Positions 1 through 63,328 of a stretch of 63,328 nt of DNA are shown piece by piece. A model generated the notes under the pieces. That model was not told where the DNA came from. It was given only the letters and a program-made list of their open reading frames with translations, and ran no database searches. Source of the stretch: Bacteroidaceae bacterium (lineage in GTDB: Bacteria; Bacteroidota; Bacteroidia; Bacteroidales; Bacteroidaceae); assembly GCA_017445925.1 (NCBI GenBank), contig JAFSRW010000010.1, forward strand, positions 1 through 63,328, given 5' to 3'. Made by a program: the position numbers and the translations under genes. Each line of letters starts with the position of its first letter. Within the stretch, counting starts at the first letter, position 1.

Positions 1-125
1 ATTTCAGTAGTTAAGAATTCGGAAGTTAAGTAGTTAAGCCATTACCATTACACGTGTATAACTATCGGCTTTAACTTCTCAGGCCGCAAGGCCGATAACT
101 CCTTTAACTTCTTTAACTTCTCAAG
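1..125. repeat. GTTAA-rich short repeats with inverted repeat
   Basis: Intergenic sequence made of repeated AGTTAAG and CTTTAACTT blocks. TATCGGC at 63-69 is matched by GCCGATA at 91-97, so the middle can fold. The same GGAGTTA/GAAGTTA wording returns near 40528-40560 between cdaA and pta, so this is a dispersed family. No gene is visible; the left edge is cut by the window. Confidence 0.6.
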
Positions 126-157
126 AAAAATCTATTAACCTTTAAACTTTATTCGAT

Positions 158-259
158 ATGAAAAAAGAAACTTGGAAGACTATACTCCATCTTGTGGCAA
201 GCATCATTGCTTCTATCATTACCGCATTGGGAACTACCAGTTGTATGCGTGGTCTTTAG
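158..259 (+). CDS. smalltalk-type micro-protein (33 aa)
   Basis: A 33-residue ORF beginning MKKETWKTILHLVASIIAS, with one hydrophobic helix and ending near a Cys (TTSCMRGL). This matches the small smalltalk family of Bacteroidales: charged MKKETWK start, single membrane-like helix, late Cys. In relatives it usually lies between a HU-like DNA-binding gene and an N-acetylmuramoyl-L-alanine amidase gene; neither is downstream here, where a tandem array and terminator follow at once. Function is not known. The Cys sits in a T-S-C context at the helix end, which could also be read as a lipobox-like site, but the protein would be nearly all signal peptide. Confidence 0.75.
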   Translation: MKKETWKTILHLVASIIASIITALGTTSCMRGL

Positions 260-272
260 AGGTTTTTCAATT

Positions 273-384
273 TTGTCTGACACCTTTAAATCTTGTCTGA
301 AAACCTTTAAATCTTGTCTGAAAACCTTTAAATCTTGTCTGAAAACCTTTAAATTTTGTCTGAAAACCTTTAAATCTTGTCTGA
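273..384. repeat. 21-bp direct tandem repeat, about 6 copies
   Basis: The motif TTGTCTGA recurs at 273, 293, 314, 335, 356 and 377, so the period is 21 bp except for the first step of 20. The unit is roughly ACCTTTAAA-TCTTGTCTGAAA. It begins just after the smalltalk stop and ends just before a terminator hairpin whose 5-prime arm (ATGTCTGAG) resembles another unit. 21 bp is two helical turns, so all units face the same side of the DNA, as in iteron arrays. Open frames across it on both strands encode heptapeptide repeats but are probably by-products of the period. Confidence 0.9.
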
Positions 385-396
385 AAATTGGAAAAA

Positions 397-431
397 ATGT
401 CTGAGCTGTCGGGACTCAGGCATTTTTTTTT
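397..431 (+). terminator. intrinsic terminator after smalltalk gene
   Basis: ATGTCTGAG (397-405) pairs with CTCAGGCAT (415-423), one G-T pair, 9-nt loop, followed by nine T residues. A strong Rho-independent shape on the plus strand. Confidence 0.8.
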
Positions 432-432
432 G

Positions 433-440
433 TATTTTTG
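433..440 (+). promoter_or_regulatory. Bacteroidota -7 box TATTTTTG
   Basis: Matches TAnnTTTG and lies directly after the terminator, pointing toward the tail remnant at 501-629. It is probably the promoter of a gene that has been lost. No convincing -33 box, because the T-run occupies that space. Confidence 0.45.
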
Positions 441-457
441 CATCAGAAAAAGTTTAA

Positions 458-534
458 AACAATTAACCAAGAACAAATAACAATGAACAGTTAACAATGA
501 ACAAATAACAATGAACAGTTAACAGTTGACAATT
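458..534. repeat. heptamer array, unit AACAATG/AACAGTT/AACAAAT
   Basis: Eleven consecutive 7-bp units in exact register, all of the form AACNNNN apart from the last (GACAATT). The array runs into the open frame of the secreted-protein tail remnant, where it encodes the N/Q-rich linker. Confidence 0.9.
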
Positions 535-629
535 CTAATGTTTGGTACGACCTGAACGGCCGCAAGCTGAATTCACAGCCTAAGAAGGGTATCTATATAA
601 ATAATGGAAAGAAGATAGTTGTCAAGTAA
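501..629 (+). pseudogene. C-terminal tail remnant of a T9SS-type secreted protein
   Basis: The frame opens after a stop at 498-500 and has no ATG. It encodes a heptamer-derived linker and then NVWYDLNGRKLNSQPKKGIYINNGKKIVVK in substance: the typical C-terminal tail of Prevotella surface or secreted proteins (YDLxGRK, then GIYIxNGKK). The protein body is missing, so this is the end of a deleted gene, followed by its terminator at 651-680. Confidence 0.7.
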
Positions 630-650
630 ATGACAATTGAACAAAATGCT

Positions 651-680
651 GAGGGCGTGTCAAACAATTGGCACGCCCTC
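651..680 (+). terminator. terminator hairpin between tail remnant and putA
   Basis: GAGGGCGTG (651-659) pairs with CACGCCCTC (672-680), followed by TTTATTA. It lies between convergent frames, so it can serve the plus-strand remnant and the minus-strand putA. Confidence 0.75.
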
Positions 681-706
681 TTTATTAATCACATAATATT
701 AAATGC

Positions 707-3700
707 TCATTCTACCACAGGCACTTCAATCTGCGAACCATAGCGATGGTACTCGTTGGAAATAGACTGCTCCTTGATGTAATGAATGAGCTCGATGCGA
801 CCGTCGTGAACAGGACGGGCTTGAGCGATGTACTTGTCGCAGTTGGCTGCTGCCTGAAAGACAACGTCGGGCACCTCAGCCGAGATGGTGCGGATGCGCT
901 CGAAACGCTTGATGCTTTCGCAGAAGGCAGCCAGATTCTCCTGTATGGTCTTAGCGCCTTGGGCACGAGCTACGTCGAGCAGGGAATTGCCGTCGTCGGC
1001 AGAAACAGTGAGGGGCGTTCCAACGGTCTTGGCAGCAAGGCAAACCATCTCCACCTGTTCCTTTGTCTCATCGCCGAAGAGACGTAACGCCATACCTCCG
1101 GCCAAAGGCAGATAGCGGAAGACATTCTGCTCGCCACGAATCATCGGCTGGATGTTGCGCGGATGACGGAACTCTTTTTCGTACCACTCGGCGTACGAAG
1201 TTCTGTAGTCGGTGCTGGTTCCGGTCTTGTCGGTAATTGTCATAAACTGAGCCACATAGTTGGGACCGCCTGCCTTCAAGCCAGGGCCAAAGGCGGAGAG
1301 TTTCATACCGCCGAAAGGCTGACGGTTGACGATGGCGCCCGTGATGCCTCGGTTGATATAGAGATTACCTGCCAAGATGTGGTTCTTCCAATAGCGCTGC
1401 TCCTGCTCGTCGAGCGACTGAAGACCTGAGGTAAGACCGTAGTCGAGACCATTAACGAGTTCAACCGCTTCTTCGAGCGTGTCGTAAGGTGCTACGGCCA
1501 GGAGAGGAGCAAAGAGCTCGGTGCGGAAGGTGAAGGAGCCGGGCTTCACATCCACCTTGATGGTAGGACGCAGGATATAATGCTTCTCATCAACGAACTC
1601 AGGAGCGATGAGCCAACGTTCACCCGGTTCGAGTTGGAAGGCTCGTTCAAGCTTCTCGTTCTTGTTGGTAATCATGGGGCCAACGATATTGCCGGCATCC
1701 CATACGCCACCCACCTTGAGAGAAGAAGCGCAGTCCTTGAGTTTCTCGAAAAATTCGGGATGGTTATAGACGGAGCGCTCCACAAGCAGGAGTGAGCAGG
1801 CAGAACACTTCTGTCCGGCGTTGCCAAAGGCAGAGCGGCAAGCATTCATGATGGCATGGTCGCGGTCGCTCTTGGCAGAGATAATCATCACGTTCTTACC
1901 GCCCGTCTCAGCCGACAGCGGCTTACGGGGATTGGCATGTGCGAGGGCTTGTGCCGTCTCGGTACCACCCGTAAGAATGATGTGCTTGATGATGGGTGAA
2001 GAGGTGAGCAGAGGCGTTGCCTCACGGTCGGCAATGATGACCTGAAGGGCTTGCTTGGGAACGCCAGCCTCCCAGAACGCTTTAGCAAAGAGCCAGGCAA
2101 CAGGAGCTGCCACGGTAGCAGGCTTCAGGATACAGGTGTTGCCGGAAGCCAAGGCTGCCACAACACCGCCACAAGGAATGGCGCAGGGGAAGTTCCAAGG
2201 CGAGAGGACCAGTATGGTACCTTTACCACGCATTTCGATGTCGGGCAGCGCAGCAAACTTCTTCATCGTAGTGGTATAGAAGCGGCAGTAGTCGATGGCC
2301 TCGGAAACCTCCACATCGGCTTCCTCGATGGTCTTACCCGTGATAGCACACATACAACCGTTCAGGTCGCCACGCATCTGACCAAGGATATTGGCCGCAC
2401 GATACATTATCTGATGACGCTCCTCGACGGAAGTCTCACGCCAGCGTCCTGCATCGGCATCGGCAATGTCCAGAATCTGCTGTACCTGTTCCTTACCGGC
2501 ACGCGACATCTCGCAGACAAGCACATCGCCGGGCTGTGAGCGGTCGAAGTACTGAACGCGATCCTCGTTGAAGACCAACTCGTCGCCAATCTGGGTTGGG
2601 AGCAAATCGCCCGGCATGTTCTTCCACTTAGCAAATATCTTTTCTACCCATTGCTGGTTGCAGAAACGGTCGAAGTCGGTGTCGGGCTCGTTCAGCATCT
2701 CGTCCCTCGGTTCCTGTCCCACATAGGGCTGATTGCGGTCCTGCGTTCGTGTGGGCGTATGATTCAGGTTGTCCTTCATGTTATAGGCAGCGATGAACTG
2801 CTCCTGAAGCTCCTTCCATTCCTTCGTGTCGGGCTTGAGTGAGAAGCTGTGGGTCAGGAAGTTATCGGGGGCAGTATTCTCATCCATACGACGTACAAGG
2901 TAAGAGATGGCATTGAGGAAATGCTCCTTCTTCACAACGGGCGTATAGAGGATGACGTGGTTACCCAACTTCTTCTGCGCCCTCCAAACGTGGTTGGCCA
3001 TACCCTCGAGCATCTCGAAGCAGAAGCAGTCCTTGGGCGTCTGGTACATCTGGCTGAGCAGATAGGCGTAGGAGATGGTGAAAAGGTTATGCGAAGCCAT
3101 ACCGATGTGCAGCACGCGGGCGTTCTCGGGTTTCAGGCCACGCTCGATGATGTGCAGATAGTTGGCATCCACCTCCGTCTTGTTGGGGCGTACAGGGTTG
3201 GGCCATCCGCGCAGGTCGCTGACGATGTTCTCCATATCCAGGTTACAACCCTTAACGATACGCATCTTGATGGGGGAGCCTCCCTCAGCAACACGCTGGC
3301 GGGCAAACTCAAGAAGCTCTGTCTGGAAACCTTCGGCATCGGGCAGATAAGCCTGTACTACGATACCAGCCTCATAGTTCTTGAATTGTGGCAGGGAAAG
3401 AACATCCTTGAACAGCTTCATGGTCAGGTGGGCATCCTTATACTCCTCCATATCGAGGTTGATGAACTTGGGCTTGGTCACACCGTTCACATCGGTGTAA
3501 GGATAGTCGATAGCCGTCTGATAGAGTTCGGACATACGGCGAACCAGCTCAGGGAAGCACTCCTTATAGTTCAAGGCGTGCGTCTGGGCGTAGATACCGG
3601 ATATCTTAACGGAAATATAGTTGATGTCAGGCTCCTTAAGAGCTTCCAGATAGGAGCGATAGCGCTTGTCGGCCTCGCCGTCGCCAAGCACCACCTCACC

Positions 3701-4153
3701 CAAGAGGTTCACGTTCTGACCGATATCCTGCTGGAAACGCGTAGCAAGGTGCGTGGTCAGACTGGGGCGTGCAGCATCTATGATAACACGACCGGTATCA
3801 CGACGCAAGCGCCACTTGATGATGGGCACAGCCACCCAGTTGAAAAGGGGAAGGTAGGCAAACTTCTGGTACATCCAGAAGAGGGCATGATCAGAGGAGT
3901 CCAGGAACTTGGGGATTCCGTACTGATCGATAAGCTCCTTCACACGAATAGCTAACTTCTGGCGGTCGCGAATCTGACTGGTTTCATCGAGCATACGCAC
4001 GATAAACTTCTTGTCGCTGGGTGTGGTCACCATGGTGCCATACATGTGTTGTTCATTCTTTTCCAACTTGGTAAGGCCGGAATAACTCTCGTCGTAGAGT
4101 TTACGCATCCAGGAGAAGACCTCCTCAATGGTAGGTAATTGTTGTTCTTTCAT
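707..4153 (-). CDS. putA: bifunctional proline dehydrogenase / glutamate semialdehyde dehydrogenase
   Basis: A 1148-residue PutA-type enzyme that oxidises proline to P5C (FAD) and glutamate semialdehyde to glutamate (NAD). The proline dehydrogenase barrel spans roughly 130-440 and contains the substrate-binding motif RRMDEN at 421-426. The aldehyde dehydrogenase half spans roughly 530-1030, with general base Glu749 (SAETGG) and nucleophile Cys783 (GQKCSAC). The C-terminal part after about 1040 is less familiar and may be a structural cap as in long PutAs. There is no N-terminal ribbon-helix-helix domain, so the protein should not be its own repressor. It has its own promoter and stands alone, cytoplasmic or membrane-associated. 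Confidence 0.93.
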   Translation of the reverse strand: MKEQQLPTIEEVFSWMRKLYDESYSGLTKLEKNEQHMYGTMVTTPSDKKFIVRMLDETSQIRDRQKLAIRVKELIDQYGIPKFLDSSDHALFWMYQKFAYLPLFNWVAVPIIKWRLRRDTGRVIIDAARPSLTTHLATRFQQDIGQNVNLLGEVVLGDGEADKRYRSYLEALKEPDINYISVKISGIYAQTHALNYKECFPELVRRMSELYQTAIDYPYTDVNGVTKPKFINLDMEEYKDAHLTMKLFKDVLSLPQFKNYEAGIVVQAYLPDAEGFQTELLEFARQRVAEGGSPIKMRIVKGCNLDMENIVSDLRGWPNPVRPNKTEVDANYLHIIERGLKPENARVLHIGMASHNLFTISYAYLLSQMYQTPKDCFCFEMLEGMANHVWRAQKKLGNHVILYTPVVKKEHFLNAISYLVRRMDENTAPDNFLTHSFSLKPDTKEWKELQEQFIAAYNMKDNLNHTPTRTQDRNQPYVGQEPRDEMLNEPDTDFDRFCNQQWVEKIFAKWKNMPGDLLPTQIGDELVFNEDRVQYFDRSQPGDVLVCEMSRAGKEQVQQILDIADADAGRWRETSVEERHQIMYRAANILGQMRGDLNGCMCAITGKTIEEADVEVSEAIDYCRFYTTTMKKFAALPDIEMRGKGTILVLSPWNFPCAIPCGGVVAALASGNTCILKPATVAAPVAWLFAKAFWEAGVPKQALQVIIADREATPLLTSSPIIKHIILTGGTETAQALAHANPRKPLSAETGGKNVMIISAKSDRDHAIMNACRSAFGNAGQKCSACSLLLVERSVYNHPEFFEKLKDCASSLKVGGVWDAGNIVGPMITNKNEKLERAFQLEPGERWLIAPEFVDEKHYILRPTIKVDVKPGSFTFRTELFAPLLAVAPYDTLEEAVELVNGLDYGLTSGLQSLDEQEQRYWKNHILAGNLYINRGITGAIVNRQPFGGMKLSAFGPGLKAGGPNYVAQFMTITDKTGTSTDYRTSYAEWYEKEFRHPRNIQPMIRGEQNVFRYLPLAGGMALRLFGDETKEQVEMVCLAAKTVGTPLTVSADDGNSLLDVARAQGAKTIQENLAAFCESIKRFERIRTISAEVPDVVFQAAANCDKYIAQARPVHDGRIELIHYIKEQSISNEYHRYGSQIEVPVVE

Positions 4154-4191
4154 AATAATAGTTGTTATTTCAGATTATGATTTTTCACTTG

Positions 4192-4223
4192 CAAATATAT
4201 GAAATAAGCCAAAACAACACAAA
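4192..4223 (-). promoter_or_regulatory. putA promoter
   Basis: On the minus strand TTTG (4220-4223), 20 nt, then TATATTTG (4192-4199), about 38 nt before the putA ATG. Confidence 0.65.
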
Positions 4224-4298
4224 ATATAATACGTTTTCTTTTCATTTTCTGAGATAATGATTAACTTTATCCACGAAATCGTACAAAAAAATGGATAT

Positions 4299-4427
4299 AT
4301 GCGTCATCCACATACACGATACATTATATATTTTATAGCAGCCTTAGCCCTGATGACTTGTTGCACAGGTAAGGACAAAGTGAACTTCAGCATGACACCC
4401 TCTGAGTTCCGCAAGGCCAGACAATAA
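4299..4427 (+). CDS. putative 42-aa lipoprotein or lipoprotein stub
   Basis: The frame starts MRHPHTRY, continues with a hydrophobic stretch IIYFIAALALMT and a Cys-Cys pair that looks like a lipobox (LMTC), and ends after a short hydrophilic part (FSMTPSEFRKARQ). Either a genuine micro-lipoprotein or the surviving 5-prime end of a longer gene. It occupies the 322-bp gap between the putA start and the barrel gene. No good TAnnTTTG box was identified just upstream. Confidence 0.4.
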   Translation: MRHPHTRYIIYFIAALALMTCCTGKDKVNFSMTPSEFRKARQ

Positions 4428-4475
4428 TAACCACGAAACTATTATGAAATCATTCTCGCCAATAATGAGAGTGAA

Positions 4476-7322
4476 TTACCAGCGTTGTTCCTTGCGTTCG
4501 TCGCTTGTGCCCATAGTGTTCTTGCCACCTATAATGCTGAAGCGGTAGATGAGGGAGAAGAGACCGTACTGATAGATATCGTTGGTGCGGGTATCGCTAC
4601 GACTGAACTCTGAAACCCAACGGCTGATGTTGCTCTGCTGGCCTAAGATATCGAAGAACTCGGCCTTTATGGTCAGCGCCTTTCCCTTCAGGAAGGAGTG
4701 AGCCAAGGAGGCGTTCCAAATCATCTCGGTGGTATTCATGTCGTCACGGGAATATCCCCTACGGCACTGTACTCCGTAGTCGGTAGAAAGTTTGGTTCCC
4801 CATGGCATGGTCCACTCCACACGCGGTCCGTAGGAGAAACGGTAGGTATTGTTGTTTCCGATATCGGTAACATTGTTCTTGGTATACTGATAGTTCAGTG
4901 AGCCACGCATACCGGCATCTATCCAGTCGTTACGATAAGAGAACTGCAGGGTCCCGCTGGTACGCAGGTTATGGGTAACCGATTTAATGTCCTGATCATC
5001 TGTTTCCTGAGATGTTGCATTATTAAAGAAACCTACATTATGATTGTAATTAATGTGGGCATCAATGCTCAGAAAGAAACGTTTCTTCTTTCCCATAGCG
5101 GTATTAAAGCCTGCACCTGTTCCACCGCCCCAGTTTCCGTTAATATTCATGGGCCTGGTAGTGCGAATACCCGTTACAGGATCGTAAGTGGTCTTATTGC
5201 TGATACCGTTATGGGTGAAATTGGCATAAAGATAACTCCAAAGACCTTGCTGCTTCTCGGCATTGTAGGTATTGAAGTGTCCGTTCAGATTATGCGTAAA
5301 AGAGGGTTTCAACTCTGGATTACCACGCGTAATGTTCAGCGGGTCGGAGTCGTCAGTAATATCCAAGAGGTTGGTCATACTGGGCTGATTGGTTCGTCCG
5401 TTATAGCGGAAATCCATGTTGGTCTGCTTAGAGAAGTTATACTTGAAGTACATACGGGGAGCCATATTGAAGACGTTACGGACTACCTCAGGGTACTCGT
5501 TACCCATATACTTATAGTTCAGTTTGGTACGCTGGGGCAAGGCATCCACACCGATGTTGAAGTTGTACTTCTCACGGACACGACGGAACTGCAGGCTGAT
5601 GTTGTGGTTATAGTTACGATACTCCGAGAACTGGCTCAAGGCTACTGTATCACGCAGTTCCCAGCCTTCCTGCTCCATCATCAGGAGGGCATCTTCTATC
5701 TCATAGTGATTATCCTCGATGTAACTGGCAAGAGTCTGATAGGCATCTGAGTCATAGACGTAAGCACGGCGGTCGTTACGGTTATAGCCGTAGTTAAATC
5801 GATAGTTGATTTGTATGTAGGTGCGGTCGGCTATGGGTTCGCTATAAGTGAACTGACCGCCTATGTTGTAATTCAGCGAGGGTGTGTTGTAGTAACGGTT
5901 GTTGCGGTCGTTCTGAATGCTGACGGTGTCCTTACGATAAAAGATGTCGGCAGCAGAGAGCTGCTGGCTACGTCCCTGGGAGAAACCACCGAATGTTCTG
6001 AAGGTAATGTTACGTCCCTTATTATTGAGCTTGCGGTTGTACTGCAACCATCCATTAACCCAAGCATTATGGTTGTTGCTGTTGTTATGGCTGTTATTGG
6101 TGTTGACCGTATCAACCAGATTCAACTCCTCAAAAACATCATAGTTAATGGACGAATAATGCCCAAAACCATAACCTTTGGTATAGCCGAAGTTGGGGCG
6201 GAACATGATATTTGTCATGGTATCAGGTTTCCATTCCAAACGAATATTACCATCAAAATTATGATTGCCATTCAGCGTAGTGCTGACCGAATTAGAGAGT
6301 TTTCCGCGTGCAGCCACGAAGTTTTCCGACTCGGAGACATTCTCCACGTCCGACCCGTGATAACGGTAGTTAACGCTTCCACCAACCTCCAGTTTTTCCT
6401 TCTTGATGGTGAAGTTAGAACCCACCTCCTTGGTATTATGGAGGCCGCTGTTACCACCCCACCCCCAACGTTCAGGGGTGTTACGGATGCTTCCCAAGAG
6501 GGTGAAGTTATTCTCGTCCCAGAAACGGTTGGCCATCACGCGATTGTTGTAACGACCCTCTGTACCGTAACCGGCATTGGCATTTCCGAACCAGCCTCGC
6601 TTCATTTCCTTCTTAACAGAGAGGTCCAACACAGTTTCCTCTTCCCCATCATCTATACCGGTGATGCGAGTAAGGTCGCTCTTACGTTCGTACGACTTAA
6701 TCTTCTCGATCATCTCAACGGGGATGTTCTTCATGGCAATATCCTTGTCGTTCAGAAAGAATTCCTTTCCGTCCACCAATATCTTGGTAACTTCCTTGCC
6801 ATTGATGGTAATCTTACCGTCATCATCAATCTTGGCTCCAGGAAGGAGTTTTACCAAAGCCTCCAAAGTGGAGCCTTCCTGAACGCGATAGGCAGAAGGG
6901 TCGTAGACCAGAGAGTCACCATCCATACGGACTTTAAGAGCAGTACCGGTAATGGTAGTCTCCTGCATAAGCTTATAATCAGGCTGCAAGGTGATGAATC
7001 CTAAGTTATTATCTCCCTTATGGAGTTCGGACAAATCCATGAAACGGGTAATGTAGCCGATACAACTAACCTTTAACGACAAGCGTTTTCCGTGCTTGGG
7101 TTCCTTTATGTCCACCAAGCGGAAAACGCCTACCGTATCAGTATACATACCATCTACCATTGAGCTGTCTGGCAGCAGCATAACACGTACAGTTGCTGCC
7201 ATAACAGGCTCGTTGGTATCCTTTTCAATAATAGTTCCAGACAGATTCATCTTGCTCTGGGCAAATGTCTGGGATGTGGAAAAACAAGCAACGAGAGCCA
7301 CTAAGGTTCTTAATAGTTTCAT
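4476..7322 (-). CDS. TonB-receptor-like outer membrane beta-barrel protein
   Basis: 948 residues. Signal peptide at 1-21 ending TFAQ; a carboxypeptidase-regulatory-like (CNA-B type) domain at about 26-108; a plug-like region at about 120-215 (SLVYDPSAYRV, LLPGAKIDDDGKITINGKEV, then KILVDGKEFF); the rest is N/Y/R-rich beta-barrel strand sequence. This fits the OMP_b-brl_3 branch of SusC/TonB-dependent proteins, without a partner SusD gene nearby. Substrate cannot be told. The C-terminus (SDERKEQRW) is charged rather than ending in the usual aromatic strand. The M16 peptidase gene is 36 bp upstream on the same strand and may be cotranscribed. Confidence 0.88.
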   Translation of the reverse strand: MKLLRTLVALVACFSTSQTFAQSKMNLSGTIIEKDTNEPVMAATVRVMLLPDSSMVDGMYTDTVGVFRLVDIKEPKHGKRLSLKVSCIGYITRFMDLSELHKGDNNLGFITLQPDYKLMQETTITGTALKVRMDGDSLVYDPSAYRVQEGSTLEALVKLLPGAKIDDDGKITINGKEVTKILVDGKEFFLNDKDIAMKNIPVEMIEKIKSYERKSDLTRITGIDDGEEETVLDLSVKKEMKRGWFGNANAGYGTEGRYNNRVMANRFWDENNFTLLGSIRNTPERWGWGGNSGLHNTKEVGSNFTIKKEKLEVGGSVNYRYHGSDVENVSESENFVAARGKLSNSVSTTLNGNHNFDGNIRLEWKPDTMTNIMFRPNFGYTKGYGFGHYSSINYDVFEELNLVDTVNTNNSHNNSNNHNAWVNGWLQYNRKLNNKGRNITFRTFGGFSQGRSQQLSAADIFYRKDTVSIQNDRNNRYYNTPSLNYNIGGQFTYSEPIADRTYIQINYRFNYGYNRNDRRAYVYDSDAYQTLASYIEDNHYEIEDALLMMEQEGWELRDTVALSQFSEYRNYNHNISLQFRRVREKYNFNIGVDALPQRTKLNYKYMGNEYPEVVRNVFNMAPRMYFKYNFSKQTNMDFRYNGRTNQPSMTNLLDITDDSDPLNITRGNPELKPSFTHNLNGHFNTYNAEKQQGLWSYLYANFTHNGISNKTTYDPVTGIRTTRPMNINGNWGGGTGAGFNTAMGKKKRFFLSIDAHINYNHNVGFFNNATSQETDDQDIKSVTHNLRTSGTLQFSYRNDWIDAGMRGSLNYQYTKNNVTDIGNNNTYRFSYGPRVEWTMPWGTKLSTDYGVQCRRGYSRDDMNTTEMIWNASLAHSFLKGKALTIKAEFFDILGQQSNISRWVSEFSRSDTRTNDIYQYGLFSLIYRFSIIGGKNTMGTSDERKEQRW

Positions 7323-7358
7323 TAGGTTTTGTTAGGTATATTATGGCTTATTTCTTGA

Positions 7359-10169
7359 TTACTTCTGTGGAGTCTTCATACCAACTACCAGACGGTTGCC
7401 GCTCTTGAATATCTTCTGAGCCAGCTCCTTGAGGTCAGCAGTGGTAATGCTCTGAACCACATCGTCATAACCCGTTACATAGTCTATCTTGAATCGGGTG
7501 AGATTAACCATCTGGTTCATCCAGTAACCATTCTTCTTCAGGTTCTCTGCATGAGAGCGTATCATGTATTCCTTAATCTTCTGCAGATAATCCTCGGAAG
7601 GACCTTCAGCACAAACCTTTTCTATACCGTTATAAACCACCTGCATCATACGGTCCATCTTGTCAGGTGCTGTGGGCAACTGAATCTGAACGGTGGCAAT
7701 CTCCTCGGGATAGTCAGTAAGAGAAGCACTGACGGGAACGCCATAGGCTCCACCCTCATCCTCACGAACAGTCTCGGTGTACAGCATAGACATAGCCTGC
7801 TCTAACATATCAACCAAGATATCGTTACGCAGGTTCTCCTTAAGAGGAGCGTGATAAACAAAGTTAACGGTGGCACTGGGTGTATCCTGCTCCTTCTCGA
7901 AGATGCAAGTACGCTCGCCCTTGGTAAGACGACGGTCAATAACCTGATACTTCTCGGTCTTCTTACTTACAGGCAGTGCACCTAAGTACTTGGCCAAGAG
8001 AGGAGCCACAGAATCAGCATTCAGGTCGCCTACGAAGTAGAAGTCGAAATCGGCAGCATTAGCATAACGCTCTTTGTAGATTTCCAGAATGCGGTCGTAA
8101 GAAATCTTGCTGAGGTCCTCAACACGCATACGCTTAGCACGGACATTATTGTTATACAGAACACTTGCTACGCTGTCGCGGAGGGTTGTCTGAGGATTCA
8201 GATCTTGATTCTTAAGTGCATCCTGCAAACGGGCCATGGTGCTCTGGAAGGCCTCATCATCGCGGTGAGGAGCGGTGAAGCAGAGATAGGTGAGCTGTAG
8301 AAGGGTCTCGAAGTCCTTCTTGACACAGCTACCGCCCAATCTTTCCACACGGTCGCCTACAGAGGGATTAACAGATGCCTGGATACCAGAGAGCTTCTTG
8401 TTCAACTGAGTAGCAGTAAAGGTTCCCCAACCGCCCAAGCTTACCATATCGACATTGCCAGCACAGAAGTACTCATCGTTAGGATAAAGGCTACTTCCAC
8501 CCCAGCTGACAGCAGTCATAGAAATCTGGTTGGGTGCATAATCGGTCTGCTTTACGCGAACCTTGATGCCATTGCTCAGTGTTATCAGCTTAGAACCGAA
8601 CACATCGTCCTTAATGCTCTTAACCTTGGTCTTGGAAGAGAGTTCAGGAACCAATGGATCTGTATTCACTTCTTCCTTGAAGACCTCGATATCCTCAGCA
8701 TCTACATCGGCAAGAGTCTTCAGGATTTCTTCCTTGGTAGGATACTGGAGTCCTTCCTTCTCAGGCATAAAGAGGACAATAGCACGATTCTTATCGGTAA
8801 TCAGCTGGGGGAAAGCCTGATTGATAGCATCCAGGGGCAGCATAGGTACGATGGACTTCATGTTCTGATGTTCCCATTCAATGCCGGGTGCAGGTTCGTT
8901 ATCCAGGAAGTAACGTACATACTCGTTTACATAACGGGTATTCTGCACCTTGTCACGAGCCTCGTACTGAGCATCCAGACGTGAAAGGAATTCCTGCTTG
9001 TAACGCTCGTACTCAGCCTCGGTGAAGCCACCACGCTTAGCACGCAGCAACTCACGATATACAGCAGCAATACCCTCAAGATACTTGCCTTCCTTCATGA
9101 TAATCTGGGCATCCACACTTTCCTTTGACTTGGCTACCAGATACTCTCCGAAGCCTACGCCAGCCTGCATGAAGGGACAATCGGGCTTCTGTGCCAACTC
9201 TTGCAGACGCTCTGCAAACATACCAGAAATAGCACCCTTAACATAATCCAGGAAAAGATAAGGCATTGTGCTCTTGAACTCGCGAGGAGTAGCATCGTGC
9301 TTGAACATAAGCAATGCATAGGCAGCAGTCTGCTCCTTATCTTTCTGGATGGAAACCAGAGGCTCGTCATTATCAGGCACAGGGATTACCTCACGCTTGG
9401 CAGCATCGGCTGGAGCAGGAGCAATATCAGCAAACATATCCTTTATCTTCTGCTCTATCTCGTCGGGGTTCACATCACCCACGATTACAAGGCCCTGCAA
9501 ATCAGGACGATACCAACGACGGTAGTAAGAACGCAAATCGTCGTATGGGAAGTTCATGACAATGTCCATAGTACCAATGGGCATGCGGTCGGCATAACGA
9601 CTGCCTACGAACAAATCCTTGAAGGCTGCCTCCTGCATACGCATCATGGCAGAACGGCGCACGCGCCACTCTTCGTTGATTACACCACGTTCCTTGTCAA
9701 TCTCCTTATCCTCGAGCAGGAGGTCGTGGCTCCAATCGTGCAGAATAAGCAAGCAAGAATCAATAGCGCCTGCTGTTTCAACGTTCACATTATTAATATT
9801 GTAAACAGTCTCATCGAAAGAGGTATAAGCATTCAGGTTCTCGCCAAACTTAACACCAATGCGCTCCAAGTACTGCTTCAGGGCATCACCAGGGAAGTGG
9901 GTGGTACCATTGAAACACATGTGCTCCAAGAAGTGAGCCAAACCGCGCTGGTTCTCTTCCTCCTGGATAGAACCTACTTTCTGAGCGATATAGAAGTCGC
10001 AACGTTTCTCAGGCCATTCATTATGGCGGATGTAATACGTAAGGCCATTAGGCAAAACACCAACCTTGACAGCGGGGTCAAGTGGAACGTTAGGCATCTG
10101 CTGCTGAGCAGAAACTCCCATTACTGTTGCAAGCAAAGCAACGATGACAACAAAGATTCTTTTTTTCAT
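7359..10169 (-). CDS. secreted M16 family zinc metallopeptidase
   Basis: 936 residues with a signal peptide (1-21, ending GVSAQ). The inverted zinc motif HxxEH is at His79, Glu82, His83 (AHFLEH) and the third ligand Glu160 is in DKERGVINEEW, the spacing expected of the pitrilysin/insulinase family. Two M16 repeats are present in one chain: the active N-half and an inactive C-half beginning near 500. It is likely periplasmic and degrades peptides; the same length class is common in Bacteroidota. Followed by the barrel protein gene. Confidence 0.92.
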   Translation of the reverse strand: MKKRIFVVIVALLATVMGVSAQQQMPNVPLDPAVKVGVLPNGLTYYIRHNEWPEKRCDFYIAQKVGSIQEEENQRGLAHFLEHMCFNGTTHFPGDALKQYLERIGVKFGENLNAYTSFDETVYNINNVNVETAGAIDSCLLILHDWSHDLLLEDKEIDKERGVINEEWRVRRSAMMRMQEAAFKDLFVGSRYADRMPIGTMDIVMNFPYDDLRSYYRRWYRPDLQGLVIVGDVNPDEIEQKIKDMFADIAPAPADAAKREVIPVPDNDEPLVSIQKDKEQTAAYALLMFKHDATPREFKSTMPYLFLDYVKGAISGMFAERLQELAQKPDCPFMQAGVGFGEYLVAKSKESVDAQIIMKEGKYLEGIAAVYRELLRAKRGGFTEAEYERYKQEFLSRLDAQYEARDKVQNTRYVNEYVRYFLDNEPAPGIEWEHQNMKSIVPMLPLDAINQAFPQLITDKNRAIVLFMPEKEGLQYPTKEEILKTLADVDAEDIEVFKEEVNTDPLVPELSSKTKVKSIKDDVFGSKLITLSNGIKVRVKQTDYAPNQISMTAVSWGGSSLYPNDEYFCAGNVDMVSLGGWGTFTATQLNKKLSGIQASVNPSVGDRVERLGGSCVKKDFETLLQLTYLCFTAPHRDDEAFQSTMARLQDALKNQDLNPQTTLRDSVASVLYNNNVRAKRMRVEDLSKISYDRILEIYKERYANAADFDFYFVGDLNADSVAPLLAKYLGALPVSKKTEKYQVIDRRLTKGERTCIFEKEQDTPSATVNFVYHAPLKENLRNDILVDMLEQAMSMLYTETVREDEGGAYGVPVSASLTDYPEEIATVQIQLPTAPDKMDRMMQVVYNGIEKVCAEGPSEDYLQKIKEYMIRSHAENLKKNGYWMNQMVNLTRFKIDYVTGYDDVVQSITTADLKELAQKIFKSGNRLVVGMKTPQK

Positions 10170-10217
10170 AATATTTATGTTAAATGATTAATCTATTCTC
10201 TAATCCCTATTCCCTAA

Positions 10218-10661
10218 TCATTTTACGCGCCAGTGGCCGCGCTCAAATACCATAGGCACTCCCACCTGTTCATGAACGCTGTCAGCAAAGACTAAATCCA
10301 AGAAGACGTAAGCCGTAGAGTCTGCGGCATAAAGGCTGTCGGAAAGTGCCTCCACACGTACTACCTCACCCTTACGGTCAAGTTCTTTTGCAGCCTGTGC
10401 AATGACATCCTGCATCTGCCGAGTGTAATCTTCAGGGAAAGTTTGGGAATCTGCCATTCCTTCAACAAACTGCTTGGCGTCGCCGTTGACAAAATACGTA
10501 TAGTAACGCTGAGCAGCCTGCTGTACCGACTCGTGCGAGAAGGTATCTGGGGCAGTCTTTGTGCAACTTGCTAGAAATGCCACAAGCAAAAGATAAAGCC
10601 CCCTCCACGCTCCCCCTTTGGGGGAGTGATTTTTATTATTATAGACGAAATCAAACCGCAT
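10218..10661 (-). CDS. small lipoprotein with repeat-derived N-terminus
   Basis: 147 residues. Hydrophobic core LYLLLVAFLAS leads to lipobox Cys33, so it should be lipidated. The mature part (about 110 residues, ending GVPMVFERGHWRVK) resembles DUF4878-like or NTF2-type small lipoproteins that end in a W-x-V strand; no firm family is claimed. Residues 1-11 come from the spacer and 12-22 (SPKGG...WRG) from one arm of the palindromic repeat at 10596-10709. The usual start has therefore been replaced, yet the repeat supplies Lys and Arg needed for a signal-peptide n-region. It lies just downstream of der. Confidence 0.7.
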   Translation of the reverse strand: MRFDFVYNNKNHSPKGGAWRGLYLLLVAFLASCTKTAPDTFSHESVQQAAQRYYTYFVNGDAKQFVEGMADSQTFPEDYTRQMQDVIAQAAKELDRKGEVVRVEALSDSLYAADSTAYVFLDLVFADSVHEQVGVPMVFERGHWRVK

Positions 10662-10709
10662 ATTTACTATTTATAGCACTCCCCCAAAGGGGGAGCAGGG
10701 AAGGGGCTT
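10596..10709. repeat. paired palindromic element (CTCCCCC-AAA-GGGGGAG type)
   Basis: Two inverted copies: palindrome 10610-10626 with its tail at 10596-10609, and palindrome 10679-10695 with its tail at 10696-10709. The 52-bp spacer between them holds the start codon of the lipoprotein gene. Tails point outward. Same architecture as the units at 27240, 27983, 29484 and 35147, but with an AAA/TTT loop and a different tail (GGGGCTT). Confidence 0.9.
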
Positions 10710-10714
10710 CTTAT

Positions 10715-12025
10715 TTACTTTTGACGGATAAACACATTAATGGGAGTTCCGTTGAAGTTCCAACGCTCACGAATCTTATTCTCCAAGAAACGGCGATAAG
10801 GTTCCTTTACGTACTGGGGCAGGTTGGCATAGAACACAAAAGTAGGTACATGCGTTTCAGGCACCTGCATACAGTATTTTATCTTGATGTACTTACCCTT
10901 CATGGATGGTGGCGGATAAGCCTCAATCAGGGGTAGCATCTCCTCGTTTAGTTTGGCTGTGGAAACACGTCGACAACGGTTCTGATAGACATCCTTTGCA
11001 GTTTCCAACACCTTAAAGATACGCTGCTTGGTAAGTGCCGAAGCAAAGATAATGGGGAAATCAACGAAGGGAGCCATGCGGTCACGAATAGCATCCTCCA
11101 TAGTCTTCATCACCTTAGTATCCTTATCCGGTACCAAGTCCCACTTATTCACCACAACCACCAGATTCTTCTGGTTCTTCTGTATTATCTGGAAGATATT
11201 CAGGTCCTGGCTCTCGATGCCTCTTGTGGCATCAATCATCAGAATGCAAACATCGCTATTCTCTATGGCACGGATGGAGCGCATAACGCTATAGAACTCC
11301 AAATCCTCGGTTACCTTATTCTTTCTTCGGATTCCAGCTGTATCAACCAAGTAGAAATCGAATCCGAACTTATCATAGCGGGTATAAATGCTGTCGCGAG
11401 TAGTTCCTGCAATATCAGTTACGATATTACGGTCCTCACCGATAAAGGCATTTATGAGTGAACTTTTGCCCGCATTGGGACGTCCCACCACAGCAAAGCG
11501 GGGAATATTCTCATCGGGCAGTTCGTTACTTTCCTTGGGGAAAAGGCTGACAACAAGGTCGAGCAAATCGCCTGTGCCACTACCCGTAGCAGCAGAGATA
11601 CACTGAGGGTCGCCTAAGCCCAACGAATAGAATTCGGCAGAAAGGTAAGTCTCGTTATTATCGGTCTTGTTACAAACCAGCACGACGGGTTTCTTGGTAC
11701 GACGAAGAATGCCGGCAACAGCCTCATCCAAGTCGGTCACTCCATTATGTATATCTACCAAAAACAAGATAACATCGGCCTCATCAGTGGCCAGCGTTAC
11801 CTGCTTACGGATTTCCTCCTCAAAGATATCGTCGCTGTTTACTACCCATCCACCTGTGTCGATAACAGAGAACTCTCTTTGCCCCCATTCGCACTTGCCG
11901 TACTGACGGTCGCGTGTGGTACCAGCCTCATCACTCACAATGGCGTGACGGGTTTGTGTAAGACGGTTAAAAAGGGTGCTCTTTCCCACATTGGGGCGAC
12001 CCACAATAGCTACAATGTTACTCAT
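10715..12025 (-). CDS. der: ribosome biogenesis GTPase Der
   Basis: 436 residues with two consecutive GTPase domains followed by a KH-like domain. Domain 1 shows [13 protein letters not shown] and NKTD; domain 2 shows [13 protein letters not shown] and NKWD. Acts in 50S subunit maturation in the cytoplasm. The ATG at 12023-12025 ([12 protein letters not shown]) is chosen because it places the P-loop at residue 8 as in relatives; the longer frame upstream would overlap era. era lies 5 bp upstream, so der is probably translated from the era message. Confidence 0.96.
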
Positions 12026-12030
12026 GTTTA

Positions 12031-12912
12031 TTATTCTAACTGATAGCCGTACGACTTCATGGCGCGTTCGCTCTGACGCCAATCCTTATCAACCTTGACG
12101 AAGACCTCCAGATAGATGCTCTTGCCAAAGAACTTCTCCAGACTCTTACGTGCCTCAGAGCTAACACGTTTCAGAGCTACACCCTGATGGCCAATGATAA
12201 TACCCTTCTGGCTGTCGCGTTCTACGTAAATAACGGCATTGATATGAATGTTCTTTTCTGTTTCCTTAAACTGCTCAACCACCACCTCTACACTGTAGGG
12301 AATCTCCTTATCGTAATAGAGCAGTATCTTCTCGCGGATAATCTCTGTTACGAAGAAGCGGGCAGGCTTATCGGTCCACTGGTCCTTGTCGAAATAAGCA
12401 GGACTCTCTGGCAGCAGTTCCTGTATGCGCTTCAGCACAACGTCGACATTGAACTTATGCAGAGCGCTGATAGGAATGATTTCAGCCTGAGGCAAAACAG
12501 CATGCCACTCTTCCACCTTTTGGGTAAGAATCTTCTGGTCTGAAAGATCTATCTTATTGATGAGCACCAGCACAGGAACGGTCATACGCTGCACCTTCTC
12601 CAAGAACTCAGCATTCTTGTCGGGTGTCTCCACCATATCTGTAACATACAGCAAGACATCAGCATCTTGCAGGGCACTCTCGCTGAACTGCAGCATCTGC
12701 TCCTGCAACTTGTAGTTGGGTTTCAACACGCCAGGAGTATCAGAGAAACAAATCTGCATCTCCGGAGTATTCAGAATACCCATGATACGGTGACGCGTGG
12801 TCTGAGCCTTGAAGGTAGCAATACTGATGCGCTCGCCCACCAAAAGATTCATGAGCGTGCTCTTTCCCACATTGGGATTACCTACTATGTTTACAAATCC
12901 TGCTTTATGCAT
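12031..12912 (-). CDS. era: GTPase Era
   Basis: 293 residues, the normal length. N-terminal GTPase domain with [13 protein letters not shown] and NKID; C-terminal KH domain with the GxxG-like GHQG after [13 protein letters not shown]. Binds 16S rRNA and assists 30S assembly. Sits between fabH and der in one minus-strand run; the gap to fabH is 26 bp and holds a hexamer repeat. Confidence 0.96.
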
Positions 12913-12924
12913 ATTAGCGGTTTT

Positions 12925-12953
12925 CGTTATCGTTAACGTTAACGTTGACGTTT
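12925..12953. repeat. CGTTAA-type hexamer repeat at fabH/era junction
   Basis: CGTTAT, CGTTAA, CGTTAA, CGTTGA, CGTTTA in register at 6 bp. It includes the fabH stop codon and last codons (KRQR). Confidence 0.8.
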
Positions 12954-14021
12954 AGCGTACCACTCCTCGCGGGTAATTTCTCCTTCTTTATAGAACTCGG
13001 CAGGCTCTTTAGCAGCCTCATCAGCACCATCGTAGCCCCAAATCATATAACTGGCACCCCAAGTGAAGCCGGCGCCAAAGGCCGTGAACACCAATTTGTC
13101 ACCTTTCTTCAAGCGAGGTTCATACTCCCAAAGGCAAAGGGGAAGGGTTCCGCCAGAAGTGTTGGCCATGTGATCGATATTCACCATTACGTGGTCAGCT
13201 TCTACCCCGATACGCTTAGCTACAGAAACTTCTATATTAATATTTGCCTGATGAGGAATCACCCAGGCGATATTATCTTTATTGAGTCCGTTTCGTTCCG
13301 TAAGTGTCTTAACGGCACTACTCATATCCAATACGGCGTGCTTGTAAACAGCTCGGCCCTCCTGATAAACAAAATGCTCACGGGCATCAACCGACTCGTG
13401 GCTTGGCATCTTGGCAGAACCACCAGCTGCCATGTGAAGGTTTTGGAAACCCTGGCCATCCACACGATAGTATCCGTCCATCAAGCCTACCTTCTCTGCT
13501 GTTGCTTCCATCATTACACAAGCAGCTCCGTCGCCAAAGATAGGACAAGTGTTACGGTCCTCATAGTTAGTCATACTACTCATGTGGTCGCCACCACAGA
13601 TTATAATACGTTTGTAACGTCCGCTACGAATATAAGAGGCTCCGGCCTCCATAGCATAAAGGAATCCTGCACAGGCAGCTTCCATATCGAATCCAAAGGC
13701 GTTCTTCAGTCCGCAATTGCCAATAACCAATGAGGCGGTAGAAGGAAAATGATAGTCGGGAGTGGTAGTAGCACAAATCACTAACTCTATGGTATCAGGA
13801 TTAGCACCGGTCTTACGCAGAAGTTGCTGTACGGCACGGGTCATCATATAAGAGGTACCACTACCCTGTTCCGGTTTAAGAATATGACGCGTCTTCACTC
13901 CGATGCGTTCCATAATCCACTCATCAGAAGTATCTACGATAGTAGACATCTCCTCGTTATCCAGAATATAGTCTGGAACATATCCTCCAACGCCGGTTAT
14001 AACGGCATTTATTTCTTCCAT
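12939..14021 (-). CDS. fabH: 3-oxoacyl-ACP synthase III
   Basis: 360 residues. Catalytic triad visible as Cys117 (EAACAGF), His257 (VIPHQAN) and Asn287 (HMANTSG). Condenses acetyl-CoA with malonyl-ACP to begin fatty-acid synthesis. The chain is about 25-30 residues longer than the core enzyme, with an acidic tail rich in E/K after the final strand (YMIWGYDG) that ends in repeat-encoded KRQR. Downstream of rpmF in the widely conserved DUF177-rpmF-fabH order. Confidence 0.95.
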   Translation of the reverse strand: MEEINAVITGVGGYVPDYILDNEEMSTIVDTSDEWIMERIGVKTRHILKPEQGSGTSYMMTRAVQQLLRKTGANPDTIELVICATTTPDYHFPSTASLVIGNCGLKNAFGFDMEAACAGFLYAMEAGASYIRSGRYKRIIICGGDHMSSMTNYEDRNTCPIFGDGAACVMMEATAEKVGLMDGYYRVDGQGFQNLHMAAGGSAKMPSHESVDAREHFVYQEGRAVYKHAVLDMSSAVKTLTERNGLNKDNIAWVIPHQANINIEVSVAKRIGVEADHVMVNIDHMANTSGGTLPLCLWEYEPRLKKGDKLVFTAFGAGFTWGASYMIWGYDGADEAAKEPAEFYKEGEITREEWYAKRQR

Positions 14022-14051
14022 TATCTTTTTACGTATTTACAATAAAAAATA

Positions 14052-14090
14052 AAGCCGCATGAGCCCAAATGGTTAGGGCCTTAGCGGCTT
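14052..14090 (-). terminator. hairpin between rpmF and fabH
   Basis: AAGCCGC (14052-14058) pairs with GCGGCTT (14084-14090), with an inner GAGCCC/GGGCC pairing. On the minus strand it is followed by TATTTTTTATTG. It should end or attenuate transcription after rpmF, leaving fabH-era-der at a lower level. Confidence 0.75.
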
Positions 14091-14109
14091 ATTTCTTTAC
14101 CTCAGAAGA

Positions 14110-14289
14110 TTAAGCTTCCTTCTCGATAGCAACCTTGCCGCGATAGTATCCACAAGCAGGGCATACAGTGTGATAAATGTGGAACTCGCCGCAGTTAGGG
14201 CATACTGCCAATGCAGGAGCTACAGCCTTATCATGAGTTCTTCTTTTGAGGGTTCTAGTCTTGGACTGTCTTCTTTTAGGATGTGCCAT
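14110..14289 (-). CDS. rpmF: 50S ribosomal protein L32
   Basis: 59 residues, starting MAHPKRRQSKTRTLKRR and with the zinc-binding pairs CPNC and CPAC (CxxC-x9-CxxC pattern around residues 30-46). Normal length for L32. Six bases downstream of the DUF177 gene, in the conserved pair that links rRNA accumulation with fatty-acid genes. Confidence 0.97.
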   Translation of the reverse strand: MAHPKRRQSKTRTLKRRTHDKAVAPALAVCPNCGEFHIYHTVCPACGYYRGKVAIEKEA

Positions 14290-14295
14290 TTTCTT

Positions 14296-14817
14296 TTATT
14301 TTTTATTGTTATCTAATATTTTCTTTAATTCGTTCCAACGCGGGTCGATAGGTTTTTCTTCTTCCTTTATCGAAATGAGAGAATCTAACGCTGCCGTCAT
14401 CTGCTGGCTACATGCGCCATCCGTATGAACGTGGCGTAGGGGAATCTCAAGAGCTGCAAACTCATATATATTCCATGCTACATTCAGCACGCCTTCCTCT
14501 TCAGGAACAATAACCAAATCGCCATCATCGGCAAACTCATCTCCCAGCTTTGCACGCAATTCGTGCTCAGCACTGATGGGACAATCCATCCAATCCAAAC
14601 AACGGTCGCACAAGACTTTTACCGTGCCATCCAAATGAAATTTCAGTTCATAGGCACCAGCCGTCCGCTTCACCCGTAATGCGACATCCAGCTGACCTTG
14701 CTGAATTTCAGGACCCTGAACAGCGGAGAAGAAGTCGTCGTCTACATGCCAGTTGTACGACACAGTACCTTCCGACATGCCTTTCAGATCCACTTTATAG
14801 CTATCCAGTTTCTCCAT
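14296..14817 (-). CDS. DUF177 (YceD) family protein
   Basis: 173 residues. Contains the family's CDRCL...C cluster (VLCDRCLDWMDCP) and the acidic stretch after LGDEFADDGDLV. In plants and some bacteria this family affects 23S rRNA accumulation. Its position immediately before rpmF is the strongest support. A TAATTTTG box lies only 7 nt before the ATG, suggesting a leaderless message. Confidence 0.88.
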   Translation of the reverse strand: MEKLDSYKVDLKGMSEGTVSYNWHVDDDFFSAVQGPEIQQGQLDVALRVKRTAGAYELKFHLDGTVKVLCDRCLDWMDCPISAEHELRAKLGDEFADDGDLVIVPEEEGVLNVAWNIYEFAALEIPLRHVHTDGACSQQMTAALDSLISIKEEEKPIDPRWNELKKILDNNKK

Positions 14818-14824
14818 CGGGCTG

Positions 14825-14832
14825 CAAAATTA
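14825..14832 (-). promoter_or_regulatory. -7 box TAATTTTG of DUF177-rpmF
   Basis: On the minus strand, ending 7 nt before the ATG at 14817. The -33 element is not clear. Confidence 0.5.
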
Positions 14833-14880
14833 CAAAAAAAACAAATAACGACGCAAGAATTTGCACTAAAAATTGGTCAA

Positions 14881-16038
14881 TTAGCGTTTTTTGAGCTCAA
14901 TACGGAACGTTGTACCTTTCCCAAGCTCGGAATTTTTCACAAAAATGCGTCCATTATGATATTCTTCCACAATTCTCTTGGCTAATGAAAGACCTAGGCC
15001 CCAACCACGCTTTTTGGTAGTAAAGCCTGGTGTAAAAACAGTCTTAAAATGATTCTTGGGAATACCCTTACCTGTATCTGTTACTTCAACGGAGAAACAG
15101 TTGACTTCTTCACGAGCCACCAAGGTAATACTTCCACTACCGTCCATTGCATCAATAGCATTTTTACATAGGTTCTCAATTACCCACTCAAAAAGCGGGG
15201 CACAGATATTTACCACAAGAGGCACCTGAGGCAATTGACAAGACATACTTACGCGATTGCTGGTACGACGATTAATATACTGAACCACCTGCTCTACCAC
15301 ATCGTTCAAGCTCTCTGGCTTGGGCTCCGGCTGTGAACCTATCTTGCTGAAACGTTCTGCTATACGTTGCAGACGCTGCACATCCTTTCCCATTTCCGGA
15401 AGTAGTTCATCATCGGGATAAGTTTCACGCAGCACTTCGTGCCAAGCCATCAGACTGCTGATGGGTGTTCCCAACTGATGAGCCGTTTCCTTGCTAAGAC
15501 CTACCCACACCTTGTTCTGCTCAGCCTTCTTGCTGCTCAAGAGAGCAAAAATAGCTACCACCACAAATATCAGCACAATACCCAACTGAACATAGGGCCA
15601 CCACGCCAGACGCCAAAGAATCAGGCTATCATCGTAGCAGATTTCCATATAATCAGAAGGAGAAAGGTTGATGCGTATCACCTTACCAGACTGACGCATT
15701 CGGGTAGATTTCATCTTCACCACTTCTGTCTCGTTTTGCCGTTCACGGTCAGAAATGGGTATATTACGATAGTCTTGAACATTTCCCTCGCGGTCAAGAA
15801 CCACCACAGGAATAGTGTTGTTACTGTTCAGGACTGTCCACACAAGGGTCAGGTCGGTATTCTCGTCAGCATTATTCAGGCTGCGCATAGCTTCAGCCCA
15901 AATTTCCATCTTGCGCTGTTCCTCTTTTTTGAGGTCACGCACAAGAAAATTTGACACCACCAGCGAGGCCACACTCAATACAATTGCAGCCACAACCAGC
16001 AGAATCTTCACCTGACGAATTCTATTTATCCACTGCAT
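14881..16038 (-). CDS. membrane sensor histidine kinase (orphan)
   Basis: 385 residues. Two membrane helices at about 11-33 and 149-168 enclose a roughly 115-residue periplasmic sensor. The H-box His187 is in KETAHQLGTP; the ATPase shows the N-box ENLCKNAIDAM, G1 DTGKGIPK and G2 GWGLGLSLAKRI. No response-regulator gene is adjacent on either side, so partner and signal are unknown. The gene is followed by 63 bp holding the DUF177 promoter, so it is probably monocistronic. Confidence 0.92.
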   Translation of the reverse strand: MQWINRIRQVKILLVVAAIVLSVASLVVSNFLVRDLKKEEQRKMEIWAEAMRSLNNADENTDLTLVWTVLNSNNTIPVVVLDREGNVQDYRNIPISDRERQNETEVVKMKSTRMRQSGKVIRINLSPSDYMEICYDDSLILWRLAWWPYVQLGIVLIFVVVAIFALLSSKKAEQNKVWVGLSKETAHQLGTPISSLMAWHEVLRETYPDDELLPEMGKDVQRLQRIAERFSKIGSQPEPKPESLNDVVEQVVQYINRRTSNRVSMSCQLPQVPLVVNICAPLFEWVIENLCKNAIDAMDGSGSITLVAREEVNCFSVEVTDTGKGIPKNHFKTVFTPGFTTKKRGWGLGLSLAKRIVEEYHNGRIFVKNSELGKGTTFRIELKKR

Positions 16039-16072
16039 ACGCTATAATAACGGATAGAAATGCCAACTTATT

Positions 16073-16107
16073 GTATAATTATGAGTTATGAATTATGAAT
16101 TATGAAT
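16073..16107. repeat. heptamer array TATGAAT
   Basis: Five 7-bp units in register (GTATAAT, TATGAGT, then TATGAAT three times) between divergent genes. No gene is present in 16039-16212. Confidence 0.85.
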
Positions 16108-16176
16108 TAAATTTCATATATTTGAGACTCTGTCTCGAAAATACGTTCGCTCGGGAATAAAAATAAACAATTTTAT

Positions 16177-16207
16177 TTTGTATTCCGCTCGCTTAATTGT
16201 ATCTTTG
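16177..16207 (+). promoter_or_regulatory. promoter of C11 peptidase gene
   Basis: TTTG (16177-16180), exactly 19 nt, TATCTTTG (16200-16207). The ATG follows after only 5 nt, so the transcript should be leaderless or nearly so. Confidence 0.75.
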
Positions 16208-16212
16208 TGCCC

Positions 16213-17385
16213 ATGAAATCGAAATTACTATACCTATTTATATATATAGGGACGGTTCTTGGCTTCTCTGCATGCAGCGATGACGGACCTCTTGGCCCAG
16301 ATGGAGGAACATACGAGAGTGTTGCCATCATGTACTGGATGGGCGACAACAGTTTAAGCGCATGGGCAGAAGATGATATCAATGAACTTGTTCAAGGCAA
16401 GGATAACATACCAGCTAACAGCAAGATTATTATCTATGCCGACGAAGCAAATGCTTTCCCCGTAATCTACCAACTGGACGCAGAAAATGGGTTGCAAGTT
16501 TGGAAGCAATACACCCAGGAGGAAGACTGCACAGACTCGTTGACTCTCCTGAACAACCTCAAGACCATTGTCAAGAATTTCCCTGCCAAAAGCTACGGGC
16601 TCACCTTCGGAGCACATGGTTCCGGATGGGTGTGGCGACAGCGCAGAGCCTTGGGACCTGACAACAGCCATTCTGGCAATTACCTAAACGTTCCTACCTT
16701 ACGTGGCGTATTGGAGCATTTGCCTCACTTCAGTTATGTATTCTTTGATGTCTGTTTTATGCAATGCATAGAAGTGGCATACGAACTGCGTGATGTTACC
16801 GATTGGGTGATTGGCTCTCCTGCAGAGATTCCCAACCCAGGCGCTCCCTACCATATTATTGAAGAAGCCATGTGTAAGGGGGACGCACTAGGTATTGTGG
16901 AAGGATACGGCAACTATTATCCTGTCACATACAAAGGAGTATATTACAATGGGGCGCTTATCTCTGCTGCGAAATGCAGCGAGTTGGATAACCTTGCAAC
17001 CACAACTGCCAACTATATAAAAAATGTATTTGACAACCGTCAGACTATCTCCTATAACGAGACATGGAGTATTCAGAAGTATTCATCAGAATTCAGTTCT
17101 TACACCTTTTGTTACGACATGAACTCTGCCATGTATAACATTCTTTCTACAGAGGAATACAATCTATGGGTAGAGGGTTTCAACATAGCTGTCCCAATGC
17201 GTAAAGCAAATAGTGGAGAGTGGAAAGCCAACCATTGCAACAATCCCACCATATATGACCCTGACCATTTTGGTGGCATCTCCATGTACATTCCCCAAGA
17301 TGGCTCTAATGGCAACATAAAGAATGCAGAACTTCAACATTACCAATGGTACAAAGATGCCGGATGGGATCAAACTGGATGGTAA
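16213..17385 (+). CDS. clostripain-family (C11) cysteine peptidase lipoprotein
   Basis: 390 residues from the ATG at 16213, chosen because it begins a lipoprotein signal peptide (MKSKLLYLFI...GFSAC, lipid Cys21); a GTG 6 bp earlier lies in the promoter. C11 features: TLLNNLKTIVKNF, His135 in TFGAHGSGW and Cys181 in FFDVCFMQC, the expected His-Cys dyad. Arg-type specificity is typical of the family. Surface or periplasmic. First of three consecutive plus-strand peptidase genes, though separated from the next by a heptamer array. Confidence 0.88.
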   Translation: MKSKLLYLFIYIGTVLGFSACSDDGPLGPDGGTYESVAIMYWMGDNSLSAWAEDDINELVQGKDNIPANSKIIIYADEANAFPVIYQLDAENGLQVWKQYTQEEDCTDSLTLLNNLKTIVKNFPAKSYGLTFGAHGSGWVWRQRRALGPDNSHSGNYLNVPTLRGVLEHLPHFSYVFFDVCFMQCIEVAYELRDVTDWVIGSPAEIPNPGAPYHIIEEAMCKGDALGIVEGYGNYYPVTYKGVYYNGALISAAKCSELDNLATTTANYIKNVFDNRQTISYNETWSIQKYSSEFSSYTFCYDMNSAMYNILSTEEYNLWVEGFNIAVPMRKANSGEWKANHCNNPTIYDPDHFGGISMYIPQDGSNGNIKNAELQHYQWYKDAGWDQTGW

Positions 17386-17390
17386 ACCTT

Positions 17391-17432
17391 TATAATTCAT
17401 AATTCACAATTCATAATTCATAATTTATAATT
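17391..17432. repeat. heptamer array CATAATT/TATAATT
   Basis: Six 7-bp units in exact register, ending 5 nt before the pepP-type start codon. Confidence 0.9.
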
Positions 17433-17437
17433 TATCT

Positions 17438-18835
17438 ATGCTATTTGATAAACAAACATACGTACAACGCCGTTCCATACTGAAAGAACAGGTAGGTTCC
17501 GGCATCATTCTGTTGATGGGCAACAATGATTCGCCTTCCAACTATCCTGCTAACGCCTATCGCTTCCGTCAAGATAGTTCATTCCTGTACTACTTTGGGC
17601 AGCACAGAGAAGGTCTGGCTGGTATTATAGACATTGACAACAATCGTGAGTATCTGGTTGGAAATGATATCGACATTGAAGACATTGTATGGTTTGGAAG
17701 CGTTGACAGCGTAGCCGATATGGCTGCACAGAGCGGCGTAGCCAACACACTTACAATGGCTCAGATGGCAGACTTCCTGTCTCTGGCAAAAAAAGAAGGA
17801 CGAACCATTCACTTCCTGCCACCTTATCGTCATGATTTGATGATTCAACTCATGGACATGCTGGGTATACATCCCAGTCAGCAGCGCTCACAAGCTTCCG
17901 TTGCACTCATCAAGGCTATTGTAAACCAGCGTGCCGTTAAGACTCCTGAAGAGATTGCCGAGATTGAACGTGCCTGTGCCATTGGCTACGAGATGCACAC
18001 CACAGCCATGAAGATGTGCCGACCTGGTGTTACCGAACAGGAGATAAGCGGTCGAATCAGCGGTATTGCCAGCAGCAAAGGGTGTATGGTTTCATTCCAA
18101 AGCATTGTTAGCATGCATGGCGAAATTATGCACGGATACCCAAGTCCTCGCCCTTTGGAGGCTGGCCGTTTGTTACTGTGCGATGCAGGAGCCGAAACCA
18201 ACGAGAACTACTGTAGCGACAACACGCGTACCACTCCCATCAGCGGCAGATTTACACAACGCCAGAAAGAGATATACAGTATCGTAGAACAATGTCATGA
18301 CTATGCGCTCTCCCTTGCTGCACCTGGTGTTAAATGGTGGGATGTTCACTTTGGGGTTTGTCGTCTGATGACAGATAAGCTAAAGGAGTTGGGTCTTATG
18401 AAGGGCGATACAGAAGAAGCTGTCCAGGCTGGTGCGCATGCTATGTTTATGCCACACGGCTTAGGACACATGATGGGTATGGATGTGCATGATATGGAAG
18501 GTTTGGGACAGACTTACGTTGGTTTTGACGATGAAGTCAAGCCCAATCTGGAGCAGTTCGGAACTAATTGCCTGCGCTGTGGACGTCGTTTGCAGGAAGG
18601 TTTTGTAATGACCGACGAACCGGGTATCTATTTCATCCCTGCCCTTATTGACGACTGGAAGGCCAGCGGACATTGTGCCGAGTTCCTTAACTTCGACCTT
18701 CTGGAAACTTACAAGGACTTTGGTGGTATTCGCATCGAGGATGACATCCTTATCACTTCCGACGGATGCCGCTATCTGGGTAAGGACAGAATCCCATATC
18801 ATATAAATGAGGTAGAAGAATTTATCAACAAATAA
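17438..18835 (+). CDS. pepP: Xaa-Pro aminopeptidase (M24B)
   Basis: 465 residues. N-terminal creatinase-like domain up to about 170 and a pita-bread catalytic domain after. The five metal ligands are visible in their usual settings: Asp in CDAGAET, Asp in DNTRT, His in PHGLGHMMG, Glu in TDEPGIYF and Glu in GIRIEDD. Removes N-terminal residues before proline, dinuclear Mn enzyme, cytoplasmic. The C1 peptidase gene follows after 16 bp. Confidence 0.93.
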   Translation: MLFDKQTYVQRRSILKEQVGSGIILLMGNNDSPSNYPANAYRFRQDSSFLYYFGQHREGLAGIIDIDNNREYLVGNDIDIEDIVWFGSVDSVADMAAQSGVANTLTMAQMADFLSLAKKEGRTIHFLPPYRHDLMIQLMDMLGIHPSQQRSQASVALIKAIVNQRAVKTPEEIAEIERACAIGYEMHTTAMKMCRPGVTEQEISGRISGIASSKGCMVSFQSIVSMHGEIMHGYPSPRPLEAGRLLLCDAGAETNENYCSDNTRTTPISGRFTQRQKEIYSIVEQCHDYALSLAAPGVKWWDVHFGVCRLMTDKLKELGLMKGDTEEAVQAGAHAMFMPHGLGHMMGMDVHDMEGLGQTYVGFDDEVKPNLEQFGTNCLRCGRRLQEGFVMTDEPGIYFIPALIDDWKASGHCAEFLNFDLLETYKDFGGIRIEDDILITSDGCRYLGKDRIPYHINEVEEFINK

Positions 18836-18851
18836 AAACATTAATTCTAGT

Positions 18852-20075
18852 ATGAAAAAAATTTTCCTTATTGCTTTGGCAGCTTTCACGGTTATGCCTG
18901 CTGGAGCTAAAGACAAAGACAAGAAGAAAGAGGCAGACAAGGACAGCCTTATCTTCACCACAATTATTGCACATCCTGTAACAAGCATCAAGAACCAGAA
19001 CAGCAGTGGTACTTGCTGGGCATATTCCTCTCTGGCATTCCTGGAGAGTGAAGCCATCAAGAAACATCCTGAAATGAAGGACGACATAGACCTTTGTGAG
19101 TCTTTCCTCATTAGCAAGACTTACGTTGACCGTGCTGACAAGCATATCCGCACACATGGTGATGCCAGCTTCAGCCAAGGCGGTGCCTTTGAGGATGCCC
19201 TCTACTGCATGGAACACTATGGACTTATCCCTGAGGGTATTATGCCCTACCCCATTACCAACTATGGTGATTCACTCTTTAATTTCGGTTCACTCTTTCC
19301 ACCAATGGAGGCATACCTGAAGAGTATCGCTCCAAAAGGCGCAAAGAAAATTCTGCATAAGGGTTGGAAGCAAGCTTTGCAGGGCATGCTTGATGGTTAC
19401 TTTGGCACTTGTCCCACAGAATTTGAGTACAAGGGCAAGCGTTACACTCCCCAGTCCTTCGTTAAGGAATATCTTACCCTTGATCCTAACGACTATGTCA
19501 GCCTGACCAGCTATACACATCATCCTTATTATAGCACCTTCGCCCTCGAGATTGAGGACAACTGGCGTTGGGCAAGCAGCTACAACCTGCCTTTGGACGA
19601 GTTTATGCGTGTGATGTACGAAGCTGTAAAGAACGGTTGGACTTTTGCTTGGGGCGCTGATGTCAGCGAGGAAGGCTTCAGCCGTCGCAGCGGCAAAAAC
19701 AAGAGCGTAGCTATGGTACCCGACACTAAGTTCAAAGCCGGAGTTGGTAGCGACCAGGCTCGCTGGACTGGCGAGCAGGGCTCTGATAAGGTTGAGATAG
19801 TAAGCGCCAACGCAGAGAAGACTATTACTCCTGAAATGCGCCAAGAGGCTTACGACAACTGGGAAACAACTGATGACCACGGCATGCTAATCTATGGTTT
19901 GGCCAAGGATCAGTACGGCAAGGAGTACTTTATGATGAAGAACTCTTGGGGTGAAAGTGGTCCCTTCAAGGGTTTCTGGTACGTTAGCCAGCCATATGTT
20001 GCATACAAGACCATGAACATAGTCATCAACAAGAACGCAGTTCCTGCCGACATTCGCAAAAAACTCGGTTTCTAA
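18852..20075 (+). CDS. exported C1 (papain/bleomycin-hydrolase-like) peptidase
   Basis: 407 residues with a short signal peptide (MKKIFLIALAAFTVMPAGAK). Papain triad: Cys55 in SGTCWAYSS, His in DDHGMLIYG (about 343) and Asn in KNSWGESG (about 362). The insertion pattern matches C1B aminopeptidase C / bleomycin hydrolase, but the signal peptide argues for a periplasmic enzyme. The stop overlaps the convergent recQ stop by 4 bp, so there is no terminator between them. Confidence 0.9.
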   Translation: MKKIFLIALAAFTVMPAGAKDKDKKKEADKDSLIFTTIIAHPVTSIKNQNSSGTCWAYSSLAFLESEAIKKHPEMKDDIDLCESFLISKTYVDRADKHIRTHGDASFSQGGAFEDALYCMEHYGLIPEGIMPYPITNYGDSLFNFGSLFPPMEAYLKSIAPKGAKKILHKGWKQALQGMLDGYFGTCPTEFEYKGKRYTPQSFVKEYLTLDPNDYVSLTSYTHHPYYSTFALEIEDNWRWASSYNLPLDEFMRVMYEAVKNGWTFAWGADVSEEGFSRRSGKNKSVAMVPDTKFKAGVGSDQARWTGEQGSDKVEIVSANAEKTITPEMRQEAYDNWETTDDHGMLIYGLAKDQYGKEYFMMKNSWGESGPFKGFWYVSQPYVAYKTMNIVINKNAVPADIRKKLGF

Positions 20076-21970
20076 TTACCAGAAGCCAATCTGATAAAAG
20101 GTCCGTCCGCCACCAGTTCTTCCTTGGCACGCATGTAATCCAATGCCCAAGCAAGACTGTGCGGGCGGATTCCTTTTATGTCCAATTCTGAGATTTTGAT
20201 GGGGCCATTCTTTAACTGGCTGACAATTTTTTCCCTTATCTGCATATACTCCTGTTCTGTAATACCTGCTATATCTTCTTGTTCACAGACATCACAAATG
20301 CCGCAGCGATGCGTATTTTTTTCGCCAAAATAGCTAAGCAGCATACAACTCCTGCACTCCTCTGTATTGACACAATATGCCAGCAAAGCCTTCAAGCGGA
20401 ATTCATAAGCCTCCTTGCGCATCGTATAGATTTGATAAGGGAATCCTAACTCTTCCTTCATTACTCTGCGTTGCAAGAAAGTTATCAGAGGAACATGCTT
20501 ACGTGGTATATAATTCACCAACCCTCTGCGCGAAAGTTCTTTTAAATCCTGATAAATAATGTCCAAGCTCAAGCCAGTATCCCTACTTATCATATCCTCA
20601 TCTATAAACACCATGTCTATGAAGATGCCTCCATAACGGCGCAGCATAGCAAGGATTATTTGTTCTCCCTGACTGTCAAGCACACTAAACAACTGATTCC
20701 TTGTTGCATCAATACGCAACCTACTGGTACCCTCTTCGGCATCACGGTAGGCTATATAACCTGCTTTATCAAGGATATCAAGGGCGCTTGCCAACATCAG
20801 CGGATGATAATGAAAAGTAACACAGAAACGTTCCATATTAAACTCACGTGTTACATTCAGACCGTCACCAACGGCTAACTGCAGGAAACAGCACACATCT
20901 TCATATACTTTTCTCACAAAGTCCAAATCCGGAAAATGCTGCTTAATCCTACGTTTTGAGAGTTCCAACTCTTTACCGTCCATCACAATCACAGAAATAG
21001 CTGGCTTGCCGTCTCTTCCTGCACGACCTGCTTCCTGAAAATACTCTTCAATAGAGTCGGGCAAATCAACATGCACCACCAGTCTAACATCCGGCTTGTC
21101 TATTCCCATGCCAAAGGCATTTGTAGCAACCATTATACGATAGTCACCTCTCAACCAAGCTTCCTGTCGGGAGTCTTTCTCGCCAGGCTTTAACCCCGCA
21201 TGATAAAAAGTTGCCGAAAAACCATATTCCACCAATGTCTTAGACAAATCGTCACACTTCTGTCTGTTCCGAGTATATACAATACACGAGCCGTCGTATG
21301 TGTTCAGCAATTGGAGCAATCCCAAAATGGCAGCATCCGCATGAAGGACTTTATAGGCCAGATTGGGACGGAAGAAACTCATACGGAACACTTTTTCCTC
21401 TTTGAAGCCCAGATTCTTCTGTATATCCTTTGCTACCTCTGGAGTAGCCGTAGCAGTAAGAGCCAACATGGGGCAATCTGGCTTTACCTTTCGTACTTGA
21501 GCAATCTGCAAGTATGAAGGACGGAAATCATATCCCCACTGACAGATGCAATGCGCCTCGTCGACCGTTATGAAACTGATGTTCATGTGCCCCAGCTTCC
21601 TCAGAAAGAGCTCCGAGGAAAGCCGTTCTGGCGATATGTACAGAAACTTATATGCTCCGAAAACACTGTTCTCCAATACGACCAATGTTTGTTCGTGCGA
21701 CAGGCCCGAGTGCACACAAGCAGCTTTAATACCACGACTATTCAATGCCTCAACCTGATCCTTCATCAAGGCTATAAGAGGTGTGATTACCAGGCACATT
21801 CCAGGATTGGCAAGAGCAGGCACCTGAAAGGTAATACTCTTACCGCCACCAGTAGGCATAAGGCCAAGGGTGTCACGCCCGCTGCCAATACTCTCAATAA
21901 TATCACGCTGAATACTGCGGAAGTCGTCATACCCCCAGTATCTTTTTAGAATGGAGAGATAGGTGTCCAT
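20072..21970 (-). CDS. recQ: ATP-dependent DNA helicase RecQ
   Basis: 632 residues. Motif I TGGGKS, DEAH box VDEAHCICQWG, motif VI AGRAGRDG, then the zinc-binding cysteine cluster (ECRSCMLLSYF, HRCGICDVCE) and a C-terminal winged-helix region. There is no HRDC domain of usual length at the end. Unwinds recombination intermediates. Eleven bases separate it from recJ, its classical partner in RecF-pathway resection. Confidence 0.95.
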   Translation of the reverse strand: MDTYLSILKRYWGYDDFRSIQRDIIESIGSGRDTLGLMPTGGGKSITFQVPALANPGMCLVITPLIALMKDQVEALNSRGIKAACVHSGLSHEQTLVVLENSVFGAYKFLYISPERLSSELFLRKLGHMNISFITVDEAHCICQWGYDFRPSYLQIAQVRKVKPDCPMLALTATATPEVAKDIQKNLGFKEEKVFRMSFFRPNLAYKVLHADAAILGLLQLLNTYDGSCIVYTRNRQKCDDLSKTLVEYGFSATFYHAGLKPGEKDSRQEAWLRGDYRIMVATNAFGMGIDKPDVRLVVHVDLPDSIEEYFQEAGRAGRDGKPAISVIVMDGKELELSKRRIKQHFPDLDFVRKVYEDVCCFLQLAVGDGLNVTREFNMERFCVTFHYHPLMLASALDILDKAGYIAYRDAEEGTSRLRIDATRNQLFSVLDSQGEQIILAMLRRYGGIFIDMVFIDEDMISRDTGLSLDIIYQDLKELSRRGLVNYIPRKHVPLITFLQRRVMKEELGFPYQIYTMRKEAYEFRLKALLAYCVNTEECRSCMLLSYFGEKNTHRCGICDVCEQEDIAGITEQEYMQIREKIVSQLKNGPIKISELDIKGIRPHSLAWALDYMRAKEELVADGPFIRLASGN

Positions 21971-21981
21971 CTTGTTCTCTC

Positions 21982-23700
21982 TTACAAGGCTGGCTTAATG
22001 TCCTCTATCTGTAGCTGAACCTCGCCATGCTTGTGGCTGTTTTCCTCAAGTGTGTAAACTATATCAAAGGCCTGCTTGGTCTTAATATAACGTGCCTGAG
22101 AACTCTGACCAAAAGCAATACCATTCATAACCCTACTGCTCTTGCTGTCAACCAGTTCCAACTTAATATGCTCCTGCTCACGTCCCACAACTCTGCTGGT
22201 TCCATAATCATAAACCTGTTCTGTACAGAACATAGGCTTGGGATTCTCCGGACCATAAGGACTGAATCGCTTAAGATCAGAGAAGAAACGGTAATTCACA
22301 TCCTTAAAGTCGATTTTTGCCTCATACGTCAACACGGCATTTGTCTGCTCAGGCAAAATGTATTTGTCCACATACTCCTCGAACCTGCGCTTGAACTCCG
22401 GAACATTCTCCACCTTCATGCTCAGGCCGGCAGCATAGGTATGCCCGCCAAAGTTCTCCAGTAAATCCCTGCAACTGTCTATAGCACTGTACACATCAAA
22501 TCCTGCAACAGAACGAGCAGAACCTGTGACAATATCATCTGTACGAGTCAATACCACAGCGGGACGGAAATAGATTTCTGTAAGACGTGATGCCACTATA
22601 CCTATCACTCCCCTGTGCCATTCCTCATTATAAAGAACAATCGCCTTATGCTCATGCTGATGATCCAAGGAAGCTACAATATGATTGGCCTCCTCCGTCA
22701 TAGATTTATCCAAATCCTTGCGCAGCTCATTGTAATGATTGATAGTCTCAGCCTTCTCTTTTGCAGCCTTCGGATTTTTCTCTATCAGCAACGATACAGC
22801 TTCTTTTCCGTTCTGCATACGACCCGACGCGTTTATTCGCGGACCTATCTTAAAGATAATGTCGTTCAATGAAAGGTCTTTGCCGGTCAGACCACAGATA
22901 TCTATCAAGGCCTTTACACCCATGCTGGGACTCTGGTTTAACTGACGCAAGCCATGATAGGCAAGAATCCTATTCTCACCCATAATGGGAACAATGTCTG
23001 AAGCAATACTTATGGCACAGAGGTCAAGTAGCGGAATCAGATGACAAAATTCTATCCCGTTGTTAATGGCAAAACCCTGCATCAGCTTGAAACCTACACC
23101 ACAACCACACAAATCCTTGTATGGATAAGTACTGTCTTCTTTCTTGGCATTCAGAATAGCCACTGCAGGAGGAAGAACTGGGTCAGGAACATGATGATCG
23201 CATATAATAAAGTCAATGCCCAATTCCTTGGCATAAGTAATCTCATCTACAGCCTTAATACCGCAGTCAAGAACGATTACCAAACTGACACCTGTCTCAT
23301 GCGCATAGTCCACACCCTGACGAGAAACGCCATAACCTTCTTCGTTCCTGCTCGGAATATAATAGTCGAGATTTGAGTAATACTGCTGAAGGAATCTGTA
23401 AACCAAAGCAACTGCCGTGCAGCCATCCACATCATAATCGCCATATACAAGGATACGTTCTTTCTTTCCCAAAGCCTCGTTTAAGCGGTCTACAGCCTTC
23501 TGCATATCTTCAAACAGAAAGGGGTCCAGAAGATTGGTTAATTGGGGACGAAAGAACTTGCGAGCCTCATCCACCGTACGAATTCCTCTGTTCACAAGCA
23601 GAGTACCCATTACGGGGTTGATTCCTAAGCTTTCAGCAAGGTCTACAGCCGTACTCTTATCAGCTTCAGATGGCGCTTTATAATCCCAAATATAGCTCAT
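21982..23700 (-). CDS. recJ: single-strand-specific exonuclease RecJ
   Basis: 572 residues from the ATG at 23698-23700 (MSYIWDYK). A non-ATG extension 9 codons longer would overlap the promoter, so the internal ATG is preferred. DHH-family motifs: YGDYDVDGCTA, VLDCGIKA, ICDHHVPD; DHHA1 region with NFGGHTYAAGLSM; C-terminal OB-type domain. Degrades single-stranded DNA 5-prime to 3-prime. TAACTTTA lies 6 nt before the ATG. Confidence 0.95.
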   Translation of the reverse strand: MSYIWDYKAPSEADKSTAVDLAESLGINPVMGTLLVNRGIRTVDEARKFFRPQLTNLLDPFLFEDMQKAVDRLNEALGKKERILVYGDYDVDGCTAVALVYRFLQQYYSNLDYYIPSRNEEGYGVSRQGVDYAHETGVSLVIVLDCGIKAVDEITYAKELGIDFIICDHHVPDPVLPPAVAILNAKKEDSTYPYKDLCGCGVGFKLMQGFAINNGIEFCHLIPLLDLCAISIASDIVPIMGENRILAYHGLRQLNQSPSMGVKALIDICGLTGKDLSLNDIIFKIGPRINASGRMQNGKEAVSLLIEKNPKAAKEKAETINHYNELRKDLDKSMTEEANHIVASLDHQHEHKAIVLYNEEWHRGVIGIVASRLTEIYFRPAVVLTRTDDIVTGSARSVAGFDVYSAIDSCRDLLENFGGHTYAAGLSMKVENVPEFKRRFEEYVDKYILPEQTNAVLTYEAKIDFKDVNYRFFSDLKRFSPYGPENPKPMFCTEQVYDYGTSRVVGREQEHIKLELVDSKSSRVMNGIAFGQSSQARYIKTKQAFDIVYTLEENSHKHGEVQLQIEDIKPAL

Positions 23701-23750
23701 AGGGTGTAAAGTTACAACAAAAAACACACTTATCAGCTAAAACCAGGTAT

Positions 23751-24584
23751 TTATTGCATTTTTTTAACAATAGAACCATCTAAAAAGGATGGGTCGGCTC
23801 CCAAACGAAGCGCCTTTTGTGCATCAGCCTGTGCCAGTTTCTTCTTTTTCATGGCTTTGTAAAGTTGCGAACGCGAAACGTAGCAATCAGGATTCTCTGG
23901 TTCCAACTCAACGGCATGTTCTATATCAACCAGTGCCAACTCATACTGTTTGCGTTTGAGTAACATGCCGCCGCGCACCAAGTAAAATTCAGCATGTGAG
24001 GGAAAAAGTTGAACCAAGGCATCCAGTTGTTCCATTGCTTCACGAGGACGACGGTCCTTTTCATTCAATATAGCCAGCCCCAAACGAGCTTTCTCATTCA
24101 TCGGCTCAAGTTTGAGAAGACGGTCATAATCGGCACGTGAACGCTTGTAGTCACGACGCTGACTATACAGGAAAGCCCGGTAGAAGAGCGCCTCAGTCTG
24201 GTCGGGTTCCAAATTCAGCACCTCGGTATAATCAGCCATAGCACGATCCTGATTCTCCATGCGCATATAAAGTGCCGCCCGGCAGAGCAGTAGGCTGGTA
24301 GTTGTAGCAGAGATGGTAAGCCCCGACTTATACGAATCAAGCGCCTTCTGAAACTCTCCCCTACGCTCCTGAATGTTGCCTATATACTGATAAAGCAGAG
24401 CATTCGATTTTATCAACGGATCCACATCCATAGCCTCGCGGAAAGTAGCCTCTGCCTGCAGCAGGCTATCCTTCTGCAACTGCTCCAGTCCACGCTTCAC
24501 CAACTGCTGATAGCGTTGTGCATGGGCGGTAACGGGAACGATAACGTTAACGATAACGATAACGGCAAGGAAAAAATTTTTCAT
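23751..24584 (-). CDS. exported tetratricopeptide-repeat protein
   Basis: 277 residues: signal peptide followed by about six TPR units (34-residue pattern, e.g. ALFYRAFLYSQRRDYKRSRADYDRLLKLEP). A protein-interaction scaffold in the periplasm; partner unknown. The hydrophobic core of the signal peptide (VIVIVNVIVPVT) is encoded by a GTTATC/GTTAAC hexamer repeat. Confidence 0.85.
   Translation of the reverse strand: MKNFFLAVIVIVNVIVPVTAHAQRYQQLVKRGLEQLQKDSLLQAEATFREAMDVDPLIKSNALLYQYIGNIQERRGEFQKALDSYKSGLTISATTTSLLLCRAALYMRMENQDRAMADYTEVLNLEPDQTEALFYRAFLYSQRRDYKRSRADYDRLLKLEPMNEKARLGLAILNEKDRRPREAMEQLDALVQLFPSHAEFYLVRGGMLLKRKQYELALVDIEHAVELEPENPDCYVSRSQLYKAMKKKKLAQADAQKALRLGADPSFLDGSIVKKMQ
24530..24567. 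repeat. GATAAC/GTTAAC hexamer repeat inside TPR signal peptide
   Basis: Six or so 6-bp units of the GTTATC/GTTAAC type (minus strand) lie in frame and code for the Val/Ile signal-peptide core. Similar hexamers occur at 12925-12953. Confidence 0.85.
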
Positions 24585-24596
24585 ATCAATAACAGA

Positions 24597-24640
24597 AAGC
24601 CCCTCCCCGTAATGGGGAGGGGTTAGGGGAGAGGGTCTTT
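24597..24640. repeat. solo palindromic repeat copy
   Basis: CCCCTCCCC-gtaat-GGGGAGGGG palindrome followed by the tail ending GAGAGGGTC. Single copy between leuB and the TPR gene; the tail points toward leuB. Confidence 0.85.
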
Positions 24641-24643
24641 GTT

Positions 24644-25705
24644 TTACTTATTCTTAATATAGTCTACAATCCACTTACCAACTTCCTTAGTGCCATACTT
24701 AGCGCCACCCTCTACCTGAATCTCAGGCGTACGAACATTCTGGTTGAGAGAAGCATTAACAGCCTCACGGATAAGAGCACCTTCAGCCTTCAAACCGAAA
24801 TACTCATACAGCATAGCCACACTCAGAATCTGAGCAAGGGGGTTGGCAATATTCAAGCCCTTTCCCTGAGGCCATGAGCCGTGAATGGGTTCAAATACGG
24901 GCGTGTGCTCACCTGTTGAAGCGCTGGGAAGCAAACCCATAGAGCCGGTGATACAAGAGCCCTCGTCGGTAAGGATATCACCAAAGGTGTTCTCTGTTAC
25001 CATAACATCAAAGAACTTGGGATCCTGAATCATACGCATGGCAGCATTATCCACGTACATGAAGTCGGTCTCCACATCGGGATACTCTAACATCACCTCC
25101 TGTGCTACCTTACGCCACAGACGACTGCTGGCCAAGACATTTGCCTTGTCCACCACAGTCAGGTGCTTACGACGCTGACGTGCATACTGATAAGCTACGC
25201 GCAGGATGCGCTCTACCTCGGGACGACTGTAGAAGTTGGTATCGTATGCCTCTTCGGTACCCTCTTTCTTCTCACCGAAATACATTCCACCGGTAAGTTC
25301 ACGGATGCAGATAAAGTCAGCACCACGTACCAACTCATCCTTCAAGGGAGACTTGTGTACGAGGCAGTCGAAAGTTTCTACAGGACGGATATTGGCAAAA
25401 AGGCCTAACTTCTTACGCATAGCAAGGAGACCCTGCTCAGGGCGCACCTTGGCAGTTGGGTTATTATCGAACTTCGGGTCACCAACGCTGGCAAAAAGCA
25501 CAGCATCAGCTTCCATACAAGTCTGAAAAGTTTCCTCGGGAAAAGGATCACCAACCTCATCAATAGCATGGGCACCGCAAAGAGCTTCCTTGTAAGATAC
25601 CTCGTGTCCAAACTTCTCGGCTATGGCACTGGTTACAGCCACGCCCTGCTCCATAATCTCTGGTCCGATGCCGTCACCGGCCAGAACTGCAATCTTAAGC
25701 TTCAT
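24644..25705 (-). CDS. leuB: 3-isopropylmalate dehydrogenase
   Basis: 353 residues, normal length. Begins [15 protein letters not shown]; the metal/NAD signature is visible as [18 protein letters not shown] and the substrate arginines in [22 protein letters not shown]. Oxidative decarboxylation of 3-isopropylmalate in leucine synthesis. The start overlaps the preceding synthase-like gene by 11 bp, so the two are translationally linked. Confidence 0.96.
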
Positions 25706-27233
25706 ATTCTTGTTCTATTATATTTAACATCTTTATGGTTGCCTTGATAGCCGCCTCTGTCTGGTCGGGATCAAGGGCACGGGTACGGAAAGTCTTATCG
25801 TTCCATACCCAAGAAATAGTGGTCTGCACCAAGGCATCTGTACGTCCGCCTGGCGGAATGCTCACCTGGTAGTTGTCGAGCCAAGGGAACTGACGGTTCA
25901 GACGATCGCGATAAATATGACGGCATGCCCGCACAAAGGCATCATACATACCATCGCCCATAGCTGATTCTTCATATACCTCACCAGCCACTTCCAGTTT
26001 CACACTGGCCATAGGCTTGAGTCCGTATGCCGTAGAAACCATGTAGCTCTTCAATTTCACCTTATCGTCTGGAGCCGAATGTTTCAGTACATCACTAACA
26101 ATGTACGGAAGATCCTCTTGGGTAACCAGCTGTTTCTTGTCACCCAACTCTATAATTCGGTCTGTTACACGGCGGGTCTGCTCTGGCGTAAGTTCCAAGC
26201 CCAGTTCCTCAAGATTCTTAAGGATATTAGCCTTTCCGGAATTTTTACCCAAGGCATATTCACGCTTTCTACCGAATCGCTCTGGAATCAGATCATTGCA
26301 ATAGAGGCTGTGCTTCTTGTCTCCATCGGCATGAACACCCGCTACCTGCGTAAATACACTCTCACCAATAATTGGTTTGTTGGGCGGGACGGCAATTCCG
26401 GAGATACTTTCTACCATACGGCTGGCCTTATTCAGATTTTCCTCCACCAGCCCGGTTCGTCCGTGGAAGTGGTCCTTCAGGATGGCCTGCACACTACTCA
26501 GAGGCGCATTACCGGCACGTTCACCCAATCCGTTAACTGAGGTATGAACACCCTTACAACCATTTGATACTGCAGCCAATACATTCCCGGCAGCCATGTC
26601 ATAGTCGTTATGTGCATGAAAATCAAAATGCAAATCTGGGTAGCGCTCCACCATCTGCGTAATAAACTGGGCGGTAAGCATCGGATTCAGAATACCTAAT
26701 GTGTCAGGCAGCATAAAACGCTTTACACCTGCTGGGCGGAGCGCATCAACAAATCCAAAGACGTACTGAGGATTGTCCTTCATACCATTCGACCAGTCCT
26801 CAAGATACAGATTAACATCTATACCTTGCTCATGTGCATACTGGATACTTTGCTTAATATCAGCCACATGCTGCTCCAGCGTTTTCTGGAGCTGGTACTT
26901 GCAATGGCGCTCAGAACCCTTGCACAGCAGATTGATATTCTTGCAGCCGACGGCTTTAACCCAATCTACAGAAGTCTGCCCATCTATGAATCCCAGTACC
27001 TCTATCTGCTCCAATTTTCCTGCCTGACGGGCCCAACGACAAATCATTGTAACCGCCTCCTTCTCGCCTTCGCTGACACGGGCACTGGCAACCTCTACCC
27101 TATCTACACAGAGCTCCTGCAGCAGCATACGCACAATGAGCAGTTTCTCATGAGGCACAAAACTTACCCCACTGGTCTGCTCGCCGTCGCGCAGCGTAGT
27201 ATCCATGATTTCTATATAAGGATTCTCTACCAT
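25695..27233 (-). CDS. second 2-isopropylmalate/citramalate synthase-like enzyme
   Basis: 512 residues from the ATG at 27231-27233. DRE-TIM barrel signature [12 protein letters not shown], metal ligands in [12 protein letters not shown], and [14 protein letters not shown]-terminal LeuA allosteric (dimer) domain after about 370. It differs clearly from leuA at 29972-31471 in the same operon. Such second copies are usually called citramalate synthase or alpha-isopropylmalate synthase; the substrate cannot be settled by eye. The start follows repeat copy 27240, whose purine-rich arm lies just upstream of the ATG. Confidence 0.85.
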
Positions 27234-27239
27234 CAACCA

Positions 27240-27359
27240 GACCCTCTCCCTAACCCTCCCCCTCTATGGGGAGGGAACTGCTACGCAGGGTCATGGGCAG
27301 TTAATATTATCTTGTTCTTATTTAGTCCTCCCCCTAGAGGGGGAGTTAGAGAGGGTCTT
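27240..27359. repeat. paired palindromic element (GACCCTCTCC tail type)
   Basis: Left copy: tail GACCCTCTCCC then palindrome ending near 27277. Right copy: palindrome CTCCCCC-TAGA-GGGGGAG then tail GAGAGGGTC ending at 27358. Spacer about 46 bp with no ORF. The outer edges abut the synthase start and the leuD stop. Confidence 0.9.
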
Positions 27360-27973
27360 TATCTGTTCTTTTCCCACGCCTCTATCTTGTCCTTATTGGC
27401 CAAGAGGAAGTCAATATCGTCGTAAGCATTCATCAGGCAATACTTCTTGTAAGCATTGATTTCGAAATGCTCCACACTACCCGTCTTCTCGTTCTTTACG
27501 GTCTGGTTAGGAACATCAACGGTAACGAGTGTGTTACTGTCCTCTGCAATACTCTTGAAGAGCTCCTGTTGAAACTCACGGCTGACAATCACCGGTAGTA
27601 CAAAACAGTTCAACAGATTGTTACGGTGAATATCTGCGAAGGAGTTACTGATGACTACTCTTACTCCATAGCCGGCAATAGCCCACGCTGCATGCTCACG
27701 ACTGGAACCTGAGCCCCAGTTCTGACCGCCCACAATAATCTCATGAACGCCCTTACGGGGAGCCTCTGAGAATTCAGGCTTATTCATCACAAAGTCCGCG
27801 ATAGGCTGGTTGTTGGCATCGTAGCGGAGGTCGTGCATAAATGCATCACCATAGAACTTAGGGTCACGAGTTGTATAAGCCAGGTAACGTGCAGGGATAA
27901 TGTTATCTGTATTATTATTGTCAATCTCGATAGGAATACAAGTTGACTGTATGATGTCGAATTTTTCTTTCAT
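27359..27973 (-). CDS. leuD: 3-isopropylmalate dehydratase small subunit
   Basis: 204 residues. Swivel domain with the GSGSSREHAAWAI signature and NRNNLLNC-like HRNNLLNCFVLP. Pairs with LeuC to isomerise 2- to 3-isopropylmalate. The stop codon abuts a repeat element downstream, and another pair separates it from leuC upstream. Confidence 0.96.
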   Translation of the reverse strand: MKEKFDIIQSTCIPIEIDNNNTDNIIPARYLAYTTRDPKFYGDAFMHDLRYDANNQPIADFVMNKPEFSEAPRKGVHEIIVGGQNWGSGSSREHAAWAIAGYGVRVVISNSFADIHRNNLLNCFVLPVIVSREFQQELFKSIAEDSNTLVTVDVPNQTVKNEKTGSVEHFEINAYKKYCLMNAYDDIDFLLANKDKIEAWEKNR

Positions 27974-27982
27974 ATTAATTAA

Positions 27983-28114
27983 AGACCCTCTCCTAAACCT
28001 CCCCCTCTATGGGGAGGAACCTTAGAGGATTCTGGGTGTTTATTTAATTGTTAATTCTATTTATCATTCACCTTCTCTACCTCCCCATAGAGGGGGAGGA
28101 AAGGAGGGGGTCTC
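27983..28114. repeat. paired palindromic element between leuC and leuD
   Basis: Left tail GACCCTCTCC at 27983, palindrome to about 28018; right palindrome from 28081, tail ending 28114. Spacer about 60 bp. The right copy overlaps the last codons of leuC, giving it a foreign C-terminus. Confidence 0.9.
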
Positions 28115-29552
28115 TTGGGTCTGTAATTACACCAGTTATCGCACTTGCAGCCACAACGAGCGGGCTCGCCAATATGGTACGGGCACCAGGACCCTGGCGA
28201 CCTACAAAGTTACGGTTGCTGGTACTGATACTGAGTTTGCCTGCAGGAACCTTATCAGGATTCATAGCCAGACAAGCTGAACATGAGGGCAAGCGCAGTT
28301 CAAAGCCAGCCTCTTCCAATATCTTATCAATTCCCTCGTCAATAATTTGCTGACGAACAGCCCAACTACCAGGAACGAGCCAAGCTACGACACTGTCAGC
28401 TTTCTTCTTGCCCTTAACCACGCTGGCAAATGCGCGGAAATCCTCTATACGACCATTGGTACAAGCACCCAGGAAGCAATAGTCAACAGGGGTACCCTCC
28501 AATTTCTGACCAGGCTGGAACTTCATATAATCCAACATGGAAAGGAACTGGGGACGATCTGTTTCTGGTATACTCTCCAGAGTAGGAATACATTCGTCAA
28601 TAGCAATGCCGGCACCCGGATTGGTTCCATAAGTGATACGAGGTTTGATATCCTCGGCACGGTAGGTTACTTCCTTATCGAATACAGCATCGTCATCGCT
28701 GCGTAATTTTTTCCATTCCTCAACGGCACGGTCCCAGGCTTCACCCTTGGGAGCATATTCACGTCCTTTCAGGTAAGCAAAAGTTATCTCATCGGGAGCT
28801 ATCAATCCGGCACGTGAACCCATCTCGATGGAAAGATTAGAGAGTGTAAGACGACCCTCCATACTCATGTTACGAATGGCACTTCCGGCATATTCCACAG
28901 CATAGCCTGTAGCTCCGCTGGTGGTCATCTGGGCCATGATGTAAAGAGCTACATCCTTGGCTGTAGTGCAAGGAGGTAGCGTACCCTCAATGTTGATACG
29001 CATAGTCTTGGGCTTGCTCTGCAGGATACACTGAGAGGCCAACACCTGTGCAACTTCGCTGGTACCGATGCCCATAGCTATTGCCCCTACAGCACCATGT
29101 GTGCTGGTGTGAGAGTCGCCGCATACAATGGTCATGCCGGGCAAAGAGAGTGCTTTCTCCGGTCCTACCACATGAATGATACCATTATCCTTGGTACCCA
29201 TAGTAAAGTGGGTGATACCATATTCGGCACAGTTCTTAGCCAAAGTCTCCACCTGCTTACGACCTACGGGGTCGTCAATACGCTCCTGTTGATCGCTGGG
29301 GGTGTTATGGTCAGGCATAGCATACACATGATCAGGACGGAACACCTTTATTCCCTTGTCCCTTAACGTGTCAAATGCCTGCGGACTGGTTACCTCGTGG
29401 GCATACAGGCGGTCAATATAAAGTTGTGTAGGGCCGCCCTCCACGTTCTGAACAACGTGTGCGTCCCAAATCTTGTCAAATAAAGACCCTCTCCGCCCTA
29501 CGGGCACCTCCCCCTCTAAGGGGAGATTCTGATTTGAATTACTTGTATTCAT
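28077..29552 (-). CDS. leuC: 3-isopropylmalate dehydratase large subunit, both ends repeat-derived
   Basis: 491 residues. The aconitase-type [4Fe-4S] ligands are in [17 protein letters not shown] and [12 protein letters not shown]. Relatives begin at about [12 protein letters not shown] and end at about GVITDP; here residues 1-22 (MNTSNSNQ...VGRRG) come from the endonuclease gene end and repeat copy 29484-29525, and the last about 11 residues ([11 protein letters not shown]) come from repeat copy 28081-28114. The start ATG lies inside the upstream endonuclease gene (14-bp overlap), so translation is probably coupled. Catalytic core looks intact. Confidence 0.93.
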
Positions 29553-29973
29553 CTATATTTTCTTGTATTGTCTTTAATACTTGGTCAATTTCTGAAATAA
29601 TATTCTCGTTTCGAAAACGGAGGACCTTAAATCCCATTTTTTCAAGTTCTTCTGTTCTATAGGCATCCCATTCCATTTGTTTGTCTCTGAAATGATAGCC
29701 TCCGTCAACTTCGATAATAAGAGATTTTTCAAGACAGGCGAAATCCGCAATAAAATTAAGGATTATTAATTGACGTTTGAATCCTACTCCAAGAGCTTTT
29801 CCCTTTAGCTGCCTCCAAAGAAAACTTTCTGCCTCTGTTTGATTTCTTCTATTCTCCTGTGCAAATGATTTGAGCAATCCATATAGTAAAGGATCTGCCA
29901 GTTCGAAATCTCTCTTCATTATTTAATATAGACTCCCATGTTCTCCCCCTAGAGGGGGAGTTAGAGAGGGTCT
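29484..29973. mobile_element. candidate single-gene element: DUF559 gene between inverted palindromes
   Basis: Left repeat 29484-29525 (tail GACCCTCTCC, then a palindrome with an insertion) and right repeat 29943-29973 (palindrome CTCCCCC-TAGA-GGGGGAG, tail GAGAGGGTC), with tails outward. The enclosed 417 bp hold one complete endonuclease-like gene. The other four pairs in the window have the same ends but only a 40-60 bp spacer, so this looks like the gene-bearing version. The right tail contains the leuA stop codon. Mobility is inferred from architecture alone. Confidence 0.55.
29539..29919 (-). CDS. DUF559 endonuclease-like protein
   Basis: 126 residues, full length for the family. N-terminal part has the [18 protein letters not shown] signature, then the PD-(D/E)xK/Vsr-like core: GFKRQ, Asp59 in FIADF, Glu70-x-Asp72 in IIEVDGGYH with His76, and the closing strand [12 protein letters not shown] nuclease fold is well supported; target and role are not known. 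No methylase or specificity gene is nearby, so it is not a restriction system. It interrupts the leucine operon between leuA and leuC, has no promoter of its own in view, and donates the leuC start codon. Bracketed by inverted repeats of the window's palindrome family. Confidence 0.85.
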
Positions 29974-31471
29974 ACCTAAACTTATTGATACAGTCAATAT
30001 AAGCTTCTACACTGGCAGTTACGATATCGGTATTGGCACCAAAGCCATAATAGAGGTGGCCATCGTACTCCACCTGCATGTGAACCTTACCCATATCGTC
30101 AGACCCCTTGCTAATAGCCTGAATAGTAAACTCCTTCAGTGTCATCTTACGCTTGATAATGCACTTCAAAGCATTGATGGCAGCATCTACAGGACCGTTA
30201 CCTGAAGCAGCAGCCTCAAACTTCTCATTGGCTACAAGCAGTCCAATGCTGGCAACGCTCCTAACACCCTTACCGGTTGTAACCTGCAAGTAGTCCAGTT
30301 TGACATTGTGCGAAGCACTTCTGTCAGCACCTGCCAATACCAGGATATCGTCATCCGTAACCTCCTTCTTCTTATCGGCCAAAGCCAGGAAATCCTGATA
30401 TACCTTATCCAGACGCTCGCCGTCAATCTCCACCCCATTTACACTAAGGCGATGCTTCAGGGCTGCACGACCGCTACGGGCTGTCAGTACAATAGCGTTA
30501 TCATCGATACCCACATCCTTGGGGTCCATAATCTCGTAAGTCGAAGCATTCTTCAGCACGCCATCCTGATGAATACCGGAGCTGTGAGCAAAGGCATTCT
30601 TACCCACAATGGCCTTGTTGGGCTGAACGGGCATATTCATCAGACTGCTTACCATACGACTGGTAGGATAAATCTTAGTCGTATTGATGTTGGTCTCTAT
30701 GCCAAGGTCGGGATGTGTCTTGAAAATCATGGCAATTTCCTCAAGCGAGGTATTACCGGCACGTTCACCAATACCATTGATGGTAACCTCCACCTGACGG
30801 GCACCGCCCAATACGCCAGCTACAGTGTTGGCAGTAGCCATACCCAGGTCGTTATGGCAATGAGTTGACAGGATACTCTTACCGGCGGCAAAGGCATCAA
30901 CATGCTCATAAAGATACTTTATCTTCTCATGATATTCGTTGGGGACACGGAAACCTGTGGTATCAGGGATGTTACATACCGTAGCACCGGCCTTGGTAAC
31001 AGCGTCGATGACACGGGCCAGATACTCATTGTCCGTTCTTCCTGCGTCTTCTGCATAGAACTCCACATCCTCAACATACTTCTTAGCATACTTAACGGCA
31101 GCTACCGCACGCTCAATAATTTCCTCAGGAGTTGAGTTGAACTTATAACGGATATGGCTCTCGCTGGTACCGATACCAGTATGGATTCTCTTATGCTTAG
31201 CATATTTCAGAGCATCTGCTGCCACATCAATATCCTTCTCAACGGCACGGGTCAGCGCACAAATGGTGGGCCATGTTACAGCCTTACTGATTTCTATCAC
31301 TGAGTTAAAGTCACCTGGACTGCTAATGGGGAATCCAGCCTCAATAACGTCCACTCCAAGTGCCTCCAACTGGCGGGCCACCTGAATTTTCTCCACCGTA
31401 TTCAACTGGCATCCGGGAACCTGTTCTCCGTCACGCAGTGTAGTGTCGAAAACAAACAATCTGTCACTCAT
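29972..31471 (-). CDS. leuA: 2-isopropylmalate synthase
   Basis: 499 residues. [12 protein letters not shown] signature, metal-binding [15 protein letters not shown], and the [15 protein letters not shown] motif; C-terminal regulatory domain (leucine feedback) after about 390 with [15 protein letters not shown]. First committed step of leucine synthesis and first gene of the operon. The TAG stop at 29972-29974 is the last part of a palindromic-repeat tail. Confidence 0.96.
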
Positions 31472-31511
31472 TTTACGTCTTTTGTTTAATTCTTTTTACA
31501 TAAAGTGGGTG

Positions 31512-31542
31512 CAAAGTTACGAAAAATCGAGAGCAGTACAAA
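31512..31542 (-). promoter_or_regulatory. leucine operon promoter
   Basis: On the minus strand TTTG (31539-31542), exactly 19 nt, TAACTTTG (31512-31519). The leader to the leuA ATG is about 35 nt; no leader peptide or T-box-like structure was seen. Confidence 0.85.
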
Positions 31543-31583
31543 AGAAAATGCACAATTCTTGTTCTCAATTGAAATAAATTGAC

Positions 31584-31591
31584 TAATTTTG
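31584..31591 (+). promoter_or_regulatory. -7 box TAATTTTG of phosphopantetheinyl transferase gene
   Basis: Eight nt before the ATG at 31600; divergent from the leuA promoter, with about 40 bp between the two boxes. Confidence 0.55.
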
Positions 31592-31599
31592 TGTTGCGT

Positions 31600-32193
31600 A
31601 TGCTGTACATCAACGACCATTTAGAGAGAATGAAGGAAAAGCAGGTGGAAAAAGCCATCAGCATGTTACCTTCGTGGCGTAAGGAGCAGGCCTTAAGGTA
31701 CAAACACTTTGAAGGAAAAAGAGAATGTGCCTTAGCCTATCTGGAACTTTGCCGAGGACTGCAGCTTGAATACAACATCTCGGAGATGCCTCTTTTCCGG
31801 TATGATGAGCACCAGAAGCCCAGCCTTTATGCCTATCCTCACATTCATTTTAGTCTGAGTCATTGCAAGGAGGCTATCGGTTGCTTTATTAGCAATGAGC
31901 CATGCGGACTCGACATTGAATGTCTCCGCTCTGCCAACGAAGCTTTGGTACGTTATTGCATGAACGAGGAGGAATGTAAGCAGATTTTCTCCTCCCCCAA
32001 CCCAGATGCAGCCTTCATCAGTCTATGGACTAAGAAGGAAGCCGTTTTCAAACTTAAGGGAACAGGCATCAACGACGACATAAAGGAAATACTTTCCCCC
32101 GAGAACACCCGAGGCATCAGCATCCTCACCATCCCCAATCTGTATCGCGGCTACATACTAAGTGTCGCACAATACTCCAACTCTCAACCTTAA
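31600..32193 (+). CDS. 4-prime-phosphopantetheinyl transferase
   Basis: 197 residues from ATG 31600 (MLYINDH); a TTG seven codons earlier overlaps the promoter box. Sfp-type motifs: HFSLSHC, then GLDIE (Mg ligands) and LWTKKEAVFKLKG. Transfers phosphopantetheine from CoA to carrier proteins. Sfp rather than AcpS size class. A heptamer array follows and reaches the next start codon. Confidence 0.9.
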   Translation: MLYINDHLERMKEKQVEKAISMLPSWRKEQALRYKHFEGKRECALAYLELCRGLQLEYNISEMPLFRYDEHQKPSLYAYPHIHFSLSHCKEAIGCFISNEPCGLDIECLRSANEALVRYCMNEEECKQIFSSPNPDAAFISLWTKKEAVFKLKGTGINDDIKEILSPENTRGISILTIPNLYRGYILSVAQYSNSQP

Positions 32194-32239
32194 CTTTTGA
32201 ACATTGAACATTGAACATTGAACTTTTGATTTTTGAATT
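32191..32239. repeat. heptamer array TGAACAT
   Basis: Seven 7-bp units (TAACTTT, TGAACAT three times, TGAACTT, TTGATTT, TTGAATT) in exact register, starting in the previous stop codon and ending on the base before the next ATG. Confidence 0.9.
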
Positions 32240-32968
32240 ATGGAAATAGCCCTCTTTCTTATACCCGTCACATTAGGTCCCACCAGCATTGAGCAGGTTC
32301 TCCCCTCGTACAACCACGATGTCATTATGGGAATCCGTCACTTTATTGTGGAGAACATTCGCTCTGCCAGAAGATTTCTGCGTCAGGTGGATCGTGAGTT
32401 CCCCATTGATGATTCCGAGTTCTACGAGATGGGCAAGCATGCCGACGAGCGACTGTTCAGCCAATACCTACAGGCGCTTAGGGACGGGAAACCTATGGGT
32501 GTAATCAGCGAAGCCGGTTGTCCGGCTGTTGCCGACCCAGGAGCCGACATTGTGGCTATTGCCCAGCGACAGAACCTGCGAGTAATACCTCTTGTTGGGC
32601 CCAGCAGCATGATTATGGCAGTCATGGGAAGCGGCCTGAACGGTCAGAGTTTTGCATTCAATGGTTATTTGCCCGTAGATACTTCGGACAGAGCCAAGGC
32701 GCTGAAAGCCTTGGAAACCCGTGCCTGGAACGAGCATCAGACACAGCTCTTCATCGAGACACCTTACCGCAATCTGAAGATGTTCCAGACCCTTCTGTCA
32801 ACCCTACGCCCCCAGACCCGCCTCTGCATTGCTGCCGGTATAACAACGGCAGATGAGTTCATCCACACCCACACCATTGCAGAATGGAAGAAAAAAGGTC
32901 TCCCCCTAACGGGAGCCGGAGGGACCGACCTCAGCAAAATCCCCGCCATCTTCCTTATCAACAAATAA
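32240..32968 (+). CDS. RsmI-like SAM-dependent methyltransferase
   Basis: 242 residues of the tetrapyrrole-methylase fold. Family motifs: FLIPVTLG at the start, ISEAGCPAVADPG (SAM loop) and PLVGPSSMIMAVMGSGLNGQSF, then FIETPYRN. RsmI makes 2-prime-O-methyl-C1402 in 16S rRNA. This is a shorter and divergent relative common in Bacteroidota, so the RNA target is inferred. Confidence 0.85.
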   Translation: MEIALFLIPVTLGPTSIEQVLPSYNHDVIMGIRHFIVENIRSARRFLRQVDREFPIDDSEFYEMGKHADERLFSQYLQALRDGKPMGVISEAGCPAVADPGADIVAIAQRQNLRVIPLVGPSSMIMAVMGSGLNGQSFAFNGYLPVDTSDRAKALKALETRAWNEHQTQLFIETPYRNLKMFQTLLSTLRPQTRLCIAAGITTADEFIHTHTIAEWKKKGLPLTGAGGTDLSKIPAIFLINK

Positions 32969-33004
32969 GGTGGCAATCCATTTTGATGTTTCCAGAAAAA
33001 GCAC

Positions 33005-33012
33005 TACTTTTG
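33005..33012 (+). promoter_or_regulatory. -7 box TACTTTTG of glycosyltransferase gene
   Basis: Twenty nt before the ATG at 33033; follows the RsmI-like stop by 36 bp. Confidence 0.5.
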
Positions 33013-33032
33013 TGCTCAAATTGTACCGATAA

Positions 33033-34148
33033 ATGAAATACTCAATTATCATTCCAGTATATAATCGCCCCGATGAGGTGGACGAGCTGCTGCAAAGTCT
33101 AACTACCCAGACCTTCAAGGACTTTGAGGTGGTGGTGGTAGAAGACGGGTCGGATATTCCCTGCCAAGAGGTGGTAGAGAAGTATGCCGACCGCCTGAAC
33201 CTGAAATACTTCAACAAACCCAATAGCGGCCCTGGACAAACCCGCAACTATGGTGTAGAACGCAGCCAGGGTGAATTCGTCATCGTCCTTGACAGCGATG
33301 TAGTCCTCCCCCCCAGCTACCTTGACGCCACAGAACAAGCACTCACCCAAAGGGGGAGCGGGGAGGGGGCCCCAATTGACGCTTGGGGCGGTCCTGACCG
33401 TGCTCACGAGAGTTTCTCCGATGTGCAGAAAGCTATCAATTACAGCATGACTTCCTTCTTTACCACAGGAGGTATTCGTGGCGGTAAGAAGCAGATGGAC
33501 AAGAAGTTCTACCCCCGCTCCTTCAATATGGGAATCCGCAGGTCGCTCTATCAGCAATTGGGCGGTTTCTCTGAAATGCGATTTGGCGAAGACATCGATT
33601 TCAGCATACGCATCTACGAGAGCGGAGCATGTTGCCGACTCTTCCCCGAGGCATGGGTTTGGCACAAGCGCAGAACGGACTTCAAGAAGTTCTTCAAGCA
33701 GGTTCACAATAGCGGCATTGCTCGCATCAATCTGATGAAGCGTCACCCTGGCACCCTTAAGCTGGTGCATCTGTTGCCTGCCGTCTTCACATTGGGAACC
33801 TTTGCCTGCCTGCTGATGGCCTTACTGTTCCTGATTCTTACAGTATTAGGCTTTATTGCTTTGTGGAGTGCGCCAAAGCCTGGTTGCGTCACCGGTCCGA
33901 TGGTTTGCATCATCTTTGGCATCGGTGGTATGCTATTATTCCTTTTGCCATTGATTCTTTTCTCCATAATCATCTTTATGGACAGTTCCTTCCGCAACAA
34001 GAGCGTCAAGATAGGATTCCTCTCTATCTGGGCAAGCTTTATCCAACTTATCGGCTACGGAACAGGATTCCTTCGGGCTTGGTGGCTGAGGTGCGTCTGC
34101 GGTAGAAACGAGGAGTTGCAGGCTTTCAAAAACAATTTCTATAAGTAA
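33033..34148 (+). CDS. family 2 glycosyltransferase with C-terminal membrane helices
   Basis: 371 residues. GT-A fold: SIIIPVYNRPDEVDELL, VVVEDGS, DxD-like VLDSDV near 90, and a FGEDIDFSIR acceptor motif. Three hydrophobic segments after about 240 anchor it in the inner membrane. Residues about 103-113 (TQRGSGEGAP) are encoded by an in-frame palindromic repeat copy, an insertion between the DxD region and DAWGGPDRAH. The gap to radC is 3 bp. Confidence 0.88.
   Translation: MKYSIIIPVYNRPDEVDELLQSLTTQTFKDFEVVVVEDGSDIPCQEVVEKYADRLNLKYFNKPNSGPGQTRNYGVERSQGEFVIVLDSDVVLPPSYLDATEQALTQRGSGEGAPIDAWGGPDRAHESFSDVQKAINYSMTSFFTTGGIRGGKKQMDKKFYPRSFNMGIRRSLYQQLGGFSEMRFGEDIDFSIRIYESGACCRLFPEAWVWHKRRTDFKKFFKQVHNSGIARINLMKRHPGTLKLVHLLPAVFTLGTFACLLMALLFLILTVLGFIALWSAPKPGCVTGPMVCIIFGIGGMLLFLLPLILFSIIIFMDSSFRNKSVKIGFLSIWASFIQLIGYGTGFLRAWWLRCVCGRNEELQAFKNNFYK
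33340..33373. repeat. palindromic repeat copy inside glycosyltransferase gene
   Basis: CTCACCC-AAA-GGGGGAG followed by tail GGGGAGGGGGCC, matching the copies at 10596-10709. The reading frame passes through it. Confidence 0.8.
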
Positions 34149-34151
34149 ACA

Positions 34152-34832
34152 ATGGAGAGTATAAAGACTTGGGCATTAGACGACCGGCCACGCGAGAAGA
34201 TGGAAGCTCACGGAGCCGATGTGCTGAGCAAAGCCGAGTTGCTGGCTATACTCGTTGGAAGCGGCATACCTGGCAAGAGTGCCGTAGAGATGATGCGTGA
34301 GGTGCTTGCCGACTATAACGACAGCCTGAAACTCCTTGGCAAAGCTACCATCGAGGATTTGACACAATACAAGGGAATGGGGAAAGCCAAGGCCATTACC
34401 ATTCTTGCTGCCTGCCAGTTGGCCAACAGACGACTTGCAGAAGAGCTGGAGCCCCGCCAGAAGATATCAGAGACGCGGGATGCCTTCCTTTATTTCCGTC
34501 CCAGGATGCAAGACCTCACCGTAGAGGAATGTCACCTGCTGATGCTGAATAATCATCTGGAAATTATCAATAGTGTGATGCTCAGTCATGGTGGCTTGGT
34601 CGGTGCTTCCGTCGATATCAGGGAGCTGCTCCGCCATGCCCTTCTGTCCCAGGCTACAAGCGTCATACTATGTCACAATCATCCAAGCGGGAACCTCAAT
34701 CCCAGCAGAGAAGATGACAATCTTACGGAAAGGGCCAGAAAAGCCTGCCAGACTATGGGTATCAAATTCCTGGACCACCTCATTGTCTCGGATGATAAAT
34801 ATTACAGCTACACAGAACAAGGTAAATTATGA
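34152..34832 (+). CDS. radC: RadC-type JAB/MPN domain protein
   Basis: 226 residues. N-terminal helix-hairpin-helix part (YKGMGKAKAITILAA) and a C-terminal JAMM metal site: Glu in TVEECHLL, His-x-His in CHNHPSG and the Asp in SREDD. Historically linked with repair, but its reaction is unsettled. Stop overlaps the next gene start (4 bp). Confidence 0.93.
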   Translation: MESIKTWALDDRPREKMEAHGADVLSKAELLAILVGSGIPGKSAVEMMREVLADYNDSLKLLGKATIEDLTQYKGMGKAKAITILAACQLANRRLAEELEPRQKISETRDAFLYFRPRMQDLTVEECHLLMLNNHLEIINSVMLSHGGLVGASVDIRELLRHALLSQATSVILCHNHPSGNLNPSREDDNLTERARKACQTMGIKFLDHLIVSDDKYYSYTEQGKL

Positions 34833-35146
34833 ACGATACATTACAAATACAAGAACGTGTAATAGAGGTCCTGCGTACCGTCTATGACCCCGAGATACCC
34901 GTCAACATCTACGATCTAGGCCTCATCTACCGTGTAGAACTGAACGATGATGCCACCGAGCTGTCCGTAGATATGACGCTCACAGCTCCCAGTTGTCCTG
35001 CTGCTGATTTCATCCTCGAGGATGTTCGCCAGAAGCTGGAAACCATCTCTGTCCTTACCAAAGTAGATGTCCAACTCGTCTTTGAGCCCGAATGGAACAA
35101 AGACATGATGAGCGAGGAAGCAAAAGTAGAACTGGGATTACTCTAA
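34829..35146 (+). CDS. MIP18/DUF59 iron-sulfur assembly protein
   Basis: 105 residues. Single DUF59 domain: VYDPEIPVNIYDLGLIYRV, then SVDMTLTAPSCPAADF with the conserved Cys, and VDVQLVFEPEW. Acts in Fe-S cluster maturation (SufT-like). Translationally coupled to radC by ATGA overlap; the stop codon is directly followed by a palindromic repeat. Confidence 0.92.
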   Translation: MNDTLQIQERVIEVLRTVYDPEIPVNIYDLGLIYRVELNDDATELSVDMTLTAPSCPAADFILEDVRQKLETISVLTKVDVQLVFEPEWNKDMMSEEAKVELGLL

Positions 35147-35257
35147 GACCCCCTCTAACTCCACCTCTATGGGGAGAACACTATAAAAGAAACTGACATC
35201 GACCCTGCAAAGCAGTTCCCTCCCCATAGAGGGGGGGAGGGTTAGGGAGAGGGTCTA
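35147..35257. repeat. paired palindromic element between DUF59 and lpxH
   Basis: Left copy with tail GACCCCCTC then a weaker palindrome; right copy with palindrome CTCCCC...GGGGGAGG and tail GAGAGGGTC. Spacer about 40 bp. Tails outward, as in the leu operon pairs. Confidence 0.88.
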
Positions 35258-35262
35258 TAATT

Positions 35263-36045
35263 ATGAAGAAGATTTATTTCATAAGCGATGCACATCTGGG
35301 TAGTAGGGCCATCCCCAACTCCAGAGAACAAGAGAAGCACCTGTGTCGTTTCCTCGACGAGATAAAGACGCAGGCCGAGAGCATTTATATTCTGGGCGAC
35401 CTGTTCGATTTCTGGTTCGAATACAAGAATGTGGTCCCCAAGGGCTACACACGTCTTTTGGGCAAGTTGTCAGAGCTTACAGATATGGGCGTTGCCGTTC
35501 ACCTCTTTACTGGAAATCACGATATCTGGTGCAAGGACTATTTCACTCAGGAGTGCGGCATTATCATGCACTATCAGCCTGAGACCATTCAGATAGAAGG
35601 CAAGACATTCTACTTGGCGCATGGTGATGGGCTGGGCGACGAAAGCAAGTCATTCCGCCTCCTTCGCGCCATCTTCCATAACAGACTTTGCCAATGGGCT
35701 TTCCGTTGGTTGCATCCCGACCTTGGTATGGCCTTTGGCTTGCAATGGGCCAAGCACAACCGTCTCAAACACTCCTCAACAGAGAATTTTCAGTGCAGCG
35801 ACCCTCCGTATATGGGTGAAGACAAAGAGCATCTTGTCCTCTTTGCCAAAAAGTATCTGAAGGCACACCCCGAGGTAGATTACTTCATCTTTGGGCACCG
35901 TCATATAGAACTCGACCTCATGCTCACCCGCCAGAACCGCCTCCTCATCTTAGGCGATTGGATAACCCAATTCACTTACGCCGAGTTCTCAGAATGTAAT
36001 ATCTCCTTAGAGAACTATCCCCCTTTAGCACTACTGATGGGGTAG
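35263..36045 (+). CDS. lpxH: UDP-2,3-diacylglucosamine diphosphatase
   Basis: 260 residues, calcineurin-like phosphoesterase. Metal motifs in order: SDAHLG, GDLFDFWFE, GNHDIW, LAHGDG, and FGHRHIE. Removes UMP from UDP-diacylglucosamine in lipid A synthesis at the inner membrane face. Its end overlaps the convergent DUF4251 gene by 15 bp. Confidence 0.9.
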   Translation: MKKIYFISDAHLGSRAIPNSREQEKHLCRFLDEIKTQAESIYILGDLFDFWFEYKNVVPKGYTRLLGKLSELTDMGVAVHLFTGNHDIWCKDYFTQECGIIMHYQPETIQIEGKTFYLAHGDGLGDESKSFRLLRAIFHNRLCQWAFRWLHPDLGMAFGLQWAKHNRLKHSSTENFQCSDPPYMGEDKEHLVLFAKKYLKAHPEVDYFIFGHRHIELDLMLTRQNRLLILGDWITQFTYAEFSECNISLENYPPLALLMG

Positions 36046-36522
36046 CACCAGTCCGCCATCAAAACTTATATGGTCACGATTTGCGGAAGTAACCCTGATA
36101 TCCGCTTTCCCTGTTTCAAAGAGTTCAATGATATACTTATAGCTGTCCTCGTCCGTTTTTGCATCAATCACATATAGCCAGCGGTCAGCCTTGGGATGAC
36201 TCTTCTGCATAGCTTGTACAGGAACTTCAAAGTTCAGCCCCTGCGACTGCGTTGTCAGAGTAGCCTTGTAAACTTGTCCCATGTAAGGCAGATAGCTGTT
36301 CAGCATATCGTCTCTCAATTCCAGAAAGAAGTCTGGGGTTACCGACTTTGATCCATACCTTTGGGTATTCATCCATGAAATCTCAAGGCGCATCCTATTT
36401 GTTTCCACAGCCTCAGCCACAGCCTTTCGCATCTGTTCGCGCCGTTCAGCTCTTTCCTGCTGAGTTGCGCAACTCACCAGCAAGAATGAGGTCATAATCA
36501 CATAAAAAAATACCTTTTTCAT
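36031..36522 (-). CDS. DUF4251 lipoprotein
   Basis: 163 residues: lipoprotein signal peptide (FLLVSC, lipid Cys18), a charged coiled-coil-like stretch (QQERAERREQMRKAVAEAVE), then the DUF4251 fold with LDMLNSYLPYMGQ-like DDMLNSYLPYMGQVY and DHISFDGGL. Function unknown. A TACCTTCG box at 36544-36551 (minus) is a one-base variant of the consensus. Confidence 0.85.
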   Translation of the reverse strand: MKKVFFYVIMTSFLLVSCATQQERAERREQMRKAVAEAVETNRMRLEISWMNTQRYGSKSVTPDFFLELRDDMLNSYLPYMGQVYKATLTTQSQGLNFEVPVQAMQKSHPKADRWLYVIDAKTDEDSYKYIIELFETGKADIRVTSANRDHISFDGGLVLPHQ

Positions 36523-36560
36523 ATCTTACTATATATTTTTCTGCGAAGGTACAAAGAAAT

Positions 36561-36588
36561 AATGAGCCCACCAAAAGGTTAGCTCATT
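36561..36588 (-). terminator. terminator after nucleoside hydrolase gene
   Basis: AATGAGC (36561-36567) pairs with GCTCATT (36582-36588); on the minus strand TTTCTTTGT follows. Confidence 0.65.
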
Positions 36589-36592
36589 ATGT

Positions 36593-37588
36593 TCAGTATT
36601 TTGCGGTTACCATCTTTACGAAATAAGCAAGAATGGATTTTGCTTGTTCTGGAGTGACAGATAGATAATAATGGTTGCCCGAAGCATCTTGTGTGTAGTG
36701 GGTGTAACCCTCGTTGGTTACTACCACACGCCCTGCTGGAGAGATGTTAAAGAACTGCTGTGGGTCTATAGCGTAAAGAACTGCCGTCAAATCCCATGTA
36801 GGGCGGTCTTCTATCTTTGGCAAATAAGCCTTGTATGAATCCACAATGGGATGGTGTGGGGCCCAAGTAAAATCGTTCTCTATACTGTGTGCCGGATAGC
36901 AAATCTGAAGACCCAACTCAAAAGGCGACATATATATGGGTGTGGGCCATTCTGCGAATACACGTTGGCAAGCTTTTACATCGTTCACTACATTATATTC
37001 TGCAAATTTGGGGTTCTGGATGTGTCCTGCCATCGTAACTAAGCGCTTCACTTTCTTTGCAATAAGTTCCTTTCCTGTTAAGAGTGAATATTCATCGGCC
37101 TCTGTATCTAACAGCAATGCAAGATTAGTGCTGAACCCCACAGAGACAATGGTTACAGATGCATCCTCTGCCTTTGCCAGCAACTTGCGGTAAAGCATCA
37201 CAGCAGGCAAGAGCTTACTGTAGTCCTTGATGCTATGTTTGTAAATAGGCTTACCTTTTTCGTCCTTTTTCTCACAGACTACCTGCGTGTAGTTGGCTCC
37301 GGCTACCATACTCTGTCCGGCTCTTGGGCTCAAACCTATGGGAATACGTTTTTGCTTGTACCAGGTGTTCAGCAGGTCGATGTACCTGGGTGGGAATTCT
37401 CCTTCCTTGTTCAGCATAACAGCCATAAGGTTTATGCGTCCTTGCCTGTTGTATTTGTAGAGCATATCTATAGCCAGAGCATCATCCACATCATTGCCCA
37501 TATCGGTCTCAAAGATGATGTTCATTCTCTCTGCCTGCACCCCAATAATGGTGCTTAGCAAAACTATCAACAAAAATAATCTTTTCAT
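36593..37588 (-). CDS. exported inosine-uridine-type nucleoside hydrolase
   Basis: 331 residues with a signal peptide (MKRLFLLIVLLSTIIGVQAE). The N-terminal calcium motif is FETDMGNDVDDALA. Further metal-site residue candidates in AGANYTQV and FELGLQ. The export signal suggests periplasmic scavenging of nucleosides. The canonical catalytic His region is less clear, so specificity is open. Confidence 0.85.
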   Translation of the reverse strand: MKRLFLLIVLLSTIIGVQAERMNIIFETDMGNDVDDALAIDMLYKYNRQGRINLMAVMLNKEGEFPPRYIDLLNTWYKQKRIPIGLSPRAGQSMVAGANYTQVVCEKKDEKGKPIYKHSIKDYSKLLPAVMLYRKLLAKAEDASVTIVSVGFSTNLALLLDTEADEYSLLTGKELIAKKVKRLVTMAGHIQNPKFAEYNVVNDVKACQRVFAEWPTPIYMSPFELGLQICYPAHSIENDFTWAPHHPIVDSYKAYLPKIEDRPTWDLTAVLYAIDPQQFFNISPAGRVVVTNEGYTHYTQDASGNHYYLSVTPEQAKSILAYFVKMVTAKY

Positions 37589-37631
37589 TTTCAGTTATTT
37601 CAACTATTATGATACCTGATTCTCAACCTTG

Positions 37632-37662
37632 CAAAATTACGATTATGTGAGGACAACACAAA
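37632..37662 (-). promoter_or_regulatory. nucleoside hydrolase promoter
   Basis: TTTG (37659-37662), 19 nt, TAATTTTG (37632-37639) on the minus strand; leader about 40 nt. Confidence 0.8.
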
Positions 37663-37703
37663 ATAAAACGGTATTTATTTTTATTGTCGAGCGTAAAACA
37701 AAT

Positions 37704-37732
37704 AAAGCGCAACCTTGATGGAGCTGCGCTTT
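37704..37732 (-). terminator. terminator after ackA
   Basis: AAAGCGCA (37704-37711) pairs with TGCGCTTT (37725-37732), followed on the minus strand by ATTTGTTTT. Confidence 0.75.
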
Positions 37733-37755
37733 ATAATTATTGAAAAGACTATCTG

Positions 37756-38946
37756 TTAGCAGAGAGCTTGGGTATCAAGGGCTATCATAAGCTCCTCATC
37801 CGTTGGGATGCAGCAGACGATAACCTTACTGTCATCGGCACTAAGGATGGCCTCTGTAGCACGGCAGGAGCGGTTCTTCTGGTCGTCCAACTTAACACCC
37901 ATGAACTCGAGACCCTTGGTAGCACCTTCGCGAACTTCCCACTGGTTCTCGCCTGCTCCACCTGTAAAGAGGATGATATCCACACCACCCATTGCTGCAG
38001 CATACTGACCAATGTACTTCTTGATGCGATAGGTGTACATTTCCTTAGCCAAACGAGCCTTATCGTTGCCATTGGCAATACCAGCCAGGATGTCGCGGAA
38101 GTCACTGCTACCTTCGCTAACGCCAGCCAGACCGCTCTGCTTGTTCAGCAGGTTGCTGATGCCCTTGGTATCGAGGTTGAGTTTATCCATCAGGAAAGTT
38201 ACGGCACCGGCATCGATATCACCACTACGGGTTCCCATGATAAGTCCTTCCAACGGAGTAAGACCCATTGAAGTATCTACACACTTACCATCCTTTACGG
38301 CTGCTATGCTGGCTCCGTTTCCGATGTGGCAAGTGATAATCTTCTTGCCCTCGGGCTTAACGCCAAGGAACTCGCAAACACGCTGTGAAACGTATCTGTG
38401 GCTGGTTCCGTGGAAGCCATAACGACGAACGCCATACTCCTTATACAGATGATAAGGAAGAGCATACATGTATGCATAATCGGGCATTGTCTGATGGAAA
38501 GCAGTATCGAACACGCCTACCTGGGGAATGTTGGGAAGCAAAGCCGAAACGGCATTCACGCCCTTGATGTTGGCAGGGTTATGCAAAGGAGCCAAGTCGT
38601 TACATGCTGCAAAGGCCTCCATTACTTCTGGAGTCAGGCGAACGCTCTTGTTGAACTTCTCGCCTCCGTGTACCATACGATGGCCAACGGCATCCAACTC
38701 CTCAAGGTTCTTCAGCACAGCGTAATCGCCTGTTGTCAGTACCTCGAATATCCACTGCACGCCAGCAGTATGTTCTGCTATGGGGCGCTCCATCTTGTGC
38801 TTCTCGCCATTGAGTTTAACGGTGATGAAGCTGTCGGGCAAACCTATCTTTTCTATACCTCCACTTGTGATGACACTCTTGTCATCCATGTTGTACAATG
38901 CGTACTTAATGGAACTGCTCCCGCAGTTCAAGACTAATATTTTCAT
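37756..38946 (-). CDS. ackA: acetate kinase
   Basis: 396 residues, normal length. Motifs LVLNCGSSSIKYAL, FDTAFHQTMP (catalytic Asp), GFHGTSHRYV and FTGGAGENQ. Converts acetyl phosphate and ADP to acetate and ATP. Downstream of pta, but separated from it by the inserted four-helix-bundle gene. Confidence 0.97.
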   Translation of the reverse strand: MKILVLNCGSSSIKYALYNMDDKSVITSGGIEKIGLPDSFITVKLNGEKHKMERPIAEHTAGVQWIFEVLTTGDYAVLKNLEELDAVGHRMVHGGEKFNKSVRLTPEVMEAFAACNDLAPLHNPANIKGVNAVSALLPNIPQVGVFDTAFHQTMPDYAYMYALPYHLYKEYGVRRYGFHGTSHRYVSQRVCEFLGVKPEGKKIITCHIGNGASIAAVKDGKCVDTSMGLTPLEGLIMGTRSGDIDAGAVTFLMDKLNLDTKGISNLLNKQSGLAGVSEGSSDFRDILAGIANGNDKARLAKEMYTYRIKKYIGQYAAAMGGVDIILFTGGAGENQWEVREGATKGLEFMGVKLDDQKNRSCRATEAILSADDSKVIVCCIPTDEELMIALDTQALC

Positions 38947-38954
38947 GTTTTCTC

Positions 38955-39472
38955 AGTGAAGAGTGAAGAGTGAAGAGTGAAGAATCATAGTTACATTTTC
39001 CACCTTCATCATTCACTCCATATTTTTATGAATTAATAACTATTTGTGCATTTCTTTTTGAGGTTTTAAGGGAGGAAACAAGAATGGAGAGTATCTCATT
39101 ACAATCATTGTCCATGCTTTTATATTGTTCTATGGTAATTGCGTTACCTTCAAGCAGATTTTTAAGCCATTTTCTCGTCTCGTTAGCTTCTTTTGCAGCT
39201 ATGTGCAGTTTAGTAATAAAATCAGCTCGGCTCTGCGCATATTGAGCCTCACCAATGTTGGCTGCTATGGAAGTTCCCGAACGCAGGATTTGATTATAAA
39301 GAGGAGAGAGAACTCTGTCCGAATTATCGTTCAAATAGCGAATCATTTTTACAATACGTCCGGAAAAGGCTTCACTTTTCAACATTAAGACAGACTTACT
39401 ATTCTCGTACATAAAAGACTTTATGGTAACTTTTATTCTTCACTCTTCACTCTTAGTTCTTCACTCTTTACT
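38955..39472. mobile_element. candidate single-gene element: four-helix-bundle gene between inverted heptamer arrays
   Basis: Left array: AGTGAAG four times in register at 38955-38982. Right array: CTTCACT, CTTCACT, CTTAGTT, CTTCACT, CTTTACT at 39438-39472, the inverse of the left one, overlapping the pta stop. They bracket one gene between pta and ackA, which are normally adjacent. Mobility is inferred; no transposase is present. Confidence 0.5.
39026..39412 (-). CDS. four-helix-bundle protein (23S intervening-sequence family)
   Basis: 128 residues. Family signature RSGTSIAANIGEAQYAQSRADFITKLHIAAKEANETRKWLKNLLE is split over about 45-88 and predicted all helical. Relatives are encoded in 23S rRNA intervening sequences, as Avd accessory proteins of diversity-generating retroelements, or as solitary genes like this one. 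Positively charged surfaces in the family suggest nucleic-acid binding; the biochemical role of solitary copies is not established. No rRNA or reverse transcriptase is nearby. Confidence 0.87.
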   Translation of the reverse strand: MYENSKSVLMLKSEAFSGRIVKMIRYLNDNSDRVLSPLYNQILRSGTSIAANIGEAQYAQSRADFITKLHIAAKEANETRKWLKNLLEGNAITIEQYKSMDNDCNEILSILVSSLKTSKRNAQIVINS

Positions 39473-40478
39473 TAGCATCCATCGCTTGGCATGCGGTGAT
39501 GGCAACCATCTTGTAGATGTCATCTACAGAGCAACCACGAGAGAGGTCGTTCACAGGATGAGCAATACCTTGCAGGATGGGGCCAAGGGCATCGGCACCA
39601 GCCAGACGCTGTATCAGCTTATAGCCAATGTTGCCAACCTCCAGGCTGGGAGCAACCAACACGTTGGCATGACCGGCAATCTCTGAACCAGGAGCCTTCT
39701 TCTCTCCTACTGAGGGAACCAGAGCGGCATCAGCCTGCAACTCGCCATCCAACTTCAGGGTAGGCTCCATCTTGTGAGCAATCTTTGTTGCCTCGATAAC
39801 CTTATCTACTACCTCGTGCTTAGCGCTTCCCTTGGTGCTGAAGCTCAGCATAGCCACACGTGGGTCAGCAAAACCAGCCACGCTGCGTGCTGTATGAGCT
39901 GTACAGATGGCAATCTGAGCCAACTGCGAAGCATCGGGAACAGGTGTTACGGCTACATCGCCAAGGACTACCACACCATCCTCGCCATACTGAGGCTTAT
40001 CGGTAATGAGCAGCATAGCACCACTTACGCAGGTAATGCCAGGAGCGCACTTGATAATCTGCAGAGCAGGACGCAGAGTGTCGCCCGTTGTAGAGAGGGC
40101 ACCGCTAATCTGACCGTCGGCATGTCCACTCTTAATGATAAGGCAGCCAAAGTACAGAGGATCATTCAGCACCTTGTCGCGAGCTTCCTCCTTGGTCATG
40201 CCCTTGCTCTTGCGCAGGTTATAGAGGAGTTCTACGTACTCTTCTGTTACATCACTTGTTGCCGGATCGATGATAATGGCCTTGTCAAGATGGGTAAGTC
40301 CCAACTTCTTACCCAAGGCAAAAATATCATCGGGATTGCCAATCAGGATAATCTCTGCCAGATCATCGGCCAGAGCTTTATCTGCGGCTGTCAATGTTCG
40401 CTCCTCCAGGCTCTCAGGCAGCACAATGCGCTGCTTGTTGCTCTTGGCACGGGCGATGATTTTTTCCATTAATGTCAT
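39468..40478 (-). CDS. pta: phosphate acetyltransferase
   Basis: 336 residues: the short catalytic-domain-only form. LPESLEERTLTAADKAL, DPATSD, GHADGQISGALSTTGDTLRPALQ and RGCSVDDIYKMVAITACQ are typical. Converts acetyl-CoA to acetyl phosphate, which AckA uses. The stop codon is inside a heptamer array. Confidence 0.96.
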   Translation of the reverse strand: MTLMEKIIARAKSNKQRIVLPESLEERTLTAADKALADDLAEIILIGNPDDIFALGKKLGLTHLDKAIIIDPATSDVTEEYVELLYNLRKSKGMTKEEARDKVLNDPLYFGCLIIKSGHADGQISGALSTTGDTLRPALQIIKCAPGITCVSGAMLLITDKPQYGEDGVVVLGDVAVTPVPDASQLAQIAICTAHTARSVAGFADPRVAMLSFSTKGSAKHEVVDKVIEATKIAHKMEPTLKLDGELQADAALVPSVGEKKAPGSEIAGHANVLVAPSLEVGNIGYKLIQRLAGADALGPILQGIAHPVNDLSRGCSVDDIYKMVAITACQAMDAK

Positions 40479-40496
40479 AATACTATCTGTTATAAA

Positions 40497-40726
40497 ATTT
40501 CAAAATTCAAAATATTCTAATTTATAGTTAGAAGGAGTTAAAGGAGTTAGAAGAAGTTATCGCTTCGCTCGTCCATTCGGACAGAAGGCTGCGATTAAGC
40601 GAGAGCAATGATAAGCTTGCTTAAGCATTGCCGAGCGGTAGCAGGCTCGACCGTTAGGTCAAGTTAAAGACGATAGTTCTGCACATGTTTCTGTAACTCT
40701 CATTTTTCATTCTTCACTCTTCACTC
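40497..40726. other. structured, gene-free spacer with heptamer and GTTA repeats
   Basis: No ORF. TTCAAAA repeats at 40499-40512, GTTAGAAGGA/GTTAAAGGA blocks at 40528-40560, a folding core with GTCC-attc-GGAC near 40572 and GCAATG...CATTGC near 40603-40633, then five heptamers (TTCATTC, TTCACTC type) at 40692-40726 that end against the cdaA stop codon. May be a decayed element or a structured RNA. Confidence 0.6.
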
Positions 40727-41506
40727 TTAAAACTTTCCTCTCATCAGCAGTTTCTCCAATTCCTCTGCAGAGATATGAGCTTTCAGCACATCGTTATAGG
40801 CAGCGCTTATGCTACCCGTCTCTTCGCTTACCACGATGGCCAGCGCGTCTGTCTCCTGACTGATACCCTTGGCAGCACGGTGACGAAGACCAAACTCCTT
40901 GGGAATATCCAAGTCGTGACTGATGGGCAGGATGCACGCAGCAGCGGTTATCTTATTGTTGGAGATTATCATGGCACCATCATGCAAGGGACTGTTCTTA
41001 AAGAAGATGTTCTCAATCAGGCGCTGACTTATCTTGGCATTTATCAACTCGCCAGTACGTACAAAATCGTTCAGGGGAAGATTGTTCTGCAACACAATCA
41101 AGCCCCCTACCCTTTGCTTGCTCATATTCAGGCAAGCCATAACGATGGGGAAGATGGTCTCCCTCTCATGTACGAACTCCGAGAAATCCTTTTTCTTGTC
41201 GGGCTTGAAGAAATTGATGAATCTGTGCACACGCTGACGCGCTCCCATCCGATAGAAGAAATGCCTGATTTCCTCCTGAAACAGGACAATGATGGCTATG
41301 GCACCCACACTTACCAACTGGTCAAGGATGCCGCCTACCAACTTCATCTCCAATACCTTGCTGACAATAATCCAGAAACTAATAAAGAACAACACGCCGT
41401 AGAAGATATTTACAGAGCGCGACTGCTTCATGAGCTTATAGCAATAGTAAAGGCCTATTGCCACAAGCAGAATATCAATAAAGTCCTTTACACCAAATTC
41501 TAACAT
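40727..41506 (-). CDS. cdaA: diadenylate cyclase CdaA
   Basis: 259 residues. Three membrane helices in the first about 85 residues, a short coiled coil, then the DAC domain with LHDGAMIISN (DGA motif) and GLRHRAAKGISQ (RHR motif). Makes c-di-AMP from two ATP. The start overlaps folP by 7 bp, so the pair is translationally coupled. Confidence 0.94.
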   Translation of the reverse strand: MLEFGVKDFIDILLVAIGLYYCYKLMKQSRSVNIFYGVLFFISFWIIVSKVLEMKLVGGILDQLVSVGAIAIIVLFQEEIRHFFYRMGARQRVHRFINFFKPDKKKDFSEFVHERETIFPIVMACLNMSKQRVGGLIVLQNNLPLNDFVRTGELINAKISQRLIENIFFKNSPLHDGAMIISNNKITAAACILPISHDLDIPKEFGLRHRAAKGISQETDALAIVVSEETGSISAAYNDVLKAHISAEELEKLLMRGKF

Positions 41507-42348
41507 GCCAACATCTTTTTTACTATCTGCACCACCTCAGCAGCTTCCTTCACATCATGCACCCTGAGGATGCTTGCACCCTTGAGCAATGCCAAAGTAT
41601 TCAGTACCGATGTACCGTTGAGAGCACCTTCTGGAGTGCCACCCAACAACCTATATATCATAGACTTCCTACTTACTCCTACCAGCATGGGCAAACCCAG
41701 CACCTGCAAATCCTGCATACGGTTCATCAGCTCGTAGTTATGCTCTAACGTCTTGGCAAATCCAAAGCCAGGATCCAGAATGACGTCCTTAACGCCCAAC
41801 TCATGAAGTTGTTGCACCTTACTTCCGAAATACTGCAACATCTCCGTCAGCAAATCATCGTAATGGGGTTCTACCTGCATGGTCTGCGGATTCCCCTTCA
41901 TGTGCATCAGGATGTAAGGAACACCCAAAGCGGCCACCGTCTGAAACATCTGAGGGTCCAGTTCGCCTCCGCTGATATCATTGATAATCTGAACGCCGTA
42001 TTCCTCCACACACATCTTAGCAACATCGGCCCTGAACGTATCCACGCTTACTACAGCTTCCGGAGCTTCGCTGCGCAGAATCTGCAAGGCGCCACGCAAG
42101 CGGTTCATCTCCTCCGAGGCGAAAATATTATCTGCTCCAGGTCGGCTGCTATAGGCACCAATGTCTATTATGGAGCCGCCTTCCGATATGATAGCATTCA
42201 CGCGTTCCCTAACCTCAGCCTCAGAATTCTTCCTACTGGCCGAGTAGAAAGAATCAGGCGTGACATTAAGGATACCCATGACCTGAGGTTCGCTCAAATC
42301 CATAAGTTTTCCTCCCACATTTATCGTATAGGGCAGCAGACCTTTCAT
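41500..42348 (-). CDS. folP: dihydropteroate synthase
   Basis: 282 residues from ATG 42346-42348 (MKGLLPY); a TTG 8 codons earlier lies in the promoter box. TIM-barrel motifs GILNVTPDSFY, DIGAYSSRPGA, VDTFRADVA and DPGFGFAKT (pterin and sulfa site). Joins pterin and p-aminobenzoate. Confidence 0.95.
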   Translation of the reverse strand: MKGLLPYTINVGGKLMDLSEPQVMGILNVTPDSFYSASRKNSEAEVRERVNAIISEGGSIIDIGAYSSRPGADNIFASEEMNRLRGALQILRSEAPEAVVSVDTFRADVAKMCVEEYGVQIINDISGGELDPQMFQTVAALGVPYILMHMKGNPQTMQVEPHYDDLLTEMLQYFGSKVQQLHELGVKDVILDPGFGFAKTLEHNYELMNRMQDLQVLGLPMLVGVSRKSMIYRLLGGTPEGALNGTSVLNTLALLKGASILRVHDVKEAAEVVQIVKKMLAC

Positions 42349-42369
42349 ATATTTCTTGGTAATTTGGCA

Positions 42370-42377
42370 CAAAGTTA
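42370..42377 (-). promoter_or_regulatory. -7 box TAACTTTG of folP-cdaA
   Basis: Minus-strand box 21 nt before the folP ATG; divergent from the murF box at 42409-42416. Confidence 0.65.
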
Positions 42378-42408
42378 TACATTATTTATAAATTATCAGA
42401 AAAATGAG

Positions 42409-42416
42409 TTAACTTT
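42409..42416 (+). promoter_or_regulatory. -7 box TAACTTTG of murF
   Basis: TTTA at 42385-42388 with 20 nt spacing is a weak -33. The leader to the murF ATG is about 28 nt. Confidence 0.65.
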
Positions 42417-42445
42417 GTGGCATAAAATGAAAAAAAACAAATATT

Positions 42446-43750
42446 ATGAAGACAGAACAATTGTATGAAATCTTCTTACAGCATCCCATTATAACAACAG
42501 ACAGCCGGGACTGCCCTGCGGGTTCTATATTTTTTGCTCTGAGAGGAGCATCGTTCAACGGCAACCAGTATGCTGCTTCTGCCCTGGAAAAGGGATGCAC
42601 CTACGCGGTAGTTGAAAAAGAATTTGCACCTGAAGGCGATGAAAGATTTATTGCTGTGGAGAATCCAGAGAAAATGCTTCAGGACCTTGCTGCCTATCAC
42701 CGTGAGCAACTTAACATTCCTGTGCTGCAGATAACTGGCACTAACGGTAAGACAACTACCAAGGAACTGATCGCTTGCGTACTACAAGAGGCTCATAACG
42801 TCCTCTTTACAGAAGGCAACCTGAACAACCATCTGGGGGTTCCACGTACCTTGCTCCGTATTACCAAAGAGCATGATATTGCTATTATTGAGACTGGGGC
42901 AAACCATCCTGGCGAGATAGCTTTCCTTTGCAACATGGTGAAAGCCAACTACGGACTGATTACCAATGTAGGACGAGCCCATCTGGAGGGATTCGGTTCC
43001 TTCCAAGGGGTTAAGAATACCAAGGGAGAACTGTACGACGACCTGCAACAACGCCATGCAACTATCTTTCTGAACGCCCTGGACGAAGACCTGCTGAAAA
43101 TGGCAGAAGAACGCGGGTTCCGCCTTTATGATAACGCCATTCCGTATGTAGAAGGACGCATTGAGGACATAAATCCCTTTGTAAGGATGCAATGGAGAAA
43201 AGACGGCAATGAACCTTGGCACACTATTCAGACACACCTGATTGGCGGCTATAATATATCCAACCTGCGTGCTGCCGTCACAGTTGGTTTACGCTTTGGT
43301 ATAACCCCTGAGCAAATACGTCACGCCATAGAGAACTATGTTCCCAGCAATAGCCGAAGTGAATACCGCAAGACAGAAAAGAACAGTCTGATAGTAGATG
43401 CCTATAATGCCAACCCCAGCAGCATGATTGCTGCGCTCACCAACTTCCAGTTTATCGATTCGAAACACAAGATGGTTATTCTGGGCGACATGCGCGAACT
43501 GGGAGCCGACAGCGAAATGGAACACCGCAAAGTTATGGATGTTTTGGCAGGAATGCCACTGGAGGATGTTTGGTTGGTAGGAGAGAATTTTGCATCACTC
43601 AACTATCCGAACAAACGTATCAACCCCAAGTATTTTAAGGATGTGGAAGCCGTAAAGGAGGAAATCACCCATCATCCCCTGACAGGCAAAACCATTCTGA
43701 TTAAAGGCAGCAACGGAACCAAGCTGTTCCAATTGCCCGAATATCTGTAA
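42446..43750 (+). CDS. murF: UDP-MurNAc-tripeptide D-Ala-D-Ala ligase
   Basis: 434 residues. P-loop TGTNGKTTTKEL at about 94-105, ETGANHPGEI, GRAHLEGFGS, and DAYNANPSSM in the C-domain. Adds D-Ala-D-Ala to the cell-wall precursor in the cytoplasm. Stands alone; the convergent MscS gene begins 8 bp after its stop. Confidence 0.95.
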   Translation: MKTEQLYEIFLQHPIITTDSRDCPAGSIFFALRGASFNGNQYAASALEKGCTYAVVEKEFAPEGDERFIAVENPEKMLQDLAAYHREQLNIPVLQITGTNGKTTTKELIACVLQEAHNVLFTEGNLNNHLGVPRTLLRITKEHDIAIIETGANHPGEIAFLCNMVKANYGLITNVGRAHLEGFGSFQGVKNTKGELYDDLQQRHATIFLNALDEDLLKMAEERGFRLYDNAIPYVEGRIEDINPFVRMQWRKDGNEPWHTIQTHLIGGYNISNLRAAVTVGLRFGITPEQIRHAIENYVPSNSRSEYRKTEKNSLIVDAYNANPSSMIAALTNFQFIDSKHKMVILGDMRELGADSEMEHRKVMDVLAGMPLEDVWLVGENFASLNYPNKRINPKYFKDVEAVKEEITHHPLTGKTILIKGSNGTKLFQLPEYL

Positions 43751-43758
43751 GGATAGGC

Positions 43759-46401
43759 TTAGTTGTTCTTGATGTGAACATCACGCTGTGGGAAGGGAAT
43801 CTCTATATTGTTTGCATTCAGCGTATTATAGATGATTTCCTTTACACGGCTAGTTAGTGCGACCTTCTCCTCTACCAGCATCCAAATGCAGACAGCCAGA
43901 TCTACGCTGCTATCACCGAAATTCACAAAAGCTACCTTCAGAGGCTGCTCCTCGACGTTAGTAATACACTGCCCGTCGGCATTCCTCTCCAGACATACAG
44001 GCATCAGGGCTTCCGTAATCATCTTACGCACTTCCTCCACATTGCTTCCGTAGGCCACACCAACAGGAATCTTTATCAGTTCATAACGGTGGTTGCGTGT
44101 CATGTTCTTAAAGTTCTTTCTGAAGAGAGCACTGTTCATGAAAGCTATCACACAACCGTCAGTTGTTACAATCTGTGTACTCTGATAGGTAATACTCTCC
44201 ACCTTTCCGGCAATGCCGTCACATTCTATATAATCACCCACATGAATACGACCTGTCATCAGTGAGATACCATAGAAGAAGTTCTCCAGAATGCTCTGCA
44301 TGGCAAATCCCAAACCTGTAGCCAGACCTGCACCGACAATGCTGATTCCGTCCCTTGGAACATCCAGTACCACCAATGCAATAATGATATAGATACCCCA
44401 ACAAAGAATGCCTATAACATTACGTGCCAGAGTAAGGTTCAGCGTTTCGTTTTCAGAAAGAAGTTTACGCCTATAATGACAATAGAACCCACGTATAGCG
44501 TAGTTAAGATAACGGAAAACAAACCATAGTGCAGCGATAAGGCTCAGACGATCCAAAGAGATACGAATCAGGTTCTGCTGATTTACGATATCCATACGGA
44601 AGAAAGATTCGCAAAGGCTTGTCATCTCAAATACCCTGGACGCCCAATAGATACTGAAGAAAACTGAAGCAACGCCAAATATCGGCACCAATGTCAACTT
44701 AAACAAGTCATATATCCATGTTACTGAGATATAGTCGCCACGCTGCATTTTCCTCTTCAGCGCCTTCATCTCATCGCTTATATCTTCTCCGTTGGCTTTC
44801 TTTCCCTTCAAGTCCGGTCTTATCTTAGAAAGAAGATGTTGCTCTTCATACATCTCCATTATATCATAGAAGCAAGTTACCGTCATAATGGCAGCCAACT
44901 GGAAAGTCCACCATATCATTATCTGAACTGCCAACAAAGAGAAACCTACCCATGAGGCAATACAGGCTATAATCATAACCATACTGGTAGCATGCATATA
45001 CATGATATCAAGCAAGGGGAGCTGTTCGCTATGCTTCTTTGAGACTCTCCATTGCCAGATGCAGAAGCCAAGCAGAACCGGTGGGAAAATAAGGTTGACT
45101 ACCTGATTGGGAATCAGAACAATCCTGAACAGAATCACCACAAACGAGAGCAGCATCAGAGGCAAATAAATAACGGCAGCATGACGCATCTGCTCTCCCT
45201 TTAGACGTATGTACAGACTCAGGAAAATAACCTCCATCAGCCAAGCCATATTTATAATCTGGGCCGTTCCCATCTGTACGAAATTACGCTGAATAGAAGA
45301 ACGCACAATCATCACTATAACGGCAAACAGGGCTATTCCCACCACATAATTCAGCATCTGGCGCTTTAGTTTAAATGCATCGCTACGCCATCTCTTGGGT
45401 AACAGCCACCTAAGGATGACATAGCTGATAAGAAGCGAAATGGTCAGATAGAACACCAGAAAGACGCTGATAAACAATACTGGGGCACCACGCCACTCTG
45501 AGAAGGTGTGTTCATGGCCTGCAAAGGGCTTGTATTTAGAATCCAAGGCACTCTTAGCTCTGACAACCTGGAACGGCAAAGACTTAAGAATCTTAAAATA
45601 ATTCTCGCTTCCGTTAATAAAGATATTATCCTGTAACAGTTTATATCTACTCTCGGCAAACGAGTGCAGCTCCTCCACCTTGCCGCTCACACTCTTGTAA
45701 TAAGTATTTTCTGCATCCAGTTTCTCAAGAAAACTCTGCATATTATCACGCAGAATGATTGCGTACTTCAGGCAAGCAGCACGATCCTTAAGCTGTTGTC
45801 CTGTGAGATAAAGAGGCTCTGTGCTTTCCTCCTCTTCCTCTCCATGAGACAACATTGCCAAATCTTTTTCCTTCATATTGTCCCTGACATCCAGCAGAGA
45901 ATCCTTCTTTTCCAACAAGGAGTCAATGGCCTGCATCAGAATGCTGTCATTCTCGGTCAGCACACTATCAGCATCTGCCTGACTTACAGGAGGCATGCTT
46001 TTTAACGACTGAATGAGGGCATCATACCTTTCTATCTCCTGCTTAACACGCGCTATTATCTTATCGTACTGATGCATCTTGCTATCACGGTTGTTAAGGT
46101 CGTGATACAAGTCGGTAGCCTGCTGACAGGCATAGGCCATATCAAAAGTGTTTTCTATTGTCTGCGAGTACAGCATAAGGCCAATCTGCTCGCATTGGTG
46201 CATATAGTTGACCAACTGCTGATGTTGTTGTGTTCCCTGCTGCTCATACACTGCCATAAAGGTCTGCTGCTGGTCATATTTAATTTGAAGTTCAGCCTTC
46301 AGCACACCAAGGGTTCGTGCCAAATCTTTCTCCTTCAGCACAGCATCCGCCGGCATCACACATGCCAGCAATAATACGATAAATACCAGAAACTTTTTCA
46401 T
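43759..46401 (-). CDS. MscS-family mechanosensitive channel, large form
   Basis: 880 residues. Signal peptide, a coiled-coil periplasmic domain to about 290, about eight to ten membrane helices, then the MscS pore helix GAGLATGLGFAMQSILENFF and the beta domain GRIHVGDYIE, VESITYQST. Similar in layout to MscK/YbdG-type long channels. Releases solutes on osmotic downshock in the inner membrane. A string of Asp/Ser and Glu repeats (about 165-190) is acidic and low in complexity. Confidence 0.9.
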   Translation of the reverse strand: MKKFLVFIVLLLACVMPADAVLKEKDLARTLGVLKAELQIKYDQQQTFMAVYEQQGTQQHQQLVNYMHQCEQIGLMLYSQTIENTFDMAYACQQATDLYHDLNNRDSKMHQYDKIIARVKQEIERYDALIQSLKSMPPVSQADADSVLTENDSILMQAIDSLLEKKDSLLDVRDNMKEKDLAMLSHGEEEEESTEPLYLTGQQLKDRAACLKYAIILRDNMQSFLEKLDAENTYYKSVSGKVEELHSFAESRYKLLQDNIFINGSENYFKILKSLPFQVVRAKSALDSKYKPFAGHEHTFSEWRGAPVLFISVFLVFYLTISLLISYVILRWLLPKRWRSDAFKLKRQMLNYVVGIALFAVIVMIVRSSIQRNFVQMGTAQIINMAWLMEVIFLSLYIRLKGEQMRHAAVIYLPLMLLSFVVILFRIVLIPNQVVNLIFPPVLLGFCIWQWRVSKKHSEQLPLLDIMYMHATSMVMIIACIASWVGFSLLAVQIMIWWTFQLAAIMTVTCFYDIMEMYEEQHLLSKIRPDLKGKKANGEDISDEMKALKRKMQRGDYISVTWIYDLFKLTLVPIFGVASVFFSIYWASRVFEMTSLCESFFRMDIVNQQNLIRISLDRLSLIAALWFVFRYLNYAIRGFYCHYRRKLLSENETLNLTLARNVIGILCWGIYIIIALVVLDVPRDGISIVGAGLATGLGFAMQSILENFFYGISLMTGRIHVGDYIECDGIAGKVESITYQSTQIVTTDGCVIAFMNSALFRKNFKNMTRNHRYELIKIPVGVAYGSNVEEVRKMITEALMPVCLERNADGQCITNVEEQPLKVAFVNFGDSSVDLAVCIWMLVEEKVALTSRVKEIIYNTLNANNIEIPFPQRDVHIKNN

Positions 46402-46410
46402 AATTCTATA

Positions 46411-46440
46411 ACTTTCAACTCGTCAACTCGTCAACTCTTT
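46411..46440. repeat. 8-bp tandem repeat TCAACTCG at glycosyltransferase 3-prime end
   Basis: Three octamers from 46415 to 46438. They encode the last residues (KELTS) and the stop of the glycosyltransferase. The only clear 8-bp array among otherwise 7-bp arrays. Confidence 0.85.
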
Positions 46441-47439
46441 ATACGTCTTTTTTCCTTTAACGTGATACTGCCACAAAAGACTCTTAGGGAATAGGAACTC
46501 GCTGGAATGCACAACTGCAGCCTGCATATTTCGCTTGCGGTCCTCCTTGAAACCAGCCCTCATCTTACGGAAAGCCCAACGTCCACTCCACACGGCAATA
46601 CAACTGCCCCACTGAAGCGTAAGGAAGAAATACAAACATGCCAAAGCATCCAACCAGAAACGGCGGCGCATCACATCCTTTAACTGGTCGTCAGGCAGAT
46701 TCTTGTAGAGCAATATCATGTTGTTACGGAAGTTCAGAAACGTTTTTTTACTGTTTTGCTTTGGCAGCGAGGCGCCTCCCACATGGTACACTACGCTCTG
46801 AGGTACACATACTATCTTATATCCCCTTGCTCTCAAGCGCCAACAGAGGTCTATTTCCTCCTGATGGGCAAAGAAACGGGCATCAAGTCCGCCTGCCTCC
46901 CAATACAGTTTACTACGTATCATCAGCGCTGCCCCTGTAGCCCACAGGACAGGAACCACCGTATCATACTGACCTAAATCCTCCTCCACAGTATTGAAGA
47001 CTCTTCCCCTGCAGAAAGGATAACCCAGATAGTCGATGTATCCGCCACAGGCACCTGCATATTCCAGCATAGAGCGGTTCCACTCACATCTTAGCTTAGG
47101 CTGACAGGCAACCACATCCTCGTGAGCATCCATATAAGTAAGCATGGGTTGTAACCAACCCTCTGTTACTTCCACATCACTGTTCAACAACAGGTAGTAT
47201 TCTGCCTCAACTTGCCTTAAAGCCTGATTGTAACCCTCGGCAAAGCCATAGTTCTTGTCAAGGACAATGGTTCTCACTTCAGAAAATTCCGTTTCCATCA
47301 CCTTCAGCGAGTCATCCTTGCTGGCATTATCAGCCACAATTACCTCAGCCTCCTGACTATATTTCAGTACAGAGGGCAGAAACTTCCGAAGCATGCTTGC
47401 CCCATTCCAATTCAGTATTACTATTGCTATGTTTTTCAT
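46423..47439 (-). CDS. family 2 glycosyltransferase
   Basis: 338 residues from ATG 47437-47439 (MKNIAIVILNWNG). NNDSDV-type motif is LLLNSDVEVT, preceded by VIVADNAS; acceptor motif FAHQEEIDLCWRLRARGYK; rhamnosyltransferase-like (WcaA/RfbN style). One hydrophobic segment near 265-285. The start overlaps the mtaB stop by 4 bp, an odd partner that implies cotranscription only. Confidence 0.9.
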   Translation of the reverse strand: MKNIAIVILNWNGASMLRKFLPSVLKYSQEAEVIVADNASKDDSLKVMETEFSEVRTIVLDKNYGFAEGYNQALRQVEAEYYLLLNSDVEVTEGWLQPMLTYMDAHEDVVACQPKLRCEWNRSMLEYAGACGGYIDYLGYPFCRGRVFNTVEEDLGQYDTVVPVLWATGAALMIRSKLYWEAGGLDARFFAHQEEIDLCWRLRARGYKIVCVPQSVVYHVGGASLPKQNSKKTFLNFRNNMILLYKNLPDDQLKDVMRRRFWLDALACLYFFLTLQWGSCIAVWSGRWAFRKMRAGFKEDRKRNMQAAVVHSSEFLFPKSLLWQYHVKGKKTYKELTS

Positions 47440-48764
47440 ATCAATTCTGCTATTAGCAGTTCTTCCTCTTCGTCCCATTTACCAAGACGAACATTTACAA
47501 TTCTATTATCCATCTCCTCCGTGGTATGTACAGCCACCTTTATATAATTATCAGTGAAACCATGCATGATACCTTTAGTTCTGCTGTGTTCCAACAGCAC
47601 AGGTCTCACCTGCCCTACAAACCGATCATAGAAACCACGCAGTTTTTTCTGGCTTAATGCAATTACCTGCTGACTGCGTTCATGCTTTTGCTGGGCAGAT
47701 ACCACATAAGGAATCTGCAGAGCCTTTGTACCAGGACGTTCGCTATAACTGAAAACATGATACTGGCTCACATCTATCTTCTCCATAAAATTAAGTGCCT
47801 CACGGAACAGTTCGTCAGTTTCGCCTCGTGTACCCACTATCACATCTACTCCAATAAAAGCATCTGGCATCAGCTCGCGCACGCGCGTAACCTTATTATT
47901 AAATAAAAGGGTGTCATACCGACGATGCATAAGTCGGAGCACCTCATCGCTTCCGCTCTGTAGGGGAATATGAAAATGAGGCATAAATCTGCTGCTCTGA
48001 GCACAAAACTGTATAACTTCATCCGTAAGCAGATTTGGCTCAATACTACTGATGCGATAACGTTCAATGCCTTCCACCTTATCCAAGGCTTTTATCAGTT
48101 CCAGAAAAGATTCGCCTGTACTTTTGCCAAAATCACCTATATTCACGCCTGTAATCACTATCTCTTTCCCACCCAATCGGGCTGCCTCCTGAGCATGGTC
48201 CACCATAGACTGTATGCTGCCATTCCGGCTCCTTCCTCTGGCAAAGGGAATAGTACAGTAAGTACAGTAATAGTCACATCCGTCCTGAACCTTCAGGAAA
48301 TAACGGGTTCTGTCGCCACAAGAACAACTGGGAACAAAACTTCGAATGTCTGCTGTCTTGCTGGTATGATATTCATGTGCCACAAGTGCCCTTTCCTCTG
48401 GCATCATGGGCAAGCGCTCTGCAATATAATTCAGAATCTGGCCTTTCTGCTCGCTGCCTAAAACCAAATCCACACCTTCCAAGGCCGACACCTGCTCAGG
48501 TTTCAACTGGGCATAACAACCTGTAACAACAACCAAAGCGCCAGGATGCCTGCGAACCATCTTGCTTATAGCCTGACGGCACTTAGCATCTGCCACCTCG
48601 GTAACGCTGCAAGTGTTAATAATACATATATCAGCTACCTCTCCCCTGCCAACCGTTTCCACGCCAGCCTCCTTGAGTTGTTTGCCAACGGTACTTGTCT
48701 CAGCAAAGTTCAACTTGCAGCCTAATGTAAAATATGCGGCTTTCTTGCCTTTGAAGTCATACAT
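47436..48764 (-). CDS. mtaB: tRNA t6A37 methylthiotransferase
   Basis: 442 residues. N-terminal MTTase cysteines in LGCKLN, INTCSVTE and TGCYAQL; radical-SAM cluster CDYYCTYC at about 158-165; C-terminal TRAM-like domain. Converts t6A to ms2t6A at tRNA position 37. Preceded by a full promoter only 5 nt from the ATG. Confidence 0.94.
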   Translation of the reverse strand: MYDFKGKKAAYFTLGCKLNFAETSTVGKQLKEAGVETVGRGEVADICIINTCSVTEVADAKCRQAISKMVRRHPGALVVVTGCYAQLKPEQVSALEGVDLVLGSEQKGQILNYIAERLPMMPEERALVAHEYHTSKTADIRSFVPSCSCGDRTRYFLKVQDGCDYYCTYCTIPFARGRSRNGSIQSMVDHAQEAARLGGKEIVITGVNIGDFGKSTGESFLELIKALDKVEGIERYRISSIEPNLLTDEVIQFCAQSSRFMPHFHIPLQSGSDEVLRLMHRRYDTLLFNNKVTRVRELMPDAFIGVDVIVGTRGETDELFREALNFMEKIDVSQYHVFSYSERPGTKALQIPYVVSAQQKHERSQQVIALSQKKLRGFYDRFVGQVRPVLLEHSRTKGIMHGFTDNYIKVAVHTTEEMDNRIVNVRLGKWDEEEELLIAELI

Positions 48765-48769
48765 GGGGA

Positions 48770-48800
48770 CAAATTTACGAATAAGCGAGCGATAAACAAA
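48770..48800 (-). promoter_or_regulatory. mtaB promoter, leaderless spacing
   Basis: TTTG (48797-48800), 19 nt, TAAATTTG (48770-48777) on the minus strand, then 5 nt to the ATG. Confidence 0.8.
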
Positions 48801-49014
48801 AATTAATTGGAATTTTTATTCTTTTTTCGCACAAAAGTAAGTTCGAGGCGGTTTATTGAAGTGTGCACAAAAAACGTCAAAAAGTGAAATTTTTCAAAAA
48901 AATCAAAAAAAAGAGCAAAAACGAATAGTGCTGATTTTCAACAAGTTACGAAAAAATCTCAAAAAAAGATTAAAAAAAAACTCAAAAAAAGATACAACAT
49001 ATTGAAAAACTCCG
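48801..49014. other. A-rich gene-free spacer
   Basis: About 214 bp of A/T-rich sequence with repeated CAAAAAAA and TCAAAAAAAGA tracts (three near 48955-48990), phased roughly every 10-17 bp, consistent with bent DNA upstream of the micro-lipoprotein promoter. No ORF or RNA gene recognised. Confidence 0.5.
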
Positions 49015-49022
49015 TACCTTTG
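49015..49022 (+). promoter_or_regulatory. -7 box TACCTTTG of micro-lipoprotein
   Basis: Perfect TAnnTTTG box with phased A-tracts upstream instead of a clear TTTG -33; leader about 45 nt. Confidence 0.7.
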
Positions 49023-49074
49023 CAGCGTTTTAATAAGCAATTGATTGTTTTACAGATTTAAAAAAGCAAAAAAA

Positions 49075-49257
49075 ATGAAAAAGTTAGCATTTTTGTTCGC
49101 AGCTGTAGTAGCTGTATCTTTCGCTTCTTGTGGTAACACTACCGCTCAGAATGAGGAAACTGCCGATACAATCGACACTACCGCTGTTGAGACTTGTGAC
49201 ACTACTTGCGCTGACACTGTAGCAGCTGACACAGTTGCTGCTCCCGTAGCTGAGTAA
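49075..49257 (+). CDS. 60-aa Thr/Asp-rich micro-lipoprotein
   Basis: Starts at ATG 49075 (MKKLAFLFAAVVAVSFASC). Lipobox FASC gives lipid Cys19 and a mature chain of about 42 residues made of Thr, Asp, Ala, Val and two further Cys (TCDTTCADT). Strongly acidic, no predicted fold; relatives with this composition recur in Bacteroidales. Has its own promoter after A-tracts and a strong terminator, so it may be highly expressed. Function unknown. Confidence 0.75.
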   Translation: MKKLAFLFAAVVAVSFASCGNTTAQNEETADTIDTTAVETCDTTCADTVAADTVAAPVAE

Positions 49258-49288
49258 TCAAGACGACTGAACAAAAAAAGTCTTAAAA

Positions 49289-49320
49289 AGACGACACCCT
49301 CAGGGTGCCGTCTTTTTTTT
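49289..49320 (+). terminator. terminator of micro-lipoprotein, also amylase 3-prime end
   Basis: AGACG-a-CACCC pairs with GGGTG-c-CGTCT across a TCA loop, then a run of T. The minus-strand amylase stop and its last codons (KKKTAP) fall inside it. Confidence 0.85.
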
Positions 49321-51369
49321 GCCATTAATGATGTAGATGTCCTTCTTCAATTGTGAATTATGAATTATGAATTGTGAATTGACCTTACGTCCACTCAGGT
49401 CGTAAACTGATTGAGAATTGAGAGACGAGAGGCCGCTTCCCCGCTCCCCCTTTAGGGGAGTGTTTATCGCAGAATTATTAAACATAGCTTTAATTCCAGT
49501 TTCCTTTTCCGTCGTTTGGTCCTCTACCATGTATTTGCCTGCGTCTTGAGTACCTGTTATACAAAGGTAGCTATCGGAACGGAGGCCCGTAATATCCACA
49601 GTCTGTTTATTGCCGGATGTGGTGCTTACCACCAGATTAAGGTATTGGTCTGGGGAAGTAAGCTCGTAAGTTTGATAGTACCATCGTTTGCCCTCTATGG
49701 TCTTAGTGGTGTTGACTCGCTTTCCTGGCCAGTTGCCGCTGAGTTGCTTGTTGGCATTGTCCCAGACATAAAAAGTCATGCCTGTCCAAGTAACATCGGA
49801 ACAGACATGGAGGGTAATATCGTGCGGCTGAAAAATCTTGTATTCCCGTTGCTGAACACCCGTAACCTTTCCTCCTGAAAGAATGCCTGCCCGGAGGGTG
49901 CAGGAAGATTCTATGTTGAGTATCGCGCCACTTGTCAGTTGAGAACTCTCCGCCGTTGGCTCTGAACCATCCAAGGTATAGACGATGCTGGCTTCAGAGA
50001 GGGTGCTGGCAGCTGTAAGCTTGACCTTCAGAGGTGCTGCGTAGATGCCGTCTGGCACATCCATCCATACGGTATTGGCGCTCCGGCTTAAACAATAGCG
50101 ATAGCCTTTGCCGGAAAGAATCTCGGTATATTGGGTCTTGCTCACATTATAATTCTGGGGCGTATCGCCTACCACACAGAGCAAAGTTCCCTGCTTACCC
50201 GTAGTAGCTGCTGCATAGTAATGCTGAGTACTGGCTTTCTGCTGACTGGCACTGGTGTTGGTAATGCCTGCCAATCGGCGAGCCAAAATCATCTGCTTAA
50301 TGGCATAGCGATTATCCTGCCAATGTGTGTAGAAGATACAAGGCGTTCCGGGCATAGCCAACAGATAGGCATTGGCAGCAAGGGTATCTGTGCGGATGGG
50401 ATCTTGCTCATCTCCGTTGCTTCGCTTTTCTGTATCGTGATTCTCCACGAAGGTAACAGCATACCTTTTATAATTATTGTCGGCAGAAAGCGGTTTCTCA
50501 TCATATCCAAGATTACGCCAATCACGACTGTTAACGGCATCGCGCATACGATAGCGGAACTGAAAATCAAAGGCAGCGCTGGTAGGCTTGTCGGATACAT
50601 AACCCTTGCTGTTGTTCACCCATTGACGGATTTTATTGGTACTGTCCCAATACTCGCCAACGCTGAACGCCGGCTGAGCATAGGTATTATAATCTGCGAT
50701 AAAAGAGGCATAGAAACCCTTGACCATATCGTAACGGAAGCCTGTATAACCTATATCCTCAAGGAGAAACTTCAGATAAGCCTTAACGCATTCCTGCACA
50801 TTAGGGCTCTTGTGGTCAAGGTCGCGACAACCAGGCCAACCCTCGCCCGTATCGTTATTCTCTGACAATGAAACACCATGCTGACTGGCCCATTCTGCCG
50901 TCTTGCCGTCATCATCGTTCAGACAAATATCGGAAGGCAGCATCTGATAGGTCTGCCCGTTGTAGGTCTCGGCAGGATAATCCACCCACGACCCGTTCCG
51001 ACCCATGTTCTCGCGATGATTGATAACCACATCGGCTATCACACCCGTTCCTCTTTGCTTAAAAGCAGCAATCATGCTACGCAACTGGACTTCGGAACCA
51101 AAGGAACTCTTCTGATTAAAGTAATAGACAGGCGTGTACCCCATCATATTACGGTCTGTATTACACCATCCGCTCTGCGGCACCCAAACAAGTTGGAAGT
51201 AGGGAGCTATCTCATCGGCCTGCGCCTGCAGGTTAGTCCATGAAGTTTCCGAGAAGGAATCCCAATAGAATCCTTGCAGCATTACGCCTTCATAGTCAGC
51301 TGGCCAACCCTGAGCCAGGGAGCTCAGCCGAAACAACATCAGCAACAGTAGCAACGTGATTTGTTTCAC
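49300..51369 (-). CDS. secreted alpha-amylase (GH13) with repeat-built C-terminal tail
   Basis: 689 residues; signal peptide 1-19. GH13 barrel with Asp214 (GFRYDMVKG), Glu239 (FSVGEYWD) and Asp312 (FVENHDTEKR). Then a chitobiase-type Fn3-like domain (about 425-500, SIVYTLDGSEPT) and a CBM26-like starch-binding domain (about 505-600). The tail shows YDLSGRKV...DIYIINGKK, the T9SS-style signal, but its linker is coded by a palindromic repeat and a heptamer array, and the last residues by a terminator hairpin. Endo-hydrolysis of starch at the cell surface. Confidence 0.9.
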   Translation of the reverse strand: MKQITLLLLLMLFRLSSLAQGWPADYEGVMLQGFYWDSFSETSWTNLQAQADEIAPYFQLVWVPQSGWCNTDRNMMGYTPVYYFNQKSSFGSEVQLRSMIAAFKQRGTGVIADVVINHRENMGRNGSWVDYPAETYNGQTYQMLPSDICLNDDDGKTAEWASQHGVSLSENNDTGEGWPGCRDLDHKSPNVQECVKAYLKFLLEDIGYTGFRYDMVKGFYASFIADYNTYAQPAFSVGEYWDSTNKIRQWVNNSKGYVSDKPTSAAFDFQFRYRMRDAVNSRDWRNLGYDEKPLSADNNYKRYAVTFVENHDTEKRSNGDEQDPIRTDTLAANAYLLAMPGTPCIFYTHWQDNRYAIKQMILARRLAGITNTSASQQKASTQHYYAAATTGKQGTLLCVVGDTPQNYNVSKTQYTEILSGKGYRYCLSRSANTVWMDVPDGIYAAPLKVKLTAASTLSEASIVYTLDGSEPTAESSQLTSGAILNIESSCTLRAGILSGGKVTGVQQREYKIFQPHDITLHVCSDVTWTGMTFYVWDNANKQLSGNWPGKRVNTTKTIEGKRWYYQTYELTSPDQYLNLVVSTTSGNKQTVDITGLRSDSYLCITGTQDAGKYMVEDQTTEKETGIKAMFNNSAINTPLKGERGSGLSSLNSQSVYDLSGRKVNSQFIIHNSQLKKDIYIINGKKKTAP
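49351..49378. repeat. heptamer array TTATGAA inside amylase tail
   Basis: Four 7-bp units in register; in the minus frame they encode the NSQFIIHNSQL linker between the two halves of the C-terminal signal. Confidence 0.85.
49430..49462. repeat. palindromic repeat copy inside amylase tail
   Basis: Tail GGCCGCTTCCCCG then CTCCCCC-TTTA-GGGGAG. Encodes the segment around PLKGERGSGL in the amylase. Confidence 0.8.
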
Positions 51370-51416
51370 CTTAGTGTTGATTTATTAACATATCCGGTTA
51401 ATACCATCCATCGTTG

Positions 51417-51424
51417 CAAAAGTA
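51417..51424 (-). promoter_or_regulatory. amylase -7 box TACTTTTG
   Basis: Minus-strand box about 47 nt before the amylase ATG. Confidence 0.55.
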
Positions 51425-51788
51425 TATATATGCCGGCAGAATACAAAACAAATCCGCATTTTTTTGTGTCATGCGTGAAGAGATTTCACTATGGAGGTGA
51501 ATCAAAAATATGTATGTGTAATGGAAGACTAATAACTAAGGCAAAAGCCTGCTACCCCTCCTTCTTGTGACAACATTGTAAACGAATAATGAACATCTAT
51601 CATCAAAAATACAAGCAAAGATACAACAATATTTTATATTTGTGAAGTGTTCCCAAAAGATATATTACTTTATTAACTGCTTTCCTATATTTGAGTCAGT
51701 TATTATATTTCTTCATGATAATCTAAATCGCAAATTCCTTTTAATTTATACTTCCGAAATAACTTCCTCTATTTTCGCTGCTTTAAAA
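51425..51788. other. gene-free A/T-rich spacer
   Basis: Between the amylase promoter and the toxin-antitoxin promoter. An open frame from 51642 reads into the antitoxin but has no family features and contains the promoter, so it is not called. No RNA gene seen. Confidence 0.5.
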
Positions 51789-51819
51789 TTTGTTTGTTCA
51801 CAAATTGTTCGTAAATTTG
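51789..51819 (+). promoter_or_regulatory. toxin-antitoxin promoter with possible operator
   Basis: TTTG (51789-51792), 19 nt, TAAATTTG (51812-51819). Between the boxes TTGTTC occurs at 51794-51799 and 51805-51810, one helical turn apart, a plausible autorepression site. Confidence 0.7.
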
Positions 51820-51845
51820 CCCCCGAGAACAAAAAGATTACGATT

Positions 51846-52109
51846 ATGACGCAGATATTAGTTACACTGAACGAGGACGCGACAACGCTTCATGTACGCA
51901 AGGCAATTGAATTGCTTCGCGGTGTGGTATCTACTACCGTGTTCAAGACCAAGGATGAGTCCAACAAAAAGACACTCCGCCAGCAGGCATACGTGAAGGA
52001 GTCGCTCGAGAGAGCGTTCGACGAGATGAAGCAGGCTCGTCGTGAAGGTCGTAAACTACAGAGTGCAGACGATTTCATTAAGGAACTGGAAGCAGAAGAA
52101 GCTGTATGA
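51846..52109 (+). CDS. putative antitoxin
   Basis: 87 residues from ATG 51846. N-terminal beta/alpha part (QILVTLNEDATTLHVRKAIELLRGV) and a long basic helix (KESLERAFDEMKQARREGRKLQSADDFIKELE), the latter resembling antitoxin toxin-wrapping tails. No recognised DNA-binding domain. Stop overlaps the toxin start by 4 bp. Confidence 0.7.
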   Translation: MTQILVTLNEDATTLHVRKAIELLRGVVSTTVFKTKDESNKKTLRQQAYVKESLERAFDEMKQARREGRKLQSADDFIKELEAEEAV

Positions 52110-52447
52110 AAGTTGAAATTGTATTGGGTGATGAATTCAAGCGCCAGTTCCAACGACTTGCTAAGAAGTATCCATCGTTGAAGGATGACTTTATCACCTT
52201 TAAGAAGGAACTTGCAGACGAACCTTTTCAAGGATCTGATTTGGGTTGTGGTACCCGTAAGGTGCGGATGGCCATTGCTTCGAAGGGGAAAGGCAAGAGC
52301 GGGGGCGCTCGTGTTATCACATTCAATGTCATTCAGCATGAAGATGACTCTATTGAGATAACATTGCTGACAATTTATGATAAAGGTGAAATCTCCAGCG
52401 TCACGGATAAGTATATAAAATGGCTTGTCTCGCTTATCAATGGATAA
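52106..52447 (+). CDS. RelE/ParE-superfamily toxin
   Basis: 113 residues. ParE/RelE-like helical hairpin (DEFKRQFQRLAKKYPSLKDDFITFKKEL) followed by a beta sheet (GTRKVRMAI, GGARVITFN, IEITLLTIYDKGE). Likely an mRNA interferase or gyrase poison; the catalytic residues cannot be assigned by eye. Coupled to the antitoxin upstream. Confidence 0.82.
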   Translation: MKVEIVLGDEFKRQFQRLAKKYPSLKDDFITFKKELADEPFQGSDLGCGTRKVRMAIASKGKGKSGGARVITFNVIQHEDDSIEITLLTIYDKGEISSVTDKYIKWLVSLING

Positions 52448-52858
52448 AGTGACTACTTCCCCCCCATACCCCATCCCTCTTCCCCTTACCGGCGAGAGGG
52501 ATGTTTCGTTTTGACGATATGATGTCTGGTGTTTCATTTCAGTAATTATATGAGAGGGCAAGCTGCGAGGACCGTCAAACGCCTAAGGCCTAAAGTCTAT
52601 TTCACATCAGACATCAGCCATCATACATCTTCCATCATACATCTTCCATCTTACATTAACCATCATACTTATACCCCCAAAAAGGCATACATGTCAATAT
52701 GACTATATGAACAAAGAGCAAACTCAGAAGAATTGCCCCTAGAAAAGTGTGAAAATATCATAAATAAACCGGTTTTGTTAACTTCATTTTATAGAAAATA
52801 CCTAAATTTGCAAACCAGACTTAATAATATTGTGTGATTCTTGTTAAATATAATTTAT
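52448..52858. other. spacer after toxin gene with heptamer array
   Basis: CCCTCT...AGAGGG hairpin near 52474-52500 (possible terminator), then the heptamer array at 52605-52667, then A/T-rich sequence with the ATPase promoter box TAAATTTG at 52803-52810. No gene. Confidence 0.6.
52605..52667. repeat. heptamer array ACATCAT/CCATCTT
   Basis: Nine 7-bp units in exact register: ACATCAG twice, CCATCAT, ACATCTT, CCATCAT, ACATCTT, CCATCTT, ACATTAA, CCATCAT. Confidence 0.92.
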
Positions 52859-54118
52859 ATGAGTATCAGTAAAGATGTCATCAAACAATGCCTGATTAGT
52901 AAGCAACGCGAGGTGGATGAGGCGGTGATTGTGAACCGTCACGTAGAATTCGAAGAGAACGGCAACTATGTGATAGTTGGCGTTAGACATGCTGGTAAGT
53001 CGTACCTGCTGTATCAGCGTGTTCATCAACTTCAGGCAGCAGGAATGGGATGGGATGAGATTCTGTTTGTGGATTTTGAGGATGAGCGTCTGGCAGAGTT
53101 TCAGACAGAGGACTTCAATAGTCTGTTGGAGGCCCATCTGGAACTGTACGGTAAGAAACCCGTGGTTTTCCTGGATGAGGTGCAAAATATTCCACATTGG
53201 GATAAATTTGTACGCCGGTTGGCTGATGCAAAATATAGGGTGTATGTGACAGGTAGCAATGCGAAGATGTTGAGTAAGGAGGTAGCAACTACACTGGGCG
53301 GACGGTTCTTTATCCATGATGCGTATCCGTATTCGTTTAAGGAATATCTGGCAGCGCAACAGGTGGAACTGAGGGAGCATTGGGAGTATGACACGATTCA
53401 GCGAAGCGAGGTGAAGCGACATCTGAATGAGTACTTCTATTACGGTGGTCTGCCAGAGATCCTGTCGTTTAAGAACAAGCGGGCTATGCTTTCGAGCCTG
53501 TATCAGAAGATATATTTGGGGGACATCTGTGCTCGAAACAATATTAAGAACGACAGGGTACTGAATATCCTAATCAAGAAGATGGCTGAGAGCGTAAAGC
53601 AACCGCTGTCGTATAACAGGCTGAAGAACGTGATAGTGGCAACGGGGTCGCCCATCAGTGTACCTACAACGATAGACTATGCGGATTACGCCTCTGACAG
53701 TTGGCTGATACTGCCCATGGAGAACGAGGTAGGGAAGCTGACGGAGAAGGAAATGCAGAAGAAATACTACTTCGTTGACAACGGGTTGCTGAACCTGTTT
53801 TTGATGAATTCAGAGACCTCGCTGCTGGAGAATATGGTGGCTGTGGAACTGTGCAGGCGGTTTGGCAAAAAGAATGTTTATTTTCTGAACGCGGAGAAGG
53901 AAATAGACTTTATAGTGGCTGACGAGAAGCTAGCCATTCAGGTATCGTATAGCATCAGGGAGGAGACCACTTACAATAGGGAGGTGCCGCCACTGGTGAA
54001 GTATGCCAAGGCGCACAAGGACTGGAAGTGCCTGCTGATTACTTATGATGAGGAGGGCACGGAGGAAGGAATACCCGTAGTGCCGGTGTGGAAGTGGCTT
54101 ATGGAGGTGTATGTTTGA
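52859..54118 (+). CDS. AAA_14 / DUF4143 ATPase
   Basis: 419 residues from ATG 52859. Walker A VRHAGKSYLL, Walker B VVFLDEVQ, sensor region YVTGSNAKML; C-terminal DUF4143 nuclease-like domain with FGKKNVYFLNAEKEIDFIVADEKLAIQVSY (the ExD...QV pattern of PD-(D/E)xK). Common in archaea and Bacteroidota as accessory genes of unknown role. Codon use is A/G-rich and unlike the neighbours, consistent with transfer. Confidence 0.88.
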   Translation: MSISKDVIKQCLISKQREVDEAVIVNRHVEFEENGNYVIVGVRHAGKSYLLYQRVHQLQAAGMGWDEILFVDFEDERLAEFQTEDFNSLLEAHLELYGKKPVVFLDEVQNIPHWDKFVRRLADAKYRVYVTGSNAKMLSKEVATTLGGRFFIHDAYPYSFKEYLAAQQVELREHWEYDTIQRSEVKRHLNEYFYYGGLPEILSFKNKRAMLSSLYQKIYLGDICARNNIKNDRVLNILIKKMAESVKQPLSYNRLKNVIVATGSPISVPTTIDYADYASDSWLILPMENEVGKLTEKEMQKKYYFVDNGLLNLFLMNSETSLLENMVAVELCRRFGKKNVYFLNAEKEIDFIVADEKLAIQVSYSIREETTYNREVPPLVKYAKAHKDWKCLLITYDEEGTEEGIPVVPVWKWLMEVYV

Positions 54119-54234
54119 GGCTCAAAGTGCCCGTTAAGGTGATTTTACCATGTCATTACTCATCTTTAATAAACTGAATTATGGAAAAGGAAGTTGAACT
54201 TGTGAAACTCAAAACATTAATTTTCCACAGAGAT

Positions 54235-54265
54235 ATTGTTTTTCTAAATAATCTTTGTATTTTTG
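54235..54265 (+). promoter_or_regulatory. promoter of antitoxin-like ORF
   Basis: ATTG (54235-54238), 19 nt, TATTTTTG (54258-54265); ATG at 54289. Confidence 0.65.
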
Positions 54266-54288
54266 CAGCAGGTTACAACTGAAACAAG

Positions 54289-54627
54289 ATGGATCAGCAT
54301 TTGGATATTAAACCATTTCTCATTGAAAAACTCAAGCAGCAACATTGTCTGTGGAGTTATGAGAACTATTCCATACAAGACATCCCCGATGATGTTCTAG
54401 TGGAATTGGTGATGCTGTATCTGGATATTGATGAAATCAATCTTCTATTCCAACTATTCGGCTACAAGAAGATGAAGCGAGCTTGGATAGAGAATGTGGT
54501 TGCACAAGGCGACCGCTACTATAACCTAAACATATTCTTTGCTTGGTATTACTTTCACGCCAAGCGTCCACGTAGCTACGTAAAGGCTATGGCAACACGT
54601 CAACTTAACAAACGATTAGCAGCATGA
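54289..54627 (+). CDS. DUF6922-like antitoxin candidate
   Basis: 112 residues. The layout LVELVMLYLDIDEINLLFQLFGYKKMKRAWIENVV followed by YYNLNIFFAWYYFHAK resembles the small helical proteins that precede AbiEii-type nucleotidyltransferase toxins. The partner gene is missing; only a 34-codon frame remains downstream. Family assignment is tentative. Confidence 0.55.
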   Translation: MDQHLDIKPFLIEKLKQQHCLWSYENYSIQDIPDDVLVELVMLYLDIDEINLLFQLFGYKKMKRAWIENVVAQGDRYYNLNIFFAWYYFHAKRPRSYVKAMATRQLNKRLAA

Positions 54628-54727
54628 ACTCTCGTTTAAAAAAGATGAGGGTTTCTCTCTTTTGCAACCAACTTATGATGTGAGTGCCTCAGGTATCGAA
54701 TCATACATCAAAGGACTACTTATATAA
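54626..54727 (+). pseudogene. possible remnant of partner gene
   Basis: Frame overlapping the antitoxin-like stop: ELSFKKDEGFSLLQPTYDV...YIKGLLI then stop, no start codon. It reads like real coding sequence but is far too short for a toxin. Low certainty. Confidence 0.35.
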
Positions 54728-54756
54728 TATCAAGCAAAAAGGACTACGTCTGATTC

Positions 54757-57700
54757 TTATTCCGTCTTCCCCCACAGCAATGTGCCGTCTGTAGCCTGCC
54801 CTTCTGCCTCTACGCTCAGACGAGTGGTTCGGCTGTTATTATAGAAGGTAATGGTAGCCTCTCCCTTACCATCCAATTTCAGGTCAGGATTCCAATAAAG
54901 AGTCCTACGATAGTCCTTCTGACCTTCGGGAGGAACTTGTTTACTGTAGTCGGGCGAGTAGAATTCGGCAGGATAGGCAAAGCCATCCAAAATATAGCGG
55001 CGGTCTCTGTATGTCAATTGTCGAGACCCATCAGGGAAAGGATACATCACGAGTGTTGACTTAGGCTCATTCGCACCATAATACAGTTTGCTGCCCTCCA
55101 TTCGCGGACTATAGTCGGAATAAAACACATACATATCCCATACTCCATTACCTCTATATTCCATAGATTCACCAGGTGACAATTCAAAACGGGGGGAGCC
55201 GTAAGCCCCTATGCCCGTTGGACCAGAATTGGAATAAGTGAGTGAAAACGAACCGGATATAAGGTATTTCCTTGCATAAATGGAATCCTTGGGAATTTCC
55301 TTGTCCATCAGAGACCTACGTGTAAGTCCATAGCCATAACGAGTATCAAACGTAGGCTCATTGCCTAATATACTGGGAGCCCCGACACCATAGTCACCCA
55401 CCATTATTTGTGTGAAGTTCAAGCCATAGTCTTGTTCCATATTCTGGGCTTCGTAAGCATCCATAGAGAGAATGGGCCATGTGTCATCAAACCTGCGCAG
55501 GCCGGTACGACGGGCCCTTACATTCACCTCATGCATGAGGGTTACGTCGTTTTCTTTGAACCATTTGCCATTTGCCGTTTTCTCCTGAAAAGATGCCGAA
55601 GCAAGATGGTTCTGATAGTAGTTGTAGGGTTTTACGAATCTGGGGTATGGCCAGATGATACGGGCCAGATAAACAGCAGGCTCTACATAGGTTTTCAGTC
55701 TTATCTTCCTTTTTGCAGGCATATACATATAATCTGCATCTTCATCATCGGGTTCTGCCTGAATCCAAGTATATGAATGTTTTTTATTTTGCCATTTTGT
55801 TGTGTCTGCTACACTAAGAAAGAACACAGATTTGCCATAGAATGAGGGTAATTGTATACGGAAGTTTCTCTGCCAGGTATTGCTCTCACCGAAAATGGTC
55901 TCATTTTCATCAACTATCATCATTTCTGCATGAACTTTCAACTCATTTTTGCGGCTTTGTTCCTTCTTATTAACTGCCCTCCTATAATCGTTAAAATCAC
56001 GAAATGAGTTCTTGACCAAATTTATTGTGGGTGGAATAATGGACTTGGGCTCATTAGAATTCTGCTCATTAAGGCCATTCCCCAATTGCTTTGAGGATTC
56101 TTCTACTCTTTCCTGCCTATTCTCTTCTTCGTCCTTAGCCAAATCACTTTCAAGAACATTCCTGTATGTGCTGCCTATCAAGATGGGGGTTCTTTCTGCA
56201 GGCTGAGTCAAATCCCACAGACCTCGAACTGCCATATTTCGCCAGTCGAATCTTCGCCAGCCTTGGGTCATCATAAGCAGGTCCAATGCTGCACGATGTA
56301 ACGAGTCGTCAGATTCGAAGTACCATCCTGGCTGGGGCACAAAACCACGTATCTCACTCGAAAGCAACATCTCGGTCAGGATATTGCTGTCATCATGGAG
56401 ATAGTCACGCCGGCTTTCATCCCTTACGGTCAGAGAGAGATTGTTTTTCCCCTCAATAGTCTTCAGTCTTATGCTGACTGGTTCATAAGGCTGGTATTCA
56501 TCCTTTACCCCTTCTATTTGTAGAGTAGATTTCATTTCCTGTTTCCCTTTCGAGAAGAACAGACGGTCAGCATAAATATGGCCTTGGGTGTCAAACACAG
56601 TCATCTGATAAACGCCCGGTTCAAAAAGGAGTGAATCAGGGAAGGTGCATATACTGTTATAATCCTGAATGTCTATAACCCGTCCTTCGTGCATAAGACT
56701 AATGGCCAGGCTGTCGGCACATAAATCTTCTGTTTTGCTCAAATGGGTAATCCATCCGTTGCCAGTTTGTTCCGCTCTGAGTGAAACTCCAGTCTGCTCT
56801 GCCTTGGGCAGCTTGACCTTTGCAGTCTTTCCGCCAGAAGTAACGAAGCGGACTTCCCTTTCAATTCCCTTTTCTGGAGTATACAAGAAATAGCCTCTGC
56901 CCCTGTTCAGGACTTTTGCGGAATCATTTGCATAATAGAGGTATCCCTCTGCCCATTCTCCGTCATCCCAAACTGACTCGAAGGCTATTCGGCAAGGCTG
57001 TCCTTCTATTGGATTTCCACCTTCTGGGTAAAGCGTAACTTTCAGTTCGCGTTTGCTTGGGTCGGAATTGTATAATCTCCGCGTAGCCCTCAGCGTCATA
57101 TTGCGATTATAATCTCCAGCAACATCAGGCTTATCATATACGGGGAACACGCGGCTATACAGTTTCTCGTAATCCCTATAGTACTCTTTTTCCTGTTGCT
57201 TAGATCTAAAACCCAAACCGATTTTATCCAGATGCTTATGCTCATACAGTCCCCAGTTCAATTGCCAACGGGTATATGCCCTGAGTTCATAGAAGCCTGC
57301 ATATTGAATTAGGTTGTTCAAGGCAAAAAATCCCTGCCCGTGCCCATCACGCATCTGAATAAGTTTGCGTTCTATCATATAACCTTCCTGACCGTAGAGT
57401 TCAACATACAGAACGCCGCTCACACTTGAAGGCTTGCCTGTATCGGTCCGACGTGTATAGGCTGAGAACCAGATGGTATCGCCAAGCTGGTAGCTGGTGT
57501 TGTCCATATGGATATATACCTTCTCCTGTGGAATGGTACTCCCGAAGGCTACAAGACGTTTCAGCATGGGACCGAAGGCTTCCGGATAATAGAGTTCCTT
57601 CTTCACCTTGGAAACATTTTCATCTGACTGCTTGGTACCCTTTACATCCCCAAAAACAACCCGTTCCTCATCTTCCGTTCGTTTCACAATATCGTATTTC

Positions 57701-58785
57701 TCCCAAAGGTTTGCGTCATATCCGGCATCTTTCAGGGCAGACACCATATTCTTTTCGCTTGGCTCCATCTTATCCGCAATCTCCTCATCCGGTCCGATGG
57801 CAAACATCAATGCGCGATAGCGTGATATTTCTGTTCCACCATGAATGGCCAGATGCGACACTGATGCTGCTCCTTGGCTATAGTCATATTCCAGATGGAA
57901 TTTTATGGTAGTTTCATAAGGCACAAACATGGTATAGCTTACGTGGAAATTATTGCAGGAGCCGTCAAAGCGAAGCAGCCTGCAAGTTTCTGCATCTATG
58001 TATGCTGTACCTGTAATGTTTCGCTTGTATTCTATTTCTCTCGGTATTTTTTTCTTCAGCATAAAATCTATTCTGTAGAGGTTTTTCCCATCTTCGCCTT
58101 GTATTTGTTGTATGCGTGTGTCGTAATACTTGTGCAAAGTAGAATAACTCGAAAATGGTTTCAAAACATTATTCCAGAATTGGCTGCCGTAAGTTTTGGG
58201 CGCAACCTCCAAGAGTTTGTGTATGTTTGAAGAATTAAAGTTCATGGTACTGCCGTTCTCAACCGTATCACGACCTTGCAGACCGCTTATCATCATAGCA
58301 GAATGAATGTTCACTACAGAATGTGCCATCATGAATGCATCTGCTATATAGGTTCCTTCTTCCGTTTCTGTCATGGTGCGGAAGAAGTACTTCCTTGCCA
58401 TCTTGCCCTGTTTCTTGTAATCCTGTTTCAGATTAGCAATTACCTGCTTCAGCATGTCTTTATTGCGTAAAGCTTGTATGGTAATTTCTCCCAGAGTAGT
58501 TGTGTAAGGCTTAAGTTTAATAACGGAAGGTAATTCATTTGCCTTGTATGTTACCTTTTCATAACCAATACAACTGAACTTCAGCATATCATTAGCATCT
58601 GCAGTCAGTTTGAATTCTCCGTCATCATTGCTCAACGTTCCTTTCCCTTCCCCCACATAGATACTTACGTATGGTAAAGTCTCACCCGTCTTGGCATCAA
58701 CCACACGGCCCTGCAGCTCCACTTCCTGTGCCCAAGCGGATACAGAAACCATTAGAACGGAGAAGAATAGTAGTACACCACGCAT
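54757..58785 (-). CDS. large MG2-like surface protein, copy 1
   Basis: 1342 residues. Signal peptide (MRGVLLFFSVLMVSVSAWAQ); carboxypeptidase-regulatory domain at about 22-105 (GRVVDAKTGETLPYVSIYV, GTLSNDDGEF); an alpha-2-macroglobulin MG2-like domain at about 425-530 (VYIHMDNTSYQLGDTIWFSAYT); further beta domains; a plug-like segment about 1110-1180 (NFTQIMVGDYGVGAPS...TRYGYG); C-terminal strand domain ending ATITFYNNSRTTRLSVEAEGQATDG. Role unknown; the layout resembles outer-membrane partners of TonB receptors. Near-identical at both ends to copy 2. Confidence 0.8.
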   Translation of the reverse strand: MRGVLLFFSVLMVSVSAWAQEVELQGRVVDAKTGETLPYVSIYVGEGKGTLSNDDGEFKLTADANDMLKFSCIGYEKVTYKANELPSVIKLKPYTTTLGEITIQALRNKDMLKQVIANLKQDYKKQGKMARKYFFRTMTETEEGTYIADAFMMAHSVVNIHSAMMISGLQGRDTVENGSTMNFNSSNIHKLLEVAPKTYGSQFWNNVLKPFSSYSTLHKYYDTRIQQIQGEDGKNLYRIDFMLKKKIPREIEYKRNITGTAYIDAETCRLLRFDGSCNNFHVSYTMFVPYETTIKFHLEYDYSQGAASVSHLAIHGGTEISRYRALMFAIGPDEEIADKMEPSEKNMVSALKDAGYDANLWEKYDIVKRTEDEERVVFGDVKGTKQSDENVSKVKKELYYPEAFGPMLKRLVAFGSTIPQEKVYIHMDNTSYQLGDTIWFSAYTRRTDTGKPSSVSGVLYVELYGQEGYMIERKLIQMRDGHGQGFFALNNLIQYAGFYELRAYTRWQLNWGLYEHKHLDKIGLGFRSKQQEKEYYRDYEKLYSRVFPVYDKPDVAGDYNRNMTLRATRRLYNSDPSKRELKVTLYPEGGNPIEGQPCRIAFESVWDDGEWAEGYLYYANDSAKVLNRGRGYFLYTPEKGIEREVRFVTSGGKTAKVKLPKAEQTGVSLRAEQTGNGWITHLSKTEDLCADSLAISLMHEGRVIDIQDYNSICTFPDSLLFEPGVYQMTVFDTQGHIYADRLFFSKGKQEMKSTLQIEGVKDEYQPYEPVSIRLKTIEGKNNLSLTVRDESRRDYLHDDSNILTEMLLSSEIRGFVPQPGWYFESDDSLHRAALDLLMMTQGWRRFDWRNMAVRGLWDLTQPAERTPILIGSTYRNVLESDLAKDEEENRQERVEESSKQLGNGLNEQNSNEPKSIIPPTINLVKNSFRDFNDYRRAVNKKEQSRKNELKVHAEMMIVDENETIFGESNTWQRNFRIQLPSFYGKSVFFLSVADTTKWQNKKHSYTWIQAEPDDEDADYMYMPAKRKIRLKTYVEPAVYLARIIWPYPRFVKPYNYYQNHLASASFQEKTANGKWFKENDVTLMHEVNVRARRTGLRRFDDTWPILSMDAYEAQNMEQDYGLNFTQIMVGDYGVGAPSILGNEPTFDTRYGYGLTRRSLMDKEIPKDSIYARKYLISGSFSLTYSNSGPTGIGAYGSPRFELSPGESMEYRGNGVWDMYVFYSDYSPRMEGSKLYYGANEPKSTLVMYPFPDGSRQLTYRDRRYILDGFAYPAEFYSPDYSKQVPPEGQKDYRRTLYWNPDLKLDGKGEATITFYNNSRTTRLSVEAEGQATDGTLLWGKTE

Positions 58786-58805
58786 ATTTTATACCATTTC
58801 CGCCG

Positions 58806-58813
58806 TAAATTTA
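58806..58813 (-). promoter_or_regulatory. -7 box variant TAAATTTA of copy 1
   Basis: Same position as the TAAATTTG of copy 2 within a shared upstream block, differing in the last base, so copy 1 may be expressed less. Confidence 0.45.
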
Positions 58814-58856
58814 CAACTTTTATTTGATAATCTTATTCTCAGGAGCCTCAAAACAT

Positions 58857-59600
58857 TTAGTTCGTGTAATACGCTATTTCATCATGATATACCCGAACCC
58901 TGTCACAGCAAATAACGGTTTTTGGAAGGATCACGACTTTAAGATTAGAACAACCGTAGAACATATCATAACAGAACTGACCTTTACGAATATATGAACT
59001 CCACACCCACTGTCCATTATCATTTTTAAGGTGGTGTCCTTTGATCTGTCGCATACTCTTAAATTGAAAACCCTTTTTCTCCTTGCTTGTCATTCTATAC
59101 GACTTAGAGACTCCAAGTTCTGCAGTATCATCTAAATTTAACAACGCAAAATTATCTCTGTATCCCGATGACTCCATAACATAAGGAGTCCCTGAAACAA
59201 TAGGGCTGCCATACATACCGTCTCTTACTGATGGTTTTGAAAAATTTTCCTGAGGACTCGGATATACCATTTGCTGATATAAACACAAGTGTGCCTTTTC
59301 TGCATCAACAGAAAGATAGGGTTTCTTGTCCGACTTAAAACGTGCACCAGACAGGTCAAGATATGCCAGACGCCCAACTCTATCTCCTTCATGCTCCTTA
59401 TATCCAGCCATTCGTCTCAGGGTTTTGAGGTCAGCAGAGTTAAGCTCGCCATTCACCACAAGCACACTACATGTATCTATCTGGGCCTGAGTTAAAACTT
59501 GGCTCAAATTGCCAGCCTGTGGGTTATGTATCGTAGTTCTTGCCTCTGTTAGTAATATTGTACAGAAGGCAAACACCCCCAAAACAGCAAACTTCTTCAT
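58857..59600 (-). CDS. short BspA-like LRR protein
   Basis: 247 residues with signal peptide (FAFCTILLTEAR). The N-terminal part (LTQAQIDTCSVLVVNGELNSADLKTLRRMAG, then LAYLDLSGARF) is the usual start of Prevotella BspA-type proteins; one LRR_5 unit remains (MFYGCSNLKVVILPKTV). Much shorter than typical multi-LRR members and lacking the C-terminal secretion tail, so probably 3-prime truncated. Lies between the two MG2-like copies. Confidence 0.75.
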   Translation of the reverse strand: MKKFAVLGVFAFCTILLTEARTTIHNPQAGNLSQVLTQAQIDTCSVLVVNGELNSADLKTLRRMAGYKEHEGDRVGRLAYLDLSGARFKSDKKPYLSVDAEKAHLCLYQQMVYPSPQENFSKPSVRDGMYGSPIVSGTPYVMESSGYRDNFALLNLDDTAELGVSKSYRMTSKEKKGFQFKSMRQIKGHHLKNDNGQWVWSSYIRKGQFCYDMFYGCSNLKVVILPKTVICCDRVRVYHDEIAYYTN

Positions 59601-59789
59601 ATCCGATTAGTTTAAGATTTTACTAAATGACTTAATCACATACACCTTTTATATCTATAACGCACAAGCCGCTGATTTGTAACAACAATGGGCATTTTTA
59701 ACATTTCTTTTAAAAACTCAGCTCTCAGTCACTCATCACTACAATCCACAAACGATATTACATAGCCTATTGGCATGGTTAAATGATTC

Positions 59790-62700
59790 TTATTCCGTCT
59801 TCCCCCACAGCAATGTGCCGTCTGTAGCCTGCCCTTCTGCCTCTACGCTCAGGTGAGTGGTTCGGCTGTTATTATAAAAGGTAATGGTAGCCTCTCCTTT
59901 ACCATCCAATTTCAGGTCAGGATTCCAATAAAGAGTCCTACGATAGTCCTTCTGACCTTCGGGCAATTTCTGTTTACTATAGTCGGGTGAGTAGAACTGG
60001 GCAGGTTCAGCGAATCCCTGCAGTATGGTACGTCGATCATCAGATGTCTGGGTACTGCCTGAATTATAAGTGCGGAGAAAACTGAATGCATTGTTGTCAA
60101 TTGAGAGAACAGCATGGGGCAGATGGCTCTGGTAGAATGTATAATCGGTTACAAATTGGGGATATGGGTGGTCGATAAAAACCTCCCAATCACTCTTCTC
60201 GTCCCATTTGAAGGATACCAACTGATAGGGGTCGAGGTTGGATGCTCCAAGATGGAGTACACAACTGCCATAGAATTTGGGAATCGTCAATTTGAAGTGT
60301 CCTCCGTCGTATGTTTGCATATGAGGAAGTTTCTGCCGGCCTGAGGTGTCCTCTAACATTGCATAGATGTAAGATTCCTTATACATATCTGCATGATAGC
60401 CCTGCATCTTTTTGCTCTCGAACCGATTTGGCTTGAAAGCCTTTCCACCTGTACGAACGGCATGTCCCATCAGCATCATTTGCTCTTCACGAGGCTGTGT
60501 TATATGCAAAGAATCACCATTGGCCAGACCAGCCCAGCTAAAGCGTCGCCATCCCTGCGTCATCATCAATAGGTCCAGGGCTCGCTGATGGGTTTCATCA
60601 TCGCTCTGGAAATACCATCCGGCATTAGGGACGAAGCCCTTGATTTCGCTTGCCAAAAGCATCTCCGTAAAGATATTGCTGTCGTCATAGGTTGACGGAC
60701 AGTTTTCTGCATCGTGAAAGGAAACTGAGATGTGGCATTTATCGCGAATATCGGCATTATTCATCTGGATGGTTACCTTAACTTGCTGGAATGGTTCGTA
60801 TGTTTGTTGTAGACCTCTGAATGTCAGTTTTTCGCTATCTTCTGTTCCTCGGACAAAGAAGAGACGGTCGGCATAGACGTGCCCCTCATCATCGAACACT
60901 GTTGCCTGGTAAACTCCACTCTCGGCTGTAGTATGCTTGTATTGATATTTGAAGAAGTTGGCCTCGGCCATATAGTCCTCAAAGGGTATAAATTCCTTGA
61001 GGATTCCGTTATGCTGAATACTCAAAGCCATACGTCCGGGCTCAATATCCCGCGATATCCGGGAGTGTATACTGTAGGTCGTACCGTTTGATGACACTTG
61101 CAGGTTTGCCCCTTTGTGCTGGGCCTGCGGCAAGGTCGTACTGATGGATGGGTTCCCGCCAGCGGGACAGAATGTGGCATTGTAATCTTTCCCCTCTGTG
61201 GGTGTTATTACAAATGCTCCTCGGCCTTGATGCTCAGTGGGGATGCTGTCTCCCCCCACAATAAGAACTCCATCAGCAGCCTCTCCGTCATCCCATTTTG
61301 CCTCAAATGCCACACGATTGGGTACGCCCAAGAGTAGGAGACCTCCTTCTGGGTAACAGGTTAGGATTAGCGAGCGATTGGCTTTCATGTGTGATGGAAG
61401 GGAGGGTTCATGATGCTGAGCGGTTGAGAGCTCATAGAGGGGAAAGACGCGACTGTAGAGCTTGTCAGGCCAGTTCAGCTGCCAGCGTGTGTAGGCCCTG
61501 AGTTCACAGAATCCGCTGCAAATTTTATCCCCAGACAGGGCAAAGAATCCTTGGCCGAAGCCATCCGTCATCTCTAACATTTTGCGCTCCACCAACGAAC
61601 CGTCCTGATTCAGCAGTTCTGCATATAGCACGCCACTGATATCGGATGGCTTTCGGTTGTTGGTGTTTTGGGTGTAGGCAGAAAACCAGAGAGTATCACC
61701 TATCTGGTAACTTGTATTATCCATATGCACAAACACCTTCTCTTGTCCTTGCGTCCATTCCGCCCGTTTCAGGTTCTCATAGATGGCTTTGAGTCCTGGG
61801 TTCTTGATATCAACGGGGATGTCGTGGTAATCGCCACCCACGACAAGCTGCTCTTGCCTGGTACGTTGCACAACATACGAGTTGGCCCACATCAGCGAGT
61901 CGAATCCTGCATCCCGAATTGTCGAAATCATATTCTCTTCTATTCGATTTCCCTTTTTGCCTACCAATACTTTGTCGTCAATCCGGAACATAAGGCCACG
62001 GGCACGGATATTGACGCCCTTCGTCTCGAAACTGATATTAGAGACTTCCGCCATTCCTTCGCGATTATAGCGGTAGTCAATGGTGAAGTGGGTATTAACG
62101 TGAGTGGTCTGTCCGGTGCTCTTCTCCTTGTACATCATCAGCATAATTGGAACCGTACCCGTAAAACGTAGCAAACGATGATTGCGGCCATCAATATAGG
62201 CCGTTCCCTCCATCATCCTTCCGGCTTCAGTACGCACGTCGGGGAGCATCCTCACAACGTAGACGAGTTCCCCTCTATCATCCTTCTGGGTAAAGTATCT
62301 ACATTGGTAGAGCTTCTTGTAATTCTTGTAATTAAACGGCAAGACAAGCAGTTCGTTCCAGAAAGCGTTGTACTTCATCATAGGTCCCACCTCCAGCAAG
62401 TGGTGCATATTCATACTGGTCAGCGAGGGATGTTGCGTGGTCTTGTCCATACGGATCTGCCGCCCGTTCAACACCTCTATGTCCCGAATGTGAACCATTG
62501 ACTTGGCATCTACAAAGGCCTCTATCATTTCCACCCCTTCTCCAAGCTCTTCTATGATACGGCAGAAATAATGGCCGCGCCTTGCTCCACCATCCCTCAG
62601 ACTTCTCTTCAGCTGTCTTTGTGCCCTATCCATTATTGCAGATACTGAGAGCACAGTCAGTTCGTTCATTTGCTTGACAGATGGCACCATCCTGATTATC

Positions 62701-62960
62701 TTAGGTAATTGTGATGCCAGGGTACGTTGTGTCTGGTATCCCACGCAACTGAACCTAATCGAATCATTCGCATCTGCAGCTATTGTAAAGTCTCCATCAG
62801 AATTACTCAGCGTACCCCTGCCATTCCCCACGTAGATGCTCACGTATGGCAATGCCTCACCCGTCTCAGCATCTACCACACGACCCTGAACTATTTCTTC
62901 CTGTGCCCAAGCGGATACAGAAACCATTAGAACGGAGAAGAATAGTAGTACACCACGCAT
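59790..62960 (-). CDS. large MG2-like surface protein, copy 2
   Basis: 1056 residues. Same signal peptide and same order as copy 1: regulatory domain (GRVVDAETGEALPYVSIYV), MG2-like domain (VFVHMDNTSYQIGDTLWFSAYT, about 410-515) and the near-identical last about 70 residues. It lacks about 250 residues, mostly the plug-like segment before the final domain. The middle is clearly diverged while the ends are almost unchanged. Confidence 0.8.
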   Translation of the reverse strand: MRGVLLFFSVLMVSVSAWAQEEIVQGRVVDAETGEALPYVSIYVGNGRGTLSNSDGDFTIAADANDSIRFSCVGYQTQRTLASQLPKIIRMVPSVKQMNELTVLSVSAIMDRAQRQLKRSLRDGGARRGHYFCRIIEELGEGVEMIEAFVDAKSMVHIRDIEVLNGRQIRMDKTTQHPSLTSMNMHHLLEVGPMMKYNAFWNELLVLPFNYKNYKKLYQCRYFTQKDDRGELVYVVRMLPDVRTEAGRMMEGTAYIDGRNHRLLRFTGTVPIMLMMYKEKSTGQTTHVNTHFTIDYRYNREGMAEVSNISFETKGVNIRARGLMFRIDDKVLVGKKGNRIEENMISTIRDAGFDSLMWANSYVVQRTRQEQLVVGGDYHDIPVDIKNPGLKAIYENLKRAEWTQGQEKVFVHMDNTSYQIGDTLWFSAYTQNTNNRKPSDISGVLYAELLNQDGSLVERKMLEMTDGFGQGFFALSGDKICSGFCELRAYTRWQLNWPDKLYSRVFPLYELSTAQHHEPSLPSHMKANRSLILTCYPEGGLLLLGVPNRVAFEAKWDDGEAADGVLIVGGDSIPTEHQGRGAFVITPTEGKDYNATFCPAGGNPSISTTLPQAQHKGANLQVSSNGTTYSIHSRISRDIEPGRMALSIQHNGILKEFIPFEDYMAEANFFKYQYKHTTAESGVYQATVFDDEGHVYADRLFFVRGTEDSEKLTFRGLQQTYEPFQQVKVTIQMNNADIRDKCHISVSFHDAENCPSTYDDSNIFTEMLLASEIKGFVPNAGWYFQSDDETHQRALDLLMMTQGWRRFSWAGLANGDSLHITQPREEQMMLMGHAVRTGGKAFKPNRFESKKMQGYHADMYKESYIYAMLEDTSGRQKLPHMQTYDGGHFKLTIPKFYGSCVLHLGASNLDPYQLVSFKWDEKSDWEVFIDHPYPQFVTDYTFYQSHLPHAVLSIDNNAFSFLRTYNSGSTQTSDDRRTILQGFAEPAQFYSPDYSKQKLPEGQKDYRRTLYWNPDLKLDGKGEATITFYNNSRTTHLSVEAEGQATDGTLLWGKTE

Positions 62961-62980
62961 ATTTTATACTATTTCCGCCG

Positions 62981-62988
62981 CAAATTTA
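62981..62988 (-). promoter_or_regulatory. -7 box TAAATTTG of copy 2
   Basis: Minus-strand box 20 nt before the ATG, in the block shared with copy 1 (62961-63022 against 58786-58847). Confidence 0.6.
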
Positions 62989-63055
62989 CAACTTTTATTT
63001 GATAATCTTATTCTCAGGAGCCCAAGAACTTTGACCTTTGGCTGTTGGCTTCTCT

Positions 63056-63083
63056 AACCTATAACCCCTAACCTATAACCTTT
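63056..63083. repeat. heptamer array AACCTAT
   Basis: Four 7-bp units in register (AACCTAT, AACCCCT, AACCTAT, AACCTTT) between copy 2 and the partial LRR gene. Confidence 0.85.
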
Positions 63084-63102
63084 ACAAAGCAGACTTCTTC
63101 CA

Positions 63103-63328
63103 TCACCTAACCACTCGTTTGACTCCATTCTGAATATACAATCCCTTGGCTGGTTTAGCAGAGAGGTGGCGACCTTGGAGGTCGTAAATGGCATCATCAT
63201 ACTTTTCACTTTTCACTTCACCAATTCCTGTTCCCATCTCCATGATGTTGAAATCCTTCCACAGATCAGATGCTCTGTATGCCTCTTCACAACCTTGGGG
63301 GACATATAGTTTGCAGTTCTGCTTGTCA
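63103..63328 (-). CDS. BspA-like secreted protein, C-terminal end (partial)
   Basis: 75 residues visible, cut by the window edge. CKLYVPQGCEEAYRASDLWKDF is the usual end of a BspA LRR array; the linker GEVKSEKYDD is encoded by ACTTTTC heptamers at 63201-63221; the tail YDLQGRHLS...GLYIQNGVKRVVR is the T9SS-style signal. Upstream neighbour of MG2-like copy 2, which makes an LRR-MG2-LRR-MG2 order. Confidence 0.8.
   Translation of the reverse strand, partial: DKQNCKLYVPQGCEEAYRASDLWKDFNIMEMGTGIGEVKSEKYDDAIYDLQGRHLSAKPAKGLYIQNGVKRVVR

Follow-up and report, generated by a model that had tools for sequence, protein, structure and literature searches.

The analyzed window, the whole 63,328-nucleotide stretch of contig JAFSRW010000010.1 from a Bacteroidaceae bacterium (GCA_017445925.1; assembly ∼84% complete), carries between leuA and leuC a small gene of the DUF559 (YcjD) type that is bounded on each side by a stem-loop and a tail, the two ends being inverted relative to each other. 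Further copies of such ends, in pairs or as single halves, lie elsewhere in the window, as follows.

10598..10707: short paired unit with another tail type (..GGGGC)
24603..24637 (+): single half unit with a GAGAGGGTC tail
27240..27357: short paired unit between leuD and the next gene, same tail type as the DUF559 element
27984..28112: short paired unit between leuC and leuD, same tail type as the DUF559 element
28077..29552 (-): leuC, lacking the native start of its relatives; its frame crosses the element end
29484..29973: the whole DUF559 element, between leuA and leuC, with a tail and a stem-loop at each end, inverted
29484..29525 (-): downstream element end (relative to the gene), with stem-loop CTCCCC-TTAGAG-GGGGAG, a small extra hairpin GCCCGTAGGGC, and tail GAGAGGGTCT
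29539..29919 (-): gene for a predicted DUF559 (YcjD-type) nuclease, 126 aa, catalytic residues intact
29943..29973 (+): upstream element end, with stem-loop CTCCCCCTAGAGGGGGAG, TTA, and tail GAGAGGGTCT, inverted relative to the other end
29972..31471 (-): leuA, with its stop codon (TAG) lying across the element boundary
33338..33370 (+): single half unit inside ORF 33033-34148, with the in-frame reading ALTQRGSGEG
35147..35255: short paired unit, same tail type as the DUF559 element
49432..49465 (-): single half unit

The downstream end, which falls within the leuC open frame, comprises a tail (AGACCCTCTC, 29484-29493) and a stem-loop (29508-29525); the upstream end has its stem-loop at 29943-29960 and its tail GAGAGGGTCT at 29964-29973, and the outermost letters of the element read AGACCC..GGGTCT. 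A layout of tail, palindrome, spacer, palindrome, and tail, with the tails pointing outward, had been described for five units of this window in the original prediction, and all five, the DUF559 unit and four short paired units, were found again, although the coordinates give lengths of 109 to 129 bp for the short units instead of 111 to 132 bp. The ends of the short units are common with those of the gene-carrying element of the same genome, as expected of nonautonomous partners. For example, the half at 27325-27358 matches the upstream end of the DUF559 element at 97% identity over 34 nt, and a unit of the same type as this element lies elsewhere in the genome (L330, 15054-15128). The 27984-28112 unit is missing from relatives such as L127 and L131. 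The signal lies in the arrangement and not in the tail word, since GAGAGGGTC alone (≤1 mismatch) is not over-represented in the window: 14 matches were found against a shuffle mean of 11.25, and 23 of 100 shuffles reached 14. The ORF that surrounds the half unit at 33338..33370 is, by our own reading, glycosyltransferase-like. At window positions 261-387, a 21-nt direct repeat (ACCTTTAAATCTTGTCTGAAA) occurs in tandem.

Three DUF559 genes were found in this genome. The two outside the window, each with inverted ends of its own type, are placed before what we take to be coaD (L001) and purD, and the tail type of the short unit at 10598-10707 resembles that of the element before coaD. The window gene had been predicted to encode an intact relative of Vsr, not a Y1 transposase, and the profile searches agree: the protein matches the DUF559 profile PF04480 with 111 bits (cut-off, 20.6) and MTES_1575 weakly, and the Y1 profile was not matched. 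The four residues named beforehand (Asp59, Glu70, Asp72, and His76) are all invariant in a 61-sequence alignment spanning several phyla, in which 11 columns are invariant, E31, D85, and R101 among them; with its catalytic residues intact, the protein is a predicted nuclease. Profile matches among solved structures are 3hrl, an “endonuclease-like protein” (1e-34), and, second best, the mobile-intron protein 3r3p (5e-8), which we take to be a homing endonuclease of the EDxHD/Vsr type. YcjD has been placed in the PD-(D/E)XK superfamily near Vsr, according to the available part of one study (PMC1189080). PADLOC returned only weak matches for the window protein, including one to a homing-endonuclease model (6e-5). 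To our knowledge, YcjD has no established role.

Inverted ends were scored by comparing the 300 nt upstream of each DUF559 gene with the reverse complement of the 300 nt downstream, a score of at least 14 counting as a pass. Palindromes had been predicted to flank the DUF559 genes of relatives, and this expectation was borne out in the genus of the window genome, where 83 of 93 copies, chosen in rank order of their PF04480 score and not at random, pass (median score, 29; the three copies of the window genome included), compared to 1 of 105 distant flanks and 53 of 606 mispaired flanks. Two of the 124 copies (L065 and L115) were omitted from this scoring because of a short flank, and near-duplicates among the genomes are few (e.g., L079 and L080 within one assembly). 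In many genus copies, the loop of one end is the reverse complement of the loop of the other, which identifies the two as true inverted ends.

Beyond the genus, 15 of 29 copies in a broader Bacteroidota sample pass and 14 fall below the threshold. Strong DUF559 genes of other genomes pass in 35 of 36 cases, versus none of 16 weak DUF559-like genes that the same searches returned; half of the strong set (18 genes) comes from ten named genomes, which are of Proteobacteria, a planctomycete, and two Bacteroidota, and the other 18 come from 150 genomes of the family of Ramlibacter. Among alphaproteobacterial loci, 22 of 30 pass and 8 of 30 stay below the threshold (control, 0 of 28). Six loci were examined from a plasmid collection (47 records); only the Deinococcus locus passes, and the other five are below the threshold. 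By eye, motif copies lie alongside the E. coli, Neisseria, and Synechocystis genes of this collection. In Neisseria gonorrhoeae (L370), hairpin-tail repeats with the same reading direction stand on both sides of the DUF559 gene, and on a Synechocystis plasmid (L373), the gene lies between repeat-like stretches just before the annotated pglX of a BREX system. Viral contigs yielded 19 candidate stretches for DUF559, none of which was confirmed, and phage records yielded two weak matches. The direction of the tails differs among groups: of the 83 genus copies with clear ends, 54 have both tails out, 2 have both in, and 27 are mixed or unclassified; in the family of Ramlibacter, both tails point in at 11 of 17 loci and both out at none; and the phylum sample has 3 with both in and 2 with both out, of 15. 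Such a mixture is not what one simple end-recognition model would predict.

The original prediction was right in essence but understated the scope. Two features lay beyond its view, namely, the pairing of gene and repeats across several phyla and the intrastrand-triplex design of palindrome plus tail. When tails were compared with the reversed G-rich arm of their own stem (A opposite A or T), the mean match was 6.37, versus 5.27 (SD, 0.175) for the tails of other elements, and none of 10,000 permutations reached this value (one downstream end taken from each of 38 contexts). Such mirroring of a stem by its own tail is the design of an intrastrand purine triplex, with the tail as the third strand. 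The ends thereby match the three-block design of the BoxC/PIT/TM repeats, that is, a C-rich arm, a loop, a G-rich arm, and a mirror purine block, the window copies being a shorter variant of the BoxC-type motif (CTCCCC..GGGGAG..GAGAGGGTC). As reported in the available text of Holder et al. 2015 (PMC4666352), the K-12 motif folds as a triplex in solution, the repeats are linked to genome rearrangement, five close inverted pairs exist, and no mobility gene is described around the E. coli copies. The canonical consensus, read from a mutated control oligonucleotide of that study with the changes undone, occurs in the form CCCTCTCCC..GGGAGAGGG..GGGTGAGGG in 49 of 337 alphaproteobacterial genomes. 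YcjD of E. coli K-12 is a DUF559 protein, and a BoxC-type copy lies 167 bp after its stop codon; in strain KE47, an inverted motif copy lies 14 bp after the matched DUF559 domain. The E. coli gene is not tidily framed by such copies, with inverted-end scores of 9 and 8 in two strains.

For the 124 DUF559 copies, 66 different downstream host contexts were distinguished, and a genus genome has up to 8 copies. Units with clear ends in the genus are ∼440 to 725 bp long, mostly near 500. In the protein tree, which is built on a short alignment and leaves many forks unresolved, copies group by site, so vertical persistence is common; tight clades also span different sites. The best-matching close pairs from different sites are homologous in DNA up to their outer ends, give or take a few bases, and have unrelated flanks. 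For example, the homology of L059 and L086 runs from -76 to +72 relative to the domain, the element ends being at -76 and +70, and that of L030 and L081 runs from -62 to +112, with element ends at -63 and +109; many of the other 398 pairs have alignments that break off within the unit. That closely related elements have DNA in common as far as their ends, and not beyond, although they sit at unrelated sites, argues strongly that the DUF559 unit is a mobile element with defined ends, a reading that is very probably correct. The tips of the aligned families read GACYC...GRGTC or nearly so, and others, such as L001, read AGCC...GGCT. No target-site duplication was seen by eye in the leuA-leuC junctions or in the aligned close pairs.

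At 17 of 125 leuA-leuC junctions in the genus, a DUF559 gene lies ≤700 nt before LeuC, with several end types. Empty sites with clean boundaries had been expected in close relatives. The element is indeed absent from the junction in the four closest (L125 to L128; 97% LeuC identity), but the boundary is not perfectly clean, a few bases, including the native leuC start, being missing. At six junctions (L229, L129, L245, L152, L131, and L267, in genomes G026, G071, G073, G086, G123, and G131, respectively), only a left-tail-like stretch, reaching to about the base of the hairpin, precedes a normal leuC start, which looks like recurrent loss starting at the hairpin. In three genomes (L257, L243, and L250 in G015, G044, and G122), LeuC seems to have an N-terminal extension like the element end, with no DUF559 gene there. 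Three E. coli strains without ycjD were examined as well; efflux genes follow sapF in them, and they are therefore not empty sites.

Host reading frames extend into the elements. In the window genome, the frames of leuC and coaD reach back, uninterrupted, across the element end as far as an ATG overlapping the stop codon of DUF559, whereas purD and DUF559 form a single frame of 572 codons with no stop between them, a fusion rather than a restart. Comparison with relatives shows that the native leuC start is missing from this genome; those of coaD and purD are presumably missing too, judging from the usual N termini of these proteins. Of the 41 genus contexts in which the ends are clear, the host frame downstream is open on the same strand in 38, and an in-frame ATG precedes the boundary in 29 (53 of 83 copies). 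Elsewhere in the phylum, the whole DUF559 domain lies in frame within host proteins, which we take to be MetH, LeuRS, UvrC, HsdR, and a PurL-like enzyme. From these open frames, we infer that the element ends are probably translated as part of host proteins.

Repeats and DUF559 genes also occur together at the level of genomes. The unit pattern has 5394 forward matches in the genus, versus 298 for the reversed pattern; unit counts refer to the forward strand, and one site may count twice. The median number of units is 39 in DUF559-positive genomes (n = 97) and 4 in negative ones (n = 42), and unit number correlates with DUF559 (Spearman, 0.72; 0.63 after two units per element are subtracted), three genomes with weak PF04480 matches (G062, G077, and G109) being counted as negative here and in the kinship-controlled tests of the genus. 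The medians agree with the expectation that genomes without DUF559 would be repeat-poor, but six negative genomes have at least 20 units, including G016 with 66 and G022 with 90 (drafts that are 84% and 80% complete); these, as well as eight positive genomes with <5 units, count against the explanation preferred below. The tests that control for kinship disagree and leave a mixed result: PGLS with fitted lambda (LeuC tree, 125 genomes) is significant for DUF559 copy number (P = 6e-8) and presence (P = 5e-6), whereas the correlation vanishes in independent contrasts (r = 0.10, P = 0.25), and independent pairs point in the right direction without being significant (4.6 versus 0.5 of 13).

In the family of Ramlibacter, a family-specific repeat occurs in 10 of 19 DUF559-positive genomes (9 of 19 if a genome with its sole match at its own DUF559 end is dropped) compared to 7 of 131 negative ones. 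The canonical motif occurs in 38 of 80 alphaproteobacterial genomes with a strong DUF559 match (E below 1e-20, as in 80 of the 109 genomes with a match) and in 11 of 257 negative genomes (P = 2e-18, kinship uncontrolled); for genomes of at least 2.5 Mb, the counts are 35 of 68 and 8 of 106. At least 5 copies are present in 18 positive versus 3 negative genomes. In both of these groups, the repeat matches may include the ends of the DUF559 genes themselves. In each of the three groups, genomes with DUF559 are more likely to have such repeats than those without.

The picture that we consider probable as a whole is that of a small mobile element with inverted ends of triplex design, the sole gene of which encodes a YcjD-type DUF559 nuclease that uses these ends. 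The same pairing of enzyme and repeat in distant bacteria suggests that the enzyme may spread the repeat, and as the best reading of the comparisons, we infer that the nuclease probably moves the repeats. The nuclease would recognize the hairpin or triplex of the ends in single-stranded or cruciform DNA and would nick or cut at the folded ends; the element would then be copied to new places via host repair or replication. The short paired units would be nonautonomous copies served in trans, as REPINs are by RAYT, and insertions would survive at gene junctions or other tolerant positions; with few stop codons in the GC-rich ends, they could be tolerated and read as new N termini or linkers of host proteins. 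Of the autonomous mobile form in the original prediction, the mobile unit with its apparently defined ends stands, and the nuclease that would move it is the conditional part. In a bolder version, for which we would put the chances just short of even, the DUF559/YcjD proteins would be the missing enzymes of the BoxC/PIT/TM repeats, forming a transposition system analogous, and unrelated, to RAYT-REPIN, in which a lone Vsr-type nuclease recognizes a triplex-forming end, spreads itself and gene-less pairs, and rewrites the termini of host proteins. Should the enzyme recognize the triplex, transposon ends would be defined in a new manner; the link between YcjD and BoxC is a question directly testable in a laboratory strain.

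The shared ends of short and DUF559 units would also be seen if the repeats spread by some other route and DUF559 were a homing-type nuclease that cuts them, its gene being copied in by repair via those ends. The second-best solved relative, a mobile-intron protein (3r3p, 5e-8), and the clustering of same-site copies, as allelic homing would give, point the same way; however, such homing requires a second, unknown mobilizer for the repeats, the repeats track DUF559 itself, and the two ends can also share sequence inside them (54 and 71 nt in L043 and L063), so that we regard it as unlikely. We consider it quite improbable that DUF559 is instead a host or addictive nuclease that processes (repairs or trims) triplex or hairpin repeats and is regulated by them or tolerated in them without mobilizing them. 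Up to 8 copies per genus genome, the 66 contexts, and the boundaries shared at different sites speak against such a role, whereas the presence of ycjD in 3365 of 5426 E. coli genomes, the existence of Vsr-like repair relatives in the accessible parts of two studies (PMC12907096; PMC1189080), and the single context shared by 18 of the 36 strong loci, which counts against the mobile-element reading, would suit it.

If the palindromes were ordinary REPs mobilized by a Y1 (RAYT/IS200) transposase and DUF559 were a passenger, the REPtron-like layout would be accounted for, and PF01797 is matched in 62 of 139 genus genomes, many of the matches being weak. Nevertheless, this is very improbable, given that no PF01797 (Y1 transposase) match was found in the window genome (∼84% complete), that the presence of Y1 does not track unit number in the genus (P = 0.23; PGLS, P = 0.64), and that the triplex motif is at the ends of none of the four Y1 loci examined (L219 to L222). 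These Y1 genes have other inverted ends, three of the four with a (G)TAGCCAGCC..GGCTGG hairpin, a separate REP system. Hairpins rich in GC often occur close to the ends of genes, but chance or ordinary terminator-like hairpins around an unrelated gene were rejected as practically negligible in view of the end controls (1 of 105, 0 of 16, and 0 of 28) and the covariation of stem and tail mirror. Since CGTC REPs are described in the consulted part of one study as lacking a dedicated transposase (PMC3733652), DUF559 was also tested as their enzyme. This was not supported: a CGTC-like motif occurs at 1 of 30 alphaproteobacterial loci, without a hairpin.

The preferred reading of a mobile DUF559 element invites comparison with known systems, and the parallel with REP and RAYT drawn in the original prediction is apt. 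As in REPtrons, according to the available portions of two studies (PMC3733652; PMC6006769), a small gene stands between inverted hairpin repeats, gene-less pairs occur elsewhere in the genome, and no target duplication is seen. In contrast to REPtrons, the enzyme is a predicted Vsr-related nuclease and not HUH-Y1, and the repeats have a mirror purine tail instead of GTAG/CGTC tags; the DUF559 element is therefore REPtron-like and yet no REPtron, because the HUH-Y1 enzyme and the GTAG tag are absent. The BoxC/PIT/TM repeats have the same three-block design, and the K-12 copy downstream of ycjD fits the motif, but the available text reports no mobility gene for them in E. coli (PMC4666352), whereas here a nuclease gene lies between or beside the motifs in several phyla. 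The 3r3p mobile-intron nuclease has a related domain (profile E value, 5e-8), but no intron or intein was recognized here, the DUF559 gene being bounded by repeats. Unlike in a DDE insertion sequence, the enclosed gene is a DUF559 ORF, and no target duplication was seen by eye. We know of no transposon family that is run by a lone Vsr-type nuclease. A literature search, judged mostly on listings and the openings of abstracts, turned up nothing that connects DUF559, COG2852, or YcjD with palindromic, REP, BoxC, or triplex repeats; we rate the pairing of DUF559 with the repeats as new, the repeat class and the protein family each being known separately.

Palindromic elements of Rickettsia are read in frame in host proteins. 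The DUF559 element resembles them in that palindromic repeats lie in frame inside host proteins, and in-frame capture of host starts is a possible route to new N termini for core enzymes (LeuC, CoaD, and PurD). Two types of the Rickettsia elements are named as CGTC REPs in the available part of one study (PMC3733652); unlike in these, the insert here can carry a whole nuclease domain. At several loci in the phylum, the domain lies in frame within large host proteins or is fused to them, the hosts being, by our own reading, MetH (L104, L106, L112, L114, and L123) and LeuRS (L098, L101, L117, and L122), with L096, L102, L105, and L116 in addition. The linkers of such in-protein domains are encoded by repeat-like ends, and copies in the same protein form clades.
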